Shown here: positions 1 to 64,000 of the stretch, piece after piece | Layout of the letters: every line of letters begins with the position of its first letter | Position numbering within the stretch: position 1 is the first letter of the stretch | From: Elusimicrobiota bacterium | Lineage (GTDB): Bacteria > Elusimicrobiota > Elusimicrobia > F11 | DNA: 64,000 bases | Direction: 5' to 3' | Assembly (NCBI GenBank): GCA_022072025.1 | Contig: JAJVIP010000026.1 | Coordinates: forward strand, 1-64,000 | Position numbers and translations under genes: made by a program | Notes under the pieces: generated by a model | What the model was told of the DNA's origin: nothing | Seen by the model: the letters and a program-made list of their open reading frames with translations, nothing else | Database searches by the model: none

Positions 1-2
1 GA

Positions 3-125
3 AAGGATGCGGTCAGTAAACGGCGCTTACAAGGCGTTCAAGGGAGGGTGAAGAATTCAGAATTTTGTGTCGCGGCTACAAAGGCAAAAGCCTTAACACA
101 ACACATAACTGAACTCTTCACATAA
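3..125 (+). CDS. 3' end of an upstream phage-type gene (partial)
   Basis: An open frame enters from the left edge and stops at 123-125, two bases before the ATG of the large tail protein. That spacing is typical of a phage late operon. About 40 residues are visible and are not recognisable. A competing frame starting at base 1 stops at 49-51, so the frame choice is uncertain. Confidence 0.3.
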   Translation, partial: KDAVSKRRLQGVQGRVKNSEFCVAATKAKALTQHITELFT

Positions 126-127
126 TA

Positions 128-3100
128 ATGCCGAAACTAACCTTCGACACCAAAGCGGAATGGGATCAGGCGGTCGAAAACGTCGGCATCGATACTGATG
201 ACGCGGGGTGCGTCCTGTCTGCGGGCGCGACGCCGTTGTTATTAGCGGATGATTTCAACGATGGCTCGCGGGATCCGCTTTGGAAAGGCCACATCACCAA
301 TTCCCTGATTGCCGCATTTGATCCACCGGGTCCGTCCGATGAGCCGCTGGGCGTCACCAACTTACGAACCAAGCTCGCACAGTCGTTCACCCTGCCGATA
401 CCGATTCAATTAAGCGAGATCCAGCTGAAGCTCGAAGAGTTCGTCATAACAACGATCTCTCCGGATTTGATTGTCGAAATCCGGGATGATGACAGCGGGA
501 AACCCTCCGGGAACATTCTGGCTTCCCGCACGATCCCTTACGCCAGCTTGACGCCGATCAACGGGTGGACGGTGTTTGATTTTCCCGATCTCCCGCCCCT
601 TCCGTCCGGCCAAAAGTTGTGGATTGTCTTCACCACCAATCCCATCGGATCATCCGGCGAACATATCAATTGGCTTTACGATCTATCCCAGGATCTTCCC
701 GGCCAGAACCTGATGTTCCTCAACGGAAGCACGGGACAATGGAACACGCAATTTGTTCCGACCCATGATTTCTATTTCCGAATCAGTCGGGCCATTGACC
801 TGAACCCAAAGCCAACGGAAGGGGGAGGATTTTTAAGTTTCGAATATCAGAACACAAGCGGATCCGGCGAGCATATCCATATGATCCGCGATGTCGCGCA
901 GGGCGATTGGGAGATGGAACTGCGCTTTCGGTTGAGGCGGCTCGCTCCCATATTTAATTCCGGCCAGTTTGTGATCGGAATATTGCAGGGCACACGAACT
1001 GCGCTGGACGGGGCGGCACGAACAGCGAAGTTGCTTCACGAATTCCGGTTCAACACGCAGAACAATTTCAATGTCAGCTACGACGCCCGGATGGTGGACG
1101 GGAGCGGAACGATTCACGCCTCTGGTTCCGGGACATGGCCGAATATCAATGTCCAGAACGGATTTCTCGCCAACGATCCTCATATCTTTAATCTCAAAGC
1201 CACGCGAGTTGGGAACGGGATCAAATACCTCCTCTATCACTCCGACAACCCTGCGAATATTTTGTTGGAAACGAGCGTTTCTCCTACTGTCCGGGATCTT
1301 GGCGGCGATATTTTCTTCGACATTGGATCAACGTCGCTCTTTAACTCCTCTTTCGGTGTCGCTTTTGACCTCGACTACCTCTATCTCAATTCACCGCCCG
1401 TGGAATTACCAATGGGTTTCCTTCGATTGCGTCACAGCTTTGGCGTCAACACCAAACTGGAGAACTTTGAGTTCCGGCGGCAGATTCCCGTTGTCGGTGA
1501 CAAAGTGGAACTGCAATTCCGTTCCGGCAACACCGTCGCGGAATTAGAAGCGGCCTCATTTGGCTCCATCGTGGCGACACAACCGGGATCGTTTGATCCG
1601 GGCAACCCGCAGAATCTCTATGAGAAGGCCGTTCTCAATACCCCGATGGCCAAGTTTTTTGAGACGAAATTGTCGCTTACCAAAGCGTCGCCATCACCCA
1701 TCTTGGAATTGTACGCGCTGGAGTTCACGCCGGAGGCCACACCCGCGCCGGAGCCGGAAGAGGCCAAACCGATTCTCACATACCGGCGGATCATCGATTC
1801 CAATTCTGATTGGGGCCGCGCTATTGAGAAATCATCCTCCATCGCGATTGTGAACGGCATGGCGACGCTCTCGCCCGTGTTCCAAGACCTGTTCGACGCC
1901 TTCGTGATCGGGTCCGATTGGTCGGTCTATCAGCGAAACGCCAACGTGTTCTCGTCGCTGGGGTTCTTGCGGATGAACATCTTGGGCGGAGACGCCGATG
2001 CGATTCTGGTCAAGACCGCTACCGTCCCCGCCGCCTTCACCGCCACGGTTCGGTGGAAACTGGAAGATTTAGCCGCCATGCAGAACGGAGCGACCTTCAA
2101 CGTCTTTTCGGTCTTCAATGGCCCGACGTTGCCGACCCCCAACGATATTCGTGTGGGCGGTCTTGGCACATCTACCACGCACCACACCATCATCATCCGC
2201 CGAGCCAAGGGAGGAGATGGGTCGCACCGATTCGGAATTGTGGCCTGCCGATCTGATGGCGTGTTTGTGGGTTGGAATGAGGCGACCCAAACGTGGGTAC
2301 CGGGAGCCGGCGATCAAGTGATTCCTGCCGGCAAAGAAGCCACGTTGTGGACCTTTGAGATTTCCGTTATCGGCGGCGTATTGATCATCAAGGCCAAGGA
2401 CGACCAGTCGGTCATTCGGTTTGATACCAGCCTCCAGCCGCTCAACATCAAGATCAACGACAACCAAAGGTGGCTGGTGCTGGGCGATAGCGACCTTTCC
2501 GACATGCCGTCCGGTACCACTCAACTCTTTGATTCCGTCGAGACGAATATCCCAACGAGCGGAGCGTCCAGCGGGTTCATCCGGTTTCGAGATTCGTTGG
2601 GGGCGAGGGGCCGACTCGAAACAATTAAAGTTATTCCGTCCACGCTCATACAAACCGATCCCGCGCCAATCAGCATTAAAGCGCGATCCGCCGATTCGGT
2701 GGAGGATCTCATCAACGTCTCGTTCAAAGATTCCGGTCAATTTGTTCCCAGTGTTTTCGGGAACGAACTTAATTTGGATGTGCCGCCCGGCGCTTTTGTC
2801 GAGGTTGAACTCAGCCTTTTTTCTCAATCGCCGGGACCAGAGATCCAATTCCTGTCTTGGGAGATTGAGCCGCTCATTGACGACACGCCGCTGATCTTGT
2901 CGTTGGACGCCGTCACGCCGGACGCGGTGGCGGTGTCCTCATCCGTCGGCGCGGCGCAACCAGAGAACCAATCCACCGTTCCGAATGTGAAAGACGGCGA
3001 CCCCGACACCCAATGGATTTCCACAACAGGTTTGGAGGGATTTGGAATTTCATGGTCCCTGACCTTGGGATTCAAGAAAGGGACGATTTTCTTTGAAGAG

Positions 3101-3661
3101 ATCATCGACAGCATCATCTTCCGAAACACCAATTTCAAGAAGGTCACCATCACGCTCACCGAATTGAACTCCAACAATCCAGAAACAGTGTTCTCTGGTG
3201 AGTTGCTGACGACCGACGCCATCATCACCTTCCCGCCGAAATTAACCGCCCAGATCATCATCGCGATTGAGACGAGCCAATCTCAGAACGAGTTGAAAAC
3301 GCTTGGAGAGATTTACGCGGGGAGGCTACTCGTGGCGTTGCCGAACTTTACTCGTTATGAGCCGAAGCGCGAGCTGGTGGAGTCCGGGACGCTCCGAACC
3401 TTGGGCGGAAAGATTGTGGCTTTCCGTGGCCGCGACAAATACATGTGCCGCTGGACGGTGGAACAGGTTTCAAAGGAATTAAAGGACGTCTTGGAAGAGA
3501 CGTTCAAAACAAACGCCTTAGTGACGTTCTGGCCGGAGCCGAAATTCCGAACGCGCGACATTTACGACGTCGCATGGAAACTGGAAGAGATTCCGTTTCC
3601 CTACACCGATTTATTCAAAACCGCCGGACACACCATCGAGGCGGAGATGACTGAGGTATAG
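128..3661 (+). CDS. large phage tail / adhesin-like protein (1177 aa)
   Basis: A very large beta-rich protein without signal peptide or membrane segment. It contains repeated blocks: two passages of the type GFLRLRHSFG / GFIRFRDSLG (about residues 430 and 815), each preceded by a region resembling a LamG/concanavalin-like sandwich (DDFNDGS near 40, DLFDAF near 588). Near residue 950-1000 a discoidin-like stretch (DGDPDTQW) suggests carbohydrate binding. The last 110 residues look like a conserved tail-protein end. Downstream genes encode an amidase and a holin-like protein, so a virion tail or receptor-binding role is likely. Family assignment is by composition and context only. The start ATG at 128 follows directly after the preceding open frame. 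Confidence 0.6.
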   Translation: MPKLTFDTKAEWDQAVENVGIDTDDAGCVLSAGATPLLLADDFNDGSRDPLWKGHITNSLIAAFDPPGPSDEPLGVTNLRTKLAQSFTLPIPIQLSEIQLKLEEFVITTISPDLIVEIRDDDSGKPSGNILASRTIPYASLTPINGWTVFDFPDLPPLPSGQKLWIVFTTNPIGSSGEHINWLYDLSQDLPGQNLMFLNGSTGQWNTQFVPTHDFYFRISRAIDLNPKPTEGGGFLSFEYQNTSGSGEHIHMIRDVAQGDWEMELRFRLRRLAPIFNSGQFVIGILQGTRTALDGAARTAKLLHEFRFNTQNNFNVSYDARMVDGSGTIHASGSGTWPNINVQNGFLANDPHIFNLKATRVGNGIKYLLYHSDNPANILLETSVSPTVRDLGGDIFFDIGSTSLFNSSFGVAFDLDYLYLNSPPVELPMGFLRLRHSFGVNTKLENFEFRRQIPVVGDKVELQFRSGNTVAELEAASFGSIVATQPGSFDPGNPQNLYEKAVLNTPMAKFFETKLSLTKASPSPILELYALEFTPEATPAPEPEEAKPILTYRRIIDSNSDWGRAIEKSSSIAIVNGMATLSPVFQDLFDAFVIGSDWSVYQRNANVFSSLGFLRMNILGGDADAILVKTATVPAAFTATVRWKLEDLAAMQNGATFNVFSVFNGPTLPTPNDIRVGGLGTSTTHHTIIIRRAKGGDGSHRFGIVACRSDGVFVGWNEATQTWVPGAGDQVIPAGKEATLWTFEISVIGGVLIIKAKDDQSVIRFDTSLQPLNIKINDNQRWLVLGDSDLSDMPSGTTQLFDSVETNIPTSGASSGFIRFRDSLGARGRLETIKVIPSTLIQTDPAPISIKARSADSVEDLINVSFKDSGQFVPSVFGNELNLDVPPGAFVEVELSLFSQSPGPEIQFLSWEIEPLIDDTPLILSLDAVTPDAVAVSSSVGAAQPENQSTVPNVKDGDPDTQWISTTGLEGFGISWSLTLGFKKGTIFFEEIIDSIIFRNTNFKKVTITLTELNSNNPETVFSGELLTTDAIITFPPKLTAQIIIAIETSQSQNELKTLGEIYAGRLLVALPNFTRYEPKRELVESGTLRTLGGKIVAFRGRDKYMCRWTVEQVSKELKDVLEETFKTNALVTFWPEPKFRTRDIYDVAWKLEEIPFPYTDLFKTAGHTIEAEMTEV

Positions 3662-3689
3662 GGACGGTCGTCCCAAGGAGGAATCAACA

Positions 3690-4121
3690 ATGGCAAACCA
3701 AGACGCTTTGAGAGACGGAAATAGAACGCCGACGCTTCTCTTCGAGCAAACCAATGAAATTCGACGCGTGTCGGAAGTGAATCCGCTACCCGTTGCTGTG
3801 GTAGGAACGAACTTTGGGCTCACCACCGTTACGCTGGAAAAAGTGGGCCCCGGAACGGTCACACTGATAACTCCCGCAGCAGGAAAGAAGATCACTGTGC
3901 GCGGGGCTGTAATCACGCTGGAATCCGCAACAGGAGCCGAAGTGGATATTCGCTTCGCCACCACCAACAAACTCATTCACAAGGTTTATCGGGGCGATCA
4001 AACCGGCGGTTACGTCGAGTTGAACCTCGAAGGCAATGTGAATGAGCTGGTGAATGCGGTGATCGTGGGCATATCAGCGGGGCAGAAAGTGTTCTTTATC
4101 GTGAACTATCAGGAGAAATAA
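3690..4121 (+). CDS. small phage-type structural protein (143 aa)
   Basis: Starts at ATG 3690 after a clear AAGGAGG Shine-Dalgarno. A beta-rich, soluble protein with no recognised catalytic motif; the middle region (VTLITPAAGKKITVRGAVI) resembles a beta-sandwich head or tail decoration domain. It sits between the large tail protein and the lysis genes and is tightly spaced with both, so it is most likely a tail or tail-tip component. I do not recognise the family. Confidence 0.5.
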   Translation: MANQDALRDGNRTPTLLFEQTNEIRRVSEVNPLPVAVVGTNFGLTTVTLEKVGPGTVTLITPAAGKKITVRGAVITLESATGAEVDIRFATTNKLIHKVYRGDQTGGYVELNLEGNVNELVNAVIVGISAGQKVFFIVNYQEK

Positions 4122-4122
4122 C

Positions 4123-4500
4123 GTGGAGAAGGAAACCGAGCCTCACGATTATTCGCTTTATCTCGCCGCCGACGAGAAAATCGACAAATTAAAAGAGCAG
4201 GTGAGCGAGCTCTTTCAGAAAGATCACGCCAACAAGGAGTGCATCGCTCATCTGGACGACCGCTTAAATCTCGGCGTCGCCCAAACGGGCCGTGAGAATT
4301 CCGCCAAGATCATGGAAATGGCGGTCAAGTTGAACGACTTCCAACATGAATTAATCGCCGAGAAATCCACGGTGGTTCATCTGGAAAAAGTCTTGGGCCG
4401 GATCATGGCGGGCATTTTCTGGGTGAGTTTCACTGGCGTCATGGGCGGGATGATTGCGCTCGCGTACCAAGTTGTGAAGGTCAGGTTATTCGGAGGATAG
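4123..4500 (+). CDS. coiled-coil membrane-anchored phage protein (125 aa)
   Basis: The start is GTG at 4123, one base after the stop of the previous gene. Residues 15-95 are charged and heptad-like. Residues about 95-120 form one hydrophobic helix (IFWVSFTGVMGGMIALAYQVV). This arrangement is found in phage proteins placed just before the endolysin, and a lysis accessory or holin-like role is plausible but unproven. It is followed after four bases by the amidase gene. Confidence 0.45.
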   Translation: MEKETEPHDYSLYLAADEKIDKLKEQVSELFQKDHANKECIAHLDDRLNLGVAQTGRENSAKIMEMAVKLNDFQHELIAEKSTVVHLEKVLGRIMAGIFWVSFTGVMGGMIALAYQVVKVRLFGG

Positions 4501-4504
4501 ATCG

Positions 4505-5068
4505 ATGGCTTTGAATTTGAGCATCCCAATCAAGAACGCCCGGAAATGGAAGGGCATATGCTGGCACCATTCGGCGTCACCCGACAAAGTGACGCGGGAT
4601 TGGGATTCCATCGTGAAGTATCACACCAGTTACCGGATTGATTTCAACATCGTCACCAAAGAGGGATTCGAACGCCGGTTGGCTTTGCATCAGGGCAAGG
4701 TCTTCCAGAAGCCGTGGAACGCGGTTGGTTACCACGCGGGGACGGAACTCGTCGACGGCAAGCCGGTGTTCTCGTGGGGCCGCTCTCTATCCATGACCGG
4801 CGCTCACGCGGGCGTGGCCGGCGTTTCAAATAAATTCAACGAGGATTTTATCGGGATCTGTTGCATTGGAAACTACGACGCCATATCGCCAGATCCCGCC
4901 CTGTGGAATTTCAATTTGGAAGTGACCCGCGCTTTTATGAAGGCGTTCAACATCCCCAAAGAGCAAGTGATCGGCCACCGAGAAGTTTTTGACCGATTAA
5001 AAATTCCAAGACAAAAGTCGTGCCCTGGAAATTCATGGAATCTCCAGATTTTCCGAGCCGAATTATAG
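4505..5068 (+). CDS. N-acetylmuramoyl-L-alanine amidase, phage endolysin (Amidase_2/PGRP fold)
   Basis: Predicted to hydrolyse the amide bond between MurNAc and L-Ala in peptidoglycan. Zinc-ligand positions of the Amidase_2 family are visible: CWHHSAS near residue 20, GYHAG near 79, GAHAGVAG near 99 and the C-terminal GHRE...SCPGN block (about 158-178). The length of 187 aa matches stand-alone phage lysozymes. There is no signal peptide, so release needs the holin-like protein encoded 15 bases downstream. A cellular recycling amidase is less likely given the neighbours. Confidence 0.85.
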   Translation: MALNLSIPIKNARKWKGICWHHSASPDKVTRDWDSIVKYHTSYRIDFNIVTKEGFERRLALHQGKVFQKPWNAVGYHAGTELVDGKPVFSWGRSLSMTGAHAGVAGVSNKFNEDFIGICCIGNYDAISPDPALWNFNLEVTRAFMKAFNIPKEQVIGHREVFDRLKIPRQKSCPGNSWNLQIFRAEL

Positions 5069-5083
5069 AGGAGGACACATCAA

Positions 5084-5395
5084 ATGGAACCAGCAAGCAT
5101 GATCGCAATTATCACCGCCGCCATACCGTTCGTCACGGCGGCCGCGAAGAGAATACTCAAGACGGACACATGGGGAGAGCGTAAGCGCGGGTGGAACGCC
5201 TTGTTGCCGATTTTGATCGGCGTTGTTTCGGCGGGTGTATATGCCCATTCTCAAGGAAGCGATTGGGTCACGTCACTCGCGATTGGCCTTGGATCGGGCG
5301 GAGTCGCCTCGAGCGCACGTGACATCGATAAGAACCTTATTCATTTGGCACGTGCAATTTTAGAATCCATGAAGAAAACAAAGCCCGTTTCTTAA
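5084..5395 (+). CDS. holin-like small membrane protein (103 aa)
   Basis: Small protein with a hydrophobic N-terminal segment (MIAIITAAIPFVTAAAKRI) and a second one (LLPILIGVVSAGVYAHS), followed by a short amphipathic tail. It starts 15 bases after the endolysin and has a good GAGGA ribosome site. Two-helix proteins beside an endolysin usually form the lysis pore, so holin is the best call. Sequence alone does not prove it. Confidence 0.55.
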   Translation: MEPASMIAIITAAIPFVTAAAKRILKTDTWGERKRGWNALLPILIGVVSAGVYAHSQGSDWVTSLAIGLGSGGVASSARDIDKNLIHLARAILESMKKTKPVS

Positions 5396-5401
5396 TTGTC
5401 G

Positions 5402-5430
5402 TTGTTGGCGATGGTTTTTGGAGGTATACT
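5402..5430 (+). promoter_or_regulatory. candidate sigma70 promoter for the metal-efflux operon
   Basis: TTGTTG (5402-5407), 17-base spacer, TATACT (5425-5430). The start site would fall near 5437, only about three bases before the ATG at 5440, so the first mRNA could be leaderless. This is a pattern match only. Confidence 0.35.
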
Positions 5431-5439
5431 TAGCTTCTA

Positions 5440-5841
5440 ATGGCTAAGAAAGGGCTTTTCATTTTTATATTGAGCATTGTGACCCTGGGAACCACTGGAT
5501 CAGCGTGGAGCCAAGCGCAGTGTTTGAAGATGATGTCTGCCCCTAACCCCTCTTGTTGCTGCCCGACCGAAAAAGGTTTAGAAGACTGCTGTCCGATTCC
5601 GACGGAAAAGACAGATTGTCCGATGTTGTCTCAAGCCGCACATCCCGCAATTGCCGACGTTCCATTCAAATTCGCGGCTCATTTTGATTTGGTGTCTGTC
5701 GGTACGCTTGTTGTTGACGACGTAAAGCCTTATCTAATTTTTAGTGACGTTGATCCTTCGATTCAGTCTGTGCGTACAGACCTTCTTAGGCGTTCCATCC
5801 CGCAGTTTCGCGCTCCTCCCGCAACACCTGTCGCTGCTTAA
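5440..5841 (+). CDS. Cys-rich secreted protein at head of metal efflux operon (133 aa)
   Basis: An N-terminal signal peptide (about residues 1-25, ending ...SAWSQA) is followed by a Cys-dense segment (residues 27-68) containing CCC, CC and further single Cys plus Met residues. The rest is ordinary and ends Pro/Ala-rich. It sits 70 bases upstream of the TolC-type gene of the efflux operon. A periplasmic metal chaperone or sensor for Cu/Ag-type ions is inferred from composition and position. I do not recognise a named family. Confidence 0.55.
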   Translation: MAKKGLFIFILSIVTLGTTGSAWSQAQCLKMMSAPNPSCCCPTEKGLEDCCPIPTEKTDCPMLSQAAHPAIADVPFKFAAHFDLVSVGTLVVDDVKPYLIFSDVDPSIQSVRTDLLRRSIPQFRAPPATPVAA

Positions 5842-5910
5842 TTAAGCAGCATTTTCGTCCCCAATAAGAAAATCAATAAAGGCCGTTTTCTGTATGGCCA
5901 CAGGTGTGTT

Positions 5911-7215
5911 ATGAAAAAAAATTATTTGTGTTATTTATTCTTTCTATTAATTTCGTTCATTTCTATCGGTTATTCCCAAGAGCCGAAATCAAATGAGCCG
6001 ATCTCGCTAGAAGATGTCCTATTGATGGCGCGAGAGAGAAATCCGGACATCACATCCAGTATGCAGGGGTGGGAAGCTATGAAAGCTGGAATTAGCCCTG
6101 CAAAAACCTGGCCAGACCCAACCTTTTCCTATGTTGACGAAAAAATACCGAGCGGTATGGAAGGTGTTGAGCCGGAAACCATGAAACAATATCGAGTCGA
6201 GCAAATGATCCCATTTCCTGGGAAGCTCTCCACCGACTCAAAAATGAAATATCACGAAGCCCGTATAGCGGAGTCAAAATATCGCGACAAAATTCTTGAG
6301 GTTTATCGTGATGTGCGAGCGCGGTATTACCAGCTTTACCTCACCGACCGTTCCATTGAACTGGCGCGTCAAAGCGTTGAACTCATGAAAAATATCTTAC
6401 GAACAGCTCAAGCGCGACTGAGTTCAGGCCAGTCCACTTCGGCCGATGTGTTTATGGCTCAAACAGAACTGCGAAAGATGGAAAACATGTTATTTGAGCA
6501 GGAACAGCAAAAGACCTTAATCCAAATCGAGCTAAATACACTTTTGAATCAACCTACAGAGACTGCGTGGGGTAAAACAAAAGCTCCGGAGGTGGTTGAT
6601 ATTCCTGTTTCACTCGTAGACCTACAAGCGCTGTCTGAAACATCAAGCCCTATGGTTGCTGTGGCAATGCATGAAGTTGATCACAGCCACGCCATGAAAA
6701 AACGCAGCCGCTTGGGATACGCCCCCGACTTTGGGGTGATGTATGAACGGCAAACAATGGCTGAAGGCCCCGCGGGCCGAGAGGTGGGCGTATCTGTAAC
6801 TTTCCCTTTGTGGTTCTCACGCCCGCGTGGCGAAATTCGCGCCGCCACAGCACATTTCTTGGAAGCCGAATCTGCATCTCAAGGAATGCGAAACATGGTT
6901 CGCAAAATGGTTCATATGGAGTTCACCGAAACCAATACCTATTTGCGCTTGACTCGGAGTTATGTCCAGGGTCTTTTGCCCGCAGCTCGCGGGACGTTGG
7001 ACGTGACGCGTGAGCATTACGTGAGTGGGCGTGGTGATTTCATTCGTTTCTTGGAAGCTTTCCGCGCGTGGATAACCGCAAATATCGAATATGAAAATCA
7101 GCTTTTCCATTATGGAGAACACTGGAGCGAACTCGAACGATGGGTTGGAATTGACCTGTTACGAGCAAAAGAAGCGCTTCATAAAAAAGAATTGGAGGCG
7201 CCCAATGAACATTAA
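5911..7215 (+). CDS. outer membrane efflux protein (TolC/CusC type)
   Basis: Outer-membrane exit duct of a tripartite RND pump. It has a signal peptide (about residues 1-22), then the two helical repeats of the OEP family: the first around SLEDVLLMARERNPDI (near residue 30), the second after residue 225. Its length of 434 aa is normal. No N-terminal lipobox Cys is evident, unlike CusC of E. coli. The 3' end overlaps the next gene by 11 bases (7205-7215), which implies translational coupling. Function follows from family plus the adjacent adaptor and pump. Confidence 0.85.
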   Translation: MKKNYLCYLFFLLISFISIGYSQEPKSNEPISLEDVLLMARERNPDITSSMQGWEAMKAGISPAKTWPDPTFSYVDEKIPSGMEGVEPETMKQYRVEQMIPFPGKLSTDSKMKYHEARIAESKYRDKILEVYRDVRARYYQLYLTDRSIELARQSVELMKNILRTAQARLSSGQSTSADVFMAQTELRKMENMLFEQEQQKTLIQIELNTLLNQPTETAWGKTKAPEVVDIPVSLVDLQALSETSSPMVAVAMHEVDHSHAMKKRSRLGYAPDFGVMYERQTMAEGPAGREVGVSVTFPLWFSRPRGEIRAATAHFLEAESASQGMRNMVRKMVHMEFTETNTYLRLTRSYVQGLLPAARGTLDVTREHYVSGRGDFIRFLEAFRAWITANIEYENQLFHYGEHWSELERWVGIDLLRAKEALHKKELEAPNEH

Positions 7216-8440
7216 AAAAATCGGGACTTATTTGTTTTTTACCCTTTTGCTCTTAGGGGTGATTGGCTGGACAGTTGGATGCCGCAAAGCCGAGAAAGAT
7301 CATGCCGCGGCCGACGGTACTCACCAGCAATATTACTGCCCAATGCACCCGCAGATTGTTTCTGATAAGCCCGGCGATTGTCCCATCTGCAATATGCGGC
7401 TTGTTCCGACGGAAAAAGAAGATGAGATTCAAATGGAATCCAAAGAAAAAAAGATTCTCTTTTATCGGCATCCAATGAATCCACAAGTAACGTCCCCTGT
7501 GCCGGCGAAAGATGATATGGGCATGGATTACGTTCCTGTTTACGAAGGTGAGGAACATGGCGATATAGAGATACCTGGGCAGGCGAATGTGAAGATGGTT
7601 CCATCCCAACAACAGTTGATCGGAGTGGAAATCTCGGTGCTCGAGAAAAGGCCGATCATCGCGACCATCCAAGCTTCTGCGCGTGTGGCTTATGACCCCA
7701 ATCTTTATAGCGCCATCGTTGAATATCAGCAGACGCTCGCGAATCTTCCATCCGCGACGGATAGCGGAACATCTCCCTATCAAACGGAGAGCGAGAGGAC
7801 AGTGCGAGCCGCAAAACTTCGCTTGCGCCAGATGGGTCTTTCGGAAGACCAAATCGAAAAAGTGAGTCAGCCGGACTATGACCCATCAAATTTATTGGTT
7901 ACCAAGGCCGGAGAATCGGTTTGGGTTTATGCCGACGTGTATGAGTACGAAGCGTCTTCTGTAAAGATTGGTCAGGCCGTGGAATTAACGGGACCTTCGC
8001 TTGAAGGTCGCGTCTTAAAAGGGACCGTTAAGTCAGTTGATACGGTTCTGAATCCAGAAACACGCACATTACGAGCTCGCATTGAAGTGCTGAACGCTGG
8101 TGGAATCTTAAAACCCGAAATGTACGTTACCGCCCATCTTAAAACCGAGCAGGGGCGTTTCCTTGCTGTCCCCAAGAGCGCCATTATGCCGACAGGTACT
8201 CGTCAGCTGGCTTTCGTCGAGAAAACTCCCGGTCAATTTGAACCTCGCGAGGTGCAATTGGGTAAACAGGGCGACGATTATTTCCAAGTGTTGGCGGGTC
8301 TCAAGGAAGGGGACAGAGTTGTGACATCCGCCAATTTCTTGATCGATTCCGAATCGAAAATCAAAGCGGCGATTCAGAGCGCAGGACAGAAATCTGGTCA
8401 GGCGTCGTCAGAAAAAACGTCGACGACGCATCAACATTAG
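7205..8440 (+). CDS. RND efflux periplasmic adaptor with heavy-metal-binding domain (CusB type)
   Basis: Start chosen at ATG 7205, inside the end of the outer membrane gene; a longer frame from 7091 would add residues unlike the family. There is a signal/lipobox-like N terminus (LLLGVIGWTVGC). Next comes a metal-binding module with YYCPMHPQI and CPICNMRL, and a second degenerate copy (YRHPMNPQV...DDMGMDYVPVY). The barrel-sandwich and beta-barrel domains of membrane fusion proteins follow. The Cys/His/Met-rich modules indicate Cu/Ag-type substrates handed to the pump. Confidence 0.88.
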   Translation: MNIKKIGTYLFFTLLLLGVIGWTVGCRKAEKDHAAADGTHQQYYCPMHPQIVSDKPGDCPICNMRLVPTEKEDEIQMESKEKKILFYRHPMNPQVTSPVPAKDDMGMDYVPVYEGEEHGDIEIPGQANVKMVPSQQQLIGVEISVLEKRPIIATIQASARVAYDPNLYSAIVEYQQTLANLPSATDSGTSPYQTESERTVRAAKLRLRQMGLSEDQIEKVSQPDYDPSNLLVTKAGESVWVYADVYEYEASSVKIGQAVELTGPSLEGRVLKGTVKSVDTVLNPETRTLRARIEVLNAGGILKPEMYVTAHLKTEQGRFLAVPKSAIMPTGTRQLAFVEKTPGQFEPREVQLGKQGDDYFQVLAGLKEGDRVVTSANFLIDSESKIKAAIQSAGQKSGQASSEKTSTTHQH

Positions 8441-8449
8441 GACCCACTT

Positions 8450-11400
8450 ATGATTGAACGAATTATTGAATTCTGCGCCCGGAACAAATTTATCGTTCTG
8501 ATCTTCACGGCCGCCGCCGTTGTGGCTGGCCTCTACGCCATGAAGCGTGTGCCCTTGGACGCAATCCCCGATTTATCGGACAAGCAGGTTATTATTTATT
8601 CACGCTGGGACCGAAGCCCTGACATTATCGAAGATCAGGTCACTTATCCGATCGTCAGCGCTCTCTTGGGTGCGCCGAAAGTCAAAGCCATTCGTGGTTT
8701 TTCCGATTTCGGTTTTTCGTATGTGTACGTCATTTTTGAGGACGGGACCGACCTCTATTGGGCGCGGAGCCGGACACTTGAGTATCTCTCCAAAATAACG
8801 CCCCGATTACCGGAAGGGGTTCGGACGGAACTGGGGCCGGATGCCACGGGCCTTGGGTGGGTGTTTCAATACGCACTCGTTGATAAAACAGGGAAAAATA
8901 ATCTGGCGGATCTTCGTAGTTTCCAAGATTGGAATTTGCGTTATTTGCTCCAAGCTGTTCCCGGTGTAGCGGAAGTCGCCTCGATTGGCGGTTTCCAAAA
9001 ACAATACCAAGTGATCGTTGATCCCAACGCATTGTCGTCGTACAACATTCCTCTGATGAAAGTCGTGGATGCGATTCGTGATGGAAATAACGATGTGGGC
9101 GGACGGGTTGTTGAATTTGCCGGCGCTGAGTACATGGTTCGCGGTCGGGGTTACGCCAAATCGATTAAAGATATTGAGAATATTGTCATCGGCCTTCCGA
9201 GTCGAGCAATGCCCACAAATGCGGCAGCACTCTCTCCAGGGATGTCTGGATCAGAATCGGGATCTTTACCGATGGCGTCGAGAGGAACTCCTGTCCTGAT
9301 TAAAAATGTCGCCCAAGTAGTTATGGGACCGGATATTCGTCGTGGCGTATCGGATTTGGATGGCCAAGGGGATGTCGTCGGTGGCATTGTCATTATGCGT
9401 GACGGTGAGAATGCATTAAACGTGATTCGGCGAGTCAAAGCCAAGATCGAAGAGATTCGCCCTTCGCTTCCAAAGGGCGTTGAGCTTGTGACGACCTATG
9501 ACAGGTCGGAACTGATTAAGGAAGCGATTCGCACAATTACCGAGGCACTCACCGCTGAGATGGTCATCGTGAGCCTGGTTATCATTGTTTTCCTTCTTCA
9601 TTTCCCCAGCGCATTACTGCCCATCACCAGTCTTCCGATTGCCACCATCTTAAGCTTCATCCCGATGTACTTCATGCGGATTACCTCGAGCGTCATGTCG
9701 CTCGGCGGCATCGCGGTCGCCGTGGCCGACATGGTGGACGCCTCGATCGTCATGTCGGAAAACGCGCATAAGCACATCGAGCAATGGGACAAGAAGGGAC
9801 GCAAAGGAGATATTCGGGCGGTTTTGATTCGCGCCATGCAGGAGGTCGGCCCCTCGGCCTTTTATTCTTTGTTGATCATGGCCGTCGCCTTTCTGCCGAT
9901 CTTTGCCCTGGAAGGCCAAGCAGGGCGACTTTTCAAACCCCTCGCGTATACGAAGAACCTGGCTTTGGCGATGGCTGCGATCCTTGCGATTACCTTGGCC
10001 CCCGCCGTTCGATTGCTGTTTACGCGCCTTGATCCTTATCGTTTCCGACCGGCTTGGCTCGCAAAGGTGGCGACTTGGTTGTTTGTGGGAAAGCTTTATA
10101 CGGAAGAAGAGCACCCGATCAGCCGTCCGATGTTCCGCCTCTATGAACCGGCGGTTCGGTGGGTCATTGAGCGCCGCAAAACAGTCATTCTGGGATCGCT
10201 GGCGCTGGTTTTGCTCACCGTCCCTATCTATTTTCGGATCGGCTCTGAATTTATGCCGCCGCTGGAGGAAGGCTCGATTCTCTATATGCCAACGACCCTT
10301 CCAGGTATCTCCGTAACCGAAGCCCAAAAGCTGATGCAAACGCAGGATCGAATTCTGATGGGTTTTCCAGAAGTGGAACGGGTGTTCGGGAAAGCTGGAC
10401 GTGCGGAGACATCAACGGACCCCGCGCCTTTTTCCATGATGGAAACGACCGTTCTTTTAAAACCGCATTCTGAATGGCGGACCAAAGAGCGGTGGTATTC
10501 TTGGCTTCCCGATTTCATGGAAGCTCCTTTCCGTTGGCTTTGGCCGAATCGAATCTCGTTTAACGATTTGGTGGACGACATGGATAAATCTTTGCGCTTC
10601 CCTGGCGTCACCAACGCCTGGACAATGCCAATCAAGAATCGGATTGACATGCTCTCTACGGGCATTCGCACGCCCATCGGCATTAAGATATTCGGAGCGG
10701 ATCTCAAGGAAATCGAAAAGATTGGCGGAGACGTCGAAAACATAATCCGCTCAGTTCCGGGCACGCGTAGCGTCTACGCCGAGCGCACCGCCGGCGGCTA
10801 TTTTCTGGACTTCACCTTAAAGCGGGAGCAACTGGCGCGTTATGGGCTAACGATCAAAGATGCCGAAATGGTCATCATGTCCGCCATCGGCGGTGAGACG
10901 ATCACCACGACAATCGAAGGGCGGGAACGCTATGGCGTCATCGTCCGCTATCCACGCGAGCTTCGCACGGACCTTAAAAAATTGGAGCGAGTGCTGGTGC
11001 CCACGATGACCGGCGCTCAAATTCCTATCGCCCAAATTGCGGACATTCAACTTGTGTCAGGACCGTCCATGATTCGAAACGAGAACGGGCTCTTGGCCGG
11101 TTATGTTTACGTCGATATCGCCGGCCGAGACATTGGTAGTTATGTGGAAGAAGCGAAGCAATTGGTTCGCGAAAAGCTCCAGATGCCCGCAGGGTATACC
11201 CTCAGTTGGAGCGGCCAGTACGAGAATCTGGTGGCCATGCGCGAACGGATGGCGGTTGTCGTTCCGTTGACTCTTTTCATTATTCTGGTGCTGCTTTATA
11301 TGAGCACGCGGTCATGGGTGAAAACGGCCATCGTTCTGACTGCCGTTCCGTTCAGCGCCATTGGAGCCGTCTGGCTGCTTTGGATCCTCGACTACAACAT

Positions 11401-11806
11401 GAGCGTCGCGGTCTGGGTGGGCATCATCGCTCTCTTGGGGCTGGATGCTGAAACCGGTGTCTTCATGCTCCTGTACCTGGACCTCGCCTATGACGAGCGT
11501 GTGAAGGAAGGCAAGATGCGGACATTTGATGATCTCAAAGAAGCTGTTATCCATGGAGCCGTCCGGCGAATCCGGCCGAAGGTCATGATGGTGGCCACGA
11601 ACTTCTTGGGATTTATGCCGATAATGTGGACGGTTGGAACGGGCGCTGATGTCATGAAGCGAATCGCAGCACCAATGGTGGGAGGCCTCTTCACATCCTT
11701 CGTGTTGGAGCTTTTGGTGTATCCGGCGATCTATTTCATTTGGAAATGGCGGTACGAGATGAAACATGGCCGAGTTATTTCTGAAGCAGAAAATGTAGGT
11801 GTATAA
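8450..11806 (+). CDS. heavy-metal RND efflux pump (CusA/CzcA family)
   Basis: Inner-membrane proton-driven pump of 1118 aa. It starts MIERIIEFCARNKFIVL, giving the first membrane helix, and contains the HME-RND signature region (AVADMVDASIVMSENAHKH, about residues 418-436), the porter domain Met-rich segments (FSMMETTV near 663), and the usual twelve-helix layout. An extra internal stretch (PSRAMPTNAAALSPGMSGSE, near 250) is longer than in E. coli CusA. It begins ten bases after the adaptor gene. Monovalent copper or silver is the likeliest substrate because of the adaptor domains, but Zn/Co/Cd export cannot be excluded. Confidence 0.9.
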   Translation: MIERIIEFCARNKFIVLIFTAAAVVAGLYAMKRVPLDAIPDLSDKQVIIYSRWDRSPDIIEDQVTYPIVSALLGAPKVKAIRGFSDFGFSYVYVIFEDGTDLYWARSRTLEYLSKITPRLPEGVRTELGPDATGLGWVFQYALVDKTGKNNLADLRSFQDWNLRYLLQAVPGVAEVASIGGFQKQYQVIVDPNALSSYNIPLMKVVDAIRDGNNDVGGRVVEFAGAEYMVRGRGYAKSIKDIENIVIGLPSRAMPTNAAALSPGMSGSESGSLPMASRGTPVLIKNVAQVVMGPDIRRGVSDLDGQGDVVGGIVIMRDGENALNVIRRVKAKIEEIRPSLPKGVELVTTYDRSELIKEAIRTITEALTAEMVIVSLVIIVFLLHFPSALLPITSLPIATILSFIPMYFMRITSSVMSLGGIAVAVADMVDASIVMSENAHKHIEQWDKKGRKGDIRAVLIRAMQEVGPSAFYSLLIMAVAFLPIFALEGQAGRLFKPLAYTKNLALAMAAILAITLAPAVRLLFTRLDPYRFRPAWLAKVATWLFVGKLYTEEEHPISRPMFRLYEPAVRWVIERRKTVILGSLALVLLTVPIYFRIGSEFMPPLEEGSILYMPTTLPGISVTEAQKLMQTQDRILMGFPEVERVFGKAGRAETSTDPAPFSMMETTVLLKPHSEWRTKERWYSWLPDFMEAPFRWLWPNRISFNDLVDDMDKSLRFPGVTNAWTMPIKNRIDMLSTGIRTPIGIKIFGADLKEIEKIGGDVENIIRSVPGTRSVYAERTAGGYFLDFTLKREQLARYGLTIKDAEMVIMSAIGGETITTTIEGRERYGVIVRYPRELRTDLKKLERVLVPTMTGAQIPIAQIADIQLVSGPSMIRNENGLLAGYVYVDIAGRDIGSYVEEAKQLVREKLQMPAGYTLSWSGQYENLVAMRERMAVVVPLTLFIILVLLYMSTRSWVKTAIVLTAVPFSAIGAVWLLWILDYNMSVAVWVGIIALLGLDAETGVFMLLYLDLAYDERVKEGKMRTFDDLKEAVIHGAVRRIRPKVMMVATNFLGFMPIMWTVGTGADVMKRIAAPMVGGLFTSFVLELLVYPAIYFIWKWRYEMKHGRVISEAENVGV

Positions 11807-11827
11807 TTTTTTCATCTTCCATGTGGT

Positions 11828-12715
11828 TTAGAAGCGCGGATGATGCTGAAGGGTTTCCCGAAGGAAAGTCATGTCGACGTGTGAGTAAATTTGGGTTTGC
11901 CTAATATCTCGGTGCCCTAGCGCGGCCTGTATCCCTCGTAAATTTGCGCCTCCATTCAAGAGATGCGTGGCAAATGAATGTCGAAGCTGGTGCGGTGAGA
12001 CGCGTCCTTTGATACCCGCTTGATTCGCCCACCGTTTCAAAAGCCACCAGAATGTCCCCCGGCTGATAGGCCGTCCTCTCGCGCTCAAGAAAAGATGTGG
12101 AGAGCTTGTGTTTGGTTGCCGGTTTCTCGCTTCAACATATTCTCGGAGACAATCGTTTAGGGTTTGCCCAAACGGGACGAGACGATCTCTCCCGCCCTTC
12201 CCTCGGCGAACACGAACGTAGCGTTCCTCGAAATTAACATCTCCAACCTTGAGATTCACCAATTCCGAAACGCGCAAACCCAAATTGTAGGCGGCGCTGA
12301 TCATTGTTTGAGTTCGAAGCGCGGCGAACTTAAGGGAAACCAATGGGGTCAAAAGTCGACCCATTTGGACTACAGACAAAGGTTCAGGAATAATGTGTTC
12401 GAATTTCGGGAGTTTCATGCCTGCTGTCGGATCAGAAGGCAATAGGCTTTCTGCGTAGAGGAATCGGTGGAACTGGCGAACGGCTAGCGCGAGGTGAAAA
12501 ACCGAGCTTGGTTTAAGCCCAGCGCGTTGCCGCGATCCAATATACGCCACGATGGTTTCTTTCGTGGACTCGGCGAGGGTCGCGCCTTGTTTGGCGACGT
12601 CACGGAGGTAGCCTTCAATCTGGCGGCGGTAGGCCGACTGGGTGGCGAGTGATAGCCCGCGCTCCACGCGCAAGTGGGCAAGGAACCTCGCCAAAAGGCC
12701 GGCGCTGGCCGTCAT
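11828..12715 (-). CDS. tyrosine recombinase / integrase (XerC/D type)
   Basis: Site-specific recombinase of 295 aa with a SAM-like core-binding domain (residues 1-100) and a catalytic domain carrying the full set: Arg in LGLRVSELVNL, a Lys in the beta hairpin (RRGKGGRDR), HQLRHSFATHL, the His of ALGHRDI and Tyr in QIYSHVD. It is the last gene of a leftward operon; its ATG overlaps the previous stop as ATGA (12712-12715). Grouping with small orphan genes and nearby phage genes points to a mobile-element integrase, not the housekeeping XerC/XerD, though the sequence is close to the latter. Confidence 0.85.
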   Translation of the reverse strand: MTASAGLLARFLAHLRVERGLSLATQSAYRRQIEGYLRDVAKQGATLAESTKETIVAYIGSRQRAGLKPSSVFHLALAVRQFHRFLYAESLLPSDPTAGMKLPKFEHIIPEPLSVVQMGRLLTPLVSLKFAALRTQTMISAAYNLGLRVSELVNLKVGDVNFEERYVRVRRGKGGRDRLVPFGQTLNDCLREYVEARNRQPNTSSPHLFLSARGRPISRGTFWWLLKRWANQAGIKGRVSPHQLRHSFATHLLNGGANLRGIQAALGHRDIRQTQIYSHVDMTFLRETLQHHPRF

Positions 12716-13023
12716 AGGTTGACCGAGAACACCACCGCGCCGGTGGCGGATTTGAATTCGACGGTTTTGGCCTTTTTCATGCTGTCGGCCGAGGCCATGT
12801 TCTTGATCGCCTCGGCGACGTTGACCGCCGTCATTCGACGGTGGGCCTCCATCGACGCCTCTTTGTGATCGGTGAAGATCGTGACGTTGTCGTCGGAGGT
12901 CAGCCCGCCTTTGAATTGGCGCTCAATCCCATCGATGGTCGTCTCAAACAAGATATCGGCCAATTCGCTGGTGGATTTGGCGTCGACCACCACCCAAAAC
13001 TTGTCGCCTTGATTAATTCGCAT
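12712..13023 (-). CDS. orphan protein in integrase operon (103 aa)
   Basis: Start placed at ATG 13023, seven bases after an AAGGAG site; a longer frame to 13182 lacks support. A soluble, mixed alpha/beta protein, beginning MRINQGDKFWVVVDAKST, with no recognised motif. It overlaps the downstream integrase by four bases (ATGA) and the upstream gene by 11 bases, so the products are probably made in fixed proportion. A phage or integrative-element accessory function is inferred from context only. Confidence 0.6.
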   Translation of the reverse strand: MRINQGDKFWVVVDAKSTSELADILFETTIDGIERQFKGGLTSDDNVTIFTDHKEASMEAHRRMTAVNVAEAIKNMASADSMKKAKTVEFKSATGAVVFSVNL

Positions 13024-13486
13024 GGCTGTTCTCCTTGGGTTTGAGGACGCGCACGTGTTTCTTATCGTTCTTCTCGATCTTCCACCCTTTGCGCGAGAAG
13101 GAAACCATGCGGGCCCGGACGTTTGCCTCCACGTCTTTTCCTTTGGCGAGATCCGGCGCGTTTTTAATCGCGAGTTCCGCAATTTCCTTCACGGTCTTTC
13201 CGCCCGCGAAGAGCATCGGGTCAATGGTGGCCGATAGCGATTCCTTACTCGGCTTTCTGCCGCCTTTGCCCCGGCCGCCGCCATTGGCGCGGATAAGAAT
13301 TTTCGCCTCTTTATTAACCTCGGCGTCGCGATACGGCTTCAGTTCGTAATTCTTGACGACGTCGATCTCGTTATCCGATCCGCTGATTTTCAGTGTCACC
13401 TTATCGCCCTTGTGAGCAATCACCGTGACCGGCGTTCCTTTTTTTGAAAGGTACTTCTGGCCTACTTTTGCGTCGATGGCATTCAT
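13013..13486 (-). CDS. orphan protein in integrase operon (157 aa)
   Basis: Starts at ATG 13486 behind AGGAGG. The N-terminal 50 residues (GQKYLSKKGTPVTVIAHKGDKVTLKI) look like a small SH3/KOW-like beta barrel. The central segment is basic and Gly-rich (GGGRGKGGRKP, near residue 70). The rest resembles a short helical DNA-associated domain. A nucleic-acid-binding role is possible from the basic patch. The gene lies in the middle of the four-gene orphan cluster read towards the integrase. Not recognised. Confidence 0.6.
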   Translation of the reverse strand: MNAIDAKVGQKYLSKKGTPVTVIAHKGDKVTLKISGSDNEIDVVKNYELKPYRDAEVNKEAKILIRANGGGRGKGGRKPSKESLSATIDPMLFAGGKTVKEIAELAIKNAPDLAKGKDVEANVRARMVSFSRKGWKIEKNDKKHVRVLKPKENSHAN

Positions 13487-13487
13487 G

Positions 13488-13724
13488 TTAGCGCCCTCCT
13501 TTTTTTGTTGTGACGTGTTTCTTGAAAACGGCGAAGTCCACGCCCTTGCATTGTGGTCCCTCGATTTTTCGAATGATTCGTAGAAGATGCGCGATCCATT
13601 TCTTGTCTTGCCCGAGCTGATCCTCCGGCCCCAGTTGGCCCGACTCGATCTGGCGGATCTTCGATCCCAGTGCTTCGACGATTTCCACCCAATCGCTGAG
13701 GGTAAATTGAATTTCGTTTCTCAT
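13488..13724 (-). CDS. small orphan protein (78 aa)
   Basis: Start set at ATG 13724, which has GGGAGATTGAA immediately upstream; the frame is open further to 13751, but that would overlap the previous gene by 26 bases. A mostly helical soluble protein (DWVEIVEALGSKIRQIESG). It ends one base before the next start in the operon. No motif is recognised. Confidence 0.5.
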   Translation of the reverse strand: MRNEIQFTLSDWVEIVEALGSKIRQIESGQLGPEDQLGQDKKWIAHLLRIIRKIEGPQCKGVDFAVFKKHVTTKKGGR

Positions 13725-13725
13725 T

Positions 13726-13956
13726 TCAATCTCCCTGATCTTCGTCGTCATTTTCTTCGCCGATGTCGTCCACGTACTCGAGCACCGTGGCGAGGAGATG
13801 GTCGTAATCGCCAGCCATCGCTTTGGCCGTCATCTCCTTCACCTTGTCGCCTTGCCCTGCTTGGCGAAGCGCTTTGCTCACTCGTCCCAAGATTGCGAAG
13901 GCATTGCCGTCTTCTCCTACCAGTCTGAATTTTGGTTTGGGCTTGTTGTCGCTCAT
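13726..13956 (-). CDS. small acidic orphan protein, first gene of integrase operon (76 aa)
   Basis: Start at ATG 13956 with a strong GGAGG site. Residues 1-15 are basic (SDNKPKPKFRLVGEDGNAF), the middle is helical and the last 12 residues are almost all Asp/Glu. The pattern NAFAILGRVSKALRQAG with GDYDHLLATV resembles short proteins encoded in phage early regions. It is the promoter-proximal gene of the leftward cluster. Function is unknown. Confidence 0.55.
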   Translation of the reverse strand: MSDNKPKPKFRLVGEDGNAFAILGRVSKALRQAGQGDKVKEMTAKAMAGDYDHLLATVLEYVDDIGEENDDEDQGD

Positions 13957-14149
13957 TTGGCCTCCGTTATTTGCCCACGTTGCGCCATTCGTGCAACCCG
14001 TTGCCCCGTTTGGGCTATTTATTGCCGCTTTGTCCGGACCCAAGTACAGCTACTTCGCGAATCAATCAAGGCCTTTCTTCGATGGAAAACTAGAGAGGAA
14101 CCACTACCTTCGTGTGGGGAGGGAAATCAAGTTCCATTCCTTTTAGAAG

Positions 14150-14165
14150 TGTGATCCCCATCACA
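14150..14165. promoter_or_regulatory. CRP-type operator upstream of the tat-moco operon
   Basis: TGTGATCCCCATCACA is a perfect TGTGA-N6-TCACA palindrome. A -10-like TATTAA lies at 14184-14189, about 29 bases beyond the operator centre, which is the class II activator geometry (operator near -41.5). The same palindrome occurs at 21825-21840. The likely ligand protein is the CRP-like regulator encoded at 20505-21179. Confidence 0.7.
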
Positions 14166-14268
14166 TTCGCTATTCCCAGCCTTTATTAATCTCCAACCAT
14201 TATTAAGGCTTCTCTAGCCTTTTTCTCTAAGGTGGAATTTCTCCATGATGAGAAGAAGGCCGATCGGT

Positions 14269-14387
14269 CAGTGTTGAAAAATACTGGTCTCCCGAGGTCG
14301 CCTCAGGCGACCGAATTGGAAAAGAGCCAATACTGTTTCTTTGGCCAGACATTCTTTTCCAGCTCAATGGGATGTCTGGCCTTTTTT
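14269..14387 (+). promoter_or_regulatory. structured leader RNA of the molybdenum-cofactor operon
   Basis: Three perfect or near-perfect hairpins follow in tandem: CAGTGTT/AATACTG with a GAAA loop (14269-14286), GGTCGCC/GGCGACC with a 3-nt loop (14296-14312) and ATTGG/CCAAT (14315-14331). Next comes a strong terminator hairpin (14343-14387) 24 bases before tatA. The placement, in the 5' leader of a Moco biosynthesis operon, is where Moco-sensing RNAs are known to occur. I cannot confirm the conserved core of that riboswitch by eye, so it may be a different attenuator. The rest of 14044-14268 holds only the operator and promoter; no gene is seen. Confidence 0.5.
14343..14387 (+). terminator. 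intrinsic terminator / attenuator in the tatA leader
   Basis: GGCCAGACAT (14343-14352) pairs perfectly with ATGTCTGGCC (14372-14381) and is followed by six T (14382-14387). It lies downstream of the predicted operon promoter and upstream of the first gene, so it would attenuate the operon and not end an upstream gene. Confidence 0.75.
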
Positions 14388-14410
14388 ATTGAAGGCAAAG
14401 GAGGAAGGTT

Positions 14411-14608
14411 ATGTTGCCAAACGTTGGATGGAGTGAGTTGTTGATTGTTCTGGTGATTGTGCTTGTTCTTTTTGGGGCGAAGCGATTGCCGGAGCTTGCA
14501 AAAAGCATGGGGTCTTCTCTGAACGCCTTTAAGAAAGGGATGAAAAATGGGTTCGAGCCCGATGAAAAAGACGCGAAGGAAACAAAAGAGCAAACGAAGT
14601 TAAGCTGA
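14411..14608 (+). CDS. tatA: twin-arginine translocase subunit TatA/E
   Basis: A 65-aa protein with one N-terminal membrane helix (ELLIVLVIVLVLFGAKRLPELA) and the family FG hinge followed by an amphipathic helix and a charged tail. It forms the Tat pore that exports folded cofactor-bearing proteins. AAAGGAGGAAGGTT precedes the ATG. It is the first gene of the Moco operon; tatC lies nine genes later. TatA and TatE are not distinguishable at this length. Confidence 0.9.
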   Translation: MLPNVGWSELLIVLVIVLVLFGAKRLPELAKSMGSSLNAFKKGMKNGFEPDEKDAKETKEQTKLS

Positions 14609-14616
14609 CAACGATT

Positions 14617-15102
14617 ATGTCTTCATTTTCACATCTGGATTCCAAGGGGCAGCTCTCGATGGTGGATGTCTCTGAAAAGGACGTTACCCGTCGGGAAGCG
14701 GTTGCCGGTGGCGAAATACGAATGAATCCCGACGTTATTGAACAGATCAAAGCCTGGAAAATAGCCAAAGGGAATGTCCTTGAAACAGCTCGCCTCGCTG
14801 GAATTATGGCGGCCAAAAAAGTCGATCAATTGATTCCTCTTTGCCATTCGGTGCCCTTGGAGGGGATTGGTGTCGATTTTGATGTGAAACAAGACAGAAT
14901 CCTTATTCGAGCGACTGTTCGATGTTCAGGGAAAACCGGTGTTGAAATGGAAGCGCTGACCGCAGCCACCGTCGCTGGCCTCACGATCTATGACATGTGC
15001 AAGGCGGTGGATAAAGGCATGACTGTTGGGCCGTTCGTATTGAAAAGGAAATCGGGTGGTCGAAGTGGTTTATACGAACGTGCCGAGTGTGATCCATCAT
15101 GA
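14617..15102 (+). CDS. moaC: cyclic pyranopterin monophosphate synthase MoaC
   Basis: Second step of molybdopterin synthesis, converting the MoaA product to cyclic pyranopterin phosphate. Family landmarks are present: MVDVSEKDVTRREAVA near residue 15, the conserved Lys/His block KKVDQLIPLCHSVPL near 65-80, the GVEMEALTA signature near 108 and the catalytic DMCKAVDKG near 127. Length 161 aa is standard. It overlaps moaD by four bases (15099-15102). Confidence 0.95.
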   Translation: MSSFSHLDSKGQLSMVDVSEKDVTRREAVAGGEIRMNPDVIEQIKAWKIAKGNVLETARLAGIMAAKKVDQLIPLCHSVPLEGIGVDFDVKQDRILIRATVRCSGKTGVEMEALTAATVAGLTIYDMCKAVDKGMTVGPFVLKRKSGGRSGLYERAECDPS

Positions 15103-15341
15103 GTCTGCGGCTTCTGTTTTTTGCTCAAAGTTCGGATTGGGTGCATCAGCGTCAATTGGAATTGGATTTGCCAACACCAAAACGAATCGTTGATCTGCTT
15201 TCGGAGGTTCCAGGTCTAAATCCCATTCTAGAGAAAATGAAGTCTCTTCGAGTAGCGGTCAATCACGAGTTTTCACATTTTGATTGCGAGGTTAAAAATG
15301 GCGATGAGGTTGCTTTCATCCCTCCCATCAGCGGAGGATAA
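15099..15341 (+). CDS. moaD: molybdopterin synthase sulfur carrier subunit MoaD
   Basis: Ubiquitin-like 80-aa protein ending in the obligatory Gly-Gly (PPISGG) that carries the thiocarboxylate sulfur. The frame shows VAFIPPISGG at the C terminus and MSLRLLFFAQSSDW at the N terminus. The start overlaps the moaC stop (ATGA). The GGAGG spanning its last codons is the apparent ribosome site for moaE. Confidence 0.92.
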   Translation: MSLRLLFFAQSSDWVHQRQLELDLPTPKRIVDLLSEVPGLNPILEKMKSLRVAVNHEFSHFDCEVKNGDEVAFIPPISGG

Positions 15342-15342
15342 G

Positions 15343-15720
15343 ATTTCGTTTTTAACTCACGATTCCTTGTCATTGGTGACCGCGGTTAAATCCGTAGAGT
15401 CCAAGGAGTGTGGGGCGGTGGCGACATTTTCGGGATGTGTGAGGGACACCGAAAAAGAAGAATTAATTTCCGCCATTCATTACGACGTTTATGAGCCGAT
15501 GGCGGAATTGGAATTCGGGAAAATTGTGCGGGAGTCAGAGGAGCGGTGGCCGGTGAAGGCGTATGTTCAGCATCGAGTCGGTCGTGTTCCTGTCATGGAG
15601 GCCAGTGTGATTGTTGCTTGTGCGGCGCCCCACCGAAAGGAAGCATTTGAGGCGTGTGAATATATTGTCGAACAGTTAAAGGCCAATGTCCCCATCTGGA
15701 AAATACTTTATGAAAAATAA
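15343..15720 (+). CDS. moaE: molybdopterin synthase catalytic subunit MoaE (probable ATT start)
   Basis: Large subunit of MPT synthase; the C-terminal catalytic region LKANVPIWK carries the two conserved Lys, and AAPHRKEAFEACEYIVEQLK matches the family. MoaE proteins usually begin about 20-35 residues before the GAVATFSGCVRD block, which falls exactly at ATT 15343. That codon lies five bases after a GGAGG site and one base after the moaD stop. ATG codons at 15298 and 15304 would add residues inside moaD without a good ribosome site. With the ATT start the protein is 125 aa. Function is certain; the start is a prediction. Confidence 0.85.
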   Translation: MSFLTHDSLSLVTAVKSVESKECGAVATFSGCVRDTEKEELISAIHYDVYEPMAELEFGKIVRESEERWPVKAYVQHRVGRVPVMEASVIVACAAPHRKEAFEACEYIVEQLKANVPIWKILYEK

Positions 15721-16234
15721 TCGTCCCCTCACTGTTGCCATCCTGACCGTTAGCGACCGCTGTTCTCGTGGTGAATCGGAGGACAAAAGCGGTCCGCGTC
15801 TGTGTGAAATCGTGTCAGCCAAAAAATGGGACGTTGAGGAAATGGAAGTGGTTCCGGATGAGAAGGACGAAATTCAAGACGCGTTATTGGCCTGGTGCGA
15901 CAAGGGGACAATTTCGCTCATTCTGACAACGGGCGGAACGGGGTTGTCGCCTCGTGATGTGACGCCGCAAGCCACGCGCGAGATAGTGGATAAAGAAATT
16001 CCCGGTCTTGCGGAACTCATGCGAAGCGAGGGACGAAAGTTCAATCAATTTTCTGTGCTTTCTCAGGCCGTGGTCGGAGTCCGAAGAAAAACACTCATCA
16101 TTAACTTACCTGGGAACCCTGCTGGGGCGGAACAAGCTCTCGGGATTATTATGGAAATGATTCCTCATGCCCTGCACATCATGGCCGGTGGTGACCACCA
16201 TCATAAGGAGGCGCGACATGCTCACACCGCGTGA
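15710..16234 (+). CDS. mog: molybdopterin adenylyltransferase (MogA/MoaB family)
   Basis: Adenylates molybdopterin before Mo insertion. Start at ATG 15710, overlapping the moaE stop. The protein shows VAILTVSDRCSRGESEDKSG (residues 9-28), the TTGGTGLSPRDVTPQAT nucleotide/MPT site (about 76-92), and the LPGNPAGAEQAL motif (about 139). Length 174 aa is normal. MogA and MoaB cannot be told apart here, so the symbol is generic. The His-rich tail (GGDHHHKEARHAH) is unusual but short. Confidence 0.9.
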   Translation: MKNNRPLTVAILTVSDRCSRGESEDKSGPRLCEIVSAKKWDVEEMEVVPDEKDEIQDALLAWCDKGTISLILTTGGTGLSPRDVTPQATREIVDKEIPGLAELMRSEGRKFNQFSVLSQAVVGVRRKTLIINLPGNPAGAEQALGIIMEMIPHALHIMAGGDHHHKEARHAHTA

Positions 16235-17435
16235 GGCGCTGGAAAAGATTTTTGAACACACGCGACCTCTTGATGCGGAGGACGTAAGTCTAGCTCAAGC
16301 CGTAGACCGGACTCTTGCCGTTGACCTCGTAGCAAGAATCGATTTGCCTCCCTTTGATAATTCCGCGATGGATGGTTTTGCGGTAGTGGCCGAGGATGTT
16401 GCTCATGCTTCCAAAGTTAACCCGGTCCTTCTCCACGTCCACGAAAAAGTTCGAGCTGGACTTATGCCAACCACTGCCATCAAAAGTGGTCAAGCCATTA
16501 TGATCATGACCGGCGCACCTCTCCCACAGGGAACAACGGCCGTGGTGATGAAAGAGGCCACCGATTACAACGGCAATGGAGATGTTAAGGTTCTCTTTCC
16601 CGCAGACGCCGGAGACAACATTCGCTCCAAGGGAGAGGATGTTCGCCAAGGAAGTGCGCTACTTAAGGCCGGCGCTCGAATTCGTCCCTACGAACTCGCC
16701 TTGCTTGCAGCCCAGGGTTTTTGGAATGTCCGTGTGATCTCTAGACCAATCGTCGGTGTGCTGGCCACGGGTGATGAACTGGTTGATCCGGCCCAAGACC
16801 TGATTCATGGGAAAATTCACAATTCCAACGGGCCCGCTTTGTTAAGCGCGCTTAAGCACTGGAATCTGGAACCCACCGATTATGGAATCGCTAAAGACGA
16901 TCCCGCCGATTTGGAACCTAAATTGAAGCAAGCATTGGCCGAGTGTGATGTGTTGCTCGTGTCGGGCGGTGTTTCCGTTGGCGATTTTGACTATACGAAA
17001 ACGATTCTGGAGAAACTGGGAGTCAAAGAAGTTTTCTGGAAGGTGGCCATTAAACCCGGTAAGCCACTATTTTTCGGCGTTACGAGCGACAACACTTGTG
17101 TTTTTGGTCTTCCTGGAAATCCGATTTCCGCTCTGGTCTGTCTAGAAGAATTCGTTCGCCCCGCACTTGAAAAGCTGCAAGGCTTTGTCCCCAAACATCC
17201 AAGCTATCACTTGATCGGGAAAGCCCTTAACGAGTATCCGCTGCCAGCGGACCGGCGGCAATATTTGTTTTGCCAGGCCAACTCAGGAAAAAACGGCTTC
17301 GAACTGACGATACTCCGGCCTCAAGGATCAGCCATGATGGGGATGGCCACACGAGCCAATGCACTCGCTTTGCCTTATGAAGACGCGCGGCAAATAAAAA
17401 GTGGGGACGAAGTCCCCTTTCGGTGGCTCAAATGA
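16218..17435 (+). CDS. moeA: molybdopterin molybdenumtransferase MoeA
   Basis: Inserts molybdenum into adenylated MPT. Start at ATG 16218, ten bases after AAGGAG; the longer frame to 16167 is not needed. It contains LPPFDNSAMDGFAV (residues 46-59), the IMTGAPLPQGTTAVVMKE block (near 96), the TGDELVDP (near 187) and SGGVSVGDFDYT motifs (near 249), and the GLPGNPISALVCLEEF region (near 302). Length 405 aa is standard. It overlaps mog by 17 bases and mobA by four. Confidence 0.95.
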   Translation: MLTPREALEKIFEHTRPLDAEDVSLAQAVDRTLAVDLVARIDLPPFDNSAMDGFAVVAEDVAHASKVNPVLLHVHEKVRAGLMPTTAIKSGQAIMIMTGAPLPQGTTAVVMKEATDYNGNGDVKVLFPADAGDNIRSKGEDVRQGSALLKAGARIRPYELALLAAQGFWNVRVISRPIVGVLATGDELVDPAQDLIHGKIHNSNGPALLSALKHWNLEPTDYGIAKDDPADLEPKLKQALAECDVLLVSGGVSVGDFDYTKTILEKLGVKEVFWKVAIKPGKPLFFGVTSDNTCVFGLPGNPISALVCLEEFVRPALEKLQGFVPKHPSYHLIGKALNEYPLPADRRQYLFCQANSGKNGFELTILRPQGSAMMGMATRANALALPYEDARQIKSGDEVPFRWLK

Positions 17436-18055
17436 GATCGGATATAACCGCGGTGATCTTGGCCGGTGGACAGAGTCGTCGCTTTGGCTCCAATAAGGCA
17501 TTGGCTCGGCTGGGTGATAGCGGATTGGTCATTGAACGGATTGCCGGTGTCTTAAAAGATATTTTTGAGGAGATTTTGGTTCTTTCTAAAAACCGTGTTG
17601 TGTTCGAATTTTTAGAGAAGCCATGGCTTCATGTTCTGAACGACCGGTCATCTGATTTTCATCCGCTGAACGGCCTAGCTTCGGCGCTCTCGTATGCCAA
17701 AACCGAAAAAATATTCGTCTGTGGATGCGATATGCCTTTTCTTAATCCCGCCTTGATTCATTTCATCTGTTCCAAAAGCGAAGCGGCCGATGCCACCGTT
17801 CCCCTGTGGAAGGGAGAAATTCAGCCCCTCTGTGGAGTTTATTCAAAGAGGTGTTTGGCCACCATTAATGATTTGTCGCTGTTCAATGACCCCAGAAAAG
17901 GGATCAAGTATTTATTGAGCAAGGTGAAGACAAAAACAATCCAGGAACAGGAGTTCCCATTGCACGATCAAAAGGAACTCACATTTTTTGATGTTGATAC
18001 GCAGGAACAATTTAAAGAAGCCCTGCAATTTATGGAAACAAGCCATGCTCACTGA
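17432..18055 (+). CDS. mobA: molybdenum cofactor guanylyltransferase MobA
   Basis: Attaches GMP to Mo-MPT to give the MGD form needed by DMSO-reductase-family enzymes. The nucleotide-binding signature AVILAGGQSRRFGSNKALA lies at residues 7-25; the metal-binding GCDMPFLNP is near 97. Start ATG 17432 overlaps the moeA stop as ATGA. It is shorter than 220 aa but complete. Its presence fits the bis-MGD catalytic subunit encoded at 24114. Confidence 0.93.
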   Translation: MRSDITAVILAGGQSRRFGSNKALARLGDSGLVIERIAGVLKDIFEEILVLSKNRVVFEFLEKPWLHVLNDRSSDFHPLNGLASALSYAKTEKIFVCGCDMPFLNPALIHFICSKSEAADATVPLWKGEIQPLCGVYSKRCLATINDLSLFNDPRKGIKYLLSKVKTKTIQEQEFPLHDQKELTFFDVDTQEQFKEALQFMETSHAH

Positions 18056-19034
18056 TTCCTTTGGAAGAAAAATAACGTATTTGCGTTTATCTGTTACGGA
18101 TCGGTGTAATTTCCGATGTGTTTATTGCCTGCCGGAAATTTACTCTCGTTTTTCTCCTCTTGAAAACGTTCTCACGGATGATGAAATTGTCCGTTTGATC
18201 TCTCTTTTCGCAAACCTTGGCCTCTCTCGAGTGCGGATTACGGGAGGAGAGCCGCTCTTGCGTCCTGGAATTGTCGACCTTGTTGATCGCCTTCACGCGA
18301 TTCCTGGGATAAGTGATCTCTCCTTGAGCACGAATGGCTTCCTTTTGAAAAAAATGGCCAGTGATTTGGCCAGGGCGGGTTTGAGTCGGGTCAATATCAG
18401 TCTTGACTCTTTAAAGCCAGAGCGATTTGAAGAAATCACGCGGTTTGGAACTTTCAATGATGTATGGGAGGGAATCCAGTCGGCGCAAGAGGCGGGGCTT
18501 TCACCAATCAAGATCAATGCTGTGGTTATGAAAGGAATTAATGAGGATGAGATTCCTGATTTCGTCGCGCTGACAGAGAAAAATCCATTTCATGTGAGGT
18601 TTATCGAACTCATGCCCATGGGGGAAACCGGGTTCTTCACCAAAGACCGGTGGTTGCCTTATGACAAAATTCGGGAACTGGCAGGTCCTCTTGAAGAATT
18701 GCCATTGGATGAAAAGCCAGTGGGATTTGGTCCCGCCCATTACTTCCGTCGTCCGGGAGCACGGGGAACCGTGGGAATTATCAGCGCCTTGAGCTGTGGG
18801 TTTTGTTCCTCCTGCAATCGAGTGCGTTTAACTTCAACTGGAACATTGGTTCCATGTTTGGATGCCATGGAGGGAACAGATTTGAAGTCGGCCCTTCGGA
18901 AGGGCTCCAGCGATCAAGATGTTTTGAATTTGATCCAACAAACAATCCAGAAAAAGCCAGAGCATCATTTTATGGGAGAGCGCACAGAGGGAAAAACGTC
19001 AAACGCTCGTTTTATGTGTCAGGTGGGGGGATAG
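18045..19034 (+). CDS. moaA: GTP 3',8-cyclase MoaA (radical SAM)
   Basis: First step of Moco synthesis. The radical-SAM motif CNFRCVYC is at residues 21-28, the ITGGEPLLRP block near 65, and the second [4Fe-4S] triad as CGFCSSCNRVRLTSTGTLVPC (C256, C259, C273 region). The C-terminal GG expected for MoaA is present (QVGG). Start ATG 18045 overlaps mobA by 11 bases. Being the eighth gene, not the first, of the operon is an unusual order. Confidence 0.95.
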   Translation: MLTDSFGRKITYLRLSVTDRCNFRCVYCLPEIYSRFSPLENVLTDDEIVRLISLFANLGLSRVRITGGEPLLRPGIVDLVDRLHAIPGISDLSLSTNGFLLKKMASDLARAGLSRVNISLDSLKPERFEEITRFGTFNDVWEGIQSAQEAGLSPIKINAVVMKGINEDEIPDFVALTEKNPFHVRFIELMPMGETGFFTKDRWLPYDKIRELAGPLEELPLDEKPVGFGPAHYFRRPGARGTVGIISALSCGFCSSCNRVRLTSTGTLVPCLDAMEGTDLKSALRKGSSDQDVLNLIQQTIQKKPEHHFMGERTEGKTSNARFMCQVGG

Positions 19035-19036
19035 TC

Positions 19037-19777
19037 GTGCATGAATTGATGTTCCCAATCATTTTCATGGTGGCCTTAGCTTACTCGGCGGTGGGACACG
19101 GAGGAGCTTCGGGATATCTTGCAGTGTTGGCGCTTTTCGGATTCGCCCCGTCTCAAATGGCGTCCAGCGCGCTTGTTTTAAATTTGTTGGTATCGGGAAC
19201 CGCTTTTGTGGCTTTCTGGCGTTCTGGATTCTTTAAACCCAAACTCTTTTGGCCGTTTGCTTTTGCATCCATTCCTGCCGCATTTGTGGGGGGGCTCATT
19301 CAAATTCCCGCTCCCCTCTATGGGTGTCTTCTTTTCGTGGCGTTAATTTTTGCGGCCATTCGTCTGCTTTTGTCAAAACAATCCGTTGCCGGTGGTGATG
19401 ATGACACGGTCCCTCCTAATTATCTGACGATCCCCATCGGGCTGATCATTGGATTTGTCTCCGGTATTGTGGGTGTGGGGGGCGGTATTTTTTTAAGTCC
19501 CCTATTTATCCTTATGGGGTGGGCCGATTCCAAGCGCACCGCGGCGGTCTCAGCCGCTTTTATTTGGGTCAATTCTGCCGCCGGCTTGTTTGGACATCTT
19601 CATCGACAGGGATTAAACCTTGCTGAGTTGTGGCCTTTGACATTGGCGGCTTTTCTTGGCGGCCTTTTGGGTTCTCGTTTGGGATCGCAGCGGCTCCATC
19701 ACCTGACGCTTCGCCGGATCTTGGCGGGTGTTTTGGGCGTCGCTGCTTATAAATCATTCCTATTGGTCATACGATGA
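19037..19777 (+). CDS. TauE/SafE-family membrane permease
   Basis: About seven hydrophobic segments and two family repeats. The first carries the small-residue-rich VGHGGASGYLAVLALFG; the second is FVSGIVGVGGGIFLSPLFIL. The start is best read as GTG 19037, which follows a GGGGGG site and lies two bases after the moaA stop; ATG 19049 is the alternative. The family exports sulfite or sulfonates, or imports anions. Position inside a Moco operon suggests transport of an oxyanion or sulfur species, but molybdate transport is not established for this family. It overlaps tatC by four bases. Confidence 0.8.
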   Translation: MHELMFPIIFMVALAYSAVGHGGASGYLAVLALFGFAPSQMASSALVLNLLVSGTAFVAFWRSGFFKPKLFWPFAFASIPAAFVGGLIQIPAPLYGCLLFVALIFAAIRLLLSKQSVAGGDDDTVPPNYLTIPIGLIIGFVSGIVGVGGGIFLSPLFILMGWADSKRTAAVSAAFIWVNSAAGLFGHLHRQGLNLAELWPLTLAAFLGGLLGSRLGSQRLHHLTLRRILAGVLGVAAYKSFLLVIR

Positions 19778-20520
19778 AGAGAAACGATACGCCTCAGTCA
19801 TTTTGGGATCACATTGAAGAGTTTCGAAAACGATTCTTAAGAGTTTTATCTGTCTTGCTTGTCGTGTTTGCCGGTTGTGCGTATAAAGTCGATCCTGTTA
19901 TCAACACGTTGTCAAAAATAACCGGTGTTCCATTTGTTTATACACAGCCGACCGAGGCATTTTTCATTCGGCTAAAAATCGCGTTTATGATGGCGCTCTT
20001 CTTGTGCATCCCGCTGATTATTTTTGAGATTTGGAAATTTGTTGGTGTGGCATTAACCGTTCGGGAGCGGCATTGGATGATGGGAACTCTGCCAGCCTCC
20101 TATTTTCTCTTTTGTTTGGGAGCGGCTATTAGTTGGTTCGTGGTTTTACCATCTGCCACCAAATTTCTGATGAGTTTTTCAACCGCCGCCCTTCAGCCGT
20201 TTTTATCGATAGACGGATATATCAGCTTCGCAATGTGGATGACGCTGGCGTTTGGGGGGTTGTTCCAATTGCCTCTGGGCGTGCTATTCTTGGTGCGAAT
20301 GGATATTGTAGACCCCAAAACGCTTTCTCACTATCGCCCTCATGTTGTAGCGGGGTTAGCGCTTTTATCTGCCTTTTTAACCCCGGGCGGAGATCCTTTC
20401 TCTCAGTTGGCCCTTCTCATCCCATCCTATATCCTCTTTGAAATATCTCTTTTGGTGGCTCGGTTCCTTTCCAAACCAGTTGTCCCTGAAGAAAAGGAAT
20501 CAGAATGGACCCCCGAGTAG
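19774..20520 (+). CDS. tatC: Sec-independent translocase subunit TatC
   Basis: Receptor for twin-arginine signal peptides. Six membrane helices; the diagnostic FWDHIEEFRKRFLRVL is at residues 10-25 and PTEAFFIRLKIAFM near 56, with the conserved Pro/Asp region FLTPGGDPFSQL near 208. Length 248 aa is normal. ATGA overlap with the preceding gene and a 16-base overlap with the regulator gene mark a single transcription unit. No tatB gene is seen, so a minimal TatAC system is likely. Confidence 0.95.
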   Translation: MKRNDTPQSFWDHIEEFRKRFLRVLSVLLVVFAGCAYKVDPVINTLSKITGVPFVYTQPTEAFFIRLKIAFMMALFLCIPLIIFEIWKFVGVALTVRERHWMMGTLPASYFLFCLGAAISWFVVLPSATKFLMSFSTAALQPFLSIDGYISFAMWMTLAFGGLFQLPLGVLFLVRMDIVDPKTLSHYRPHVVAGLALLSAFLTPGGDPFSQLALLIPSYILFEISLLVARFLSKPVVPEEKESEWTPE

Positions 20521-21179
20521 AAAGCGTCCCTCTTTTTAATGGATTTTCAACCGCTGAAATGGAGGGGTTGAAAAAGTGCCTCCGAGAAAAATCGTTTGAA
20601 AAAGGCGAAAGTTTGTTCCTTGAAGGGAATGACTGCCAACAAATTTTTCTGATTCGTGAGGGACGGGCCAAGCTTTACCGAACATCGTCGTCTGGGCGGG
20701 AGCAGATTTTGGAAACGTTAGGACCGGGAGACACATGCGCCTGCAATCCTGGCTGCGCGGCATGGTCGTGTGTTTCATCCGCTGAGGCGCTGACCCCATG
20801 CAAGGTGTGGTATTTGCAGCGGAAGGATTATGTTCACTTGGTGCAGTCCAATTCCAAGCTGGCTCATACGCTCAACCTCCTCTTCGCGGAAAAATTAAGA
20901 AGGTTCAGTTGTTTGATCGAGGAAGTCTCTCTCAAAGATGTGCGCAAACGCGTGGTGAAGTTTCTTCTGGATATGTTGAATGAAAATGAATCAAAAGGCG
21001 AAGCCCAGAAAACCCTATTCGTTCCTTTTACTCGGCAAGAGATAGCCCAGAGAATCGGCACCTCCCGTGAAACCGTGGCTCGATATTTGCACGAACTTAA
21101 ACGCAGCAAACTCATCGATATTAAATCTCACCAAATATTTATTCTGCAAAAAGAAAAACTTTCTCAGCTTCTTAATTAA
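20505..21179 (+). CDS. CRP/FNR-family regulator with Cys-rich effector pocket
   Basis: Transcription regulator of 224 aa: cyclic-nucleotide-binding-like beta roll (residues 5-110), dimerisation helix, and C-terminal winged helix with FTRQEIAQRIGTSRETVARY (about 170-190). The recognition helix RETVAR is of CRP type (RExxxR), predicting TGTGA half-sites. The cAMP phosphate cassette (GE...RSA) is missing; its place is taken by a Cys cluster, C-A-C-N-P-G-C-A-A-W-S-C (about residues 78-89), plus another Cys near 101. This suggests sensing of metal, Fe-S, heme or NO instead of cAMP. Start ATG 20505 overlaps tatC. Confidence 0.88.
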   Translation: MDPRVESVPLFNGFSTAEMEGLKKCLREKSFEKGESLFLEGNDCQQIFLIREGRAKLYRTSSSGREQILETLGPGDTCACNPGCAAWSCVSSAEALTPCKVWYLQRKDYVHLVQSNSKLAHTLNLLFAEKLRRFSCLIEEVSLKDVRKRVVKFLLDMLNENESKGEAQKTLFVPFTRQEIAQRIGTSRETVARYLHELKRSKLIDIKSHQIFILQKEKLSQLLN

Positions 21180-21790
21180 CCCTGGGGCACTTTTTGTTCG
21201 TCTGACTCAAGGGTCTTGTTCCCCGTCGCATTGATTTGGCTCGAAAGTTGATTGGCATGTTGAATGGCATTGTTGATGTTCTCAAGCATTTTTTCCACAT
21301 TCGATGCCTGTCCTTCTTGAGCGACTTTCGCTTCAATTCCGAGTCGAAGCAAACTTGACATAAAATTGGTCAACGGTGTCATCATAGACAACCGCTTTTC
21401 TTTTTCTCTCTCCTCCATCATCTGTTCCTGCAATTTCTGGCGTTCAAGTTCCGATTGTTTCCTTAAAATACAAATAACCGCCGTGGTCCAGATGGTTCCC
21501 AAATAGAGAATACGATTCGTGAGGCTAATGCTTGCAGGTACAGCAGGTTCAGAATAGATGTAATCGATAACACTCAAGAATGAGCATAAAAGAGCCGAAT
21601 AAACCGTGTCTTCGAAGTGCGGTGACTTGAGGGAAATAAGAACCACCGTGATGTAAAGAAGACCGATCGCCACTCCTCTTGGAAACTGAAGATCAACCAA
21701 GAAGATTCCCACCGCTAAGAATCCGCTTAATAAGGCAAAGGCCAACCGTTTCTTCTTTGAAAATAATGACACCGGAACAATCCTCAACAT
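21176..21790 (-). CDS. membrane sensor-like protein without kinase domain (204 aa)
   Basis: Residues 12-105 form about four membrane helices of the kind found at the N terminus of sensor kinases (MASE-like: VDLQFPRGVAIGLLYITVVL, then two more). A coiled-coil (SELERQKLQEQMMEEREKEK) and a helical tail follow. No phosphoacceptor His box, GGDEF or ATPase domain follows, so it is either a stand-alone sensor or a truncated kinase. It converges with the crp-like gene (four-base 3' overlap) and diverges from the hemerythrin gene, with the operator at 21825 in between. Confidence 0.6.
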   Translation of the reverse strand: MLRIVPVSLFSKKKRLAFALLSGFLAVGIFLVDLQFPRGVAIGLLYITVVLISLKSPHFEDTVYSALLCSFLSVIDYIYSEPAVPASISLTNRILYLGTIWTTAVICILRKQSELERQKLQEQMMEEREKEKRLSMMTPLTNFMSSLLRLGIEAKVAQEGQASNVEKMLENINNAIQHANQLSSQINATGNKTLESDEQKVPQG

Positions 21791-21824
21791 GCATTCATCT
21801 TAGCAGGTTGTTGTTTTTTAAGAG

Positions 21825-21840
21825 TGTGATGCCCATCACA
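21825..21840. promoter_or_regulatory. CRP-type operator upstream of the nitrite/nitrate oxidoreductase cluster
   Basis: TGTGATGCCCATCACA, identical to the 14150 site except at one of the six spacer bases, with matching flanks (T-rich then AGAGTG / AGAAGTG). A -10-like CTAAAT sits at 21861-21866, about 31 bases beyond the operator centre, again class II geometry. It lies between divergent genes and could act on both. Confidence 0.7.
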
Positions 21841-21900
21841 GATTGCCTTTTCCTGACATTCTAAATTCTCTCCATGAAAAAATATGGAAGGGAGTTAATG

Positions 21901-22425
21901 ATGACCTTATCCCACCTGGAGAAAGAGCATGCCAAGGCTCTCAAGCATGCGGAAAATCTGTCCGGATTGATGACCCGCTTTCATTATGAAGGGAAAGCCT
22001 CCTTTGGAAAAAACATGAAGATGGCTCAAGATGTGGGGGATTATTTCTCTGCCTTCGTCCTTAAGCACATGGAGTTTGAGGAAAAGTCCCTGTTCCCCTA
22101 TCTGGAAAGTCACATTCCTCGATTGGAGCCGGTGATTCAACTGTTGGTGAGTGAGCATGATGATTTTCGTGACAAACTCTCGCAGTTCAACAAGGCGTTG
22201 GGTAAATTAACCAAAAGAAAATCTGAGCCGATCGACTGGAAAAAAGTTCCTTCCTTGATTGAATCCGGCACCTACCTTGTTCATTTGTTGCGTCAACATA
22301 CCACGGCAGAGCGAACCAGCTTTTATAAAGCCATCGATAAATATTTACGAGAGGATGAAAAAAAAGAACTGAGTGATCGCTTGATCCGACACTCAAAAAC
22401 GTTTCTGGCCTGTCCGGCCACGTGA
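21901..22425 (+). CDS. hemerythrin-like (HHE) protein
   Basis: Four-helix bundle with diiron-type His/Glu pattern: LEKEHAKALKHAE (residues 5-17), VLKHMEFEEKSLFPYL near 57-72, LLVSEHDDFRDKL near 86-98 and LRQHTTAERTSFY near 137-149. Such proteins bind O2 or NO or sense iron. Start at ATG 21901, six bases after AGGGAG; ATG 21898 or a leaderless ATG at 21874 is possible. It is the first gene after the CRP-type operator and 16 bases before the cytochrome gene, so it is probably expressed with the respiratory cluster. Confidence 0.8.
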   Translation: MTLSHLEKEHAKALKHAENLSGLMTRFHYEGKASFGKNMKMAQDVGDYFSAFVLKHMEFEEKSLFPYLESHIPRLEPVIQLLVSEHDDFRDKLSQFNKALGKLTKRKSEPIDWKKVPSLIESGTYLVHLLRQHTTAERTSFYKAIDKYLREDEKKELSDRLIRHSKTFLACPAT

Positions 22426-22441
22426 ATGTGAGGTGAGACCT

Positions 22442-24088
22442 GTGTTTAAAAAAATAACTCTAATTCTTGGAATGGGCTTCGTTTTGATGTGCGGGGTCAG
22501 CATCGTTCGGTCATCCAAAACGGAACTCAAAAAGGCGCCGCTCACTCCTCAACTCTTTTCCAAGGGCGAAACTCTTTACAATCAAAATTGCGCTTCCTGT
22601 CATGGCGCCGGTGGAGATGGACAAGGAAAAGCCGCCTATCTTCTTTATCCCAAACCCAGAAACTTCAAGGAAGGATTGTTTCGATTGGTGTCGACAACAG
22701 ATCAACAACCGACCAATGTCGATTTTTTCAACTCCATCACACGCGGTATGCCGGGGTCCGGAATGCCGCCCTGGAGCCATCTGGCAGAAGAAGATCGATG
22801 GAGCCTGGTCTACTACGTTCGTTATCTGACAGAGTTGGGAAAAGAAACCTCCTCTGGGAACATCACAGAGGAACAAGTTGAAAATGGGGTTTCAGCTGAA
22901 ACCAAATTGAGATTGGCGGGCATCGATGCCAATCCCGAATCGGCCATCCAAGTTCCAGTTGAAGCAGCTGTCACAAAAGAGGGAATCGCGCGAGGCCAAA
23001 CACTTTATACGCAGGCTTGCGCTTCTTGTCACGGTCCCCAAGGAAAGGGAGACGGCCAGCAGCTGATGATGGATAACGCCGGTCTGCCGATCCGCCCGCG
23101 CGATTTGACAGCTGGTGTATTTAAGGGAAGCTCCGGGTCAGATGATTTGTGGTATCGAATCAACGCCGGGTTGCCGGGGTCTCCGATGCCCGGATATCAA
23201 GGGGCGTATTCCGATGATCAATTGTGGGATCTCATTCATTATGTTCAGACTCTTCCCAAGCCTGGCGCAGAACAAAAAGCGCGGTTGAGCCGCCAACAGA
23301 TCACGGTGGCTCGCGCAAAAGAAAAACTGGACAACAATCCTTCTGCCCGAAGATGGCAAAACGTCAAACCCGTTTCCGTGTCTCTGACCCCCCTGTGGTG
23401 GAGAGATAACCGTGTGGAAGCCGTTGAGGTGAAAGTTCTCCATGACGGGAAGCAGTTAGCGGTTTATCTGAGTTGGGAAGACGCCTCAGATAACAGCGCC
23501 ACCATCGCTCCTCAATCTTTCTCGGATGGGGCGGCCCTTCAACTTTCTCTAAACCCCAATCCGCCGTTTTTTGCCATGGGAGATAACCAGGGCGCGGTGA
23601 CCTTCTGGCATTGGAAGTCGTCCTGGCAGAAGGATTTGAAATCACGGGCAGACGTGCAATCGGCGTATCCCCACGCGGCAGTGGATCATTACAGCGCTCA
23701 ACTTGATTACAAAAAAGGGTCCGCCTTTGAAGTGAAAGACTCAAACGTCGCCACGCACGATTCAACCTATGTGACCGGTTGGGGTGCGGGTAACCCGCTC
23801 TCGAATCCGAACCGTCAATCGGCCGCCGAAGAAGCGCACGCCAAAGGATTCGGGACCCTGACTTCAACTCCGGTGGACAAAGATCCGGTTATTGCCGACG
23901 GTGTTTGGAAAGACGGCCGGTGGCATGTTGTATTCCTTCGGCCCTTAAAAGTGAAAGAAAAGGGTCGGTTGGAATTTAAACCAGGGCAACGAATCAATGT
24001 GGCCTTTGCCGTGTGGAATGGACAGGCCAAAGATCGCAATGGCCAGAAGATGGTATCGATCTGGAATGAATTTACTCTCGAGAAATAA
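22442..24088 (+). CDS. di-heme cytochrome c with EBDH-type heme b domain (Nxr/Clr gamma-like subunit)
   Basis: Probable electron-transfer subunit of the neighbouring molybdoenzyme. A hydrophobic N-terminal segment (LILGMGFVLMCGVSIV) directs export. Two c-type heme domains follow with CASCH near residues 52 and 193, each with the GxGDGxG loop. The last 230 residues resemble the ethylbenzene-dehydrogenase/DMSO-reductase type II gamma domain that binds heme b (VYLSWEDAS, MVSIWNEFTLEK at the end). The start is GTG 22442 five bases after AGGTGAG, or GTG 22433. The fusion of cytochrome c and EBDH domains resembles candidate NxrC proteins of nitrite oxidisers. Confidence 0.82.
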   Translation: MFKKITLILGMGFVLMCGVSIVRSSKTELKKAPLTPQLFSKGETLYNQNCASCHGAGGDGQGKAAYLLYPKPRNFKEGLFRLVSTTDQQPTNVDFFNSITRGMPGSGMPPWSHLAEEDRWSLVYYVRYLTELGKETSSGNITEEQVENGVSAETKLRLAGIDANPESAIQVPVEAAVTKEGIARGQTLYTQACASCHGPQGKGDGQQLMMDNAGLPIRPRDLTAGVFKGSSGSDDLWYRINAGLPGSPMPGYQGAYSDDQLWDLIHYVQTLPKPGAEQKARLSRQQITVARAKEKLDNNPSARRWQNVKPVSVSLTPLWWRDNRVEAVEVKVLHDGKQLAVYLSWEDASDNSATIAPQSFSDGAALQLSLNPNPPFFAMGDNQGAVTFWHWKSSWQKDLKSRADVQSAYPHAAVDHYSAQLDYKKGSAFEVKDSNVATHDSTYVTGWGAGNPLSNPNRQSAAEEAHAKGFGTLTSTPVDKDPVIADGVWKDGRWHVVFLRPLKVKEKGRLEFKPGQRINVAFAVWNGQAKDRNGQKMVSIWNEFTLEK

Positions 24089-24113
24089 GGGTCTTTAGAC
24101 CCAAGGGGGATCT

Positions 24114-27100
24114 ATGAAATTGACGCGTCGAAAATTTTTAAAAGTATCAGGGGTTACCTCTCTGGGCGTTGCGCTTGGGTTTAACAAACTTTCCTTTGGG
24201 ATGCTCAAACCTATCGAGACTATTGAAAACCCGTTGGCCCATTATCCCAACCGGGATTGGGAAAAAATTTACCGTGATCAATATCGCTACGACAGCACCT
24301 TCTCTTGGGTCTGTTCGCCCAATGATACCCATGCGTGCCGGGCAAACGCTTTTGTTCGAAATGGCGTTGTGATACGCGAGGGCGAGCAATACGATTACCA
24401 AAATTACAAAGACATCTATGGGAACAAATCCACCGCCAGTTGGAATCCTCGTCAGTGCGCCAAGGGGTACACTTTTCACCGGTTGGTGTATGGCCCGTAC
24501 CGTCTCAAATATCCGCTGATTCGACGGGGATGGAAGCAATGGGCCGATGACGGGTTCCCGATGCTCACGCCCGAAAATAAAACGAAATACAAATTTGACT
24601 CACGCGGAACCGATCAACTGGACAAAGCCTCTTGGGACGAAATAAATACCTATATCGCCAAGGGCATGATGGCGATTTCCAAACGCTACAGCGGAGACGA
24701 AGGGCGAAAAATTCTTTTGGATCAGGGGTATCCCGAAGAAATGGTGAAAGCCATGGGTGGAGCCGGCACGCGCACCATGAAATTCCGTGGCGGCATGGGA
24801 CTTCTTGGTGTGTTTGGAAAATATGGGATGTATCGTTTGTCGAACACCATGGCTCTTTTGGATGACCACATTCGAAAAGTGGGGCCGGAAAAAGCCAAAG
24901 CGGGCCGCATCTGGTCCAACTACACCTGGCATGGAGATCAAGCGCCTGGGCATCCATGGGTGCATGGGCTCCAGAATGCCGATTGTGATTTTAATGATTT
25001 GCGGCACAGCAAACTCATCATTCAAGATGGAAAAAATCTTGTCGAAAATAAATTAACCGACAGCCATTGGTTTATTGAGTGCATGGAGCGTGGTGCAAAA
25101 TTGGTCACGATCTCCCCTGAATACAGCCCGCCGGCCACAAAATCCGATTATTGGATTCCCATTCGCCCCGCCACAGACGCTGCTCTCTTTCTCGGTATTA
25201 CCCGGATCATGGTGGATAACGGATGGTATGACAAAGATTTCATGAATCGATTTACGGATTATCCTCTTCTCATTCGGACCGACAATTTAAAACGTCTCCG
25301 GGCCAGTGAGATATTCCCTGATTACAAACTGGGCCTCTTAAAGGACGGCCCCAGCTTCAAATATCAGGGGTTGACTCAAGAGCAGTATCAGAAGTTGGGT
25401 GATTATGTGGTGTGGGATGAAATTAAAAATAAACCCGTGCCCGTTACGCGTGATGATGTGGGCGACGTTCTCAAACAAAAAGGAATCCAGCCCGCGCTCA
25501 AAGGAAAGTTCATGGTTAGAACCATCGACGGAAAAGACGTCGAAGTAATGACTGGGTTCTCCCTCTACGATATTCATCTTAAGGATTATGATTTGGATTC
25601 CGTGGTTGAAATCACCAAAGCGCCCAAAGACTTGATCATGCAGTTGGCCAAAGATATCGCCACCATAAAACCAGTGGCCATCCACCAAGGCGAAGGGATC
25701 AACCATTGGTTCCACGCGACGGAAATGAATCGCGCGGCGTATTTGCCTCTACTGTTAACAGGAAATATCGGAGCCCGGGGCGCAGGATGTTACGGGTGGG
25801 CGGGAAATTACAAAGCCGCTATATTTCAGGGATCTCCCTGGACCGGATACGGATTTAAAGGCTGGGTGGCGGAAGATCCGTTCCACCCGTTGCTGGACCC
25901 CAAAGCGCATGGAAAAGAAGTTCACGCCAAAGCCTATACCAAAGACGAAGAACCGGCTTATTGGAATCACGGCGACCGGCCTTTGATTGTGGACACGCCC
26001 AAAGAGGGGCGGAAAGTATTCACCGGTGAAACGCATATGCCGACGCCCACCAAGGCGATGATTTTCACGAATGTGAACTTGCTCAATAACGCCAAGCATG
26101 CGTATGACATGTTGAAAAATGTGAATCCGAATGTGGAGATGATCCTTTCCGTTGATATTCAGATGACGGCCTCCATTGAATATTCGGACATCGCCCTTCC
26201 CGCCAACAGTTGGCTGGAGTTTGAAGGGTTGGAAGTCACAGGGTCTTGTTCCAATCCATTCCTACAAATATGGAAAGGCGGCATTCCACCGGTATTTGAT
26301 AGCCGCGATGACATTATGATCTTGGCGGGGATTGCGAAAAGATTGGGTGAACTCACCGGGGATTCTCGTTTCTCCGATTATTGGAAGTTTGCTTTAGAAG
26401 GGAAGCGAGAAGTTTATATTCAGCGGCTTCTTGATACGTCCACGACCACAGTGGGATATAAATTGGATGACATTATGGCCGGAAAATACGGCCCGTCGGG
26501 AGGCGCGCTCATGTTGTTCCGCACCTACCCGCGTATTCCGTTTTGGGAGCAGGTGAACGATAACCTTCCTTTCTATACCGATCATGGACGGCTGCAAGCC
26601 TATACCGATATTCCAGAGGCCATTGAGTACGGAGAAAATTTTGTGGTTCACCGGGAAGGGCCCGAAGCCACACCGTATCTTCCGAACGTTATTGTTTCTT
26701 CCAATCCGTATGTTCGTCCGAATGATTACGGTCTTTCCAAAAAGAGTGAACACTGGGACGCCCGGACGATTCGAAATATCAAGATGCCCTGGGGAAAGGT
26801 TAAAGAATCGAAAAACTTCCTCTGGGAAAAAGGATTCCGGTTTTTCTGTCTTACGCCGAAAAGCCGTCACCGCGTGCATTCCATGTGGAGCAATGTGGAC
26901 TGGCACCAGATTTGGGATTCTAATTTTGGAGATCCCTACCGGATGGATAAGCGCACGCCGGGTGTTGGCGAGTCGCAAATTCATTTGAATCCGCAAGCGG
27001 CCAAGGACATGGGGATTAACGACGGGGATTACGTGTACGTCGATGCGAATCCTGCGGATCGCCCGTACGTGGGCGCCAAACCATCGGATCCGTTCTATAA

Positions 27101-27554
27101 AGTAGCGCGGCTGATGCTTCGCGTAAAGTACAACTCAGCCTATCCCTACAACATCGTCATGATGAAGCACGGAACCTACATCGCCACTGAGAAATCTGTG
27201 AAAGCCCATGAAACAAGAGCCGATGGTCGGGCTTTGTCGGAAGGCGGTGCCTATCAAGCGAACTTCCGTTATGGGTCACAGCAGAGTGTTACGCGAAACT
27301 GGCATATGCCGATGCACCAAACCGACACGCTTTTCCACAAAACCAAAGCGTACATGGGATTTATCTTTGGAGGCGAAGCGGACAACCACGCAGTGAACAC
27401 GGTTCCCAAAGAAACCCTGGTCCGTATTGTTAAAGCGGAAGACGGCGGTATGGGCGGGAAAGGCATATGGAAACCCGCCACCACCGGTATGACGCCGGGC
27501 AATGAAAATGATGCCATGAAAAAATATTTGAGTGGGGAGTACGACAATGAATGA
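24114..27554 (+). CDS. molybdopterin oxidoreductase catalytic subunit, periplasmic NxrA/NarG type (DMSO reductase type II)
   Basis: A 1146-aa bis-MGD enzyme with a twin-arginine signal (TRRKFLK, residues 4-10). The N-terminal Fe-S site is C67-x3-D71-x3-C75 then C115, instead of the His-x3-Cys-x3-Cys of cytoplasmic NarG. The presumed Mo ligand is Asp in TWHGDQAPGHPW (D275), and the adjoining QNADCDFNDLRHSKLII and ATKSDYWIPIRPATDAAL blocks match type II enzymes. The pattern (export signal, YRYDSTF, CAKGYTFHRLVYGP) is closest to nitrite oxidoreductase of Nitrospira/anammox bacteria. It could run as nitrite oxidase or nitrate reductase; direction cannot be read from sequence. Confidence 0.9.
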   Translation: MKLTRRKFLKVSGVTSLGVALGFNKLSFGMLKPIETIENPLAHYPNRDWEKIYRDQYRYDSTFSWVCSPNDTHACRANAFVRNGVVIREGEQYDYQNYKDIYGNKSTASWNPRQCAKGYTFHRLVYGPYRLKYPLIRRGWKQWADDGFPMLTPENKTKYKFDSRGTDQLDKASWDEINTYIAKGMMAISKRYSGDEGRKILLDQGYPEEMVKAMGGAGTRTMKFRGGMGLLGVFGKYGMYRLSNTMALLDDHIRKVGPEKAKAGRIWSNYTWHGDQAPGHPWVHGLQNADCDFNDLRHSKLIIQDGKNLVENKLTDSHWFIECMERGAKLVTISPEYSPPATKSDYWIPIRPATDAALFLGITRIMVDNGWYDKDFMNRFTDYPLLIRTDNLKRLRASEIFPDYKLGLLKDGPSFKYQGLTQEQYQKLGDYVVWDEIKNKPVPVTRDDVGDVLKQKGIQPALKGKFMVRTIDGKDVEVMTGFSLYDIHLKDYDLDSVVEITKAPKDLIMQLAKDIATIKPVAIHQGEGINHWFHATEMNRAAYLPLLLTGNIGARGAGCYGWAGNYKAAIFQGSPWTGYGFKGWVAEDPFHPLLDPKAHGKEVHAKAYTKDEEPAYWNHGDRPLIVDTPKEGRKVFTGETHMPTPTKAMIFTNVNLLNNAKHAYDMLKNVNPNVEMILSVDIQMTASIEYSDIALPANSWLEFEGLEVTGSCSNPFLQIWKGGIPPVFDSRDDIMILAGIAKRLGELTGDSRFSDYWKFALEGKREVYIQRLLDTSTTTVGYKLDDIMAGKYGPSGGALMLFRTYPRIPFWEQVNDNLPFYTDHGRLQAYTDIPEAIEYGENFVVHREGPEATPYLPNVIVSSNPYVRPNDYGLSKKSEHWDARTIRNIKMPWGKVKESKNFLWEKGFRFFCLTPKSRHRVHSMWSNVDWHQIWDSNFGDPYRMDKRTPGVGESQIHLNPQAAKDMGINDGDYVYVDANPADRPYVGAKPSDPFYKVARLMLRVKYNSAYPYNIVMMKHGTYIATEKSVKAHETRADGRALSEGGAYQANFRYGSQQSVTRNWHMPMHQTDTLFHKTKAYMGFIFGGEADNHAVNTVPKETLVRIVKAEDGGMGGKGIWKPATTGMTPGNENDAMKKYLSGEYDNE

Positions 27555-27885
27555 AATCCCCATTCGAGATGAGTCGATCGTTCTTAAAAAAGAAGTGGAA
27601 GATGACGATCCCTTTGAAATGGTCGGAATTGGGTTTGACGGACAATCCGAGGCGGAACTGAAAGACATGGCGCTTTGTTTCGCGGAAGAATTTATTCGGG
27701 AAGGATGGGACGAGATGGAGCTCTTTTATTTGTTTCAGAGTCCCTTTTATGTTGGGCCGCATATGGTGTGGAAACAAAAAGGCGACGAATTCGTGAAGGC
27801 GGTCATTGCCGAAGCTGTCAGCATGTGGCGGCCCCGTCTTATCCAGACGACGGCTACGCCGGGCAAGCCCGAAGGAGGCATTTAA
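27547..27885 (+). CDS. orphan 112-aa protein between catalytic and Fe-S subunits
   Basis: Start at ATG 27547, overlapping the end of the catalytic subunit by eight bases; the stop directly abuts the next ATG. Acidic N terminus, then a helical region (AELKDMALCFAEEFIREGWDEMELFYLF) and a tail ending PGKPEGGI. No signal peptide, Cys motif or membrane segment, so it is cytoplasmic. Position suggests an assembly or quality-control factor for the pre-export complex. I do not recognise the family. Confidence 0.65.
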   Translation: MNEIPIRDESIVLKKEVEDDDPFEMVGIGFDGQSEAELKDMALCFAEEFIREGWDEMELFYLFQSPFYVGPHMVWKQKGDEFVKAVIAEAVSMWRPRLIQTTATPGKPEGGI

Positions 27886-29130
27886 ATGGCTAAGGTTTTT
27901 AATTGGCAATTAAACCGGGAGATGGAGTATCCCCATGAGGAACATCACCCCGATCGGCAATTTGCGTTTGTCTTTAATTTAAATCGGTGTATCGGGTGTC
28001 AAACCTGCACCATGGCTTGTAAATCCACCTGGACTTTCTCAAAAGGTCAGGAGCATATGTGGTGGAACAATGTGGAGACGAAGCCTTACGGAGGATATCC
28101 CCAGAATTGGGATGCGAAAATATTGAATCTGTTGGAAGGGGCTAATCCGGGCGGGCAGAAATGGAATGAGAAAACATTCGAAGGGAAAACGATATTTGAA
28201 GCGGCTCAAACTCAAGTGGGAGATGAGCCCCGCCGAGTTTTGGGCTATCTTCCCACCGATGAAGAATGGCGCTTCCCGAATATTTATGAAGACAATCCGA
28301 CAGGACCCAAAGGAAAAGAGTCGGAATACCTTCCTGAAGGAGCAACGCTAGGGAAAGACGGCCACAAAACCTGGTTTTTCTATCTGGCCCGCATTTGTAA
28401 TCACTGCACCTATCCCGGGTGTCTCGCGGCCTGTCCGCGGAACGCCATTTATAAACGGCCGGAGGATGGAATTGTTTTGATTGATGAAGAGAGATGCCGC
28501 GGGTACCGGAAATGTGTGGAAGCCTGTCCCTACAAGAAAGCGATGTATCGGCCTACGACGCGGGTTAGCGAGAAGTGTATTGGTTGTTTTCCGCGTATTG
28601 AAGGAAAAGACCCCGAGAGCCATGGCAATCCCATGGAGACCCGCTGCATGACATCTTGTATTGGGCAAATTCGACTTCAAGGGTTGGTCAAAATGGAGAA
28701 GTCGGGACAGTGGGCGGTTGATCGTCAGAATCCACTCTATTATTTGGTGCATGTGGCGAAAGTGGCCCTGCCTCTTTATCCCCAGTTTGGGACCGAACCG
28801 AACGGATTCTATATTCCCCCGCGCTGGGTCCCTCGAAAGTTCTTGAAGCAGATGTTCGGCCCCGGAGTGGATCACGCGATTGAGTCGTACATGACCCCAG
28901 ATCGGGAACTCCTGGCGGTGTTGCAGCTTTTTCGGAAGACCAATCAGATTATTTTCCGATACGAAATCGAAGAAGGCCCGAAGATTTTTGAAAACGAGAT
29001 TCGTGGCAAGAAATTCACGATGTACAACGACACGGTGATCGGTTACAACAAATCGGGCGAAGAAATAATTCGAACCAAAGTGGAGGAGCCATTTCATGTC
29101 CGCCCCAACATCCATCAAAACTCCATCTAA
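27886..29130 (+). CDS. four-cluster Fe-S subunit, NxrB/NarH type
   Basis: Electron-conducting beta subunit of 414 aa. Four Cys groups are visible: CIGCQTCTMAC (residues 35-45), CNHCTYPGCLAAC, CRGYRKCVEAC and CIGCFPR with CMTSC. The Tyr in CRGY, where a Cys would complete a [4Fe-4S] motif, marks the [3Fe-4S] cluster position as in NarH (Trp there). No signal peptide, so it would be carried across the membrane with the Tat-targeted partner. Its 3' end overlaps the chaperone gene by 35 bases. With the catalytic and cytochrome subunits it forms a three-subunit complex lacking any NarI. Confidence 0.92.
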   Translation: MAKVFNWQLNREMEYPHEEHHPDRQFAFVFNLNRCIGCQTCTMACKSTWTFSKGQEHMWWNNVETKPYGGYPQNWDAKILNLLEGANPGGQKWNEKTFEGKTIFEAAQTQVGDEPRRVLGYLPTDEEWRFPNIYEDNPTGPKGKESEYLPEGATLGKDGHKTWFFYLARICNHCTYPGCLAACPRNAIYKRPEDGIVLIDEERCRGYRKCVEACPYKKAMYRPTTRVSEKCIGCFPRIEGKDPESHGNPMETRCMTSCIGQIRLQGLVKMEKSGQWAVDRQNPLYYLVHVAKVALPLYPQFGTEPNGFYIPPRWVPRKFLKQMFGPGVDHAIESYMTPDRELLAVLQLFRKTNQIIFRYEIEEGPKIFENEIRGKKFTMYNDTVIGYNKSGEEIIRTKVEEPFHVRPNIHQNSI

Positions 29131-29869
29131 TATAGAGGCCCTTACTGCGCGGGCTTTTTTCTACCGGTTGCTTTCGTTCTTATTGAGACATCCCATGGCG
29201 GCTGGAACGGGAGAGTTTTTCTCGGAAGCGATTGTGGGGTGGGAAACGGCCTTGAGCGCATTGCCTCACCAAAAGAAAACGGGCCTTCATCGTCAACTAG
29301 CGAACTTATTCAAATTAATTGAGTCCACCGATGAAAAAGAATGGTCGCAGGCTTTTGAGCAAACACTCGGACACACGGCGAATTCACAAACGCCTTCTTA
29401 CGAACTGGAATACGGAGAAGAGCACAGCCATCGCCAGCCACAACAATTGGCGGACATCGCAGCTTTTTACAACGCTTTTGGTCTTACTATGGATTCCCAT
29501 TCAGGAGAACGGGTGGATCATGCCTCGACCGAATGCGAATTCATGTCCTTTCTTTGTTTCAAAGAGGGGGTGGCTTGGGAAAAAGACGGGGCGGAAAAAG
29601 CGGAAATCACTCGGGCCGGGTCTCTTCGATTCTTTAAAGATCATTTGGCCTCTTGGTTGCCGGCTTTCGCTACACGGCTATCGAAGAATGGACAGAGTCA
29701 GCTTTTAAAACAAATCGCCGAATTCACTTTTTCCTTTATCGCGTTGGAGTGTGACTACTTACAAATCCCATTGGGTTCCGATCAAATGCCGATCCGGACC
29801 ATCGAGGAGAATGTCGAAACGGGTTGTATGTCGTGCGCCTTAAACCCCATGGGCGCGCCAAGCAAGTAG
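29096..29869 (+). CDS. TorD/NarJ-family molybdoenzyme chaperone
   Basis: Helical cytoplasmic protein of 257 aa with the family features: LTARAFFYRLLSFLLRHP at the start, YELEYGE near 102, and the DHASTECEFMSFLCFKE signature (about 141-157) that contacts the apo-catalytic subunit. It probably holds the Tat-targeted catalytic subunit until Mo-bisMGD is inserted. It overlaps the Fe-S subunit gene by 35 bases. The Cys pair near the C terminus (GCMSCALNP) is not usual for NarJ and may bind metal. Confidence 0.85.
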   Translation: MSAPTSIKTPSNIEALTARAFFYRLLSFLLRHPMAAGTGEFFSEAIVGWETALSALPHQKKTGLHRQLANLFKLIESTDEKEWSQAFEQTLGHTANSQTPSYELEYGEEHSHRQPQQLADIAAFYNAFGLTMDSHSGERVDHASTECEFMSFLCFKEGVAWEKDGAEKAEITRAGSLRFFKDHLASWLPAFATRLSKNGQSQLLKQIAEFTFSFIALECDYLQIPLGSDQMPIRTIEENVETGCMSCALNPMGAPSK

Positions 29870-29871
29870 GG

Positions 29872-30786
29872 ATGATGCGCCCGATCCGCTTTGAGCCTTA
29901 TTTTATCGAAGAGGCTGTTTTTCTTCGGATCAAGCAGATTGAAGCGCTCGAGCAAAAAGAAAGCGGGCGTTCTTTTCATCAGGGGCGCACCCGTATTTAT
30001 GAAACGGTGGAAAAAGAAGGTCAGCCGAAAGCTTTTCAGGATTTGAACGCAACGTTTTTCCGCGACCTTGGTCTGGATAAGAATTTTCAAGATATATTTC
30101 AGGAATATCCTCTCCTTCAATCTTCCGGAATGGATGTTTATGTGAAAAGCACATTCCAAAAAAGACAGGAACGCTCCGAGCTTTTTGTCGATGGCTCCGC
30201 TCGCACGTTGATTTTAAGTCTCCGTGTTCTTCAAACCTTAGACCTTGGTTTGCTCGCGCCTTTTTTACGGCATGAGTTGATGCACATTTCGGATATGGTG
30301 GACCCGGACTTCCAATACGATCCAAACCCAGTGATGGGAGGGACCGGTCAGGTGGAAGAGGAATTGATCCGCGACCGGTTTCGTGTGTTGTGGAATCTGT
30401 ATGTTTCCGCGCGGCTCGTTGGGCGAGGGCACGCGCCGCTGATTCCCTTCAATAATTTGCGAGGAGAGTTTGAAAGGTCCTTTTCTCATATCGATGACGC
30501 GGAAAAGGCCAAAATCATCCGAAATTTTGTCGGACAAAAGAAATGGACGCAAGCCGAACTCTTGCAGTTGGCTAGAAATGAACGAATCAACAAACCACTG
30601 GGGGAAGGAGGGCTGCGGTGTCCGCTCTGTCATTTCACAAGTTATGAAGATAAACGCGTGTGGACGGCAGAGCAACAGCCCATTGTTGTGGAAATTCAAA
30701 GGGATTTTCCAAAGTGGAATCCAACGGAGGGGCTTTGTTCACAATGCTTTGATCTTTATTCTTCTCGAGTCGAGATGGCTGTATGA
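29872..30786 (+). CDS. HExxH metallopeptidase-like protein with C-terminal Cys4 zinc ribbon
   Basis: Start at ATG 29872, two bases after the chaperone stop (ATG 29875 also possible). Residue about 139-143 is HELMH in the context LRHELMHISDMVDP, a zinc-metallopeptidase-type HExxH helix. A later Glu-rich helix (VEEELIRDRFRVLWN) could supply the third ligand. The C terminus has two CxxC pairs (CPLCHF, CSQCFD) forming a likely zinc ribbon. No signal peptide. Location between the chaperone and the NapF-like ferredoxin suggests maturation or proteolytic control of the oxidoreductase. I do not know a named family; activity is unproven. Confidence 0.6.
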   Translation: MMRPIRFEPYFIEEAVFLRIKQIEALEQKESGRSFHQGRTRIYETVEKEGQPKAFQDLNATFFRDLGLDKNFQDIFQEYPLLQSSGMDVYVKSTFQKRQERSELFVDGSARTLILSLRVLQTLDLGLLAPFLRHELMHISDMVDPDFQYDPNPVMGGTGQVEEELIRDRFRVLWNLYVSARLVGRGHAPLIPFNNLRGEFERSFSHIDDAEKAKIIRNFVGQKKWTQAELLQLARNERINKPLGEGGLRCPLCHFTSYEDKRVWTAEQQPIVVEIQRDFPKWNPTEGLCSQCFDLYSSRVEMAV

Positions 30787-31082
30787 ACGAGATAAGCCGG
30801 CGGGATTTTTTTAAATCATTCCCGCGAGAAGTGTTGAAGGGGTTTAAATCAATACAGCGAGTTGGGAAAAAACCTCAACTTGACGTTACTCGATGTTTGG
30901 CCTGGGGAGGAATGTCGTGCCAATCCTGTTATTTGGCTTGTCATCTGCGCGATCAAGCGATTGTCATGACAGATGCAAAGCCGGTCATTTATCAGAACGC
31001 TTGCGACGGATGTGGGGCTTGCCTTGAGGCGTGCCGGATTGTTAATGACCCACCGTCTATTGCCATGGTTGAGGGTCAATGA
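30783..31082 (+). CDS. NapF-like small ferredoxin (two [4Fe-4S])
   Basis: A 99-aa iron-sulfur protein. An N-terminal RR segment (SRRDFFKSF) resembles the start of NapF proteins. Two Cys groups are CLAWGGMSCQSCYLAC (residues 38-53) and CDGCGACLEAC (near 76-86). The first resembles the third cluster motif of NapF. A role in assembling or feeding electrons to the molybdoenzyme is inferred. ATG overlaps the preceding stop by four bases. Confidence 0.75.
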   Translation: MNEISRRDFFKSFPREVLKGFKSIQRVGKKPQLDVTRCLAWGGMSCQSCYLACHLRDQAIVMTDAKPVIYQNACDGCGACLEACRIVNDPPSIAMVEGQ

Positions 31083-31085
31083 ACG

Positions 31086-32483
31086 ATGAAGAGAGCCTAT
31101 GTCCTATTGCATGCTGGCCTTCTCTTCTTTTCGACTCAAATGGTGGCCGGGCAGGAAGAAAATTTTGAGCGTCCGAAGTACCAGGTTTTGCGGTTCGATG
31201 AAGACTGGTCAAAAACGCCGAAATCGGGGGCAGGCGATTGGCTTGATCCACTAAAGAAGATCGATTTCGATTCAACCGGGCGTTACTGGTTGTCCCTTGG
31301 CGGCCAGGCTCGATTCCGGTACGAACGTTGGAATAACTTTCTTTTTGCTCCAGCCGGAGACGGTGATTTTGTTCTGCGCCGGTTTCTCCTTCATGCGGAC
31401 TTTCATCTCACTCCGTTGGCGCGTATTTTCGTTGAAGGTCGGGCTGCTGAAAGTTCAACACGGAATCTTTCCGGTGGAAAACGGACATCGGATGTTGACA
31501 GCACGGACGTGCAAAATGCATTCCTCGATTTGAAACTCTTTCGACGCACGGTCCTGGTCCGAGCGGGCCGACAAGGAATGGCATTTGGCGCCGTTCGTTT
31601 GGTCAGTTCGCCTGACTGGGGCAATGTCGGTCGGACCTTTGATGGTTTCCGGACCGCTTGGACTGGCAAGACAAACCGGATTGACGCGTTTTACGTCCGA
31701 CCGGTTTTGGTTTATCGATACGATTCCAATCGTAGCGATGACACATCGGTTTTTTACGGCTTCTATGGGACCGTCAAGTCGCCCAAGACGAAACGTCTTT
31801 TCGATTATTACGTCCTAACGCTCCACACCAGTCCCGCGGCCGGCGACATGGAACGGTACACGCCGGGCGCGCGATTCGCGGGTTCGTTGGTCGGAAACCT
31901 TAGCGTCGATGCGGAAGTTGCGATGCAATTCGGGGAAATGAGAGCGGGCGCCACAGAATTGGATATTGGAGCCGGGATGGCGGCGCTGGATCTCCGCTAT
32001 CTGTTTAAGGGCGCGGTTTGGGAGCCGCTCGTAACGTTTGGTTATGACTATGCATCGGGAGATGAAAGCCCATTGGATGGAGAAAATGGGACTTTTAATC
32101 AGCTCTATACGCAGGGGCACGCGTACTTGGGGTGGATAGATGTGGTAGGGCGGCAGAATATTCAGGACTATCGTTGTGAAATCAAAGTGACTCCCATTCC
32201 AAATAAGGTGAATTTGAGATTGGAATATCATCAGTTCTATCGGGCGGAAGAAAATGACGGCCTGTACAACTCGTCGGGTGTACTTATTCGAGCGGCGGGC
32301 GGATCGGCGAACAAAGAGATAGGCCAGGAATACGGATCCAAACTGGAGATTGGGTTAACTCGCCATTTGTCGGCGCTTTTGGGCTATAGCTACTTCAGCG
32401 CCGGAGGATTTATTAAGGAAACGTCTTCATCGGCGCAAGAAGACATTGAATTTTCTCATGCGTCTTTGACGTATACCTTTTAG
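31086..32483 (+). CDS. outer membrane beta-barrel porin, alginate-export family
   Basis: A signal peptide (residues 1-22, ending VAGQ) precedes a long beta-barrel pattern typical of the AlgE/alginate_exp family: WLSLGGQARFRYERWNN, FVEGRAAESSTRN, and alternating aromatic strands to the terminal SHASLTYTF, which ends in Phe as outer-membrane proteins do. Length 465 aa fits. In nitrite-oxidising or nitrate-reducing clusters such porins may admit substrate anions; that link is inference from position. It starts three bases after the ferredoxin stop. Confidence 0.8.
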   Translation: MKRAYVLLHAGLLFFSTQMVAGQEENFERPKYQVLRFDEDWSKTPKSGAGDWLDPLKKIDFDSTGRYWLSLGGQARFRYERWNNFLFAPAGDGDFVLRRFLLHADFHLTPLARIFVEGRAAESSTRNLSGGKRTSDVDSTDVQNAFLDLKLFRRTVLVRAGRQGMAFGAVRLVSSPDWGNVGRTFDGFRTAWTGKTNRIDAFYVRPVLVYRYDSNRSDDTSVFYGFYGTVKSPKTKRLFDYYVLTLHTSPAAGDMERYTPGARFAGSLVGNLSVDAEVAMQFGEMRAGATELDIGAGMAALDLRYLFKGAVWEPLVTFGYDYASGDESPLDGENGTFNQLYTQGHAYLGWIDVVGRQNIQDYRCEIKVTPIPNKVNLRLEYHQFYRAEENDGLYNSSGVLIRAAGGSANKEIGQEYGSKLEIGLTRHLSALLGYSYFSAGGFIKETSSSAQEDIEFSHASLTYTF

Positions 32484-32499
32484 AGGAGATAATTAATTT

Positions 32500-34317
32500 A
32501 TGACAAATTCACTCCATTCGTTTCATATTCCTGTTATGGGAACCGGACATTCTGCGGATACTCCGATCAAGGTGGCTCCGCTTGGCATTTCGTCTGTTGT
32601 TTCTTTGGTGGATGATTTTTTGCTTGAAAAACTGCGCAAGCACTACAGCGAAAAGCACAACGTTCCTTATTCAGAAATTCCCAGAAATGAAAGCGATGGG
32701 CGGGCCAAGCGAATTACGGCCTATCTTGAATTGGTGCGTCATCTGGTCCACGAGAAGGTTGAGGCGATAAAGCAGCAACCGTTTTTTCAACAAAATGAAA
32801 AACAAACATATTTTGATTTATTGCCCGATGAGAGTTCTTTGAAACAAGAGTATTTGGAATTGAAGCAAATGCCCGAAGGGATCCAAAAAGATTCTGTTGC
32901 TGAAACGTTATCGTCCAAGATGCGGCCCGGCTCCATCGATGTCAACATCATGGTCAAACTGGACCGTGTGAACTATGACCGATCGGGGCGGTCGCTTGGA
33001 GATGAGTTCACAGATGCCAAAGCAGCGCTTCGTGGCTTTGCCAACAGTTGTCTTCAGTCCAGTGTGGTGTTTTCTGCGGGTCTTAACCCGCGGCTGTATT
33101 CGTATTTGTCCCGGTTCAATGATTTTTATCGGGATGCCTGCGGGGAGATAAGGAAAAAAATCATTGTGAAAGTCAGTGATTTTCGGTCCGCGTTGGTTCA
33201 AGGCAAGTTCCTGGCCAAGCATGGGCTGGAAGTTTCCGAGTATAGAGTGGAGTCCGGCCTCAATTGCGGGGGGCATGCGTTCCCGGCGCAGGGACAATTG
33301 GTGCCTTTGATATTGAAAGAGTTCAAAGAAAAATGGAGCCATTTAACGGCGGGCGTTCATTCGCTGGTGGAGGATTATTACAAGAAAAAAGGCTGGCCCC
33401 TCCCCGCGACAAGGCAGAGTCATCCTGAATTAACGGTTCAAGGGGGGATAGGAACCGCGGGTGAGGCCTCAAGGCTGAAAAAAGAATTTGGAGTTAGCCG
33501 AACTGGATGGGGAAGCCCTTTTCTCTTGGTTCCGGAAGTGACCAATGTGGACGATGCCACGCGGGAATTATTGTGTCAGGCCAAAGAAAAGGATCTTTAT
33601 CTGAGTGATGTTTCACCGTTAGGAATCCCTTTTAACACGGTTCGGGGCACGGGGTCTGAAACATGGACAGAGGAACGAGCCGCACGGGGGCGGCCGGGCT
33701 CTCCTTGTCCCAATGGATTTGCAGTGACCAATACCGAATTCACCGAACGGCCCATTTGCGTCGCCTCTCGGCTCTATCAGAAAAAAAAGTGGGAGGAAAT
33801 TGATAAGCGGGCCATTCCGGACAATGAGAAGGATGCTCTGAAAAAAGAAGTCGTGAAAAAAATGTGCATCTGTTCCCATTTGGGGAACGGCATTTTGACC
33901 AAGTTAGGGATAACCAAAGAAAATTCAGCTCCTCCCATGATATGTCCCGGGCCCAACATCGCCTGGTTTGATCGCACCTATTCTTTAAAGGAAATGGTGG
34001 ATCATATTTATGGAAGAGGCCCCACTCTCGTTCCCTCTGAACGTCCGCATATGTTCGCCAAAGAGATCATCATGAACGTGGATTATTTCGAAAAACTGAC
34101 GGTTTCGCTTCAAGGAAAACCTCAAGATATTGAGAAAATGACCGAATACAAAAACAATCTCGAAAACGGGATGAGTCTTTGTTTGGAGATATCAAAACAA
34201 GTTTCATTCCAAGGAGAAAATCTGGCCTCCCTTGCTGTGGTTGTGCAAGAACAACAGAACCGTCTCGATTCTCTCTTTTCACATTTCATGTCCAAATACA
34301 AGGAAGTGATCAATTGA
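32500..34317 (+). CDS. conserved 605-aa protein, probable flavin-type TIM barrel, function unknown
   Basis: Clear GAGGAGATAATTAATTT precedes ATG 32500. The N terminus (PVMGTGHSADTPIKVAPLGI) and the block VQGGIGTAGEASRLKK...GWGSPFLLVPE (about residues 313-350) look like phosphate-binding and active-site loops of an FMN-dependent TIM barrel, comparable to nitronate monooxygenase/IMPDH-type folds. Cys residues occur in GRPGSPCPNGF and KKMCICSHLG, possible metal or Fe-S ligands. No signal peptide. I recall similar uncharacterised proteins from other phyla, but no function. Its position between porin and NnrS-like genes suggests a nitrogen or redox role. Confidence 0.6.
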   Translation: MTNSLHSFHIPVMGTGHSADTPIKVAPLGISSVVSLVDDFLLEKLRKHYSEKHNVPYSEIPRNESDGRAKRITAYLELVRHLVHEKVEAIKQQPFFQQNEKQTYFDLLPDESSLKQEYLELKQMPEGIQKDSVAETLSSKMRPGSIDVNIMVKLDRVNYDRSGRSLGDEFTDAKAALRGFANSCLQSSVVFSAGLNPRLYSYLSRFNDFYRDACGEIRKKIIVKVSDFRSALVQGKFLAKHGLEVSEYRVESGLNCGGHAFPAQGQLVPLILKEFKEKWSHLTAGVHSLVEDYYKKKGWPLPATRQSHPELTVQGGIGTAGEASRLKKEFGVSRTGWGSPFLLVPEVTNVDDATRELLCQAKEKDLYLSDVSPLGIPFNTVRGTGSETWTEERAARGRPGSPCPNGFAVTNTEFTERPICVASRLYQKKKWEEIDKRAIPDNEKDALKKEVVKKMCICSHLGNGILTKLGITKENSAPPMICPGPNIAWFDRTYSLKEMVDHIYGRGPTLVPSERPHMFAKEIIMNVDYFEKLTVSLQGKPQDIEKMTEYKNNLENGMSLCLEISKQVSFQGENLASLAVVVQEQQNRLDSLFSHFMSKYKEVIN

Positions 34318-35708
34318 AAGATCTGACGCATCAGAAATTTGATGCTCGCTTTATTTGGGCTTCGCTTGCGATGGCCCTCCTGAGCGGTTTTCCGCTGGGG
34401 ATGTATGTGCTCTTTAAACTCTTTGTTTCCCATCAGGCGCTCGGTTTTCTTCCCTCTCTCATACAATTACACGGGCACATTCAATTGGTCGGATGGGTCG
34501 GCCTTTTTGTGATGGGGGTCAGCCTTTTCTTCATTCCTCGCTTCATCGGGGTTCCACTCCGGAATCCTCGCTGGCCAGCCACACTTCTTTGCTTGGTGAC
34601 TGTGGGTCTTTTGAGCCAAATGGGCGCGTGGGTTTTGCCGTTGCTCTCAGAGCCAGACGCAGCCAATACCCTTAGCAAAACTTTGGCTTTGGGAGGATCT
34701 TTAGCCGAGTGGCTCGGTGTGGGAACCTACGTTTTTCTCGTGGCGGACCTCTATCGCCGGAAGGATTCAGCTTCCCACGAGAGCATTGCCAAACTCAAGC
34801 CGTACTTCATGATGGTTTTCTGTGGGTGGATCATTTTTTCATCGATTCATCTATGGCTCACGGGTGTGATGGTCAGCACGGACGCCTTGATGATTCCACC
34901 GGTATGGCACCAGTGGAACGCCGACTTCTTTATCGCTTTCGTGCTCTTCCCCATCGCGTATGCGTTTTCCATCCGGACATTTTCTCTTTTCCTTCAGCTT
35001 CCGATTACAATCAGAAAGCCAGTCCATATCTGGGGATTCATCTATTTATTTCTCACGCTCATCGCCAAATTCTTCTGGTTGCCGCCGCTCTTGGTTTTTA
35101 TGCCGGAACTATCATTTAAGCTGGCCTGCATTGGGCGAATCGCCCGCGACCTTTTTATGTTGTGGATGGTCTGGAAACTAAATCTGTTTGTGCATAGAGA
35201 CCCCTCTCCGTGGGTTCCGCTGGCGGTTCCATCACCGAATCCTCCTCGGAAAGGGCTGGCCGATGCGGGTGAGTTTGGCCGGTTTGAGTGGGCCATCACT
35301 TCCGCTTACGGATGGCTTGTTATGAGCCTGTTGTTAGATTTGTCGGGTGCGCTGAGTGGAATGTTCGGTTGGGGCCTTGGAATCGGACCCGATCCGGTTC
35401 GGCATGCCTTTCTTCTTGGGTTCATCACTCTCCTTATTATGGGGATGGCCAGCCGGATGTTGCCTGGGTTTATGTTGAAGAAGCGGATTGCGCATCCCAG
35501 CCTCGTGCTGTGGAGTTGTGTCCTCGGAAATATCGCCGCGTTGTTCCGCGTGGCTCCCGGGGTGTTGTCTGAAAAATGGCTGGAAATCCTCCCTGGTGCC
35601 GATGAATTTATTCCCAGGCTCATGGCGTGGGCTGGCTATTTCGGAATCGCGGCGGTGGGAATTCTGGCGTGGAACCTCGTTGGAACATATCGAATGAGGG
35701 AAGTTTAG
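34314..35708 (+). CDS. NnrS-like multi-pass membrane protein (464 aa)
   Basis: The start is TTG 34314, overlapping the previous stop (TTGA) with AAGGAAG upstream; the frame is open to 34179 but that is inside the previous gene. About 12 hydrophobic segments. The motif LHGHIQLVGWVGLFVMGVSLFFIPRF and the second-half HAFLLGFITLLIMGMASRMLPGF correspond to the paired heme/copper-type motifs of NnrS proteins. NnrS limits damage from NO and is tied to denitrification. It is more distant from canonical NnrS than the 41675 gene. It lies in the operon with the DUF2231-like gene. Confidence 0.7.
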   Translation: MKDLTHQKFDARFIWASLAMALLSGFPLGMYVLFKLFVSHQALGFLPSLIQLHGHIQLVGWVGLFVMGVSLFFIPRFIGVPLRNPRWPATLLCLVTVGLLSQMGAWVLPLLSEPDAANTLSKTLALGGSLAEWLGVGTYVFLVADLYRRKDSASHESIAKLKPYFMMVFCGWIIFSSIHLWLTGVMVSTDALMIPPVWHQWNADFFIAFVLFPIAYAFSIRTFSLFLQLPITIRKPVHIWGFIYLFLTLIAKFFWLPPLLVFMPELSFKLACIGRIARDLFMLWMVWKLNLFVHRDPSPWVPLAVPSPNPPRKGLADAGEFGRFEWAITSAYGWLVMSLLLDLSGALSGMFGWGLGIGPDPVRHAFLLGFITLLIMGMASRMLPGFMLKKRIAHPSLVLWSCVLGNIAALFRVAPGVLSEKWLEILPGADEFIPRLMAWAGYFGIAAVGILAWNLVGTYRMREV

Positions 35709-35720
35709 GAGGATTCTTTT

Positions 35721-36158
35721 ATGGATGGAGCACATTTACATTTGGCCATAAACCATATTCCAGTGGTGGGAACAGGAATTACCTTGTTCTTATTTCTGGT
35801 TGGGTTCATTAAGAAAAGCGATGAAGTGATTAAAGTCAGTCTTCAGCTTTTTGTTCTTGTTGCAATTTCGGCAGTTCCAACATTTTTCTCTGGAGAGGCG
35901 GCGGAGGAAGTTGTGGAACACATGCCGGGTATGTTGGAGGCTTTGATCGAGCAACATGAGCAGGCCGCGAAAGTCTCTATGATATTGGAGATCGCTGCCG
36001 GGATCTTAGCTGTGCTGGGTCTTATTTTATTTCGGTTGAAGCGAAGTTTTCCGTCTTGGCTCAAGGTGCTTTTCCCGCTGATTCTCATTCTTGCCGGAGG
36101 CCTTATGGCGCGGACAGCAAACCTGGGTGGCCAGATTCGTCATGAAGAAATTCGATGA
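35721..36158 (+). CDS. small four-helix membrane protein (DUF2231-like)
   Basis: A 145-aa protein with about four membrane helices. Conserved-looking His positions are MDGAHLHLAINHIPVVG near the N terminus, VEHMP and EQHEQ in the middle, and RTANLGGQIRHEEIR at the end, a pattern reminiscent of DUF2231 membrane proteins that may bind heme b. It starts 12 bases after the NnrS-like gene and overlaps the next by four. The function is unknown; a quinone or heme-linked role is a guess from His placement. Confidence 0.6.
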   Translation: MDGAHLHLAINHIPVVGTGITLFLFLVGFIKKSDEVIKVSLQLFVLVAISAVPTFFSGEAAEEVVEHMPGMLEALIEQHEQAAKVSMILEIAAGILAVLGLILFRLKRSFPSWLKVLFPLILILAGGLMARTANLGGQIRHEEIR

Positions 36159-37261
36159 AACACGACGTTGTCGTTATCGGCGGAGGCGTGATTGGGGCTT
36201 CCTGCGCATATTCGCTAGCTAAAAGAGGCGCAAAAGTCGTTTTGCTTGAGAAAAAACATTTTGGCGCAGGCGCGTCCGGATGCTCAGCGGCGATGTTGGA
36301 GTGCCAGACTCACGCATACCGTGGAGACGTGTTCTTGTCGATGGCGAAACGGAGCTTGGGATTGTTTTCACAGCTTCACAAAGAGTTGAAAGAAGCAACA
36401 GGCATTGATTTCGAGTATGAGCAATGCGGCATCTTGAATTTGGCCATGTCCGAAGAGGAAGCCGTGTTTCTTAAATCGTGCGTCGAGAGTCAAAGGAAGA
36501 ACCAGCTTCAAGCGGAATGGATGGAACCTGAGGACATAGAAAAGGAGTTTCCCCAAATTAACCCTGAGTATTTTGGAGGGGCCTTCTATCGTGAGGATGG
36601 GCAAATCAATGGCGAACTGTTTCTTGAAGCTCTTCTTGAGGGGGCGCGTAAATTTGGAGCCGAACTTCGCGAAAACACGGGACCTGTGGTGTTGGGGCCG
36701 ACGAGACAGGGGATGCGTGCTGTTTCAACAGAGGGGGTTTATGAGGCGGACGCTTATGTGGTCGCCGCAGGGGCGTGGGCCGATGAAGTCGCCAGCCGCT
36801 ACTGTTTATCTTATATCACGCCGGTCCGGGGGCAACTTGTGTTTTATAGCACCTCACCAAATTATTTGAGTTCTCCCGTCTTCACTCGTTCCCATGGTTA
36901 TGTGGTTCCCAAGAGAAAGGGTTATACACTGGTCGGTTCAACGGCAGAAGACGTCGGCTATGACAACTCAACAACCGACGAAGCTATGGTCGATCTCATC
37001 AAAAAAGGGCAGCACCTGGTCCCAGGTTTGTCGCGATGTGATCTTCGTGGAATATCGGCGGGCTTGCGTCCGAAATCCCGAGATGATTTGCCGGTGATCG
37101 GCGCTGTTCCGGGGCGAGAGAACATAATTTTGGCCGCTGGTCATTTTCGAAATGGAATGCTTCTAGCCCCGATTACAGGGCAGTTGATTGCGTCATTGGT
37201 CTTTAACGAACAGCCCGCGGTTAATTTAGCGCCTTTCTCGCCAGGGCGGTTTAATAATTGA
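36155..37261 (+). CDS. FAD-dependent oxidoreductase of the DAO/glycine-oxidase family
   Basis: A 368-aa flavoprotein with the dinucleotide-binding VVVIGGGVIGASCAYSLAKRG at the N terminus (residues 5-24), an Ala/Ser-rich FAD site (GAGASGCSAAMLE) and the C-terminal GLRPKSRDDLPVIGAVPG...AAGHFRNGMLLAP motif. Substrates in this family are amino acids such as glycine (ThiO) or sarcosine; the specific substrate is unknown. A link to the respiratory cluster is not obvious except through the four-base overlap with the membrane gene. Confidence 0.82.
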   Translation: MKHDVVVIGGGVIGASCAYSLAKRGAKVVLLEKKHFGAGASGCSAAMLECQTHAYRGDVFLSMAKRSLGLFSQLHKELKEATGIDFEYEQCGILNLAMSEEEAVFLKSCVESQRKNQLQAEWMEPEDIEKEFPQINPEYFGGAFYREDGQINGELFLEALLEGARKFGAELRENTGPVVLGPTRQGMRAVSTEGVYEADAYVVAAGAWADEVASRYCLSYITPVRGQLVFYSTSPNYLSSPVFTRSHGYVVPKRKGYTLVGSTAEDVGYDNSTTDEAMVDLIKKGQHLVPGLSRCDLRGISAGLRPKSRDDLPVIGAVPGRENIILAAGHFRNGMLLAPITGQLIASLVFNEQPAVNLAPFSPGRFNN

Positions 37262-37308
37262 AAAATATGAATATTTATCATGAAAATCAGAAACAAAGGA
37301 GAAGAATA

Positions 37309-38046
37309 ATGAAAGCAATTCAGAAATGGTTAGTTGTTAGTGGGAGTCTATTATTTGTGGGGGCCATTCTTTTTCAAGGCAATCCGACAGTCTCAGCCGA
37401 TAGCGGCGGTGCGATCGTTAAGGGAATGGTCACATTTAGCGGAACAGCGCCGGCCCCCACGAAAATTAAATTGACAGCCGATCCAAAGTGTCATGAAGGG
37501 CATGGAGATACGGTTTATTCGGAGGAATACGTTGTCGGGAAAAAAGGTGAGCTTAAAAATGTTTTTATTTATGTGAAGCAAGGCTTAGAAGGAAAAACCT
37601 TTCCGCCATCAACTGAGTCAGCCAAAATCAGTCAGATTAAATGTACATATACGCCTCATGTGGTCGGAGTGCAGGCTGGTCAACCTCTTGAGGTTTCAAA
37701 TGGCGATACGACGATGCACAACGTCAACGCGCAGCCTAAGAATAATCCAGGGTTCAATTTTGCCCAACCCATTCAAGGGATGAAAACGACGAAAAAGTTT
37801 GCAAAGAAAGAAGTCATGATTCCTTTTATCTGTAATGTCCACCCTTGGATGAAGTCTTATATCGGAGTTGTGGAGCATCCATTTTTTTCAGTGAGCGGGG
37901 ATAATGGGCAGTTCGAAATTAAAGATCTACCGGCAGGGACCTATGTCCTTGAAGCCTGGCATGAAAAGCTTGGAACAGCGACTCAGAATATAACGGTTGG
38001 CGCGGGAGAAACAAAAACCGTCAACTTCTTGTTCAAAAAAGCTTGA
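37309..38046 (+). CDS. periplasmic cupredoxin-like electron carrier with carboxypeptidase-regulatory domain
   Basis: Start at ATG 37309 after AAAGGAGAAGAATA; the longer frame to 37258 is not favoured. Signal peptide about residues 1-30. The cupredoxin part contains NGDTTMHNVNAQ (His ligand) and the CNVHPWM cluster (Cys, His, Met ligands), the type-1 copper pattern of plastocyanin-like proteins. The last 60 residues (FEIKDLPAGTYVLEAWHEKLG) are a CarboxypepD_reg-like beta sandwich. This two-domain arrangement occurs in methylamine-utilisation-type proteins. It could accept electrons from the oxidoreductase. It is the last gene of the cluster. Confidence 0.8.
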   Translation: MKAIQKWLVVSGSLLFVGAILFQGNPTVSADSGGAIVKGMVTFSGTAPAPTKIKLTADPKCHEGHGDTVYSEEYVVGKKGELKNVFIYVKQGLEGKTFPPSTESAKISQIKCTYTPHVVGVQAGQPLEVSNGDTTMHNVNAQPKNNPGFNFAQPIQGMKTTKKFAKKEVMIPFICNVHPWMKSYIGVVEHPFFSVSGDNGQFEIKDLPAGTYVLEAWHEKLGTATQNITVGAGETKTVNFLFKKA

Positions 38047-38259
38047 CGGATTTGGTGGTAATGAATCGAGCAGTCTGGCGATGAGCGGCCACCTCTCAAT
38101 ATAAATCGAAAGTCCCAGAGGAAACCAAGAAAATCCGATATGAGTTTTTCGTGTTCGCATTTCAATTCCAAAAAAGAGTGGTGCATAAATCTAAGAGTAA
38201 TGTGTAGTCCAGGTCGCCCGGGGTGCATTTTGAAGGGGAAAGTCTTGTTTGCAAAACAC

Positions 38260-38345
38260 GATGAACAACCCCGCCGCGATCCTGGTGGCCGTGATCCACA
38301 AGATTCCCAGCTAAACAAGCCAAGAGCGCGATAGGCGATCAAGCA
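38260..38345 (-). pseudogene. decayed fragment of a qNor-like gene
   Basis: Read on the minus strand, one frame gives LGILWITATRIAAGLFIV preceded by SWLV and an in-frame TAG. The intact qNor of this window has TWHVQLGILWIATAWLAAGLFI at the corresponding place, with the TAG falling on the Gln codon (CAG to TAG). The DNA is also similar. Upstream bases (to about 38372) weakly continue the match. The rest of 38047-38454 holds no intact gene; minus-strand frames left of the fragment may be further remnants, too diverged to assign. Confidence 0.65.
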
Positions 38346-38398
38346 GCCAGATAGAGCGAAATCGTGCCGCAAGAGAAGAGGATGATATGCTTTGATAC

Positions 38399-38434
38399 TT
38401 GACTAAAAAGTAATGTATTGGCTAGTATGGCCAA
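38399..38434 (+). promoter_or_regulatory. promoter and palindromic operator of the Rrf2-flavodoxin-SOD operon
   Basis: TTGACT (38399-38404), 18-base spacer, TAGTAT (38423-38428). The -10 box lies inside an inverted repeat TTGGC-N7-GCCAA (38418-38434), the position expected for autorepression by the Rrf2 protein encoded directly downstream. Confidence 0.45.
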
Positions 38435-38454
38435 AGGTGATTTAGGAGGACTCC

Positions 38455-38973
38455 ATTAATATTACAGCTCAAGAGGAATACGGCGTTCGATGCGTACTTC
38501 AACTCGCGGAAGCGAGCACTGGCGCTGATCCGACGTTAAGTGCGGCTGAAATAGGACAGCGAGAAGGGATCTCGGTGGCCTATGCCAACAAACTTTTACA
38601 CGTTCTTCGGCGCGCTGGTTTGATTAAAAGCATCCGTGGGGTAAATGGCGGATTTCAGTTGGCTCGCCCGGCTTCGGAGATTTCGTTGGCGGACGTTATG
38701 AGGGCCCTTGATAGTTTTCTTTTTGAAACAAACATCTGTAAGTCATTTCCTGGACAACTTAAGACCTGTGTTCATTATTCAAGATCATGCTCCATCCGCG
38801 CAGTGTGGAACGTTGTATTGGGCGAAACGCGTTCCCTTCTATCCCGGACGTCTTTAAGCGAGTTGGTTGGGCCTTCGGAAAAATCGGTCGCTAAGGTCAT
38901 GCGCGATAAATTGGCGACCCGTGCTAAAGAGTATTCGAACTTAATAGGGAACGGTAAGGAGAAAGAATTATGA
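38455..38973 (+). CDS. Rrf2-family transcription regulator (apparent ATT start)
   Basis: Fe-S-type winged-helix regulator. Reading from ATT 38455 gives M/I-N-I-T-A-Q-E-E-Y-G-V-R-C, the standard start of Rrf2 proteins, then AAEIGQREGISVAYANKLL and the GVNGGFQLARP wing. AGGAGG lies five bases before the ATT, and an in-frame TAG at 38443-38445 excludes any upstream ATG. The first conventional start (GTG 38575) would delete the DNA-binding helices. Cys residues at FETNICKSFPG, KTCVHYSRSC (three) could ligate [2Fe-2S] or [4Fe-4S]. Total 172 aa. It overlaps the flavodoxin by four bases. Confidence 0.85.
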   Translation: MNITAQEEYGVRCVLQLAEASTGADPTLSAAEIGQREGISVAYANKLLHVLRRAGLIKSIRGVNGGFQLARPASEISLADVMRALDSFLFETNICKSFPGQLKTCVHYSRSCSIRAVWNVVLGETRSLLSRTSLSELVGPSEKSVAKVMRDKLATRAKEYSNLIGNGKEKEL

Positions 38974-39497
38974 AACTTGGATTGTTCTTTGGGACTACAA
39001 CCGGCTTTACCGAAATGGCCGCGCAATCGATCCGAGCACTTTTGGGGAATTCATTGTCGTTGTACAAAAACATTGGCGAATCAACGCCAGAAGACTTGGC
39101 TTCCTGTGACAATCTCATTTTGGCAATCCCTACCTGGGACGTTGGACAATTGCAGTCTGATTGGTGGGCGTTTTTTCCGAAACTCGATTCCATCGATTTT
39201 CATGGTAAAAAGATTGCCTTTGTCGGTATCGGCGACCAGTACGGCTACCCGGACACGTTCCTTGACGCTATGGGCGATTTATGGAAAAAAATCGAAGAGC
39301 GGGGCGGTCAACTTGTCGGTCAATGGCCGACCGAAGGGTATGATTTTTCGAGTCCCAAGCCGGTTGTGAATGGCAAGTTCATCGGACTTGCGTTGGACCC
39401 GGTCAATCAAGACGAAATGACCGTTGATCGAATCAAAAAATGGGTTGAGCAACTTCGGTCGGAACTTCAACTCGGCGCGGTCGCAGTCTCAAAATAG
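38970..39497 (+). CDS. fldA: flavodoxin (long-chain type)
   Basis: A 175-aa FMN electron carrier with the phosphate loop LFFGTTTGFTEMAA (residues 5-18), the 50s-loop PTWDVGQLQSDWW with aromatic FMN stackers, and the 90s-loop GIGDQYGYPDTF. The length with the inserted loop places it with FldA/NifF-type flavodoxins. Co-transcribed with the Rrf2 regulator and SOD, it is likely an iron-sparing or oxidative-stress electron carrier. Confidence 0.92.
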   Translation: MKLGLFFGTTTGFTEMAAQSIRALLGNSLSLYKNIGESTPEDLASCDNLILAIPTWDVGQLQSDWWAFFPKLDSIDFHGKKIAFVGIGDQYGYPDTFLDAMGDLWKKIEERGGQLVGQWPTEGYDFSSPKPVVNGKFIGLALDPVNQDEMTVDRIKKWVEQLRSELQLGAVAVSK

Positions 39498-39512
39498 AAA
39501 AAGGAGAAAATT

Positions 39513-40166
39513 ATGAATCAAACACTACAGATTCCCTATGCGGCATACCAAGTCCGGCAGGAGTTAAAGCCAAAGAGTGTTGAGGGGTTATCAGAAAAAC
39601 TGATTGATCAGCACTGGAAACTATACGAAGGCTATGTAACCAATACCAACCTGCTCAATAAGCTGATTTGGGATACGGCGGACGCCAATAAGGAGCTGAA
39701 CAACGCGGAGCATTCCGAGATCCAGCGGCGCCTCGGTTTCGAGTACAACGGAATGGTTTTGCATGAATATTATTTCAGCGCGTTAAGAAAAGGAACCACG
39801 CTTCCATCATCTTCGGATCTGAGATCAAAACTTTCGGAAGATTTTGGAAGTTTTGAGCGTTGGAAAAAGCAGTTCACGGAAATTGGAAAATTCAGAGGCG
39901 TGGGATGGGTCATCCTAAACTATGATCCGGCCTCAAAGAGGCTGAATAATTTTTGGATCACGGATCACGAGGTGGGGAATGTTGCGGGTTTTATTCCGAT
40001 TCTCGTCATGGATGTGTGGGAACACGCTTACGTGCTCGATTACGGTTCCTCCGCAGCGGCAGGAGTGGGAAGAGCGGCCTATCTGGAAACTTACTTTAAG
40101 AATATCGACTGGGACGTTGTGTCCGAACGTTTAGCGATCGCCCGAACGAATAGGACCACAAGGTAG
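39513..40166 (+). CDS. Fe/Mn superoxide dismutase
   Basis: A 217-aa enzyme dismutating superoxide to O2 and H2O2. Metal ligands are visible: His in DQHWKLYEGY (near 33), His in MVLHEYYFSAL (near 86) and the DVWEHAYVLDYG signature (Asp and His near 166-170). There is no signal peptide. GAAAAAGGAGAAAATT precedes the ATG. The Gln/Gly determinants of Fe versus Mn use cannot be resolved by eye. Third gene of the Rrf2 operon. Confidence 0.93.
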   Translation: MNQTLQIPYAAYQVRQELKPKSVEGLSEKLIDQHWKLYEGYVTNTNLLNKLIWDTADANKELNNAEHSEIQRRLGFEYNGMVLHEYYFSALRKGTTLPSSSDLRSKLSEDFGSFERWKKQFTEIGKFRGVGWVILNYDPASKRLNNFWITDHEVGNVAGFIPILVMDVWEHAYVLDYGSSAAAGVGRAAYLETYFKNIDWDVVSERLAIARTNRTTR

Positions 40167-40173
40167 GAGCCAT

Positions 40174-40617
40174 ATGACCGATAAATCAATCACTGAATTC
40201 TTTGAGAATGATCATCGCGAGATTGATGCTATTTTTGAGGGCCTGTCTTATGGAGACGCGGCGAAGGATTTGGCGTTGTTCAAAGAATTTGACCGGCGCT
40301 TGGAGCGACACATCCGTTGGGAAGAGGATCTGTTATTCCCAGCCATTGGAGCGATTAACCCGATGATTGCACAAGGGCCAGTCCGGGTTATGAAGCTGGA
40401 GCATGAGGCGATTCGACACAGCAAAGCAAAGGCGAAAGAGGCCTTCGAGAAGGGCGATTTAGCCGGATCGCGCGAGCATAGCGAAGCCGTGAAAGAGGTG
40501 CTTACACAACATAACATAAAGGAAGAGCAGATTCTTTACCCTACGTGCGATCAATCACTCGATGAGCGGGCAGTGAAGGAACTGTTCGACAAAATTAATG
40601 CGGAGAGGTCTTTATGA
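40174..40617 (+). CDS. hemerythrin-like (HHE) protein
   Basis: A 147-aa four-helix bundle with the diiron set: FENDHREIDAIF (residues 9-20), RHIRWEEDLLFP (about 47-58), MKLEHEAIRHSKA (about 77-89) and LTQHNIKEEQILYP (about 111-124). Cytoplasmic. Probable NO, O2 or iron-handling protein; family members such as YtfE/Ric repair nitrosylated Fe-S clusters, although the N-terminal Cys domain of Ric is missing. Eight bases downstream of the SOD gene and overlapping the next by four. Confidence 0.85.
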   Translation: MTDKSITEFFENDHREIDAIFEGLSYGDAAKDLALFKEFDRRLERHIRWEEDLLFPAIGAINPMIAQGPVRVMKLEHEAIRHSKAKAKEAFEKGDLAGSREHSEAVKEVLTQHNIKEEQILYPTCDQSLDERAVKELFDKINAERSL

Positions 40618-41201
40618 TGAATCTTAAGTTATGTTTGGCTGTCATTGTCATCGCGCTCACGGCTCTTAAAGTTGATGGGGGGTCGGTCGATAGAAGGCAC
40701 GATCATTCTCACGATCTGCATTCACCAGAGGCGGCCTTGCTGGCAATCCCTGGATCCTTGGCCGTTGAACATCAGCATCTTCACGAAGTGCTGGGATCGC
40801 TCGTTGGGCGAAAGGAACCTGTCGGTCCGGCGGCGAGAATTTTAGCGGACCTATTGGAACCGCATTTTCAGAAGGAAAACGCCGATGCCCTTCCGCTTCT
40901 GGGATTGTTGTCCGCCTTAGGACGCGGTGAAATCACTGACGTGATGCGTCCCGCCATAGAGGCAAGCAAGAAGTTAAAGGCTGGGATGCCCGAGATGATG
41001 GCAGAGCATAAATCAATTAAAGCGGCGTTGGACGGTCTGCGGAAAGCAGGCGAGAGGGCGAATGACCGCGACGCAATGGAGTTTGCGGAAGAGCTTTCGC
41101 TTCATGCGCAGACCGAAGAGGAAGTTCTTTATCCAGCCGCGATCCTCGTTGGAGCCTACATTGAAACGCAGTTGCGCCCTTCGACCCCGAAAAATAAATG
41201 A
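40614..41201 (+). CDS. exported hemerythrin-like protein
   Basis: A signal peptide (LCLAVIVIALTALKVDGG, residues 4-22) and a His-rich linker (RRHDHSHDLHS) precede a hemerythrin-like bundle: LAVEHQHLHEVLG, LEPHFQKENADALPL, MMAEHKSIKAAL and LSLHAQTEEEVLYP. This indicates a periplasmic counterpart of the preceding cytoplasmic protein. Length 195 aa. It overlaps both neighbours by four bases. Oxygen or NO scavenging in the periplasm is inferred. Confidence 0.75.
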   Translation: MMNLKLCLAVIVIALTALKVDGGSVDRRHDHSHDLHSPEAALLAIPGSLAVEHQHLHEVLGSLVGRKEPVGPAARILADLLEPHFQKENADALPLLGLLSALGRGEITDVMRPAIEASKKLKAGMPEMMAEHKSIKAALDGLRKAGERANDRDAMEFAEELSLHAQTEEEVLYPAAILVGAYIETQLRPSTPKNK

Positions 41202-41656
41202 GCACACCGACAATTTATGGATTTTACTCAGACGATCATAACCGGCTGGATGGTTTATTTCAGCATTACCTTACGTTAAAGGAGAAAGAGCACGATAAAG
41301 CGATAACGGTTCTGGAGGAATTTAAGTTTGGTCTCGAACAGCATATGGCATGGGAAGAGGCGATTCTTTTTTCTGAATATGACGGCCGAATTCCGTCCGC
41401 CGACGAAGAGAGCCCAACGGTTGATTTGACATTCGAGCATCAGCAGCTACGCGATTATCTCGAGATTGTGCTGCGGAAGATGAGAGAAAATAAAAAGGAC
41501 CTCGAACTGGAAAAGGATGAGGCGCGTTTTGCAGAGTTATTGGCTGCTCACAACTTTGCCGAGGAGACTGGACTTTACGTGAAACTTGACGAGAAACTAT
41601 CCGACCAAGACCGCGCCGAGATCCGCCAAAGAATGAAAGACGCGGCTTTGATGTGA
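41198..41656 (+). CDS. hemerythrin-like protein
   Basis: A 152-aa bundle with FYSDDHNRLDGLF (residues 9-21), LEQHMAWEEAILF (about 46-58), LTFEHQQLRDYL and LAAHNFAEETGLY. All HHE ligand positions are kept. A diverged paralogue at 48158 has lost several of them. Start ATG 41198 overlaps the exported hemerythrin. It ends 18 bases before the NnrS gene, so the whole run from Rrf2 to NnrS may be one transcript. Confidence 0.8.
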   Translation: MSTPTIYGFYSDDHNRLDGLFQHYLTLKEKEHDKAITVLEEFKFGLEQHMAWEEAILFSEYDGRIPSADEESPTVDLTFEHQQLRDYLEIVLRKMRENKKDLELEKDEARFAELLAAHNFAEETGLYVKLDEKLSDQDRAEIRQRMKDAALM

Positions 41657-41674
41657 TGCAGGGGAAATGAGTCA

Positions 41675-42877
41675 GTGGCTTTCGTACCGTTTCCTGGCGT
41701 AAAGAATACCCACCGCCCAAGCTTTTCTCTCTTCGATTTAGGTTTCAGGCCATTCTTCTTGGGAGCGTCTGTCTTTGCCTGCCTAACCATCACTCTGTGG
41801 ATGGCTGTCTACGTCTTCCAATTATCCCTTCCGCTCCAGAACCTATCTCCTTCTCAGTGGCACGCGCACGAAATGATTTACGGTTACAGCATGGCCGTCA
41901 TCGCCGGCTTCCTACTGACCGCGGTGAGGAATTGGACCCAAATTCAGACGCCGCAGGGAAGGCCCTTGATCGTTTTGTTCTCGCTATGGTTGACCGCCCG
42001 CATCCTGTTTTTCTTCGGAACGCGCTTCGTCCTTCCGGCCGCGATCTTGGATCTTTGCTTCATATTGTTTTTAACGGTTGCCATCCTTTATCCAATCATT
42101 AAGGCGCGGCAATGGCATCAGCTCGAAGTGGTGGCCAAACTGCTTTTCCTTGCTGTTGGGCAGGTCGTCTTTTATTTGGGAGTGTGGGGCCACCTCCAGA
42201 GAGGGGTTTACTGGGGCCTTTATGGCGGGCTCTATCTTCTGATCGGGCTCGTTATGATGATGGGGGCGCGGCTGATTCCCAATTTCATCCAGAACGGTGT
42301 CGGTTACCACGTGGAACTTCATCATCCCAAATGGATTGCCGTTATAAGTCTGCTCCTTTACCTGATGTTCTTTATCTCAGAGTTGTTTTTAAATCGCGAT
42401 AATTTTACGAGCATTGTATCGGCGGGCCTCTTCGTCGTTATAACCATCCGGCTGATCGGTTGGCACACTTACGGGATCTGGAAAAAACCCCTCCTCTGGA
42501 GCCTCTTCCTTTCCTTCATCTTTATCGACATTGGATTCCTTCTCTTTGCAACGCGTCCATTTTTAGGATTGGCGAAAGTTATCCCGATGCATGCGATGGC
42601 CTTCGGCGGCATTGGGTTGGTCACGATGGGGATGATGGCTCGGGTGGCTTTGGGGCATTCTGGAAGGAACATTCACGAGGCTCCTCGAACTGTTTTCTAT
42701 TCCTGCGCGGCGCTCGCGCTGGGCGCCATAGTTCGGGTGGGAGTATCTGTGATCGATGCTGGTCACTATTCGAATTGGGTTGGAGTGGCTCAGGCGCTCT
42801 GGATTCTGGGATTTCTGTTGTTCGTCTATTCCTACGCACCGATCCTGATAGGGCCGGATGTCGAAAAACAGGGATGA
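41675..42877 (+). CDS. nnrS: NnrS family protein
   Basis: Heme/copper membrane protein of NO metabolism with about 12 helices. Canonical motifs are LGFRPFFLGAS at the start, WHAHEMIYGYSMAVIAGFLLTAVRNWT (about 54-80), the MMMGARLIPNF block and MHAMAFGGIGLVTMGMMARVALGHSG near 300-325. The start appears to be GTG 41675 with AGGGGA ten bases upstream. NnrS lowers iron-nitrosyl damage during NO exposure. It ends the stress operon; the next gene is convergent. Confidence 0.88.
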   Translation: MAFVPFPGVKNTHRPSFSLFDLGFRPFFLGASVFACLTITLWMAVYVFQLSLPLQNLSPSQWHAHEMIYGYSMAVIAGFLLTAVRNWTQIQTPQGRPLIVLFSLWLTARILFFFGTRFVLPAAILDLCFILFLTVAILYPIIKARQWHQLEVVAKLLFLAVGQVVFYLGVWGHLQRGVYWGLYGGLYLLIGLVMMMGARLIPNFIQNGVGYHVELHHPKWIAVISLLLYLMFFISELFLNRDNFTSIVSAGLFVVITIRLIGWHTYGIWKKPLLWSLFLSFIFIDIGFLLFATRPFLGLAKVIPMHAMAFGGIGLVTMGMMARVALGHSGRNIHEAPRTVFYSCAALALGAIVRVGVSVIDAGHYSNWVGVAQALWILGFLLFVYSYAPILIGPDVEKQG

Positions 42878-42931
42878 TTTCGTGACTGCTTTGGCCGCGA
42901 AAGAATGTGAAATAAAAAAAGCTTAACGGGT

Positions 42932-44113
42932 TTAGTGGCGTGAAACGGGCTTGTCAAAAAACCGCGGGAACAGAGTGATCAGCCAGAATAAAGCCACCAA
43001 GACCCACGTGCCGGAAGCGATGTGAATAAAAAGGAGATATTGCGCCGGCCAAATATCCGCCAGCACTCTAAAAATGAGAGCGAATATGACGCATGTGCCC
43101 ATTACTTTCATCCTTATGAGCCGGGAGAAAAGTTTGTCGGGTTTAGCCGAATGGCTGTAAACAACATTCATGGCGAAGGAAAAGATCATAAGGCTAAACC
43201 CGCCGATAAAAACAATGTGAAGCGCGGCAATTCTATATTTGGGTGCTAAGAGCCCTGTCCAGAGCCCAAGAATAATCAACCAGCAAGAGAGGACAAAAAA
43301 GTGAATTACCCCTGTTTGTTGTCGGATGGGGCGTGCGATTTTCGCATAGAACAGAAAGTGGATGGTCGCTAATACAGCGCGGAGTGCCCAGGCCAGCATT
43401 TGGTTTTTTTGCTCAATGAAGAAGCTGGACAATAAGAGCAGTCCTGTGGCGCCGTGAATTAACAAGGACTTCCCGTCGATTGGGGCATTTCGGTCCGGGA
43501 GCTCAAGCCTGGGGTCGTCCCCGTATCCCATAAGAAATGGAGTCAATCGAGCCGTCACGCCCAGAACAATGCAGAGCAAAAATCCCAGTTGAATCATTTG
43601 TCGGCCGATAGCATAAAGGGAATAAAAATGTTCGCCGAAATGACTCGCGATCAAAAAAAATGTTCCTAGAACAGCATGAAGGAATCCAAATCCCATCAAG
43701 ACAAATGATGATGGGGGGTTGTTCTTGCGGAGTGGAATTCGTCTCGCCGTAAAAATTACTAGGTTGGTGATCTGGGCAAGGAAGAAGACTTCCGCTAGTG
43801 GCCAATGGTTTGTCAAAGAAGAGAAAAGAAATCCGAGAGACGTCATGAGTGCAATGACGATTTCTGTTTTGGAACAGGGGGATGTTCCTGTCATTCGTGG
43901 GAAGGCGGTTAGTAAAAACCCAACAACAAAACTCCCTAGGAATCCTTGAGCTTGCAAGGAAGCATGGGTAAAGCTAATTCCGGGAATCGTCCAGCCCACG
44001 CTCCACATAGCCCAATGGCCGACGCCCAGTATCCCATAGAGTATCCCGAGGGGGAAAAAGAGGCGGAATGGTTTGGTTTGAAGGATTGTCCACACGTTAT
44101 TCGGATTGTCCAT
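42932..44113 (-). CDS. NnrS-like membrane protein
   Basis: A 393-aa multi-pass protein with the NnrS core (FTHASLQAQGFLGSFVVGFLLTAFPRMTG, and ALHIVFIGGFSLMIFSFAMNVVYSH), but His of the first WHAHEM motif is replaced by a THASLQ context. It is the third NnrS-type protein in the window and is transcribed leftward from a divergent promoter region shared with the cyclase gene. A TGTGT-N6-TCACA element lies 33 bases upstream of its ATG. Function in NO metabolism is inferred. Confidence 0.75.
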   Translation of the reverse strand: MDNPNNVWTILQTKPFRLFFPLGILYGILGVGHWAMWSVGWTIPGISFTHASLQAQGFLGSFVVGFLLTAFPRMTGTSPCSKTEIVIALMTSLGFLFSSLTNHWPLAEVFFLAQITNLVIFTARRIPLRKNNPPSSFVLMGFGFLHAVLGTFFLIASHFGEHFYSLYAIGRQMIQLGFLLCIVLGVTARLTPFLMGYGDDPRLELPDRNAPIDGKSLLIHGATGLLLLSSFFIEQKNQMLAWALRAVLATIHFLFYAKIARPIRQQTGVIHFFVLSCWLIILGLWTGLLAPKYRIAALHIVFIGGFSLMIFSFAMNVVYSHSAKPDKLFSRLIRMKVMGTCVIFALIFRVLADIWPAQYLLFIHIASGTWVLVALFWLITLFPRFFDKPVSRH

Positions 44114-44146
44114 TTGTTAAAGATTAACATTCCGAACGGCTAGGAA

Positions 44147-44162
44147 ATGTGTTCTGCGTCAC
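44147..44162. promoter_or_regulatory. possible imperfect CRP-type site upstream of nnrS-like gene
   Basis: TGTGTTCTGCGTCACA differs at one half-site base from the palindromes at 14150 and 21825. It lies between the divergent nnrS-like and cyclase genes. No convincing -10 box at class II distance is seen, so this is weaker than the other two sites. Confidence 0.3.
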
Positions 44163-44224
44163 ACCAAGATGTTTTGGGATTAAATGACAAATTTACGATG
44201 GCTTTACATCGGCCTGACAAAAAA

Positions 44225-44253
44225 TTGACAAACGCAAATTATTGCCGATAAAA
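44225..44253 (+). promoter_or_regulatory. candidate sigma70 promoter of the cyclase gene
   Basis: TTGACA at 44225-44230, followed after 17-18 bases by ATAAAA/TAAAAA (44248-44254). It predicts a start near 44260 and a 100-base leader that contains the terminator-like hairpin at 44300. Confidence 0.5.
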
Positions 44254-44299
44254 ATTCCCCAATCAGATAAAATGAATGCTCAAAGCTGTTGGGCGAACC

Positions 44300-44341
44300 A
44301 AGGCGTTGCTGTTCCCGTGTGGGATCGGTGACGCCTTTTTT
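44300..44341 (+). terminator. terminator-like hairpin in the cyclase leader
   Basis: AAGGCGT (44300-44306) pairs with ACGCCTT (44331-44337), enclosing an inner stem TCCC/GGGA with a GTGT loop, followed by a T run. It ends 18 bases before the cyclase ATG, behind the predicted promoter, so it may attenuate the gene. I do not recognise a riboswitch core. Confidence 0.5.
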
Positions 44342-44358
44342 GTTTTCAGGAGGCACAA

Positions 44359-45057
44359 ATGGGAGCGCGAAAGCCGCTCGATCTGGAATTTTTGCAACGG
44401 GGACCGCGGATACGGGCGGGGCGGGTTAAGGTTTTGGTGGCATTTGGCGATGTCACCGGGTTTGGCGCATGGACGCGCCGAGGGAGCAACTCGCCGGAAG
44501 AGTTCAAAGATTTCATGGTTCACCTTTATAAAGAGTTCATTCGGTTCCGAAACGGCAATGGATACTTCGTGAAGCTGATGGGTGATGGATTCATGTGCAT
44601 AACCGAAATTGATAAAGGAAACTCCAAGGCGAGGACACTGGAATTTTTGAATCACGCAGTAGACCTTGAATTGGCCATCCAAAACATCGTGAAAAGCACC
44701 TTCCCTGCGCCGGGATCATTCAGAATTCGGATCGCGGCCGGACACGTCTGGAAAATGGTAGCCAGCCGGCCGGGACAAGGAACGGCGCAAACCGATTATT
44801 TGGGATATGCGATAAATTTGGCGGCGCGCCTTTTGGAGATCGATCGCGAATCAGCGATTCTGTGCCATGAGAGCGTTCGGAAGATTTTGAATGGGGCAAT
44901 TCGGAGCAGTACGGAGTTCGGCTTTAAACCCGCGAGAATTCGAAGCCGATGCCCGCGGGGCGTGGATCCGGAGGATATCCAGACGTTGTGGAAGGTTTAT
45001 CCCTTGAATGATTCGAAGATGGCCATGCCAACCAGCAATAAAACCATCCCAAAATAG
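44359..45057 (+). CDS. class III nucleotide cyclase, single catalytic domain
   Basis: A 232-aa protein that would form cAMP or cGMP as a homodimer. Catalytic elements are present: first metal Asp in FGDVTGFG (about residue 30), KLMGDGFM with Lys and second metal Asp (near 74), and GYAINLAARLLEI with the transition-state Asn/Arg (near 154-162). There is no sensor, membrane or HAMP domain. AGGAGG precedes the ATG. The CRP-like protein of this window lacks the cAMP cassette, so its partner receptor must be elsewhere. The last 60 bases overlap an antisense small gene. Confidence 0.8.
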   Translation: MGARKPLDLEFLQRGPRIRAGRVKVLVAFGDVTGFGAWTRRGSNSPEEFKDFMVHLYKEFIRFRNGNGYFVKLMGDGFMCITEIDKGNSKARTLEFLNHAVDLELAIQNIVKSTFPAPGSFRIRIAAGHVWKMVASRPGQGTAQTDYLGYAINLAARLLEIDRESAILCHESVRKILNGAIRSSTEFGFKPARIRSRCPRGVDPEDIQTLWKVYPLNDSKMAMPTSNKTIPK

Positions 45058-45143
45058 AACATCACGACGCTGTCGAGCAATTCGTAGTAATTGCGCGCCC
45101 ACCACTTGCGGAATTCGCGGCGAATCGAGTTGTTACTGTCCAT
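44997..45143 (-). CDS. 48-aa single-span membrane microprotein
   Basis: ATG 45143 with a textbook AGGAGG nine bases upstream (minus strand). The peptide has a basic N terminus (NNSIRREFRKWWARNYYELL) and one membrane helix (VVMFYFGMVLLLVGMAIF). Its 3' end overlaps the 3' end of the cyclase gene by 61 bases on the opposite strand. The strong ribosome site and helix make it likely real. Function is unknown. Confidence 0.6.
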   Translation of the reverse strand: MDSNNSIRREFRKWWARNYYELLDSVVMFYFGMVLLLVGMAIFESFKG

Positions 45144-45290
45144 TGTTGCCCACCTCCTGTGATTCGGCATTGTGTCGCCCATCAGGACTGGGACGTTGGA
45201 GGGACTTCGCGGAACAATCAAGTCATTCGTGGCGGGTTTTCGTGATGTCAATTAGGTTCCGAATCGACAACGCATTTGAATTACTGGGCA

Positions 45291-45345
45291 AGATAGTGGC
45301 GCATTCCGAATCACTCCCAAGAAATGTAATGGCAAATATTGAAAT
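45291..45345 (+). repeat. partial copy of the interspersed repeat (B/C module)
   Basis: AGATAGTGGCGCATTCCGAA and following bases match the B copy at 53526 onward (GATAGTGACACATTCCGAATCA), ending in a degenerate form of the TGTATGGCA part. It abuts the promoter of the second Rrf2 gene. Confidence 0.5.
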
Positions 45346-45376
45346 GATTGAGGCGGTTTAATAAGATATATATATC
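45339..45376 (+). promoter_or_regulatory. promoter and palindromic operator of rrf2 (qNor operon)
   Basis: TTGAAA (45339-45344), 17-base spacer, TAAGAT (45362-45367). The perfect palindrome GATATATATATC (45365-45376) overlaps the -10 box and start site, where an Rrf2/NsrR-type repressor would autoregulate. Confidence 0.45.
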
Positions 45377-45398
45377 CGAATATGAAAAGCCGAGCGAT

Positions 45399-45875
45399 AT
45401 GATCTTTTCCAAAACTGGTCGTTATGTCATTCGTGCTTTGGCTTATATGGCCGGGCAGCCATCTGGAACGCCGCTGGATATTCAAAAAATTGCGAAGGGT
45501 GTTCATGCGCCAGTTGCCTATCTGGCGAAAGTTTTCCAGGGCCTCACGCGGGGAGGGTTGGTCACATCCCAGCGAGGCCAGGGTGGGGGATATCTTCTCA
45601 GCAAAGATCCGGCGGAAATTAATTTACTTCATGTGATGGACGCCACGGACGACGCCAAAAACTCCGTCCTCTCGAATTGCGTCATGGGCATGGAAGAATG
45701 CAGCAATAAAAATCCTTGCACGCTTCACGATATATGGGTTGCTTCGGCAAAGAAAATGAAAAATGAGCTGGAAAAAACCACGCTTCAAGACGTAACCGGA
45801 ATTATGCGGAAACTACGGTCAGAGAGGATGGGACGGAGAATTCTCTCTCGCCGAATCCGTTCCGTTTTTAAATAG
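45399..45875 (+). CDS. Rrf2-family regulator (NsrR-like) upstream of qNor
   Basis: A 158-aa winged-helix regulator starting at ATG 45399 (MIFSKTGRYVIRALAYMAG); the frame is open to 45348, but those residues are outside the family. It has the HTH LDIQKIAKGVHAPVAYLAK, the wing RGQGGGYLLSKDP and three Cys (CVMGMEECSNKNPC, about residues 99-112) expected to bind an Fe-S cluster. NO sensing to derepress the qNor gene 23 bases downstream is the natural reading, by analogy with NsrR; the actual ligand is not shown. Confidence 0.85.
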   Translation: MIFSKTGRYVIRALAYMAGQPSGTPLDIQKIAKGVHAPVAYLAKVFQGLTRGGLVTSQRGQGGGYLLSKDPAEINLLHVMDATDDAKNSVLSNCVMGMEECSNKNPCTLHDIWVASAKKMKNELEKTTLQDVTGIMRKLRSERMGRRILSRRIRSVFK

Positions 45876-45898
45876 AAAGCCGTTTTAATAGGGGTGTT

Positions 45899-48142
45899 AT
45901 GAAAAAATTATGGTTAGTTTTCGCGGGGGTCATCGCTGTTTCATTTGGCGTCCTGGGATGGGTTGGCACAAGGATTTATCAAGAAGCGCCCCCTATTCCG
46001 AACCAAGTGATTACAACAGCGGGAACCGTTATTGTCGATCAGGGTCAGATTTCTCGAGGCCAAAATGTTTGGCAGGCGATGGGAGGAATGGAGGTGGGAT
46101 CGGTTTGGGGGCACGGGAGTTACGTCGCTCCCGACTGGACGGCAGATTGGCTGCACCGCGAAGCGATTTTTATTTTGAGCGAATGGGCTCAAACAGAGTT
46201 CAAAACGGATTTCAAAGATCTCCCCGATGAAAACAAAGGCCAGCTGGAAGGCCGACTTCAGGCCCTGATTCGGAAAAACACATTCGATCCAGATAAGAAA
46301 ATAATTTTGATTGATCCCATTCGAGCAAGGGCATTTGAGAACAACCAGGCCCACTTTGCTGATGTTTTCACAAGTGGCCGATTGGACTACGCGATTCCCA
46401 AAGGCGCGGTGACGGATCCTGCTCGACTCCGTGATATGGCAGCTTTCTTTTTCTGGACGTCGTGGGCCGCATCAACCAATCGACCGAATGATGAAATCTC
46501 ATATACCCACAATTGGCCCTACGAGCCGCTGGTGGCCAACCGGCCCTCGGGAGAAATGGTGGTATGGACGGGCGTTAGCGTTCTCATGCTGTTGGGCGGT
46601 ATTGCGGCGATGGTGTGCTTTTACGTGATGAGAGGCGGCCCTTCTCCGGAAAAGGCTCCTGAAAAAGATCCTCTTATTGGCACTACGCTGACACCCTCTC
46701 AGAAGGCGACCCTTAAATATTTCTGGGTCGTTTCCGCTTTGATTGTCGTTCAAATTCTGGCGGGCATTATCACGGCTCATTACGCGGTGGAAGGAAGCGG
46801 TCTCTATGGCTTCCCTCTCGACAAATGGTTGCCTTACAGTGTATCGCGAACGTGGCATGTTCAGTTGGGAATTTTGTGGATTGCCACCGCTTGGCTGGCC
46901 GCGGGTTTGTTCATAGGACCGACGGTGAGCGGTGAAGAACCAAAAGGACAAGCTTTGGGCGTCAACCTTTTGTTCGGAGCGCTTCTTATCGTAGTGGTTG
47001 GTTCAATGGCTGGACAATGGATGAGTATTTTCAACAAGCTGACTGGAAATTCCTGGTTTTATTTCGGACATCAAGGCTACGAATACGTCGATTTGGGTCG
47101 CGTATGGCAGATTGGTCTTTTTATTGGACTCTTGTTATGGCTTTTCCTCGTCACGCGAAGTATTATTCCCGCCTTTAGAAAGCCCGGTGACCACAAACAC
47201 TTGCTGGCATTATTTCTTGTTTCAACAACTGCAATTGGCCTTTTTTATGGGGCGGGCTTAAGTTGGGGTCGGCAAACCCATCTCTCGATTGTTGAGTATT
47301 GGCGGTGGTGGGTCATTCATCTCTGGGTGGAAGGATTTTTCGAAGTGTTTGCCACCGTGGTAATCGCGTTTTTCTTCACGAAGCTGAACCTCATCAAACC
47401 GTTGTTCGCTGCGGAAGCGGCTCTACTCTCCGCGACGGTTTATTTGTCGGGCGGCATTATCGGAACATTGCATCATTTGTATTTCAGCGGAACGCCGACC
47501 GTGGCGCTGGCGTGGGGATCGGTTTTTAGCGCGCTCGAAGTTGTGCCTTTGCTGCTCGTTTCTTATGCGGCGTGGGACGACTATAAGTTATCGAAAGCCA
47601 ACGAATGGGTAAAAAACTACCGGTGGCCGATTTACTATTTCTTGTCGGTAGCGTTCTGGAACATGCTTGGGGCAGGACTTTTCGGATTCATGATCAATCC
47701 GCCGATTGCGCTCTATTACATGCAAGGCCTAAACACCACGCCGGTTCATGCGCATGCCGCGCTCTTCGGTGTTTATGGAATGCTGGGGATCGGGCTCATG
47801 CTGTTCTGTCTTAAAGCCATGAATCCGACCCTAAAGTGGAACGATAAGACGCTCAAATTCTCCTTTTGGTCCATGAACATCGGTCTGATGGCCATGATTG
47901 TTTTAAGTCTACTTCCCGTGGGACTTCTTCAGACGTGGGCTTCTGTGGAACACGGATATTGGTACGCGAGAAGCGGTGAGTTTTTAAAGACTCCCCTTAT
48001 GCAAACGTTGCGTTGGCTCCGTGTGCCGGGCGATACGTTGTTTGCCATCGGTGCGTTGGCATTAACCTGGTTTGTATTTGCGGTGTCAGCCAAGCTCATC
48101 GGAAATACAGTTCCTGTCGCTGATACTAGGAAGCCACAATGA
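45899..48142 (+). CDS. norZ: quinol-dependent nitric oxide reductase (qNor)
   Basis: Reduces 2 NO to N2O with quinol electrons at the cytoplasmic membrane. Length 747 aa is typical. The qNor-specific N-terminal extension is present (GTRIYQEAPPIPNQV, WGHGSYVAPDW). The heme-copper-type core shows SRTWHVQLGILWI, HLWVEGFFEVFATVVIAFFF with the catalytic Glu, GTLHHLYFSGTP and VHAHAALFGVYGMLG with heme/FeB His. About 14 helices are expected. It follows the Rrf2 gene closely and overlaps a short downstream reading frame by four bases. Confidence 0.95.
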   Translation: MKKLWLVFAGVIAVSFGVLGWVGTRIYQEAPPIPNQVITTAGTVIVDQGQISRGQNVWQAMGGMEVGSVWGHGSYVAPDWTADWLHREAIFILSEWAQTEFKTDFKDLPDENKGQLEGRLQALIRKNTFDPDKKIILIDPIRARAFENNQAHFADVFTSGRLDYAIPKGAVTDPARLRDMAAFFFWTSWAASTNRPNDEISYTHNWPYEPLVANRPSGEMVVWTGVSVLMLLGGIAAMVCFYVMRGGPSPEKAPEKDPLIGTTLTPSQKATLKYFWVVSALIVVQILAGIITAHYAVEGSGLYGFPLDKWLPYSVSRTWHVQLGILWIATAWLAAGLFIGPTVSGEEPKGQALGVNLLFGALLIVVVGSMAGQWMSIFNKLTGNSWFYFGHQGYEYVDLGRVWQIGLFIGLLLWLFLVTRSIIPAFRKPGDHKHLLALFLVSTTAIGLFYGAGLSWGRQTHLSIVEYWRWWVIHLWVEGFFEVFATVVIAFFFTKLNLIKPLFAAEAALLSATVYLSGGIIGTLHHLYFSGTPTVALAWGSVFSALEVVPLLLVSYAAWDDYKLSKANEWVKNYRWPIYYFLSVAFWNMLGAGLFGFMINPPIALYYMQGLNTTPVHAHAALFGVYGMLGIGLMLFCLKAMNPTLKWNDKTLKFSFWSMNIGLMAMIVLSLLPVGLLQTWASVEHGYWYARSGEFLKTPLMQTLRWLRVPGDTLFAIGALALTWFVFAVSAKLIGNTVPVADTRKPQ

Positions 48143-48157
48143 GTCAAACAACACAGA

Positions 48158-48565
48158 ATGGGTGGACCGCCAAACAATAACGAATTCTATTCTGAAGATC
48201 GCGTTCGGCTCGACAGCCTGTTTGTGCAGTTCCAGAAATTCAAAGAGAATGAACAAGAGCATGCAATCCAAGTTCTGGAAGAATTCAAAGCCGGGCTGGA
48301 GCATCACATGGCATGGGAAGACGACAATTCAGCCGTGGACTTGAATTCCGATCAGCAGCAGTTAAGAGATTGCCACGAGGTCGCTCTACGAATAATCCAA
48401 GCAAAGGACACGATCACCAAGCACGATGAATTGCACCTGTTGCATCTGTTGGTTGTGCATAATCGCGATGAGGAAGCGAGTGTCTATCGAGAACTCAATG
48501 AAGTGTTGATCGATCTAGAACGATCCGAGATACATCAAAGATTGAGTGATTCTGCTGTGATATAA
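48158..48565 (+). CDS. degenerate hemerythrin-like paralogue
   Basis: Clearly related to the 41198 protein (AIQVLEEFKAGLEHHMAWED against AITVLEEFKFGLEQHMAWEE), but with ligands lost: the first His motif DDHNRL has become EDRVRL, the segment after HMAWE is shortened by 13 residues, and FEHQQL is SDQQQL. Diiron binding is therefore doubtful. A frame starting at ATG 48139, overlapping the qNor stop, ends after 13 codons, suggesting that a frameshift separated the original coupled start from this body. Possibly a decaying gene. Confidence 0.6.
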   Translation: MGGPPNNNEFYSEDRVRLDSLFVQFQKFKENEQEHAIQVLEEFKAGLEHHMAWEDDNSAVDLNSDQQQLRDCHEVALRIIQAKDTITKHDELHLLHLLVVHNRDEEASVYRELNEVLIDLERSEIHQRLSDSAVI

Positions 48566-48610
48566 TCACCTGCCACGGACGCATCTGACTGGGCAAAACT
48601 GGAGAAAACT

Positions 48611-48760
48611 GCAATGGTACCATCGAAATTGTCCGTACCATTACAAGCAGGGGTCAAAAATTGCCCTATTTTGTATGGGAAAATGTATGGGAAAAAAGGT
48701 CGTTTTCCGTCGATGTGTCATAGTCCGTGGGATGCTATCTCTATGATTCCACGCCCAACT
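48611..48760 (+). repeat. interspersed repeat copy A, upstream module plus hairpin core
   Basis: Shares GTCCGTAC..TTACAAGCAGGGGT and the TGTATGGGA direct repeats (12-base spacing, twice) with copy D at 59782. It ends in the common core hairpin CGTGGGA (48726-48732) / TTCCACG (48747-48753) with a 14-nt loop. The surrounding 48566-48926 holds no gene. Confidence 0.7.
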
Positions 48761-48790
48761 TCGTGACAATCACGCCTCGTGACTCAAGCA

Positions 48791-49071
48791 GAAAATCTCA
48801 CCGACAAATTTAACACCCTCCAAAAAATTGTTTTCTCCGTCGGAAAATCGCTTCGCATAGATAAAACGCCTTCATTCGTGAGTCGAGTGATGGCAATTCT
48901 TCAAGTGCACTTTTTGATGGCAGTTTTTATTTGATGGCAACGCTCGACGGAAATGGTGCAGTAACAGAATTGAGCCCGGGTTTGAGCGATTCGAGCGGCT
49001 TGTGGATGGCCTGTATGGCAGTTTGTATGGTGGCCGGTTCCAATCTGCCAGCGTTCGTGTATGGCAGTTCG
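48791..49071 (+). repeat. interspersed repeat copy A, downstream module
   Basis: About 280 bases closely matching 53707-53988, including CTCCGTCGGAAAATCGCTTC, the phrase TTTTTATTTGATGGCAACGC, CGGTTCCAATCTGCCAGCG and several TGTATGGCA units at 12-base spacing. Part of it lies inside the low-confidence minus-strand frame at 48927. Confidence 0.75.
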
Positions 49072-49325
49072 TTTTCGCTGGCAAAGGTGTATGCCAACAC
49101 CCTCCCAACGATCCAGTTTATTGCACCGGTGGTGCAAGATTTGATTCGAGATTGTGCACCCGGTGCCATAACTTTCACCTTTTCTAGAAAGTTTTCGGGC
49201 CTGGAAATGAACGGCGTCCAATATGCTTTTGCTGGAGTGGTCTTTTCAGCTGACGCCCTCGACGGTCTGAATGCAGAGGGCCCGTCCACCGTCGGATGGT
49301 CAATGACGTTCACCGCTGGTTTCAT
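48927..49325 (-). CDS. doubtful ORF coupled to nitroreductase (132 aa)
   Basis: Its ATG (49325) overlaps the nitroreductase stop as ATGA, the usual sign of coupled translation, and the frame is open for 132 codons. However, other frames in this interval are also open, the composition is unlike a normal protein, and its C-terminal third is the repeat module shared with 53707-53988. There the same frame contains a stop. It may be a repeat-derived chance frame. No family is recognised. Confidence 0.3.
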   Translation of the reverse strand: MKPAVNVIDHPTVDGPSAFRPSRASAEKTTPAKAYWTPFISRPENFLEKVKVMAPGAQSRIKSCTTGAINWIVGRVLAYTFASENELPYTNAGRLEPATIQTAIQAIHKPLESLKPGLNSVTAPFPSSVAIK

Positions 49326-50026
49326 ATATGGATAAACAAGTGTTCCTTCTCGAAACGCACCTTCCGTGCTTGTGCGTACTTATCTGTCGGCAGGCGATAT
49401 CCAAGCGCCGCCACAACGGTGGCCGCTAGCCCTTTTTCCTTGAGTTCAAGAATGTCGTCGTAGCGAGCGGGATCGAAGCCCTCCATTGGGCAGGCGTCGA
49501 TTCCAAGGAGCGCCGCACTGGTAAGAAGATTACCTAACGCAATATAAACCTGATTACGCGCCCAAGCCGCGCGGCCCGCTTCATCCCGGCTCTGCACAAT
49601 TCCGCCAACGAGCATTTTCTGAAGCGGTGTAAGTGCTTCCAACGGAACCCCTTGCACCTCAGCGACACGCTGGACATGCGCATCGACATCGTCTGCGCTT
49701 AAGTTCGTTTTGGCGGCGAAAACAACCAAGTGCGATGCGTCGGTGATTTGTGCTTGCCCGTGGGACGCTGGCCGCAGTTTTGCGCGGACACCGGGATCAG
49801 TGACGACAACGAATCTCCACGGCTGCAATCCACCGCTGGAGGAGGTGAGGCGCAAGGCTTCTTCAAGAGCGACCCAGTTCTGCTCGCTTATCTTTCTTTT
49901 TGGATCAAACTGCTTGGTCGCATAACGCCAATTCAATTGGCGGATCAATTGATCCGCACGAACGGCGGTATTGATCGTCGTTCCGGTCATTTCTGCATTT
50001 TCGATTGCGTTCTCTATGGATAACAT
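49322..50026 (-). CDS. NAD(P)H-dependent nitroreductase (NfsB-like)
   Basis: FMN flavoprotein of 234 aa. Conserved features: RYATKQFDPKRKIS near residue 34, SSGGLQPWRFVVV near 62-74, the central AARNQVYIALGNLLTSAALLGIDACPMEGFDP block (near 155) and the C-terminal LGYRLPTDKYAQ..KVR. The start at ATG 50026 has GGGAGAGGAAAAC upstream. It reduces nitro compounds or quinones; the natural substrate is unknown. It follows the short ORF and UbiB-like gene on the same strand. Confidence 0.9.
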   Translation of the reverse strand: MLSIENAIENAEMTGTTINTAVRADQLIRQLNWRYATKQFDPKRKISEQNWVALEEALRLTSSSGGLQPWRFVVVTDPGVRAKLRPASHGQAQITDASHLVVFAAKTNLSADDVDAHVQRVAEVQGVPLEALTPLQKMLVGGIVQSRDEAGRAAWARNQVYIALGNLLTSAALLGIDACPMEGFDPARYDDILELKEKGLAATVVAALGYRLPTDKYAQARKVRFEKEHLFIHI

Positions 50027-50044
50027 TGTTTTCCTCTCCCGTTC

Positions 50045-50188
50045 CTAAATTAATTCTGGCAGTTCCGGGCGCTCTGCTTTCATAAACCACGGCTTGAGCG
50101 GCCAGAGCCAGTCAGGACAATTCTCAGACTCATAAAGGGCATGACGGTTGTCCCATTCCCAAAATATTTGTTCGATTTTCGAATTCAC
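50045..50188 (-). CDS. possible coupled microprotein after UbiB (47 aa)
   Basis: A GTG at 50188 overlaps the UbiB-like stop (GTGA) and opens a 47-codon frame rich in Trp (IFWEWDNRHALY, CPDWLWPLKPWF), ending 18 bases before the nitroreductase ATG. No strong ribosome site. It fills the gap exactly and could be real; not recognised. Confidence 0.35.
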   Translation of the reverse strand: MNSKIEQIFWEWDNRHALYESENCPDWLWPLKPWFMKAERPELPELI

Positions 50189-51855
50189 CTTTGACCACCG
50201 TCGAACTTTTCCGATCGTTGGATTCTCCGGAAGAGCCTCACGCCGATGAGGATTCCTAGTCCATAACCAATGACGCCAAAGAGCGACACCCCTCTGATCA
50301 AAGGGGGCGCTTTCATACTCCACAAAAGCGACGATCCTAAGAAAAGGGACGACGCAACCATTGCCAGCACCAGACGATTTACAACAGGATCAAGCCTCCG
50401 GTGGTCGAGGGGAACGCTCAAAGTCCCGGCGCTGATCCGTTCCAGCATGTCGCTGAGGTCGCGTGGCAACCGGTGCATGAATTGCATCCATGTTCGAGCT
50501 TCGCTTCGTGCGCGCTTCGTCATTTGTATCGGAGAGAATTGCCGGGACAAAGCCTTCTTGTAGTAGGGTTGAATCAAATCCATGAGGCTGAATCTTGGAT
50601 TCAAAAGTTGAGCGGTCCCTTCTAGCTCAATGAGCATACGGAGCAGCATGGAGACGGCGGGCGGAAGAACGATATCGTTGCGCCGAATGATTTCGATCAT
50701 GTAAGTGAGAGCCTGGCCGAGGCGAACTTCGTTAATCGACTGATCTCTATATTGTGCGAGGAACTCCGTCAAATCAGGGCGCAGCCTTTGCTTCGAGCCT
50801 TGGGCCGGCACTGATCCAAGGGACCACACGGCATTCGTCAAAGCCTCCGTGTCGGCTTCATGTAGAGCCAAGAGCACGTCCACCAGTTTTTCATGCAGTT
50901 CGTCATCCAGTCTCTGCACCATTCCGCAATCCAGAACTCCGACCCGATCTTCCTCGAGCAGCATGAGGTTCCCAGGATGGGGATCAGCGTGGAAGAATCC
51001 GTCGCGGAAAATCATTTCCAAGTACACCGTGGCGCCACGTCGCGCGAATTCATCAATGTTGGAAACATGGTTTTTGAGTTTGGCGGGGTGCGACACGAGA
51101 ATCCCGTTCATCCGTTCCATTGTTAGGACCCGTGGGCTTGAAAAGTCGGCCCATGATTGCGGAAACCGGACCGTGTCATCGCCCGCGAAATTTTCGCGGA
51201 ATGTTTCGAGGTTCCGCCGTTCACGTGAAAAATCAAGCTCGCCGCGCAGGGTCCTCGCGAATTGCGCGATGAGCGCCACGGGCCTGACCCGTTTTAACTC
51301 GGAGACATGCGCCTCGGCCAACGCGGCCAACTCCGCTAACAGGCTCAGATCCGCTTCAATGATTTCATCGATTCCGTTTTTCTGGACTTTGACGACGACT
51401 TTTTCGCCGCTGTGGAGCCGAGCGCGATGGACCTGCGCGATGGACGCGGAGGCAAACGGCTCAGGCTCGAAGTGGGCGAACAGATGATCCACGCTTTGTC
51501 CCAGCTCTTTTCTGATGATGGATTGAGCGGTTCTGGGCGAATCAGCGGGGGTTTGGTTCTGCAGCGAGCTGAGCTCCCGAGCAAGATCCTGTCCGACAAG
51601 ATCTGCCCGGGTGCTCAGCATTTGCCCCAGTTTAATGAACGTTGGTCCCAGCTCGGTCAGAGCCAGGCGAATCCGTTCATGAGGAGTAAGATCGGAGATC
51701 GGCTGGCCTTGGTCATTCGTCAGCCATTCTTTGACACGCTCGCCGGGAATTTTCCGCAGCCAGTCGGCTAAGCCGTATTTGACCATCACCGCGCCGATTT
51801 CCCCGGCGCGGTCGCTGTTCCGCTTCACCCGATCAATGACCTCTGACGGATTCAT
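50185..51855 (-). CDS. ABC1/UbiB-family atypical kinase
   Basis: Start set to ATG 51855, four bases after the HdeD stop; a longer frame to 51912 overlaps that gene. Family motifs: the KxGQ helix (LGPTFIKLGQMLSTRADL, about residues 69-86), the Ala-rich nucleotide loop (PFASASIAQVHRARL), VVVKVQKNG with the Lys, HADPHPGNLML with the catalytic Asp/Asn region and LDCGMVQRL instead of DFG. Two C-terminal membrane helices anchor it. Members support ubiquinone/isoprenoid quinone synthesis or lipid homeostasis. Length 556 aa is normal. Confidence 0.88.
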   Translation of the reverse strand: MNPSEVIDRVKRNSDRAGEIGAVMVKYGLADWLRKIPGERVKEWLTNDQGQPISDLTPHERIRLALTELGPTFIKLGQMLSTRADLVGQDLARELSSLQNQTPADSPRTAQSIIRKELGQSVDHLFAHFEPEPFASASIAQVHRARLHSGEKVVVKVQKNGIDEIIEADLSLLAELAALAEAHVSELKRVRPVALIAQFARTLRGELDFSRERRNLETFRENFAGDDTVRFPQSWADFSSPRVLTMERMNGILVSHPAKLKNHVSNIDEFARRGATVYLEMIFRDGFFHADPHPGNLMLLEEDRVGVLDCGMVQRLDDELHEKLVDVLLALHEADTEALTNAVWSLGSVPAQGSKQRLRPDLTEFLAQYRDQSINEVRLGQALTYMIEIIRRNDIVLPPAVSMLLRMLIELEGTAQLLNPRFSLMDLIQPYYKKALSRQFSPIQMTKRARSEARTWMQFMHRLPRDLSDMLERISAGTLSVPLDHRRLDPVVNRLVLAMVASSLFLGSSLLWSMKAPPLIRGVSLFGVIGYGLGILIGVRLFRRIQRSEKFDGGQR

Positions 51856-51859
51856 GACG

Positions 51860-52444
51860 CTATCTCGCGAACCGCGCCGATGAGGTCCCAATTCGGATGA
51901 GACTGAAACCACCGAAGATGAGATCCACGCCTAAGAGCGTGCCGACCGCCCAGGCTCCTGACAACGGCCACTGATAGCTGATCATCACGCCCAAGACAAC
52001 GGACATAATTCCATTAAAGAAGACCCAGCCCCAGCTTCGCAGCGGCCGCAACTGGAACGCGAAGACGGACCGGAGAATTCCTGTGGCGATAAAGTACGAC
52101 GCCAGCACCAAGGTCAAACCGGCGAGATTTGCGAGCGGATGTGCCAACATAACAACGCCTGTAATAGCCGCCAATACGCCGACCAACGCTTCCCACAGTC
52201 CTGATCCCCATCCTTTCGCCTGGAAAGAGAACGCCACCCACGTTACACCGGCCGCGATCATAAACAGGCCGACGATGGCCTGAACTGCGAGTCCCGAAGC
52301 CAAGGGCGCGGCAATCGATAACATTCCGAGGATCACAAGGACACCCCCAAGAATGGATACCGTTTTTCCCGCAGCCCGAATGGGCTCCAGAAGACTTTCG
52401 AGTTTAGTGGATCCTGATTCAAGAATACGATCCATGGTTTTCAT
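51860..52444 (-). CDS. HdeD-family membrane protein
   Basis: A 194-aa protein with six hydrophobic segments in three hairpins (VSILGGVLVILGMLSIAAPL, FMIAAGVTWVAF, LWEALVGVLAAITGVVMLAHPLAN and others), as in HdeD/DUF308 acid-resistance membrane proteins. First gene of a leftward unit with the UbiB-like gene. The promoter region about 150 bases upstream holds a TetR-type operator (52593). Envelope stress protection is inferred from the family. Confidence 0.85.
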   Translation of the reverse strand: MKTMDRILESGSTKLESLLEPIRAAGKTVSILGGVLVILGMLSIAAPLASGLAVQAIVGLFMIAAGVTWVAFSFQAKGWGSGLWEALVGVLAAITGVVMLAHPLANLAGLTLVLASYFIATGILRSVFAFQLRPLRSWGWVFFNGIMSVVLGVMISYQWPLSGAWAVGTLLGVDLIFGGFSLIRIGTSSARFAR

Positions 52445-52592
52445 TTTTCTGCCTCCCTGCCTGCCGAAAGCTCACTTTCCCGGTGTGTTGGGTTGTGGCG
52501 AGCAGGCTGTTGGGCCGAAATGGTCAGACCATTCCTTGTTGATCCTATATTTCGGCTCAAAGCTGTTATATGAGCGCTGTCATAGACGTAAA

Positions 52593-52619
52593 TCAGTAAA
52601 CACTGAGTAATTAGTCAAA
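52593..52619 (-). promoter_or_regulatory. TetR-type operator within the hdeD-ubiB promoter
   Basis: On the minus strand TTGACT (52619-52614), 17 bases, TGATTT (52596-52591). The spacer holds ACTCAGTGTTTACTGATT, matching 15 of 18 positions of the operator abutting the tetR start (53308-53327). Repression of hdeD-ubiB by that TetR protein is predicted. The 52445-52592 interval carries only the leader. Confidence 0.55.
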
Positions 52620-52623
52620 AAAA

Positions 52624-53307
52624 TTAGCCTGCCAGTAAAGCCAACGCTTTTGGGTTGTAATGGCGCTGGATCGCCTCCTCGCTGAGACCCAGCCCCCGCA
52701 GTCCAAACCGTACTAGGACTTCAATTAATTGCTCCCGATCCATTCCAAAATCCACGACAGGAGGTTTCGGAAGAAGCCACGGCTTAACGCCAGCCACAAC
52801 GGCTTCCACAAGCAAGCCCGCCACCTTAGTGGAATCATAATTCTTGGGAAGATCGCCGGCCGAAGCAGCCGCCTCAACGCATTTCTGAAACTTCGCCTGA
52901 ATCGTCGCAATTGCTTGTTTGCGCACAAAACGGATAAATTTCCCATCGCTCGCCATGCTCCGAAGCGACAATCGGATGTAATCGTCGCGCTCAGGCGAGT
53001 CCGCCAGAAATTGGCTCATGAAGAAATGGGTCAAAAGGACTAGCGTTGATGTGGAAGGTTCCAAAGAAATGATTCGGCGACCTGCTCCGATGACTTCATC
53101 TGAGAATGATTTGAGGGCTGCTTCAAAAAGCGCTTCCTTGCTGGGAAAATGCAAATAGAGGAGGCGCTCCGAAACTCCGGCTCGGCGCGCGAGATCTGCA
53201 GTGCGAGCGCCCTCTAATCCTGACTGGGCAAATAGTTCTCGCGCCGTTTTCAAAATCAGGCGGCGCCGCTCTTCATTCGATATCCGGGTTCGCTTTATCG
53301 TCTTCAT
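52624..53307 (-). CDS. TetR-family transcription regulator
   Basis: Start at ATG 53307 (MKTIKRTRISNEERRRLIL); the frame is open to 53388 but a perfect operator abuts this ATG. HTH: GLEGARTADLARRAGVSERLLYLHFPSKEALFEAALK (about residues 30-66, typical). The C-terminal ligand domain is of AcrR type. Length 227 aa. It sits upstream of and in the same direction as hdeD-ubiB. The two matching operators suggest autorepression and control of that unit. Ligand unknown. Confidence 0.88.
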   Translation of the reverse strand: MKTIKRTRISNEERRRLILKTARELFAQSGLEGARTADLARRAGVSERLLYLHFPSKEALFEAALKSFSDEVIGAGRRIISLEPSTSTLVLLTHFFMSQFLADSPERDDYIRLSLRSMASDGKFIRFVRKQAIATIQAKFQKCVEAAASAGDLPKNYDSTKVAGLLVEAVVAGVKPWLLPKPPVVDFGMDREQLIEVLVRFGLRGLGLSEEAIQRHYNPKALALLAG

Positions 53308-53327
53308 AACTAAGTGTATACTGAGTT
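53308..53327. promoter_or_regulatory. TetR-type operator at the tetR start
   Basis: AACTAAGTGTATACTGAGTT, a near-perfect 20-base palindrome directly adjoining the tetR ATG (53307). Binding would block initiation or elongation of its own transcript. A related site lies at 52593-52610. Confidence 0.65.
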
Positions 53328-53487
53328 GTGATTCGCGTGTCAAGAAAAAAATTAACCAATTGAACCGGCTCGTGATGCCGTCTTTCATGCTGGGAACAAT
53401 TTAAGGAACGTGAGAGCCGACATTTGTTTCCATATCGTACCCGTGCCACTACCGAACCGCGAGAGTCGCAACAGTCTGGCATGAAAA

Positions 53488-53669
53488 ATTGCCATCATGT
53501 AACTGCACCGTCGAATTCTGAGTCAAAGATAGTGACACATTCCGAATCAGGGAGCCAAAGTGTATGGCAGAATGTATGGCAACGATTCGAAAAATGTTCG
53601 AAAACGTATGAAAATCAAATACTCTTATTTTAGTTATAGTCCGTGGGACTGTATATCTATGATTCCACG
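53488..53669 (+). repeat. interspersed repeat copy B, upstream module plus hairpin core
   Basis: Begins ATTGCCATCATGTAACTGCA and matches copy C (56944-57125) nearly throughout, including TGTATGGCAGAA followed directly by TGTATGGCAACG and GATTCGAAAA. It ends in the core hairpin CGTGGGA (53642-53648) / TTCCACG (53663-53669), 14-nt loop. The 53328-54166 interval holds repeats and no supported gene. Confidence 0.75.
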
Positions 53670-53706
53670 TCCAAATCCGTGACAGTCACACCTTAAAGCC
53701 TAAGCC

Positions 53707-53988
53707 GAAAATCTCACCGAAAATTCTCTCCTCTCTCAAAGCTGTAATTTCTCCGTCGGAAAATCGCTTCGCATAGAAAAAACGCCCCCATTCGTGAGCC
53801 GCTTGATGGCAGATTTCCATGTGCACTTTTTGATGGCAGTTTTTATTTGATGGCAACGCTCGACGGAAACGGTGCAGTAACAGAATTGAGCCCAAGTTTG
53901 GGGGATTCAAGCGCCTCTTAGATGGCCTGTATGGCAATTTGTATGGCGGCCGGTTCCAATCTGCCAGCGTTCTTGTATGGCAGTTCGG
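53707..53988 (+). repeat. interspersed repeat copy B, downstream module
   Basis: Counterpart of 48791-49071. On the minus strand it can be read as a peptide similar to the C-terminal part of the 48927 frame, but with an in-frame stop, so it does not encode a protein here. Confidence 0.7.
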
Positions 53989-54166
53989 AAATGATGGCAT
54001 AGGTGTATGGCATTGGTGGGGGCAAGAAGTTTTCTTGACATTAATTATGTCGCTGTAACAGAGGAAGGAGTAAAATCAACTCTATTCTGTACATGAAATC
54101 CTGCCATGGCTAAATGAAGCATGAAGTATTTCCCAGTACTGACTAAAAATCAATTAGGAGTATGTC

Positions 54167-56128
54167 ATGAAAAATAAACTTATTGTTGCAACTGCTGTTT
54201 TCTGCCTGCTTTCAGGTATCAATGCGGCGGAAACGGCAAAGCCGGCAACGCCGGCGACCAAGACGGCCAATGCCCAGCTTCTTCAAGTTTTGCCATTTTC
54301 AGATAAAACCTCGTTTGAGATGGCACACAAAGGGTTCATTGCACCACTGCCATCAGCCATGATTAAGGGCAAAGAAGGAAATCTCATTTGGGACCCCACC
54401 AAATACGCATTTATTAAAGAAAGTGACGCGGCTCCCGACACGGTCAACCCTAGCTTATGGCACCAATCTCAGCTGATCAATATCGCCGGTCTCTTTCAAG
54501 TAACCGATGGGATTTATCAGGTACGCAACCAAGACCTTTCTAACATGACCATTGTGGAAGGGAAAAAGGGGATCACGATTTTTGACCCTTTGATTTCTGT
54601 TGAAACGGCCAAAGCCGCACTGGATCTTTATTACGCGCATCGGCCCAAAAAACCTGTGGTAGCCGTCGTTTACACGCACAGTCACGTCGATCACTTTGGC
54701 GGTGTTCGCGGCGTCGTCGATGAAGCCGATGTAAAGTCCAAAAAAGTCGCCATTTACGCGCCAGCTGGATTCATGGAAGCGTCGGTGGCCGAAAACGTGA
54801 TGGCGGGAAATGCGATGAGCCGCCGCGCCAGCTACATGTATGGAAACCTTTTGCCGCCAAGCCCGAAGGGTCAAGTCGGCGCCGGACTCGGCACCACGAC
54901 TTCGGCTGGAACGGTGACTCTGATTCCGCCGACCGATATCATCAACAAAACGGGCGAGACGCGCGTGATTGATGGGTTGACCTATGAATTCTTGATGGCC
55001 CCCGGCAGCGAAGCTCCTTCGGAGTTTCTTTTCTACATCAAAGAGAAAAAAGCCATTAACGCCGCCGAAGACGCGACGCACACGCTGCACAACACCTACT
55101 CGTTGCGTGGCGCGAAAATTCGCGATCCGTTGGCCTGGTCCAAATATTTGAATCAAGCATTGAAAATGTGGGGTGGCGAAGCCCAAGTGATGTATGCGAT
55201 GCACCATTGGCCTGTGTTTGGGAACGACGCCGTCGTAAAACATCTCGGAATGCAACGCGATATGTACCGCTATATTAATGATGAAACGTTGCGTTTGGCC
55301 AACCATGGTTTCACGAAGGATGAGATCGCGGAACAAATTCAGTTACCAAAGGCAATCGCCTCTGAATTTTCAAATCGCGGGTATTACGGATCCCTCAACC
55401 ACAACGTAAAAGCCACATATGTGCTGTATTTGGGCTGGTTTATTGGAAACCCTGCCACCTTGCATCCACTGCCGCCGGTGGAATCCTCGAAACGCTATAT
55501 GGAAATGATGGGCGGCATGAACGCGTTGTTGAAAAAAGCGAAACAGTATTACTCAAATGGAGATTTTCGTTGGGTCGCCGAGGTGGTCAATCACGCTGTT
55601 TTTGCCGACCCCAGCAATCAAGAGGCCAAGAATCTTCAGGCCGATGCGCTTGAGCAATTGGGATATCAGGCCGAGAGCGGTCCGTGGCGCAACTTTTATC
55701 TAACAGGGGCGAAAGAATTAAGGGAAGGCGTTGCCAAGCTTCCCGTTCCGAACACCGCCAGCCCGGATATCGTACGGGCGATGGATTTGGATTTGTTCTT
55801 TGACTTTTTGGCCATGCGTCTTAATGGTCCCAAGGCCGATGGAAAACGAATTGTTTTGAATTTCGACTTCACGGACTTGAAGCAAAAATATGTCCTCGAA
55901 ATGGTCAATGGGGTTTTGAACCATACGGAGGGATTGCAAGCCAAAGACGCCGATGCGGCCATTTCATTGAGCCGAGATACACTTAATAAAATCGTGCTCA
56001 AACAGACCACCTTGAAAGATGCCATGGGTGATGGCCAGGTTAAAGTGTCGGGTAAGGAAAGCAAACTGGAAGAGCTGCTGTCTTATCTTGACAGTTTTGA
56101 GTTCTGGTTTGACATCGTTACGCCATAA
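54167..56128 (+). CDS. exported metallo-beta-lactamase-type alkylsulfatase
   Basis: A 653-aa enzyme of the SdsA1/YjcS family that hydrolyses primary alkyl sulfates to alcohol and sulfate. Signal peptide about residues 1-21. The zinc site [13 protein letters not shown] is near 171-183, with [20 protein letters not shown] near 304-323 and [13 protein letters not shown] near 343; the C-terminal 120 residues form the SCP2-like domain that binds the alkyl chain. AATTAGGAGTATGTC precedes the ATG; a TTGACA lies at 54035. The gene directly follows repeat copy B. Confidence 0.9.
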
Positions 56129-56129
56129 C

Positions 56130-56906
56130 ATGAAGAAACTTCTATGTGGCGCACTCCTCATTTTGGGAGTGTGCGCGGGTTCTCAGGCTTGGGCGGAGGA
56201 TGCCGCCCAAGCCAATAATCCGTTGGCGAACATGGTGGCGTTTAACGTTCAGCAATATTTCATCGGAGAATTGACAGAGTCCGACGATTCAGCGAACCAA
56301 TTCTGGCTTCGCTACGCACAACCGTTCAAAGCGCTTGAAAGCAATTGGTTGCTAAGAGCATCTTTACCCATCAACAGTTTCCCAACGGGTCCCAATGAAA
56401 CGGAAACAGGAATCAGTGACTTGAATCTGTTTACGTCTTATCTGTTCGACACCGGCAATCCGGCGGTTAGTTTTGGTTTTGGCCCGCAAGTGACTCTACC
56501 CACCGCGTTTAAAAACGAATTGGGTTCTGAAAAATGGTCGGCGGGTTTGGTGAACGTGTTGTTCAACGCCGAGTCCAAAGTAATTCAGTACGGATATCTG
56601 CTCACTTGGCAAGCGAGTTTTGCGGGCGATGAAGATCGATCCGATGTTAACATCGGCGCTCTGCAGCCATTTGTTTTTTATCAGCTTGGGAAAGGGCGTT
56701 ATTTGCGGGCGGCGCCAATTTGGGCGTACAACTTTGACGACGACGGCTACAGCGTTCCAGTGGGTGTTGGATTCGGGCAAGTGATTCCGGCCGGAAAAAC
56801 GGTTTTCAATGCGTTTATTGAACCTCAAGTGTCGATTGCCGACCGCGGCCCTGGACAACCGCAGTGGCAACTTTTCCTTGGATTCAATATGCAGTTTAAG
56901 GAATAG
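56130..56906 (+). CDS. outer membrane beta-barrel protein (258 aa)
   Basis: Start at ATG 56130, two bases after the alkylsulfatase stop. Signal peptide about residues 1-21 ([19 protein letters not shown]). The remainder alternates hydrophobic and polar residues in strands and ends [12 protein letters not shown], like small outer-membrane channel or phenol-degradation MetA-type proteins. Possibly admits the alkyl sulfate substrate; that is inferred only from co-transcription. Confidence 0.6.
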
Positions 56907-56943
56907 GTATTACTGTGATGCCCCTGGAAATGTCGCGTTCCGA

Positions 56944-57125
56944 ATTGCCATCATGTAACTGCACCATCAAATTCTAGGTCAAAGGTAGTGACACATACCG
57001 AAGTGGGGAGCCGAACTGTATGGCAGAATGTATGGCAACGATTCGAAAATCGCGTGAAAACGTATGAAAATCAGACACTCTTATTTTGATTATAGTCCGT
57101 GGGACGCAATCTCTATGATCCCCCG
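56944..57125 (+). repeat. interspersed repeat copy C with hairpin core
   Basis: Same module as copy B. The core hairpin is CGTGGGA (57098-57104) / TCCCCCG (57119-57125) with a 14-nt loop; the change on the right arm keeps six of seven pairs, turning a GU into a GC. The rest of 57126-57531 has no gene but carries further TGTATGGGA and GATGGCAGAATG pieces. Confidence 0.7.
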
Positions 57126-57531
57126 TCCGCAGTGAGTGCTATTGCAGTTCGAGCCAGAAAAATCCCGAATCACCCGCCGTTAAAGACGCACCTCACAAAC
57201 CTAATTCTCTCGCCTGAAATCGTAAATGCCGTCGGAAATACGCAAGCCACGAGCGGCGTGGGTAAAGGAGTTTTTTCCGAAAAACTGCCCAAATTTATGC
57301 TCTGCAATAGTTCCAAACTGCAGTTGCCCGGGACGAGCAAGAAGACCGCAGTTGTTAGCAAGAGTGAGCACAAATGTATGGGAAAAATTCTGAAGTTGCC
57401 AGCACAACAGGCCGATTCTTTCGAAAGTGATGGCAGAATGTATGGGAAAGCTAGATGCAATGGCAGCTGAGATGCAATATTTAATCGTGTATATGCAACA
57501 GGTACAACTATAAGAAGGTGGTGTTCCTATC

Positions 57532-58452
57532 ATGAAAATCAAATCTTACGTATTCCTGACAATTCTCTTCATGTCGCCGATACTCCAGGCACAAGACTCT
57601 TTTGATTGGTCATCGAATACCTTCTATGGGATGGGAGAATACTTTGCTCTTCGTCCTGACTCCAAGATAAAAAAAGGAGACGCACTTTTGATTTTGGGGC
57701 GTTCTTCCAATCCCAACCCTAGGGCTCAAGTGGTGGAGGTTCTTGATTCAGCTCCTGCCAAAAAAATATTTGAGGAGAAAGGGTTCGACGGTGTTTATAA
57801 CGATAAACCGCTTTATCAAGAAATTGGGTGGTATTGGTCTTTCAAAGGCCCAAATGAGCCTAAGAGAGTTGCGCGTATGTCCTCCGACGGTGCTTTTGCC
57901 ATCGCCGGAGTAGGTCCAGATGCCCTTCTTTTAGAATGCCCCGGAAAAACGTACGGATCTCCCATCCCCACATTGCCGAGTTCGGAAGCGGAAAGTATTC
58001 TGAAGAAGATAAAACCGGTCATTGGAAACAAAAATTGTCTGGGCAAGTCATCGATTCTGAAAGGAATCCGATACGGACCAGTAAGAGATCATGAAATTGT
58101 TGAATTGATGATCGGGAACCCAACTTATTTGGAGGATCCGACCGAGGAAGGTTCAACGATGGCCTCAATTGACATTTGTCAGGTCCTGGTAGTGGACGGG
58201 GCACTCTTGCGAATTCAGGAATTAAAAAGAAGTTCAAGCGAAGAAGAGCGCGTGGACAGTGGTCCCCCGACTTTAAACGACGATTGGTGGTACGCGACTT
58301 CTGATCAGACTCTTGGCTATTTGAGTTTGGATGGCGGGAAGAGTTGGAAAAGGGCCATTCAAAATAATGGGTTTGAAGGAATTGTCTATCGTATCGAGGA
58401 TGCCAAAGATGGAAAAGAGGTCTTTTCCGCCTATCATTACACACCACATTAA
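57532..58452 (+). CDS. secreted protein of unknown function (306 aa)
   Basis: Signal peptide about residues 1-20 (MKIKSYVFLTILFMSPILQA), then a soluble alpha/beta protein with several Trp-rich turns (IGWYWSFKG, NDDWWYATSDQT) and two Cys pairs. GGTGGTGTTCCTATC precedes the ATG; no strong ribosome site. No motif is recognised. It stands alone between repeat copy C and the nuclease gene. Confidence 0.55.
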   Translation: MKIKSYVFLTILFMSPILQAQDSFDWSSNTFYGMGEYFALRPDSKIKKGDALLILGRSSNPNPRAQVVEVLDSAPAKKIFEEKGFDGVYNDKPLYQEIGWYWSFKGPNEPKRVARMSSDGAFAIAGVGPDALLLECPGKTYGSPIPTLPSSEAESILKKIKPVIGNKNCLGKSSILKGIRYGPVRDHEIVELMIGNPTYLEDPTEEGSTMASIDICQVLVVDGALLRIQELKRSSSEEERVDSGPPTLNDDWWYATSDQTLGYLSLDGGKSWKRAIQNNGFEGIVYRIEDAKDGKEVFSAYHYTPH

Positions 58453-58613
58453 AAGGTTGGTACTCCAACACCATTCCCTTCTGGGCAATTCTGCCTGAAA
58501 AGGCAATAATACAGTCAGATCATCCCTCCCTCAAGGGTGTCATCCCAAGAAACAATAAATTACATCCCCTCCGTAAAACTTGCGCCACTTGTGCGAGAAA
58601 TTAGGAGGCAGAA

Positions 58614-59765
58614 ATGAGTCACAGAATTAAGGAAGGCAAAGTTGAAGTTGTTTCAACGCAATTGGATATGAAAATAAAATCGAAAACCCATCGTCATTCC
58701 TTGGGGCGTTCAAAAGCAGAGGCCATTTTTCCCTCCCCGCCACCCTTGGCTGCAGTTCCTAAGAACTATGCTGTTCTTCTGACGGATCTCAAAGGGCGCA
58801 TTCAACGCGAGCGAATTAAAACCGTCCTTTCTGCCAATGCTGGAATGACACTGCTTTATTGGGATATTGGGCGGGCCATTTTGCAGAGTCAAAAGAAAGA
58901 GGGGTGGGGCGCTAAGGTCATTGATCGTTTGGCGTTTGATCTCAGCAAGGCATTTCCAGACATGCGGGGTTTTTCCCCTCGAAATTTGAAGTATATGAGG
59001 GCCTTCGCCACGGCTTGGCCCGACAAGGCAATTGTGCAGCAAGCCGCTGCACAAATACCCTGGTTCCATAACTGCTTGCTTTTAGAAAAGGTGTCTGATC
59101 CTCAGGTCAGAACTTGGTACATCCAACAAGCACTCAAGAATGGGTGGAGTCGTAGCATATTGGAAATTCAGATTGAGCGAACCCTTCATAAACGTCAAGG
59201 TCGTCTTGCGCATAATTTCAAGGGGACGCTGCCACCTTCCCAATCGGATATGGCGGCGCAGGTGTTTAAGGATCCGTATTTGTTTGATTTCATAGGGACG
59301 ACCGATCCACGGCGTGAACGAGAGGTCGAACAAGCTTTAGTGGATCACATTCAACGGTTTCTTCTCGAATTGGGGAATGGATTTGCGTTCGTTGGGAGGC
59401 AAGTCAAGCTCGAAGTTGGAAATCAAGACTTCCGAATCGACCTCCTTTTTTATCATCTGCAATTGCGCGCCTACGTTGTTGTAGAACTGAAAGCCGTCCC
59501 ATTTGATCCCGCGTTTGTGGGCCAAATTAATTTTTACCTCTCGGCTGTCGATGACCTTCTTAAGCATCCGGATGATAAACCCACCATCGGGTTATTGCTC
59601 TGCAAAGAAAAAGACCGTGTGGTTGTGGAGTACGCATTAAGAGATCTCAGGCGACCTATTGGCGTGGCCGGTTGGAAAACACAATTAACGAAGTCGTTAC
59701 CGGCAGAGTTGAAAGGCACATTGCCTACGATAGAAGAACTCGAGGCAGAGCTTGAAAAGGGATAG
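58614..59765 (+). CDS. DUF1016/YhcG-family PDDEXK nuclease
   Basis: A 383-aa protein with the N-terminal DUF1016 helical domain (LYWDIGRAILQSQKKEGWGA near residue 82, RGFSPRNLKYMRAFA near 120) and a C-terminal PD-(D/E)xK-type nuclease domain (QDFRIDLLFYHLQLRAYVVVELKA near 270-293: Asp, then E-x-K). AGGAGG lies six bases before the ATG. The family often occurs in defence islands and mobile DNA. The core domain normally starts at the first 40 residues, and the extension here is basic. It may be a stand-alone defence or restriction-related nuclease. Confidence 0.85.
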   Translation: MSHRIKEGKVEVVSTQLDMKIKSKTHRHSLGRSKAEAIFPSPPPLAAVPKNYAVLLTDLKGRIQRERIKTVLSANAGMTLLYWDIGRAILQSQKKEGWGAKVIDRLAFDLSKAFPDMRGFSPRNLKYMRAFATAWPDKAIVQQAAAQIPWFHNCLLLEKVSDPQVRTWYIQQALKNGWSRSILEIQIERTLHKRQGRLAHNFKGTLPPSQSDMAAQVFKDPYLFDFIGTTDPRREREVEQALVDHIQRFLLELGNGFAFVGRQVKLEVGNQDFRIDLLFYHLQLRAYVVVELKAVPFDPAFVGQINFYLSAVDDLLKHPDDKPTIGLLLCKEKDRVVVEYALRDLRRPIGVAGWKTQLTKSLPAELKGTLPTIEELEAELEKG

Positions 59766-59781
59766 GGTGCAATAAATTGAT

Positions 59782-59920
59782 GTCATGGCACCATCAACAT
59801 TGTCCGTACGATTGCAAGCAGGGGTAAAAAATCGACCCGATTTGTATGGGAAAAAAATCGGGTTTTCCGTCGATGTGTCATAGTCCGTGGGATGCCATTC
59901 CGATGGTTCCGCGGCCCGCG
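59782..59920 (+). repeat. interspersed repeat copy D with hairpin core
   Basis: Matches copy A in the first module (GTCCGTACGATTGCAAGCAG, TGTATGGGAAAAAA, TTTTCCGTCGATGTGTCATA). Core hairpin CGTGGGA (59886-59892) / TTCCGCG (59907-59913), 14-nt loop, extendable by one C-G pair; loop and right arm differ from A but pairing is kept. Confidence 0.7.
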
Positions 59921-60017
59921 CAGTAAGAAGTATAACCCCACCTGATTTACCAACCGCTGAATTCCATAACGAGAAGAGGGGACCCGATATTTGGGTCGGC
60001 TTTGCTTTTATTTTGAA

Positions 60018-60098
60018 CTGTGTCCCATGCCAAAGTGCGGAGTTAAAGTGTATGGTAGAATCACTGGCAACCTTTCGAAAATCGCTTTAAGACGTATA
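60018..60098 (+). repeat. diverged B/C-type repeat fragment upstream of GGDEF gene
   Basis: AAAGTGTATGGTAGAATCAC followed by GGCAACCTTTCGAAAATCGC mirrors the TGTATGGCA region of copies B and C in a degraded form. The 59766-60137 interval contains only repeats D and this piece. Confidence 0.5.
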
Positions 60099-60137
60099 AA
60101 TACCGAACGCTTGTGACCGGGGAGAAGGAGGTCGCGT

Positions 60138-61004
60138 ATGTGGAAAAACATGGAAGAGTTGATAGAGAGCTGTGCCTCCCTCCTTCACAAATACCAGTGG
60201 ACGGCCTTGATGATCATGGTGGGTCTTCTCGGATGGATCGATTACGCCACGGGCGCCGAACCGAGATTCGCCGGCGTCTATCTGATCCCGATTTCATTTA
60301 TCACCTGGTTGGCCGGACGAAAATCGGGGTTGGGCGTGTCGGTCCTTTGCGTGGCCGTTTGGTTCACCGCCAATGAATTAGCGGGCCTTTCTTACTCGAA
60401 TCCCTGGATAGCCCTTTGGAATATTTTTCTGCGCCAGCTCAGCTTCTCGGTTTTTGTCCTTGTTCTTTCCGAGATGAAAGAACAGAGAGAACGTGCCCAG
60501 CATGATTATTTAACAGAGATTTTCAACAAACGGCTTTTCCATGAAACCGCGAACAGGGAGCTCGCGCGTTGCCGCCGCACCCATAAACCCATCACCATCG
60601 GCTACGTTGATTGCGACGATTTCAAGCAGGTGAACGATCACCACGGCCACGAAATGGGGGACAAGTTGCTGAAGTCGGTCGCCAATACGATACGGGAAAA
60701 CTTGAGGGCCACCGATGTCGTGGCGCGAATGGGCGGCGATGAGTTCGCGATACTTCTGCCGGGGACCGACTACGAGGGGTCGGCGGAGGTTTTTCATAAG
60801 GTGAGGCGGCAGATTTTGGAGGCGAGCGATAAATCTGTCGTCCCCATCACGATCAGCATGGGCGCGGTGACGTTTCAAACGTCCCCAGAATCTGTGAATA
60901 CCATGTTGAGCAAAGCAGACGAACTCATGTATTCGGTCAAACGTTCCGGTAAGAACAACTTGGAGCACGAAGTCGTTTATGAGCGGCCTCAATCGGTTAA
61001 TTAA
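60138..61004 (+). CDS. membrane diguanylate cyclase (GGDEF)
   Basis: A 288-aa protein making c-di-GMP. About four membrane helices in residues 15-110 (MASE-like), then a GGDEF domain: DYLTEIFNKRLFHE near 123, FKQVNDHHGHEMGD near 162 and the intact MGGDEFAI near 195. No obvious inhibitory site (RxxD) directly before the motif. GGAGAAGGAGG precedes ATG. Stand-alone behind repeat D. Confidence 0.9.
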   Translation: MWKNMEELIESCASLLHKYQWTALMIMVGLLGWIDYATGAEPRFAGVYLIPISFITWLAGRKSGLGVSVLCVAVWFTANELAGLSYSNPWIALWNIFLRQLSFSVFVLVLSEMKEQRERAQHDYLTEIFNKRLFHETANRELARCRRTHKPITIGYVDCDDFKQVNDHHGHEMGDKLLKSVANTIRENLRATDVVARMGGDEFAILLPGTDYEGSAEVFHKVRRQILEASDKSVVPITISMGAVTFQTSPESVNTMLSKADELMYSVKRSGKNNLEHEVVYERPQSVN

Positions 61005-61089
61005 CGGGTTAGGAGAGAACTTCTTTATTTTGGATTCTATTCGGCGTTCAAAATTACATGGCAATTTGAATGCTGGATAACTTCCAGAC

Positions 61090-62532
61090 ATGAATAAACG
61101 ACTGAAATCCCAATTTCCCACCCAGCCTTGGAAATGGCGGTCGGATTGGCTGAAGGGAGAAATTCGCTCTTCTCAAAGTACGCAACTTTTTATTTGGGCG
61201 ATTTTCGCTGTCGTTTGGAATTCCTTTTCCTTGGCGTGGCTGTTCAAATTTTCAATGGAAAGGGCCCGCGAATCCCACAGCGACTTGGCTTTATTCGTTT
61301 GGAGTTTCATCGGCCTGATCCCCATTTTTTTCTTTATAAGAGAAATAATGAAATGGATCAAATTTGGGTGGGGAATCTTTCGCATGAATCCAAATCCAGG
61401 GGTGATTGGAGGAATGGTTTCAGGGACCATTTATACGAGAGCGGACTTAAGCGCGGTCTCTTTCGTCCGGCTGCACCTGAATTGCGTGAAAAAAGTCAGG
61501 CGATCAGCCGGTCGCGGGATGGACGGCAGGACATCTCTGTGGCACGAGGAAATCGTGGTGGAAAAAAGTGAATTGCAACAGGATGCCGGAGGCATGGTTA
61601 TCCCTGTTAATATTTATGTTCCTTCCAATTGCATGCCAACGGATCAGTCCGATCCCCGGAAAACCATCCGCTGGTATCTCTCGGTTGAAAGCGAAATGGC
61701 GGGAATTGATTTCACGGATGTATTTGAAGTGCCGGTCTTCCGGCCGGAGCAAGGAGCGGGGGAACCCTGTCCCCCGCCTGAAAATTATCAAAAGTTTGCG
61801 CCATCCTTTCTCGATCAACCCATCCCAATCTCTCAAATCAAAGTTGAGGCCGCTCCCTCCGGCGGCTGGGATATCGTTTTTCCGGCCGCTCGCAATTGGA
61901 TCGGAGGCCTCTTCACCTCGTTGGTATTTTTAATTTTCGTTTCCTTTTCCTGCGTCCTCGCTCTTGTTCCGCTGGATCATGGAGACTCGACCGTGGATAT
62001 TATTTTTTCCTTTTTTTTATTTTTTGAGATTATGCTTTTGACGTCTATTGTGCCGAACTGGCTTTTGATCACACGGGTCGTTGTTGATCGCGACTTCATC
62101 AAAATCCGCAGAGGTCTGCTTGGAATCGGCTTTCAGAAAACTTTTCTCTCTTCCCAGGTAAAAGCGATCAAATTAAAACCGCAAGCTGTATTTGAGGGGC
62201 AGCAGTACGGCGTTTCCCTGATTCTGGAGAATGGGCATTGGGTTCCGGCGGGCGATGGGATACGGAATAAAAGGGAAGCGGACTGGATCGTCGGTCAAAT
62301 GCGCAAAACGTTGGGCCGGGATCCCGCGCTGGATTCAACTGAGCCCAGTATCAGATTCATCATTAAGCAACTCGTTCGAGGGGTCGTCATTTTTTTTGGC
62401 CTGATTGTTGTTTCCCTCATCATTGGCCCTCATGTGAGAAAGAAGTCGAGTGGGTGGATGTCGGATAGCCAAGTCATCCAAAGACTGCCCATTGAATCGA
62501 CCCGGCGATACCTTCAAGGAATATTAAAATGA
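61090..62532 (+). CDS. multi-domain membrane protein of unknown function (480 aa)
   Basis: Two membrane helices near the start (FIWAIFAVVWNSFSLAWLF, FVWSFIGLIPIFFFI), a soluble 150-residue beta-rich domain, two more helices near 275-330, a domain resembling bPH/DUF3592-type inserts (RVVVDRDFIKIRRGLLGIG) and a last helix. Found next to a lipoprotein gene that starts within its stop codon region. Function not recognised. Confidence 0.55.
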   Translation: MNKRLKSQFPTQPWKWRSDWLKGEIRSSQSTQLFIWAIFAVVWNSFSLAWLFKFSMERARESHSDLALFVWSFIGLIPIFFFIREIMKWIKFGWGIFRMNPNPGVIGGMVSGTIYTRADLSAVSFVRLHLNCVKKVRRSAGRGMDGRTSLWHEEIVVEKSELQQDAGGMVIPVNIYVPSNCMPTDQSDPRKTIRWYLSVESEMAGIDFTDVFEVPVFRPEQGAGEPCPPPENYQKFAPSFLDQPIPISQIKVEAAPSGGWDIVFPAARNWIGGLFTSLVFLIFVSFSCVLALVPLDHGDSTVDIIFSFFLFFEIMLLTSIVPNWLLITRVVVDRDFIKIRRGLLGIGFQKTFLSSQVKAIKLKPQAVFEGQQYGVSLILENGHWVPAGDGIRNKREADWIVGQMRKTLGRDPALDSTEPSIRFIIKQLVRGVVIFFGLIVVSLIIGPHVRKKSSGWMSDSQVIQRLPIESTRRYLQGILK

Positions 62533-62573
62533 CGGCGTTTGGAATTGATAAAGCGCGGTCGGGGGAAAATTTA

Positions 62574-63656
62574 ATGAAGAGGTTATTTCTTATCGGCGTT
62601 GTCGGCTGCTTAGCCGCCTTTTCGACCGGTTGCTCTGGAGCATCGGATGAGGCCAGAGTTGAGAACACTTATCAGAAATTCCGATCAGCGATTAAATCAG
62701 GCGATGTTTCGGCTTTGAAAAAAAATGTATCCAGCCGATATGCGGCGGAATTTCTTGCTCCAGGGCAAGAACAAAAATTAGCGATGTTGAAAGCTGTGGT
62801 TCCCGATACGATTGAAATCAAACATAAGGATATTCGGGAAAAAGAGGCTATCATTTCAACCCAAGGTATGAAGGAAGGGATGGCGGTGGAAGGTACCACC
62901 ACCTTGATCCTCGAAGGAGGCGCATGGAAAGTTTACAACGAGTCCTGGGAGATTAAAGCCACCGTTGCCGAACCCTCGCCAGATGAGCAATCGTCCATCG
63001 TTTCTGATGGCTCGTATGTGCCAAGTGCCCATCAAGCGGGAGAGGCGGAGAATCAAAAATCTGTTAATCAATTGATGGCGGATTTGCGCAACCCCAACTA
63101 TTACGGCAAAGAACCCATATTGGACAGTTTGTTAAAACGCGGGGCCCGGGAAGAAGCGGTCCGAGTGCTGAACGAAATGTTGCGATCGAAACCAGATTTT
63201 CCGTCCGATGTGAAAGGTCTGTTAAAGCAAGCCGGAGCACCGGTCACATTCGACTGGCAGAAAAGCTCGTTCGAGCCGGATGAAAATAGGTTTTTGTGGC
63301 GCGAGGTGGAGTTTGAATTTAAAGACGGAAGAATCTATTCCTCCGGGCATGTTTATCTGGGACGGGATGTAGTCGAGGGGTTTTCTCGTCCGCAAAGAAA
63401 CGAACCTCCCTTTCCGATGTTTGCGCGTTATAGACTTCGAGTCAAAGGTGGAACGCTTATTGAGCCGATTGAGAAAGTCGTGGAGGTGGAACACCGGCCC
63501 GGTGACCACACCTGGAACAATCTGGAGATCGCCTCGGGCTTAGGAAAAGGAGAGTATAAAGTGGACCTTTATCTTCATGCTCAGACGGTGATGCCGGATG
63601 GCGCCCCAATGTCGTTGAACGCAGGTCCGGTCATTCTGACACTGGAGGGAGAGTAA
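62574..63656 (+). CDS. lipoprotein of unknown function (360 aa)
   Basis: Start at ATG 62574, giving a lipobox signal (LIGVVGCLAAFSTGC, Cys at residue 20); an ATG at 62529 overlapping the previous stop as ATGA would add 15 residues and spoil the signal. The first 130 residues resemble a DUF4878/SnoaL-like cystatin-type domain (KFRSAIKSGDVSALKKNVS). The rest is beta-rich. Envelope-located. Paired with the preceding membrane protein. Confidence 0.6.
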   Translation: MKRLFLIGVVGCLAAFSTGCSGASDEARVENTYQKFRSAIKSGDVSALKKNVSSRYAAEFLAPGQEQKLAMLKAVVPDTIEIKHKDIREKEAIISTQGMKEGMAVEGTTTLILEGGAWKVYNESWEIKATVAEPSPDEQSSIVSDGSYVPSAHQAGEAENQKSVNQLMADLRNPNYYGKEPILDSLLKRGAREEAVRVLNEMLRSKPDFPSDVKGLLKQAGAPVTFDWQKSSFEPDENRFLWREVEFEFKDGRIYSSGHVYLGRDVVEGFSRPQRNEPPFPMFARYRLRVKGGTLIEPIEKVVEVEHRPGDHTWNNLEIASGLGKGEYKVDLYLHAQTVMPDGAPMSLNAGPVILTLEGE

Positions 63657-63659
63657 TAT

Positions 63660-64000
63660 TTAGCCTTTGCGCAGGGCGTCTCGTGTTTTGTTGAAAACAT
63701 CCGCGGGGACAATGCCGCCCAGATACCAATTGTGATGCCGAAATCCATCTCCTTTGTGTCGCTCTTCCATAAGTTTGGCGTCTTCGATTGATCCGAACCC
63801 GAGCGCCATCAGCCCTTGTTTATCGATCCCCAATAAAAAGCGATCTGTTGTTCCATTGGGAATGCCGGCCAGGGCCTCGGCCATTTTCTTTGATACCTCT
63901 GGTGCCGGAACCGTTTCCGGGTTTAACCCATGCCGGGACAAAGTTGCAAGAATATCTTCTTTTGTGAGAAGGGCTTCCGATGTCTCGGTTGAAACGGATG
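63660..64000 (-). CDS. 5'-truncated gene at window edge
   Basis: The minus-strand frame stays open to the right edge, so at least 113 residues are present and the start lies outside; the internal TTG at 63941 is not a convincing start. The visible part (FLLGIDKQGLMALGFGSIE, HNWYLGGIVPADVFNK) is not recognised. Converges with the lipoprotein gene with a three-base gap. Confidence 0.6.
   Translation of the reverse strand, partial: SVSTETSEALLTKEDILATLSRHGLNPETVPAPEVSKKMAEALAGIPNGTTDRFLLGIDKQGLMALGFGSIEDAKLMEERHKGDGFRHHNWYLGGIVPADVFNKTRDALRKG

Follow-up and report, generated by a model that had tools for sequence, protein, structure and literature searches.

An apparent ATT start codon in a gene for an Rrf2-family regulator at the head of a putative stress-defence operon of an Elusimicrobiota bacterium

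Where does translation of a regulator gene begin when its reading frame holds no ATG, GTG or TTG ahead of the conserved N terminus? The question is raised by rrf2, an Rrf2-family gene in the window analysed here, a 64,000-nt stretch of contig JAJVIP010000026.1 (assembly GCA_022072025.1) from an Elusimicrobiota bacterium. The positions of its features are collected in Table 1. A preliminary description had placed the start at an ATT, with AGGAGG exactly five bases upstream and an in-frame TAG that precludes any earlier usual start. Both details are borne out: the spacer is ACTCC (38450–38454), and no ATG, GTG or TTG occurs between the TAG and the conserved N terminus. The first NTG codon in frame is a GTG, 40 codons downstream. 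The Shine-Dalgarno sequence is a strong one, at a working distance from an AT-any codon, and the first 40 codons carry a positive score (+12) in a hexamer coding model. We consider it probable that the ATT at 38455 is a real and functional, if weak, start codon of rrf2.

Table 1. Start region of rrf2 and genes of the apparent operon (positions in the window)
Feature	Position	Strand	Remarks
Predicted sigma-70-like promoter, TTGACT-18-TAGTAT	38399..38428	+	Consensus match only
Inverted repeat TTGGC-N7-GCCAA	38418..38434	+	Spans the -10 box; operator candidate, without significance
In-frame TAG	38443..38445	+	Closes the rrf2 frame upstream; overlaps the Shine-Dalgarno AGGAGG
Shine-Dalgarno AGGAGG	38444..38449	+	Exact motif; precedes 63 usual NTG starts in the sample of 864 kb
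Apparent ATT start codon	38455..38457	+	Start column of homologues, Shine-Dalgarno, closed frame; followed by AAT 38458–38460
rrf2, Rrf2-family regulator	38455..38973	+	172 codons and stop; three conserved Cys
Next in-frame usual start, GTG	38575..38577	+	Would cost the first 40 residues
Flavodoxin, fldA-like	38970..39497	+	ATGA overlap with rrf2 stop; own AGGAG and ATG
Fe/Mn superoxide dismutase, sod	39513..40166	+	Own AGGAG and ATG
Hemerythrin HHE protein, first	40174..40617	+	Own AGGAG and ATG
Hemerythrin HHE protein, second	40614..41201	+	4-nt overlap with preceding gene
Hemerythrin HHE protein, third	41198..41656	+	4-nt overlap with preceding gene
NnrS protein	41675..42877	+	Last gene of the apparent operon

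The protein read from the ATT scores 99.3 bits against the Pfam Rrf2 profile (PF02082; cut-off 30), over residues 4–138, and 99.9 bits against TIGR00738 (cut-off 73.3), which places it in the Rrf2 superfamily. Since residue 4 falls on profile position 2, the complete N terminus is restored, as had been proposed, and the N-terminal winged helix is complete only with a start near 38455. Read from the GTG, the product covers profile positions 39–130 only (74.4 bits), and the first 40 or so residues are therefore lost. The preliminary description was right about the distance to this codon and overstated its cost: most of the DNA-binding domain would be removed, not all of it. Three cysteines in the C-terminal half are kept across 16 aligned homologues, the rrf2 product among them. 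With the Rrf2 domain, they are features that the sequence has in common with IscR, NsrR and CymR of the same superfamily, and the product is probably an Fe-S-binding regulator of the IscR/NsrR type. None of these names is assigned to it, because its scores lie under every equivalog cut-off (IscR 76.2 against 207.55, NsrR 46.2 against 182, CymR 59.9 against 195 and RirA 56.6 against 193).

Homologues, drawn from up to 341 genomes of the phylum, share a well conserved N terminus of the form M-K/R-I-T/S...EYG.R. By manual count of 33 homologue loci, the column occupied by the ATT holds ATG in 29, GTG in one and TTG in one, while in the remaining two a CTG stands in this column, preceded by an ATG one codon upstream. 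As this column matches the starts of the homologues and all three cysteines are kept, rrf2 is an intact gene with its ATT at the place where the homologues start. Close relatives were sought as well. No protein with more than 44% identity over most of its length was found in the up to 341 genomes of the phylum, and a scan of named genomes gave best matches of just 28–37%. An rrf2-headed operon of the same make-up was found in none of the 38 homologue loci searched.

How often such a site arises in this genome was gauged in a sample of 864 kb (24% of the genome, the window included) with a simple hexamer coding model, a crude one from which short leads would escape. An exact AGGAGG precedes the NTG start of 63 genes in the sample, 57 of them starting with ATG, and the two commonest spacings are 8 nt (17/63) and 5 nt (15/63), the latter being that of rrf2. 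Among 722 gene-like frames, 76 exact copies of the motif lie near a coding start, and 59 of them lead to an NTG at 4–10 nt. The rrf2 site is the sole one found at which AGGAGG is followed by an AT-any codon with no in-frame NTG upstream and with an extended coding stretch ahead of the next NTG. A wider set of 827 coding-like ORFs gave one further site of this kind whose coding score is positive, inside xerD.

The leader itself appears open. Neither a hairpin over the ribosome-binding site of rrf2 nor a leader fold better than that of shuffled sequence (z = +1.2) was found, which likely leaves the AGGAGG accessible. The predicted promoter would yield a leader of about 20 nt; two sigma-70-like matches were found, against 1.3 expected in shuffles. 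The inverted repeat over its -10 box was considered as an operator and set aside: arms of 5 bp occur in 36% of random 60-mers, and degenerate matches in the genome number 10 vs 13 in a reversed control.

The same genome offers a second gene of comparable anatomy. In its own infC (L038:1450–1510; G000:C2, about 495.6 kb), a TAA is followed by ATA CGC C, AGGAGG, the spacer CGAGC and then ATC TCC AAA (AGGAGGcgagcATC), and none of ATG, GTG and TTG occurs ahead of the conserved region. The Shine-Dalgarno sequence and the 5-nt spacing are the same as those of rrf2, and the start is again of the AT-any type, here ATC. In relatives, 7 of 23 infC loci have no NTG in the leader, and several carry an ATC at Shine-Dalgarno distance. 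A weaker case is the xerD-like gene directly after recA (L115:3800–3830; G000:C2, about 323.8 kb), in which no ATG, GTG or TTG occurs for 75 codons. An ATA overlaps the recA stop TAG as ATAG and aligns with the ATG of a same-family homologue (L150). By its sequence, this gene likely starts at the ATA, coupled to recA, as a second non-AUG start; with no strong Shine-Dalgarno sequence, it would depend on the coupling. Elsewhere on the contig of xerD, at 317039–317608 (L114:17039–17608; G000:C2), a coding-like frame also has no early NTG, and an ATG just upstream opens another frame, a possible frameshift or overlap.

Starts of this kind are rare yet known. In Escherichia coli, infC and pcnB begin with AUU and are limited by IF3. 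Like rrf2, these two genes and infC of Staphylococcus aureus have an AT-any codon in place of ATG behind a Shine-Dalgarno sequence and initiate poorly, but the E. coli products are a translation factor and a poly(A) polymerase, not an Rrf2 regulator. The infC start of S. aureus is AUA, and pcnB is given as an AT-any precedent (PMC13009471, citing Binns & Masters 2002). In S. aureus, reporters for non-AUG starts such as the AUA of ccpN and the AUU of cvfC1 reach about 10% of the AUG yield, and ccpN up to 30% in rich medium (PMC13009471). The ccpN gene, a repressor gene of a different family, has a strong Shine-Dalgarno sequence and a non-AUG AT-any start, as rrf2 appears to have; the starts of ccpN and cvfC1 are conserved and were mapped by ribosome profiling (PMC13009471), whereas the ATT start of rrf2 is predicted from sequence. 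For Borrelia pncA, biochemistry and structure support an AUU start that restores a required N terminus that the annotated protein is missing (PMC13398362). The same restoration is seen for rrf2, although PncA is an enzyme and not a regulator. In Listeria, mutants of rsbW starting with ATT or ATA have been described besides the fixed ATC of rnhC and ATT of infC, and the yield of RsbW is lower from ATT than from ATA, both lying below ATG (PMC13068326). There a change of ATG to ATT lowers the yield of a stress-response regulator; it arose by laboratory selection, while rrf2 comes from a natural assembly.

A parallel in gene order is sigR-rsrA of Streptomyces, with a GTC start repressed by IF3 (AGGAGGTG) and an ATGA overlap, in which the poor start makes the first product scarce and spares the next gene (PMC5472188). 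In this operon and in the apparent one of rrf2, a stress regulator comes first, with a non-canonical start behind AGGAGG, an ATGA overlap and a following gene with its own Shine-Dalgarno sequence. They differ in that sigR-rsrA encodes a sigma/antisigma pair, starts with GTC and has demonstrated IF3 repression, a control that we infer for rrf2. An Rrf2 gene starting with ATT was not found in the literature searched. Because ATT starts are already known, regulators included, rrf2 is to be read as a further case of a known phenomenon. The preliminary reading of an ATT-started Rrf2 gene remains the best one, but by naming infC as the main case it gives too little weight to the other precedents (pcnB, pncA, cvfC1, ccpN, sigR, rsbW and rnhC).

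Alternatively, the ATT could stem from an error in the consensus, from a minor allele in a mixed assembly or from a change private to the strain, the population having a usual start codon. The codon rests on a single assembly of 43 contigs with an estimated contamination of 2.14%, and it is one substitution away from the ATG of the homologues. Such an event, however, must strike exactly one base of exactly the start codon, and the exact AGGAGG at 5 nt would then be a coincidence, when a strong Shine-Dalgarno sequence marks known non-AUG starts (PMC13009471, PMC5472188) as well as the infC of this genome. We regard this explanation as unlikely.

Less likely still is a loss of the start, by which rrf2 would be a recent pseudogene or be made solely in the short form from the GTG. 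As a rule, expression drops strongly when an ATG start is changed to ATT; for instance, rsbW with ATT in Listeria gave no detectable reporter fluorescence, with some protein still present on a Western blot (PMC13068326). Nevertheless, the frame of 172 codons has no stop, its first 40 codons retain their coding score and none of the three cysteines has been lost, while the DNA-binding domain of the short form would be some 40 residues shorter.

It is highly improbable that translation starts at the ATG at 38427 (MAKGDLGGLH, stop TAA 38457–38459) and enters the Rrf2 frame by a prfB-like +1 shift, or that the sequence has lost or gained a base at this place. The small frame does end exactly on ATTAA, with an SD-like AGGAGG just before its stop, as in prfB. 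But this ATG has no Shine-Dalgarno sequence and overlaps the predicted -10 box, the CAT in the P site cannot re-pair at +1 (ATT), and homologues have no N-terminal extension. Readthrough of the TAG from an ATG at 38413 was rejected, as that ATG has no Shine-Dalgarno sequence, overlaps the predicted promoter and would likewise give an extension absent from homologues.

From rrf2 to nnrS the genes run on the same strand with intergenic gaps of -4 to 18 nt, an arrangement that suggests an apparent operon rrf2-fldA-sod-hemerythrin-nnrS with rrf2 first. Positions 38970–48565 make up a cluster with many genes for defence against NO and oxygen, which holds several hemerythrins, a superoxide dismutase, an NO reductase and NnrS genes on both strands (41675–42877, 42932–44113). 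A second Rrf2 gene at 45399–45875, with an ordinary ATG start, lies immediately ahead of the gene for a NorB-type quinol nitric oxide reductase (45899–48142) and is NsrR-like by position.

By analogy with the known cases, the ATT start likely limits the yield of the rrf2 regulator and keeps its expression low. The mechanism that we infer comprises AUU translation and its yield, operon transcription, autoregulation and IF3 control of rrf2. A full-length regulator would be translated from the AUU at 38455. Initiation there would be inefficient and disfavoured by IF3, but a strong AGGAGG 5 nt away and a ribosome site that seems free of structure would rescue it. With rrf2 first in the apparent operon, each mRNA would give few regulator molecules. 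The poor start of rrf2 would not lower the yield of fldA, sod and the first hemerythrin gene, which start at ATG behind their own Shine-Dalgarno sequences. The start codon of rrf2 would in this way fix how much regulator is made relative to the effectors.

A broader proposal is that AT-any starts extend beyond infC in this lineage, so that the ATT of rrf2, the ATA of xerD and the ATC of infC form an IF3-sensitive set of weak starts, carried by genes that serve in control or are coupled to others. The level of IF3 would then also set the amount of a redox/NO-stress regulator that heads its own operon. We put this forward tentatively and hold it to be doubtful.

Gene callers limited to ATG, GTG and TTG would truncate the regulator at the GTG and discard the greater part of its DNA-binding domain; Borrelia pncA was cut short in this manner. 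If the reading of the ATT is true, a stress regulator of Fe-S type would join the few known genes in which a poor start codon determines how much protein is made, and in a little-studied lineage one mRNA would give rise to few regulators and many effectors.
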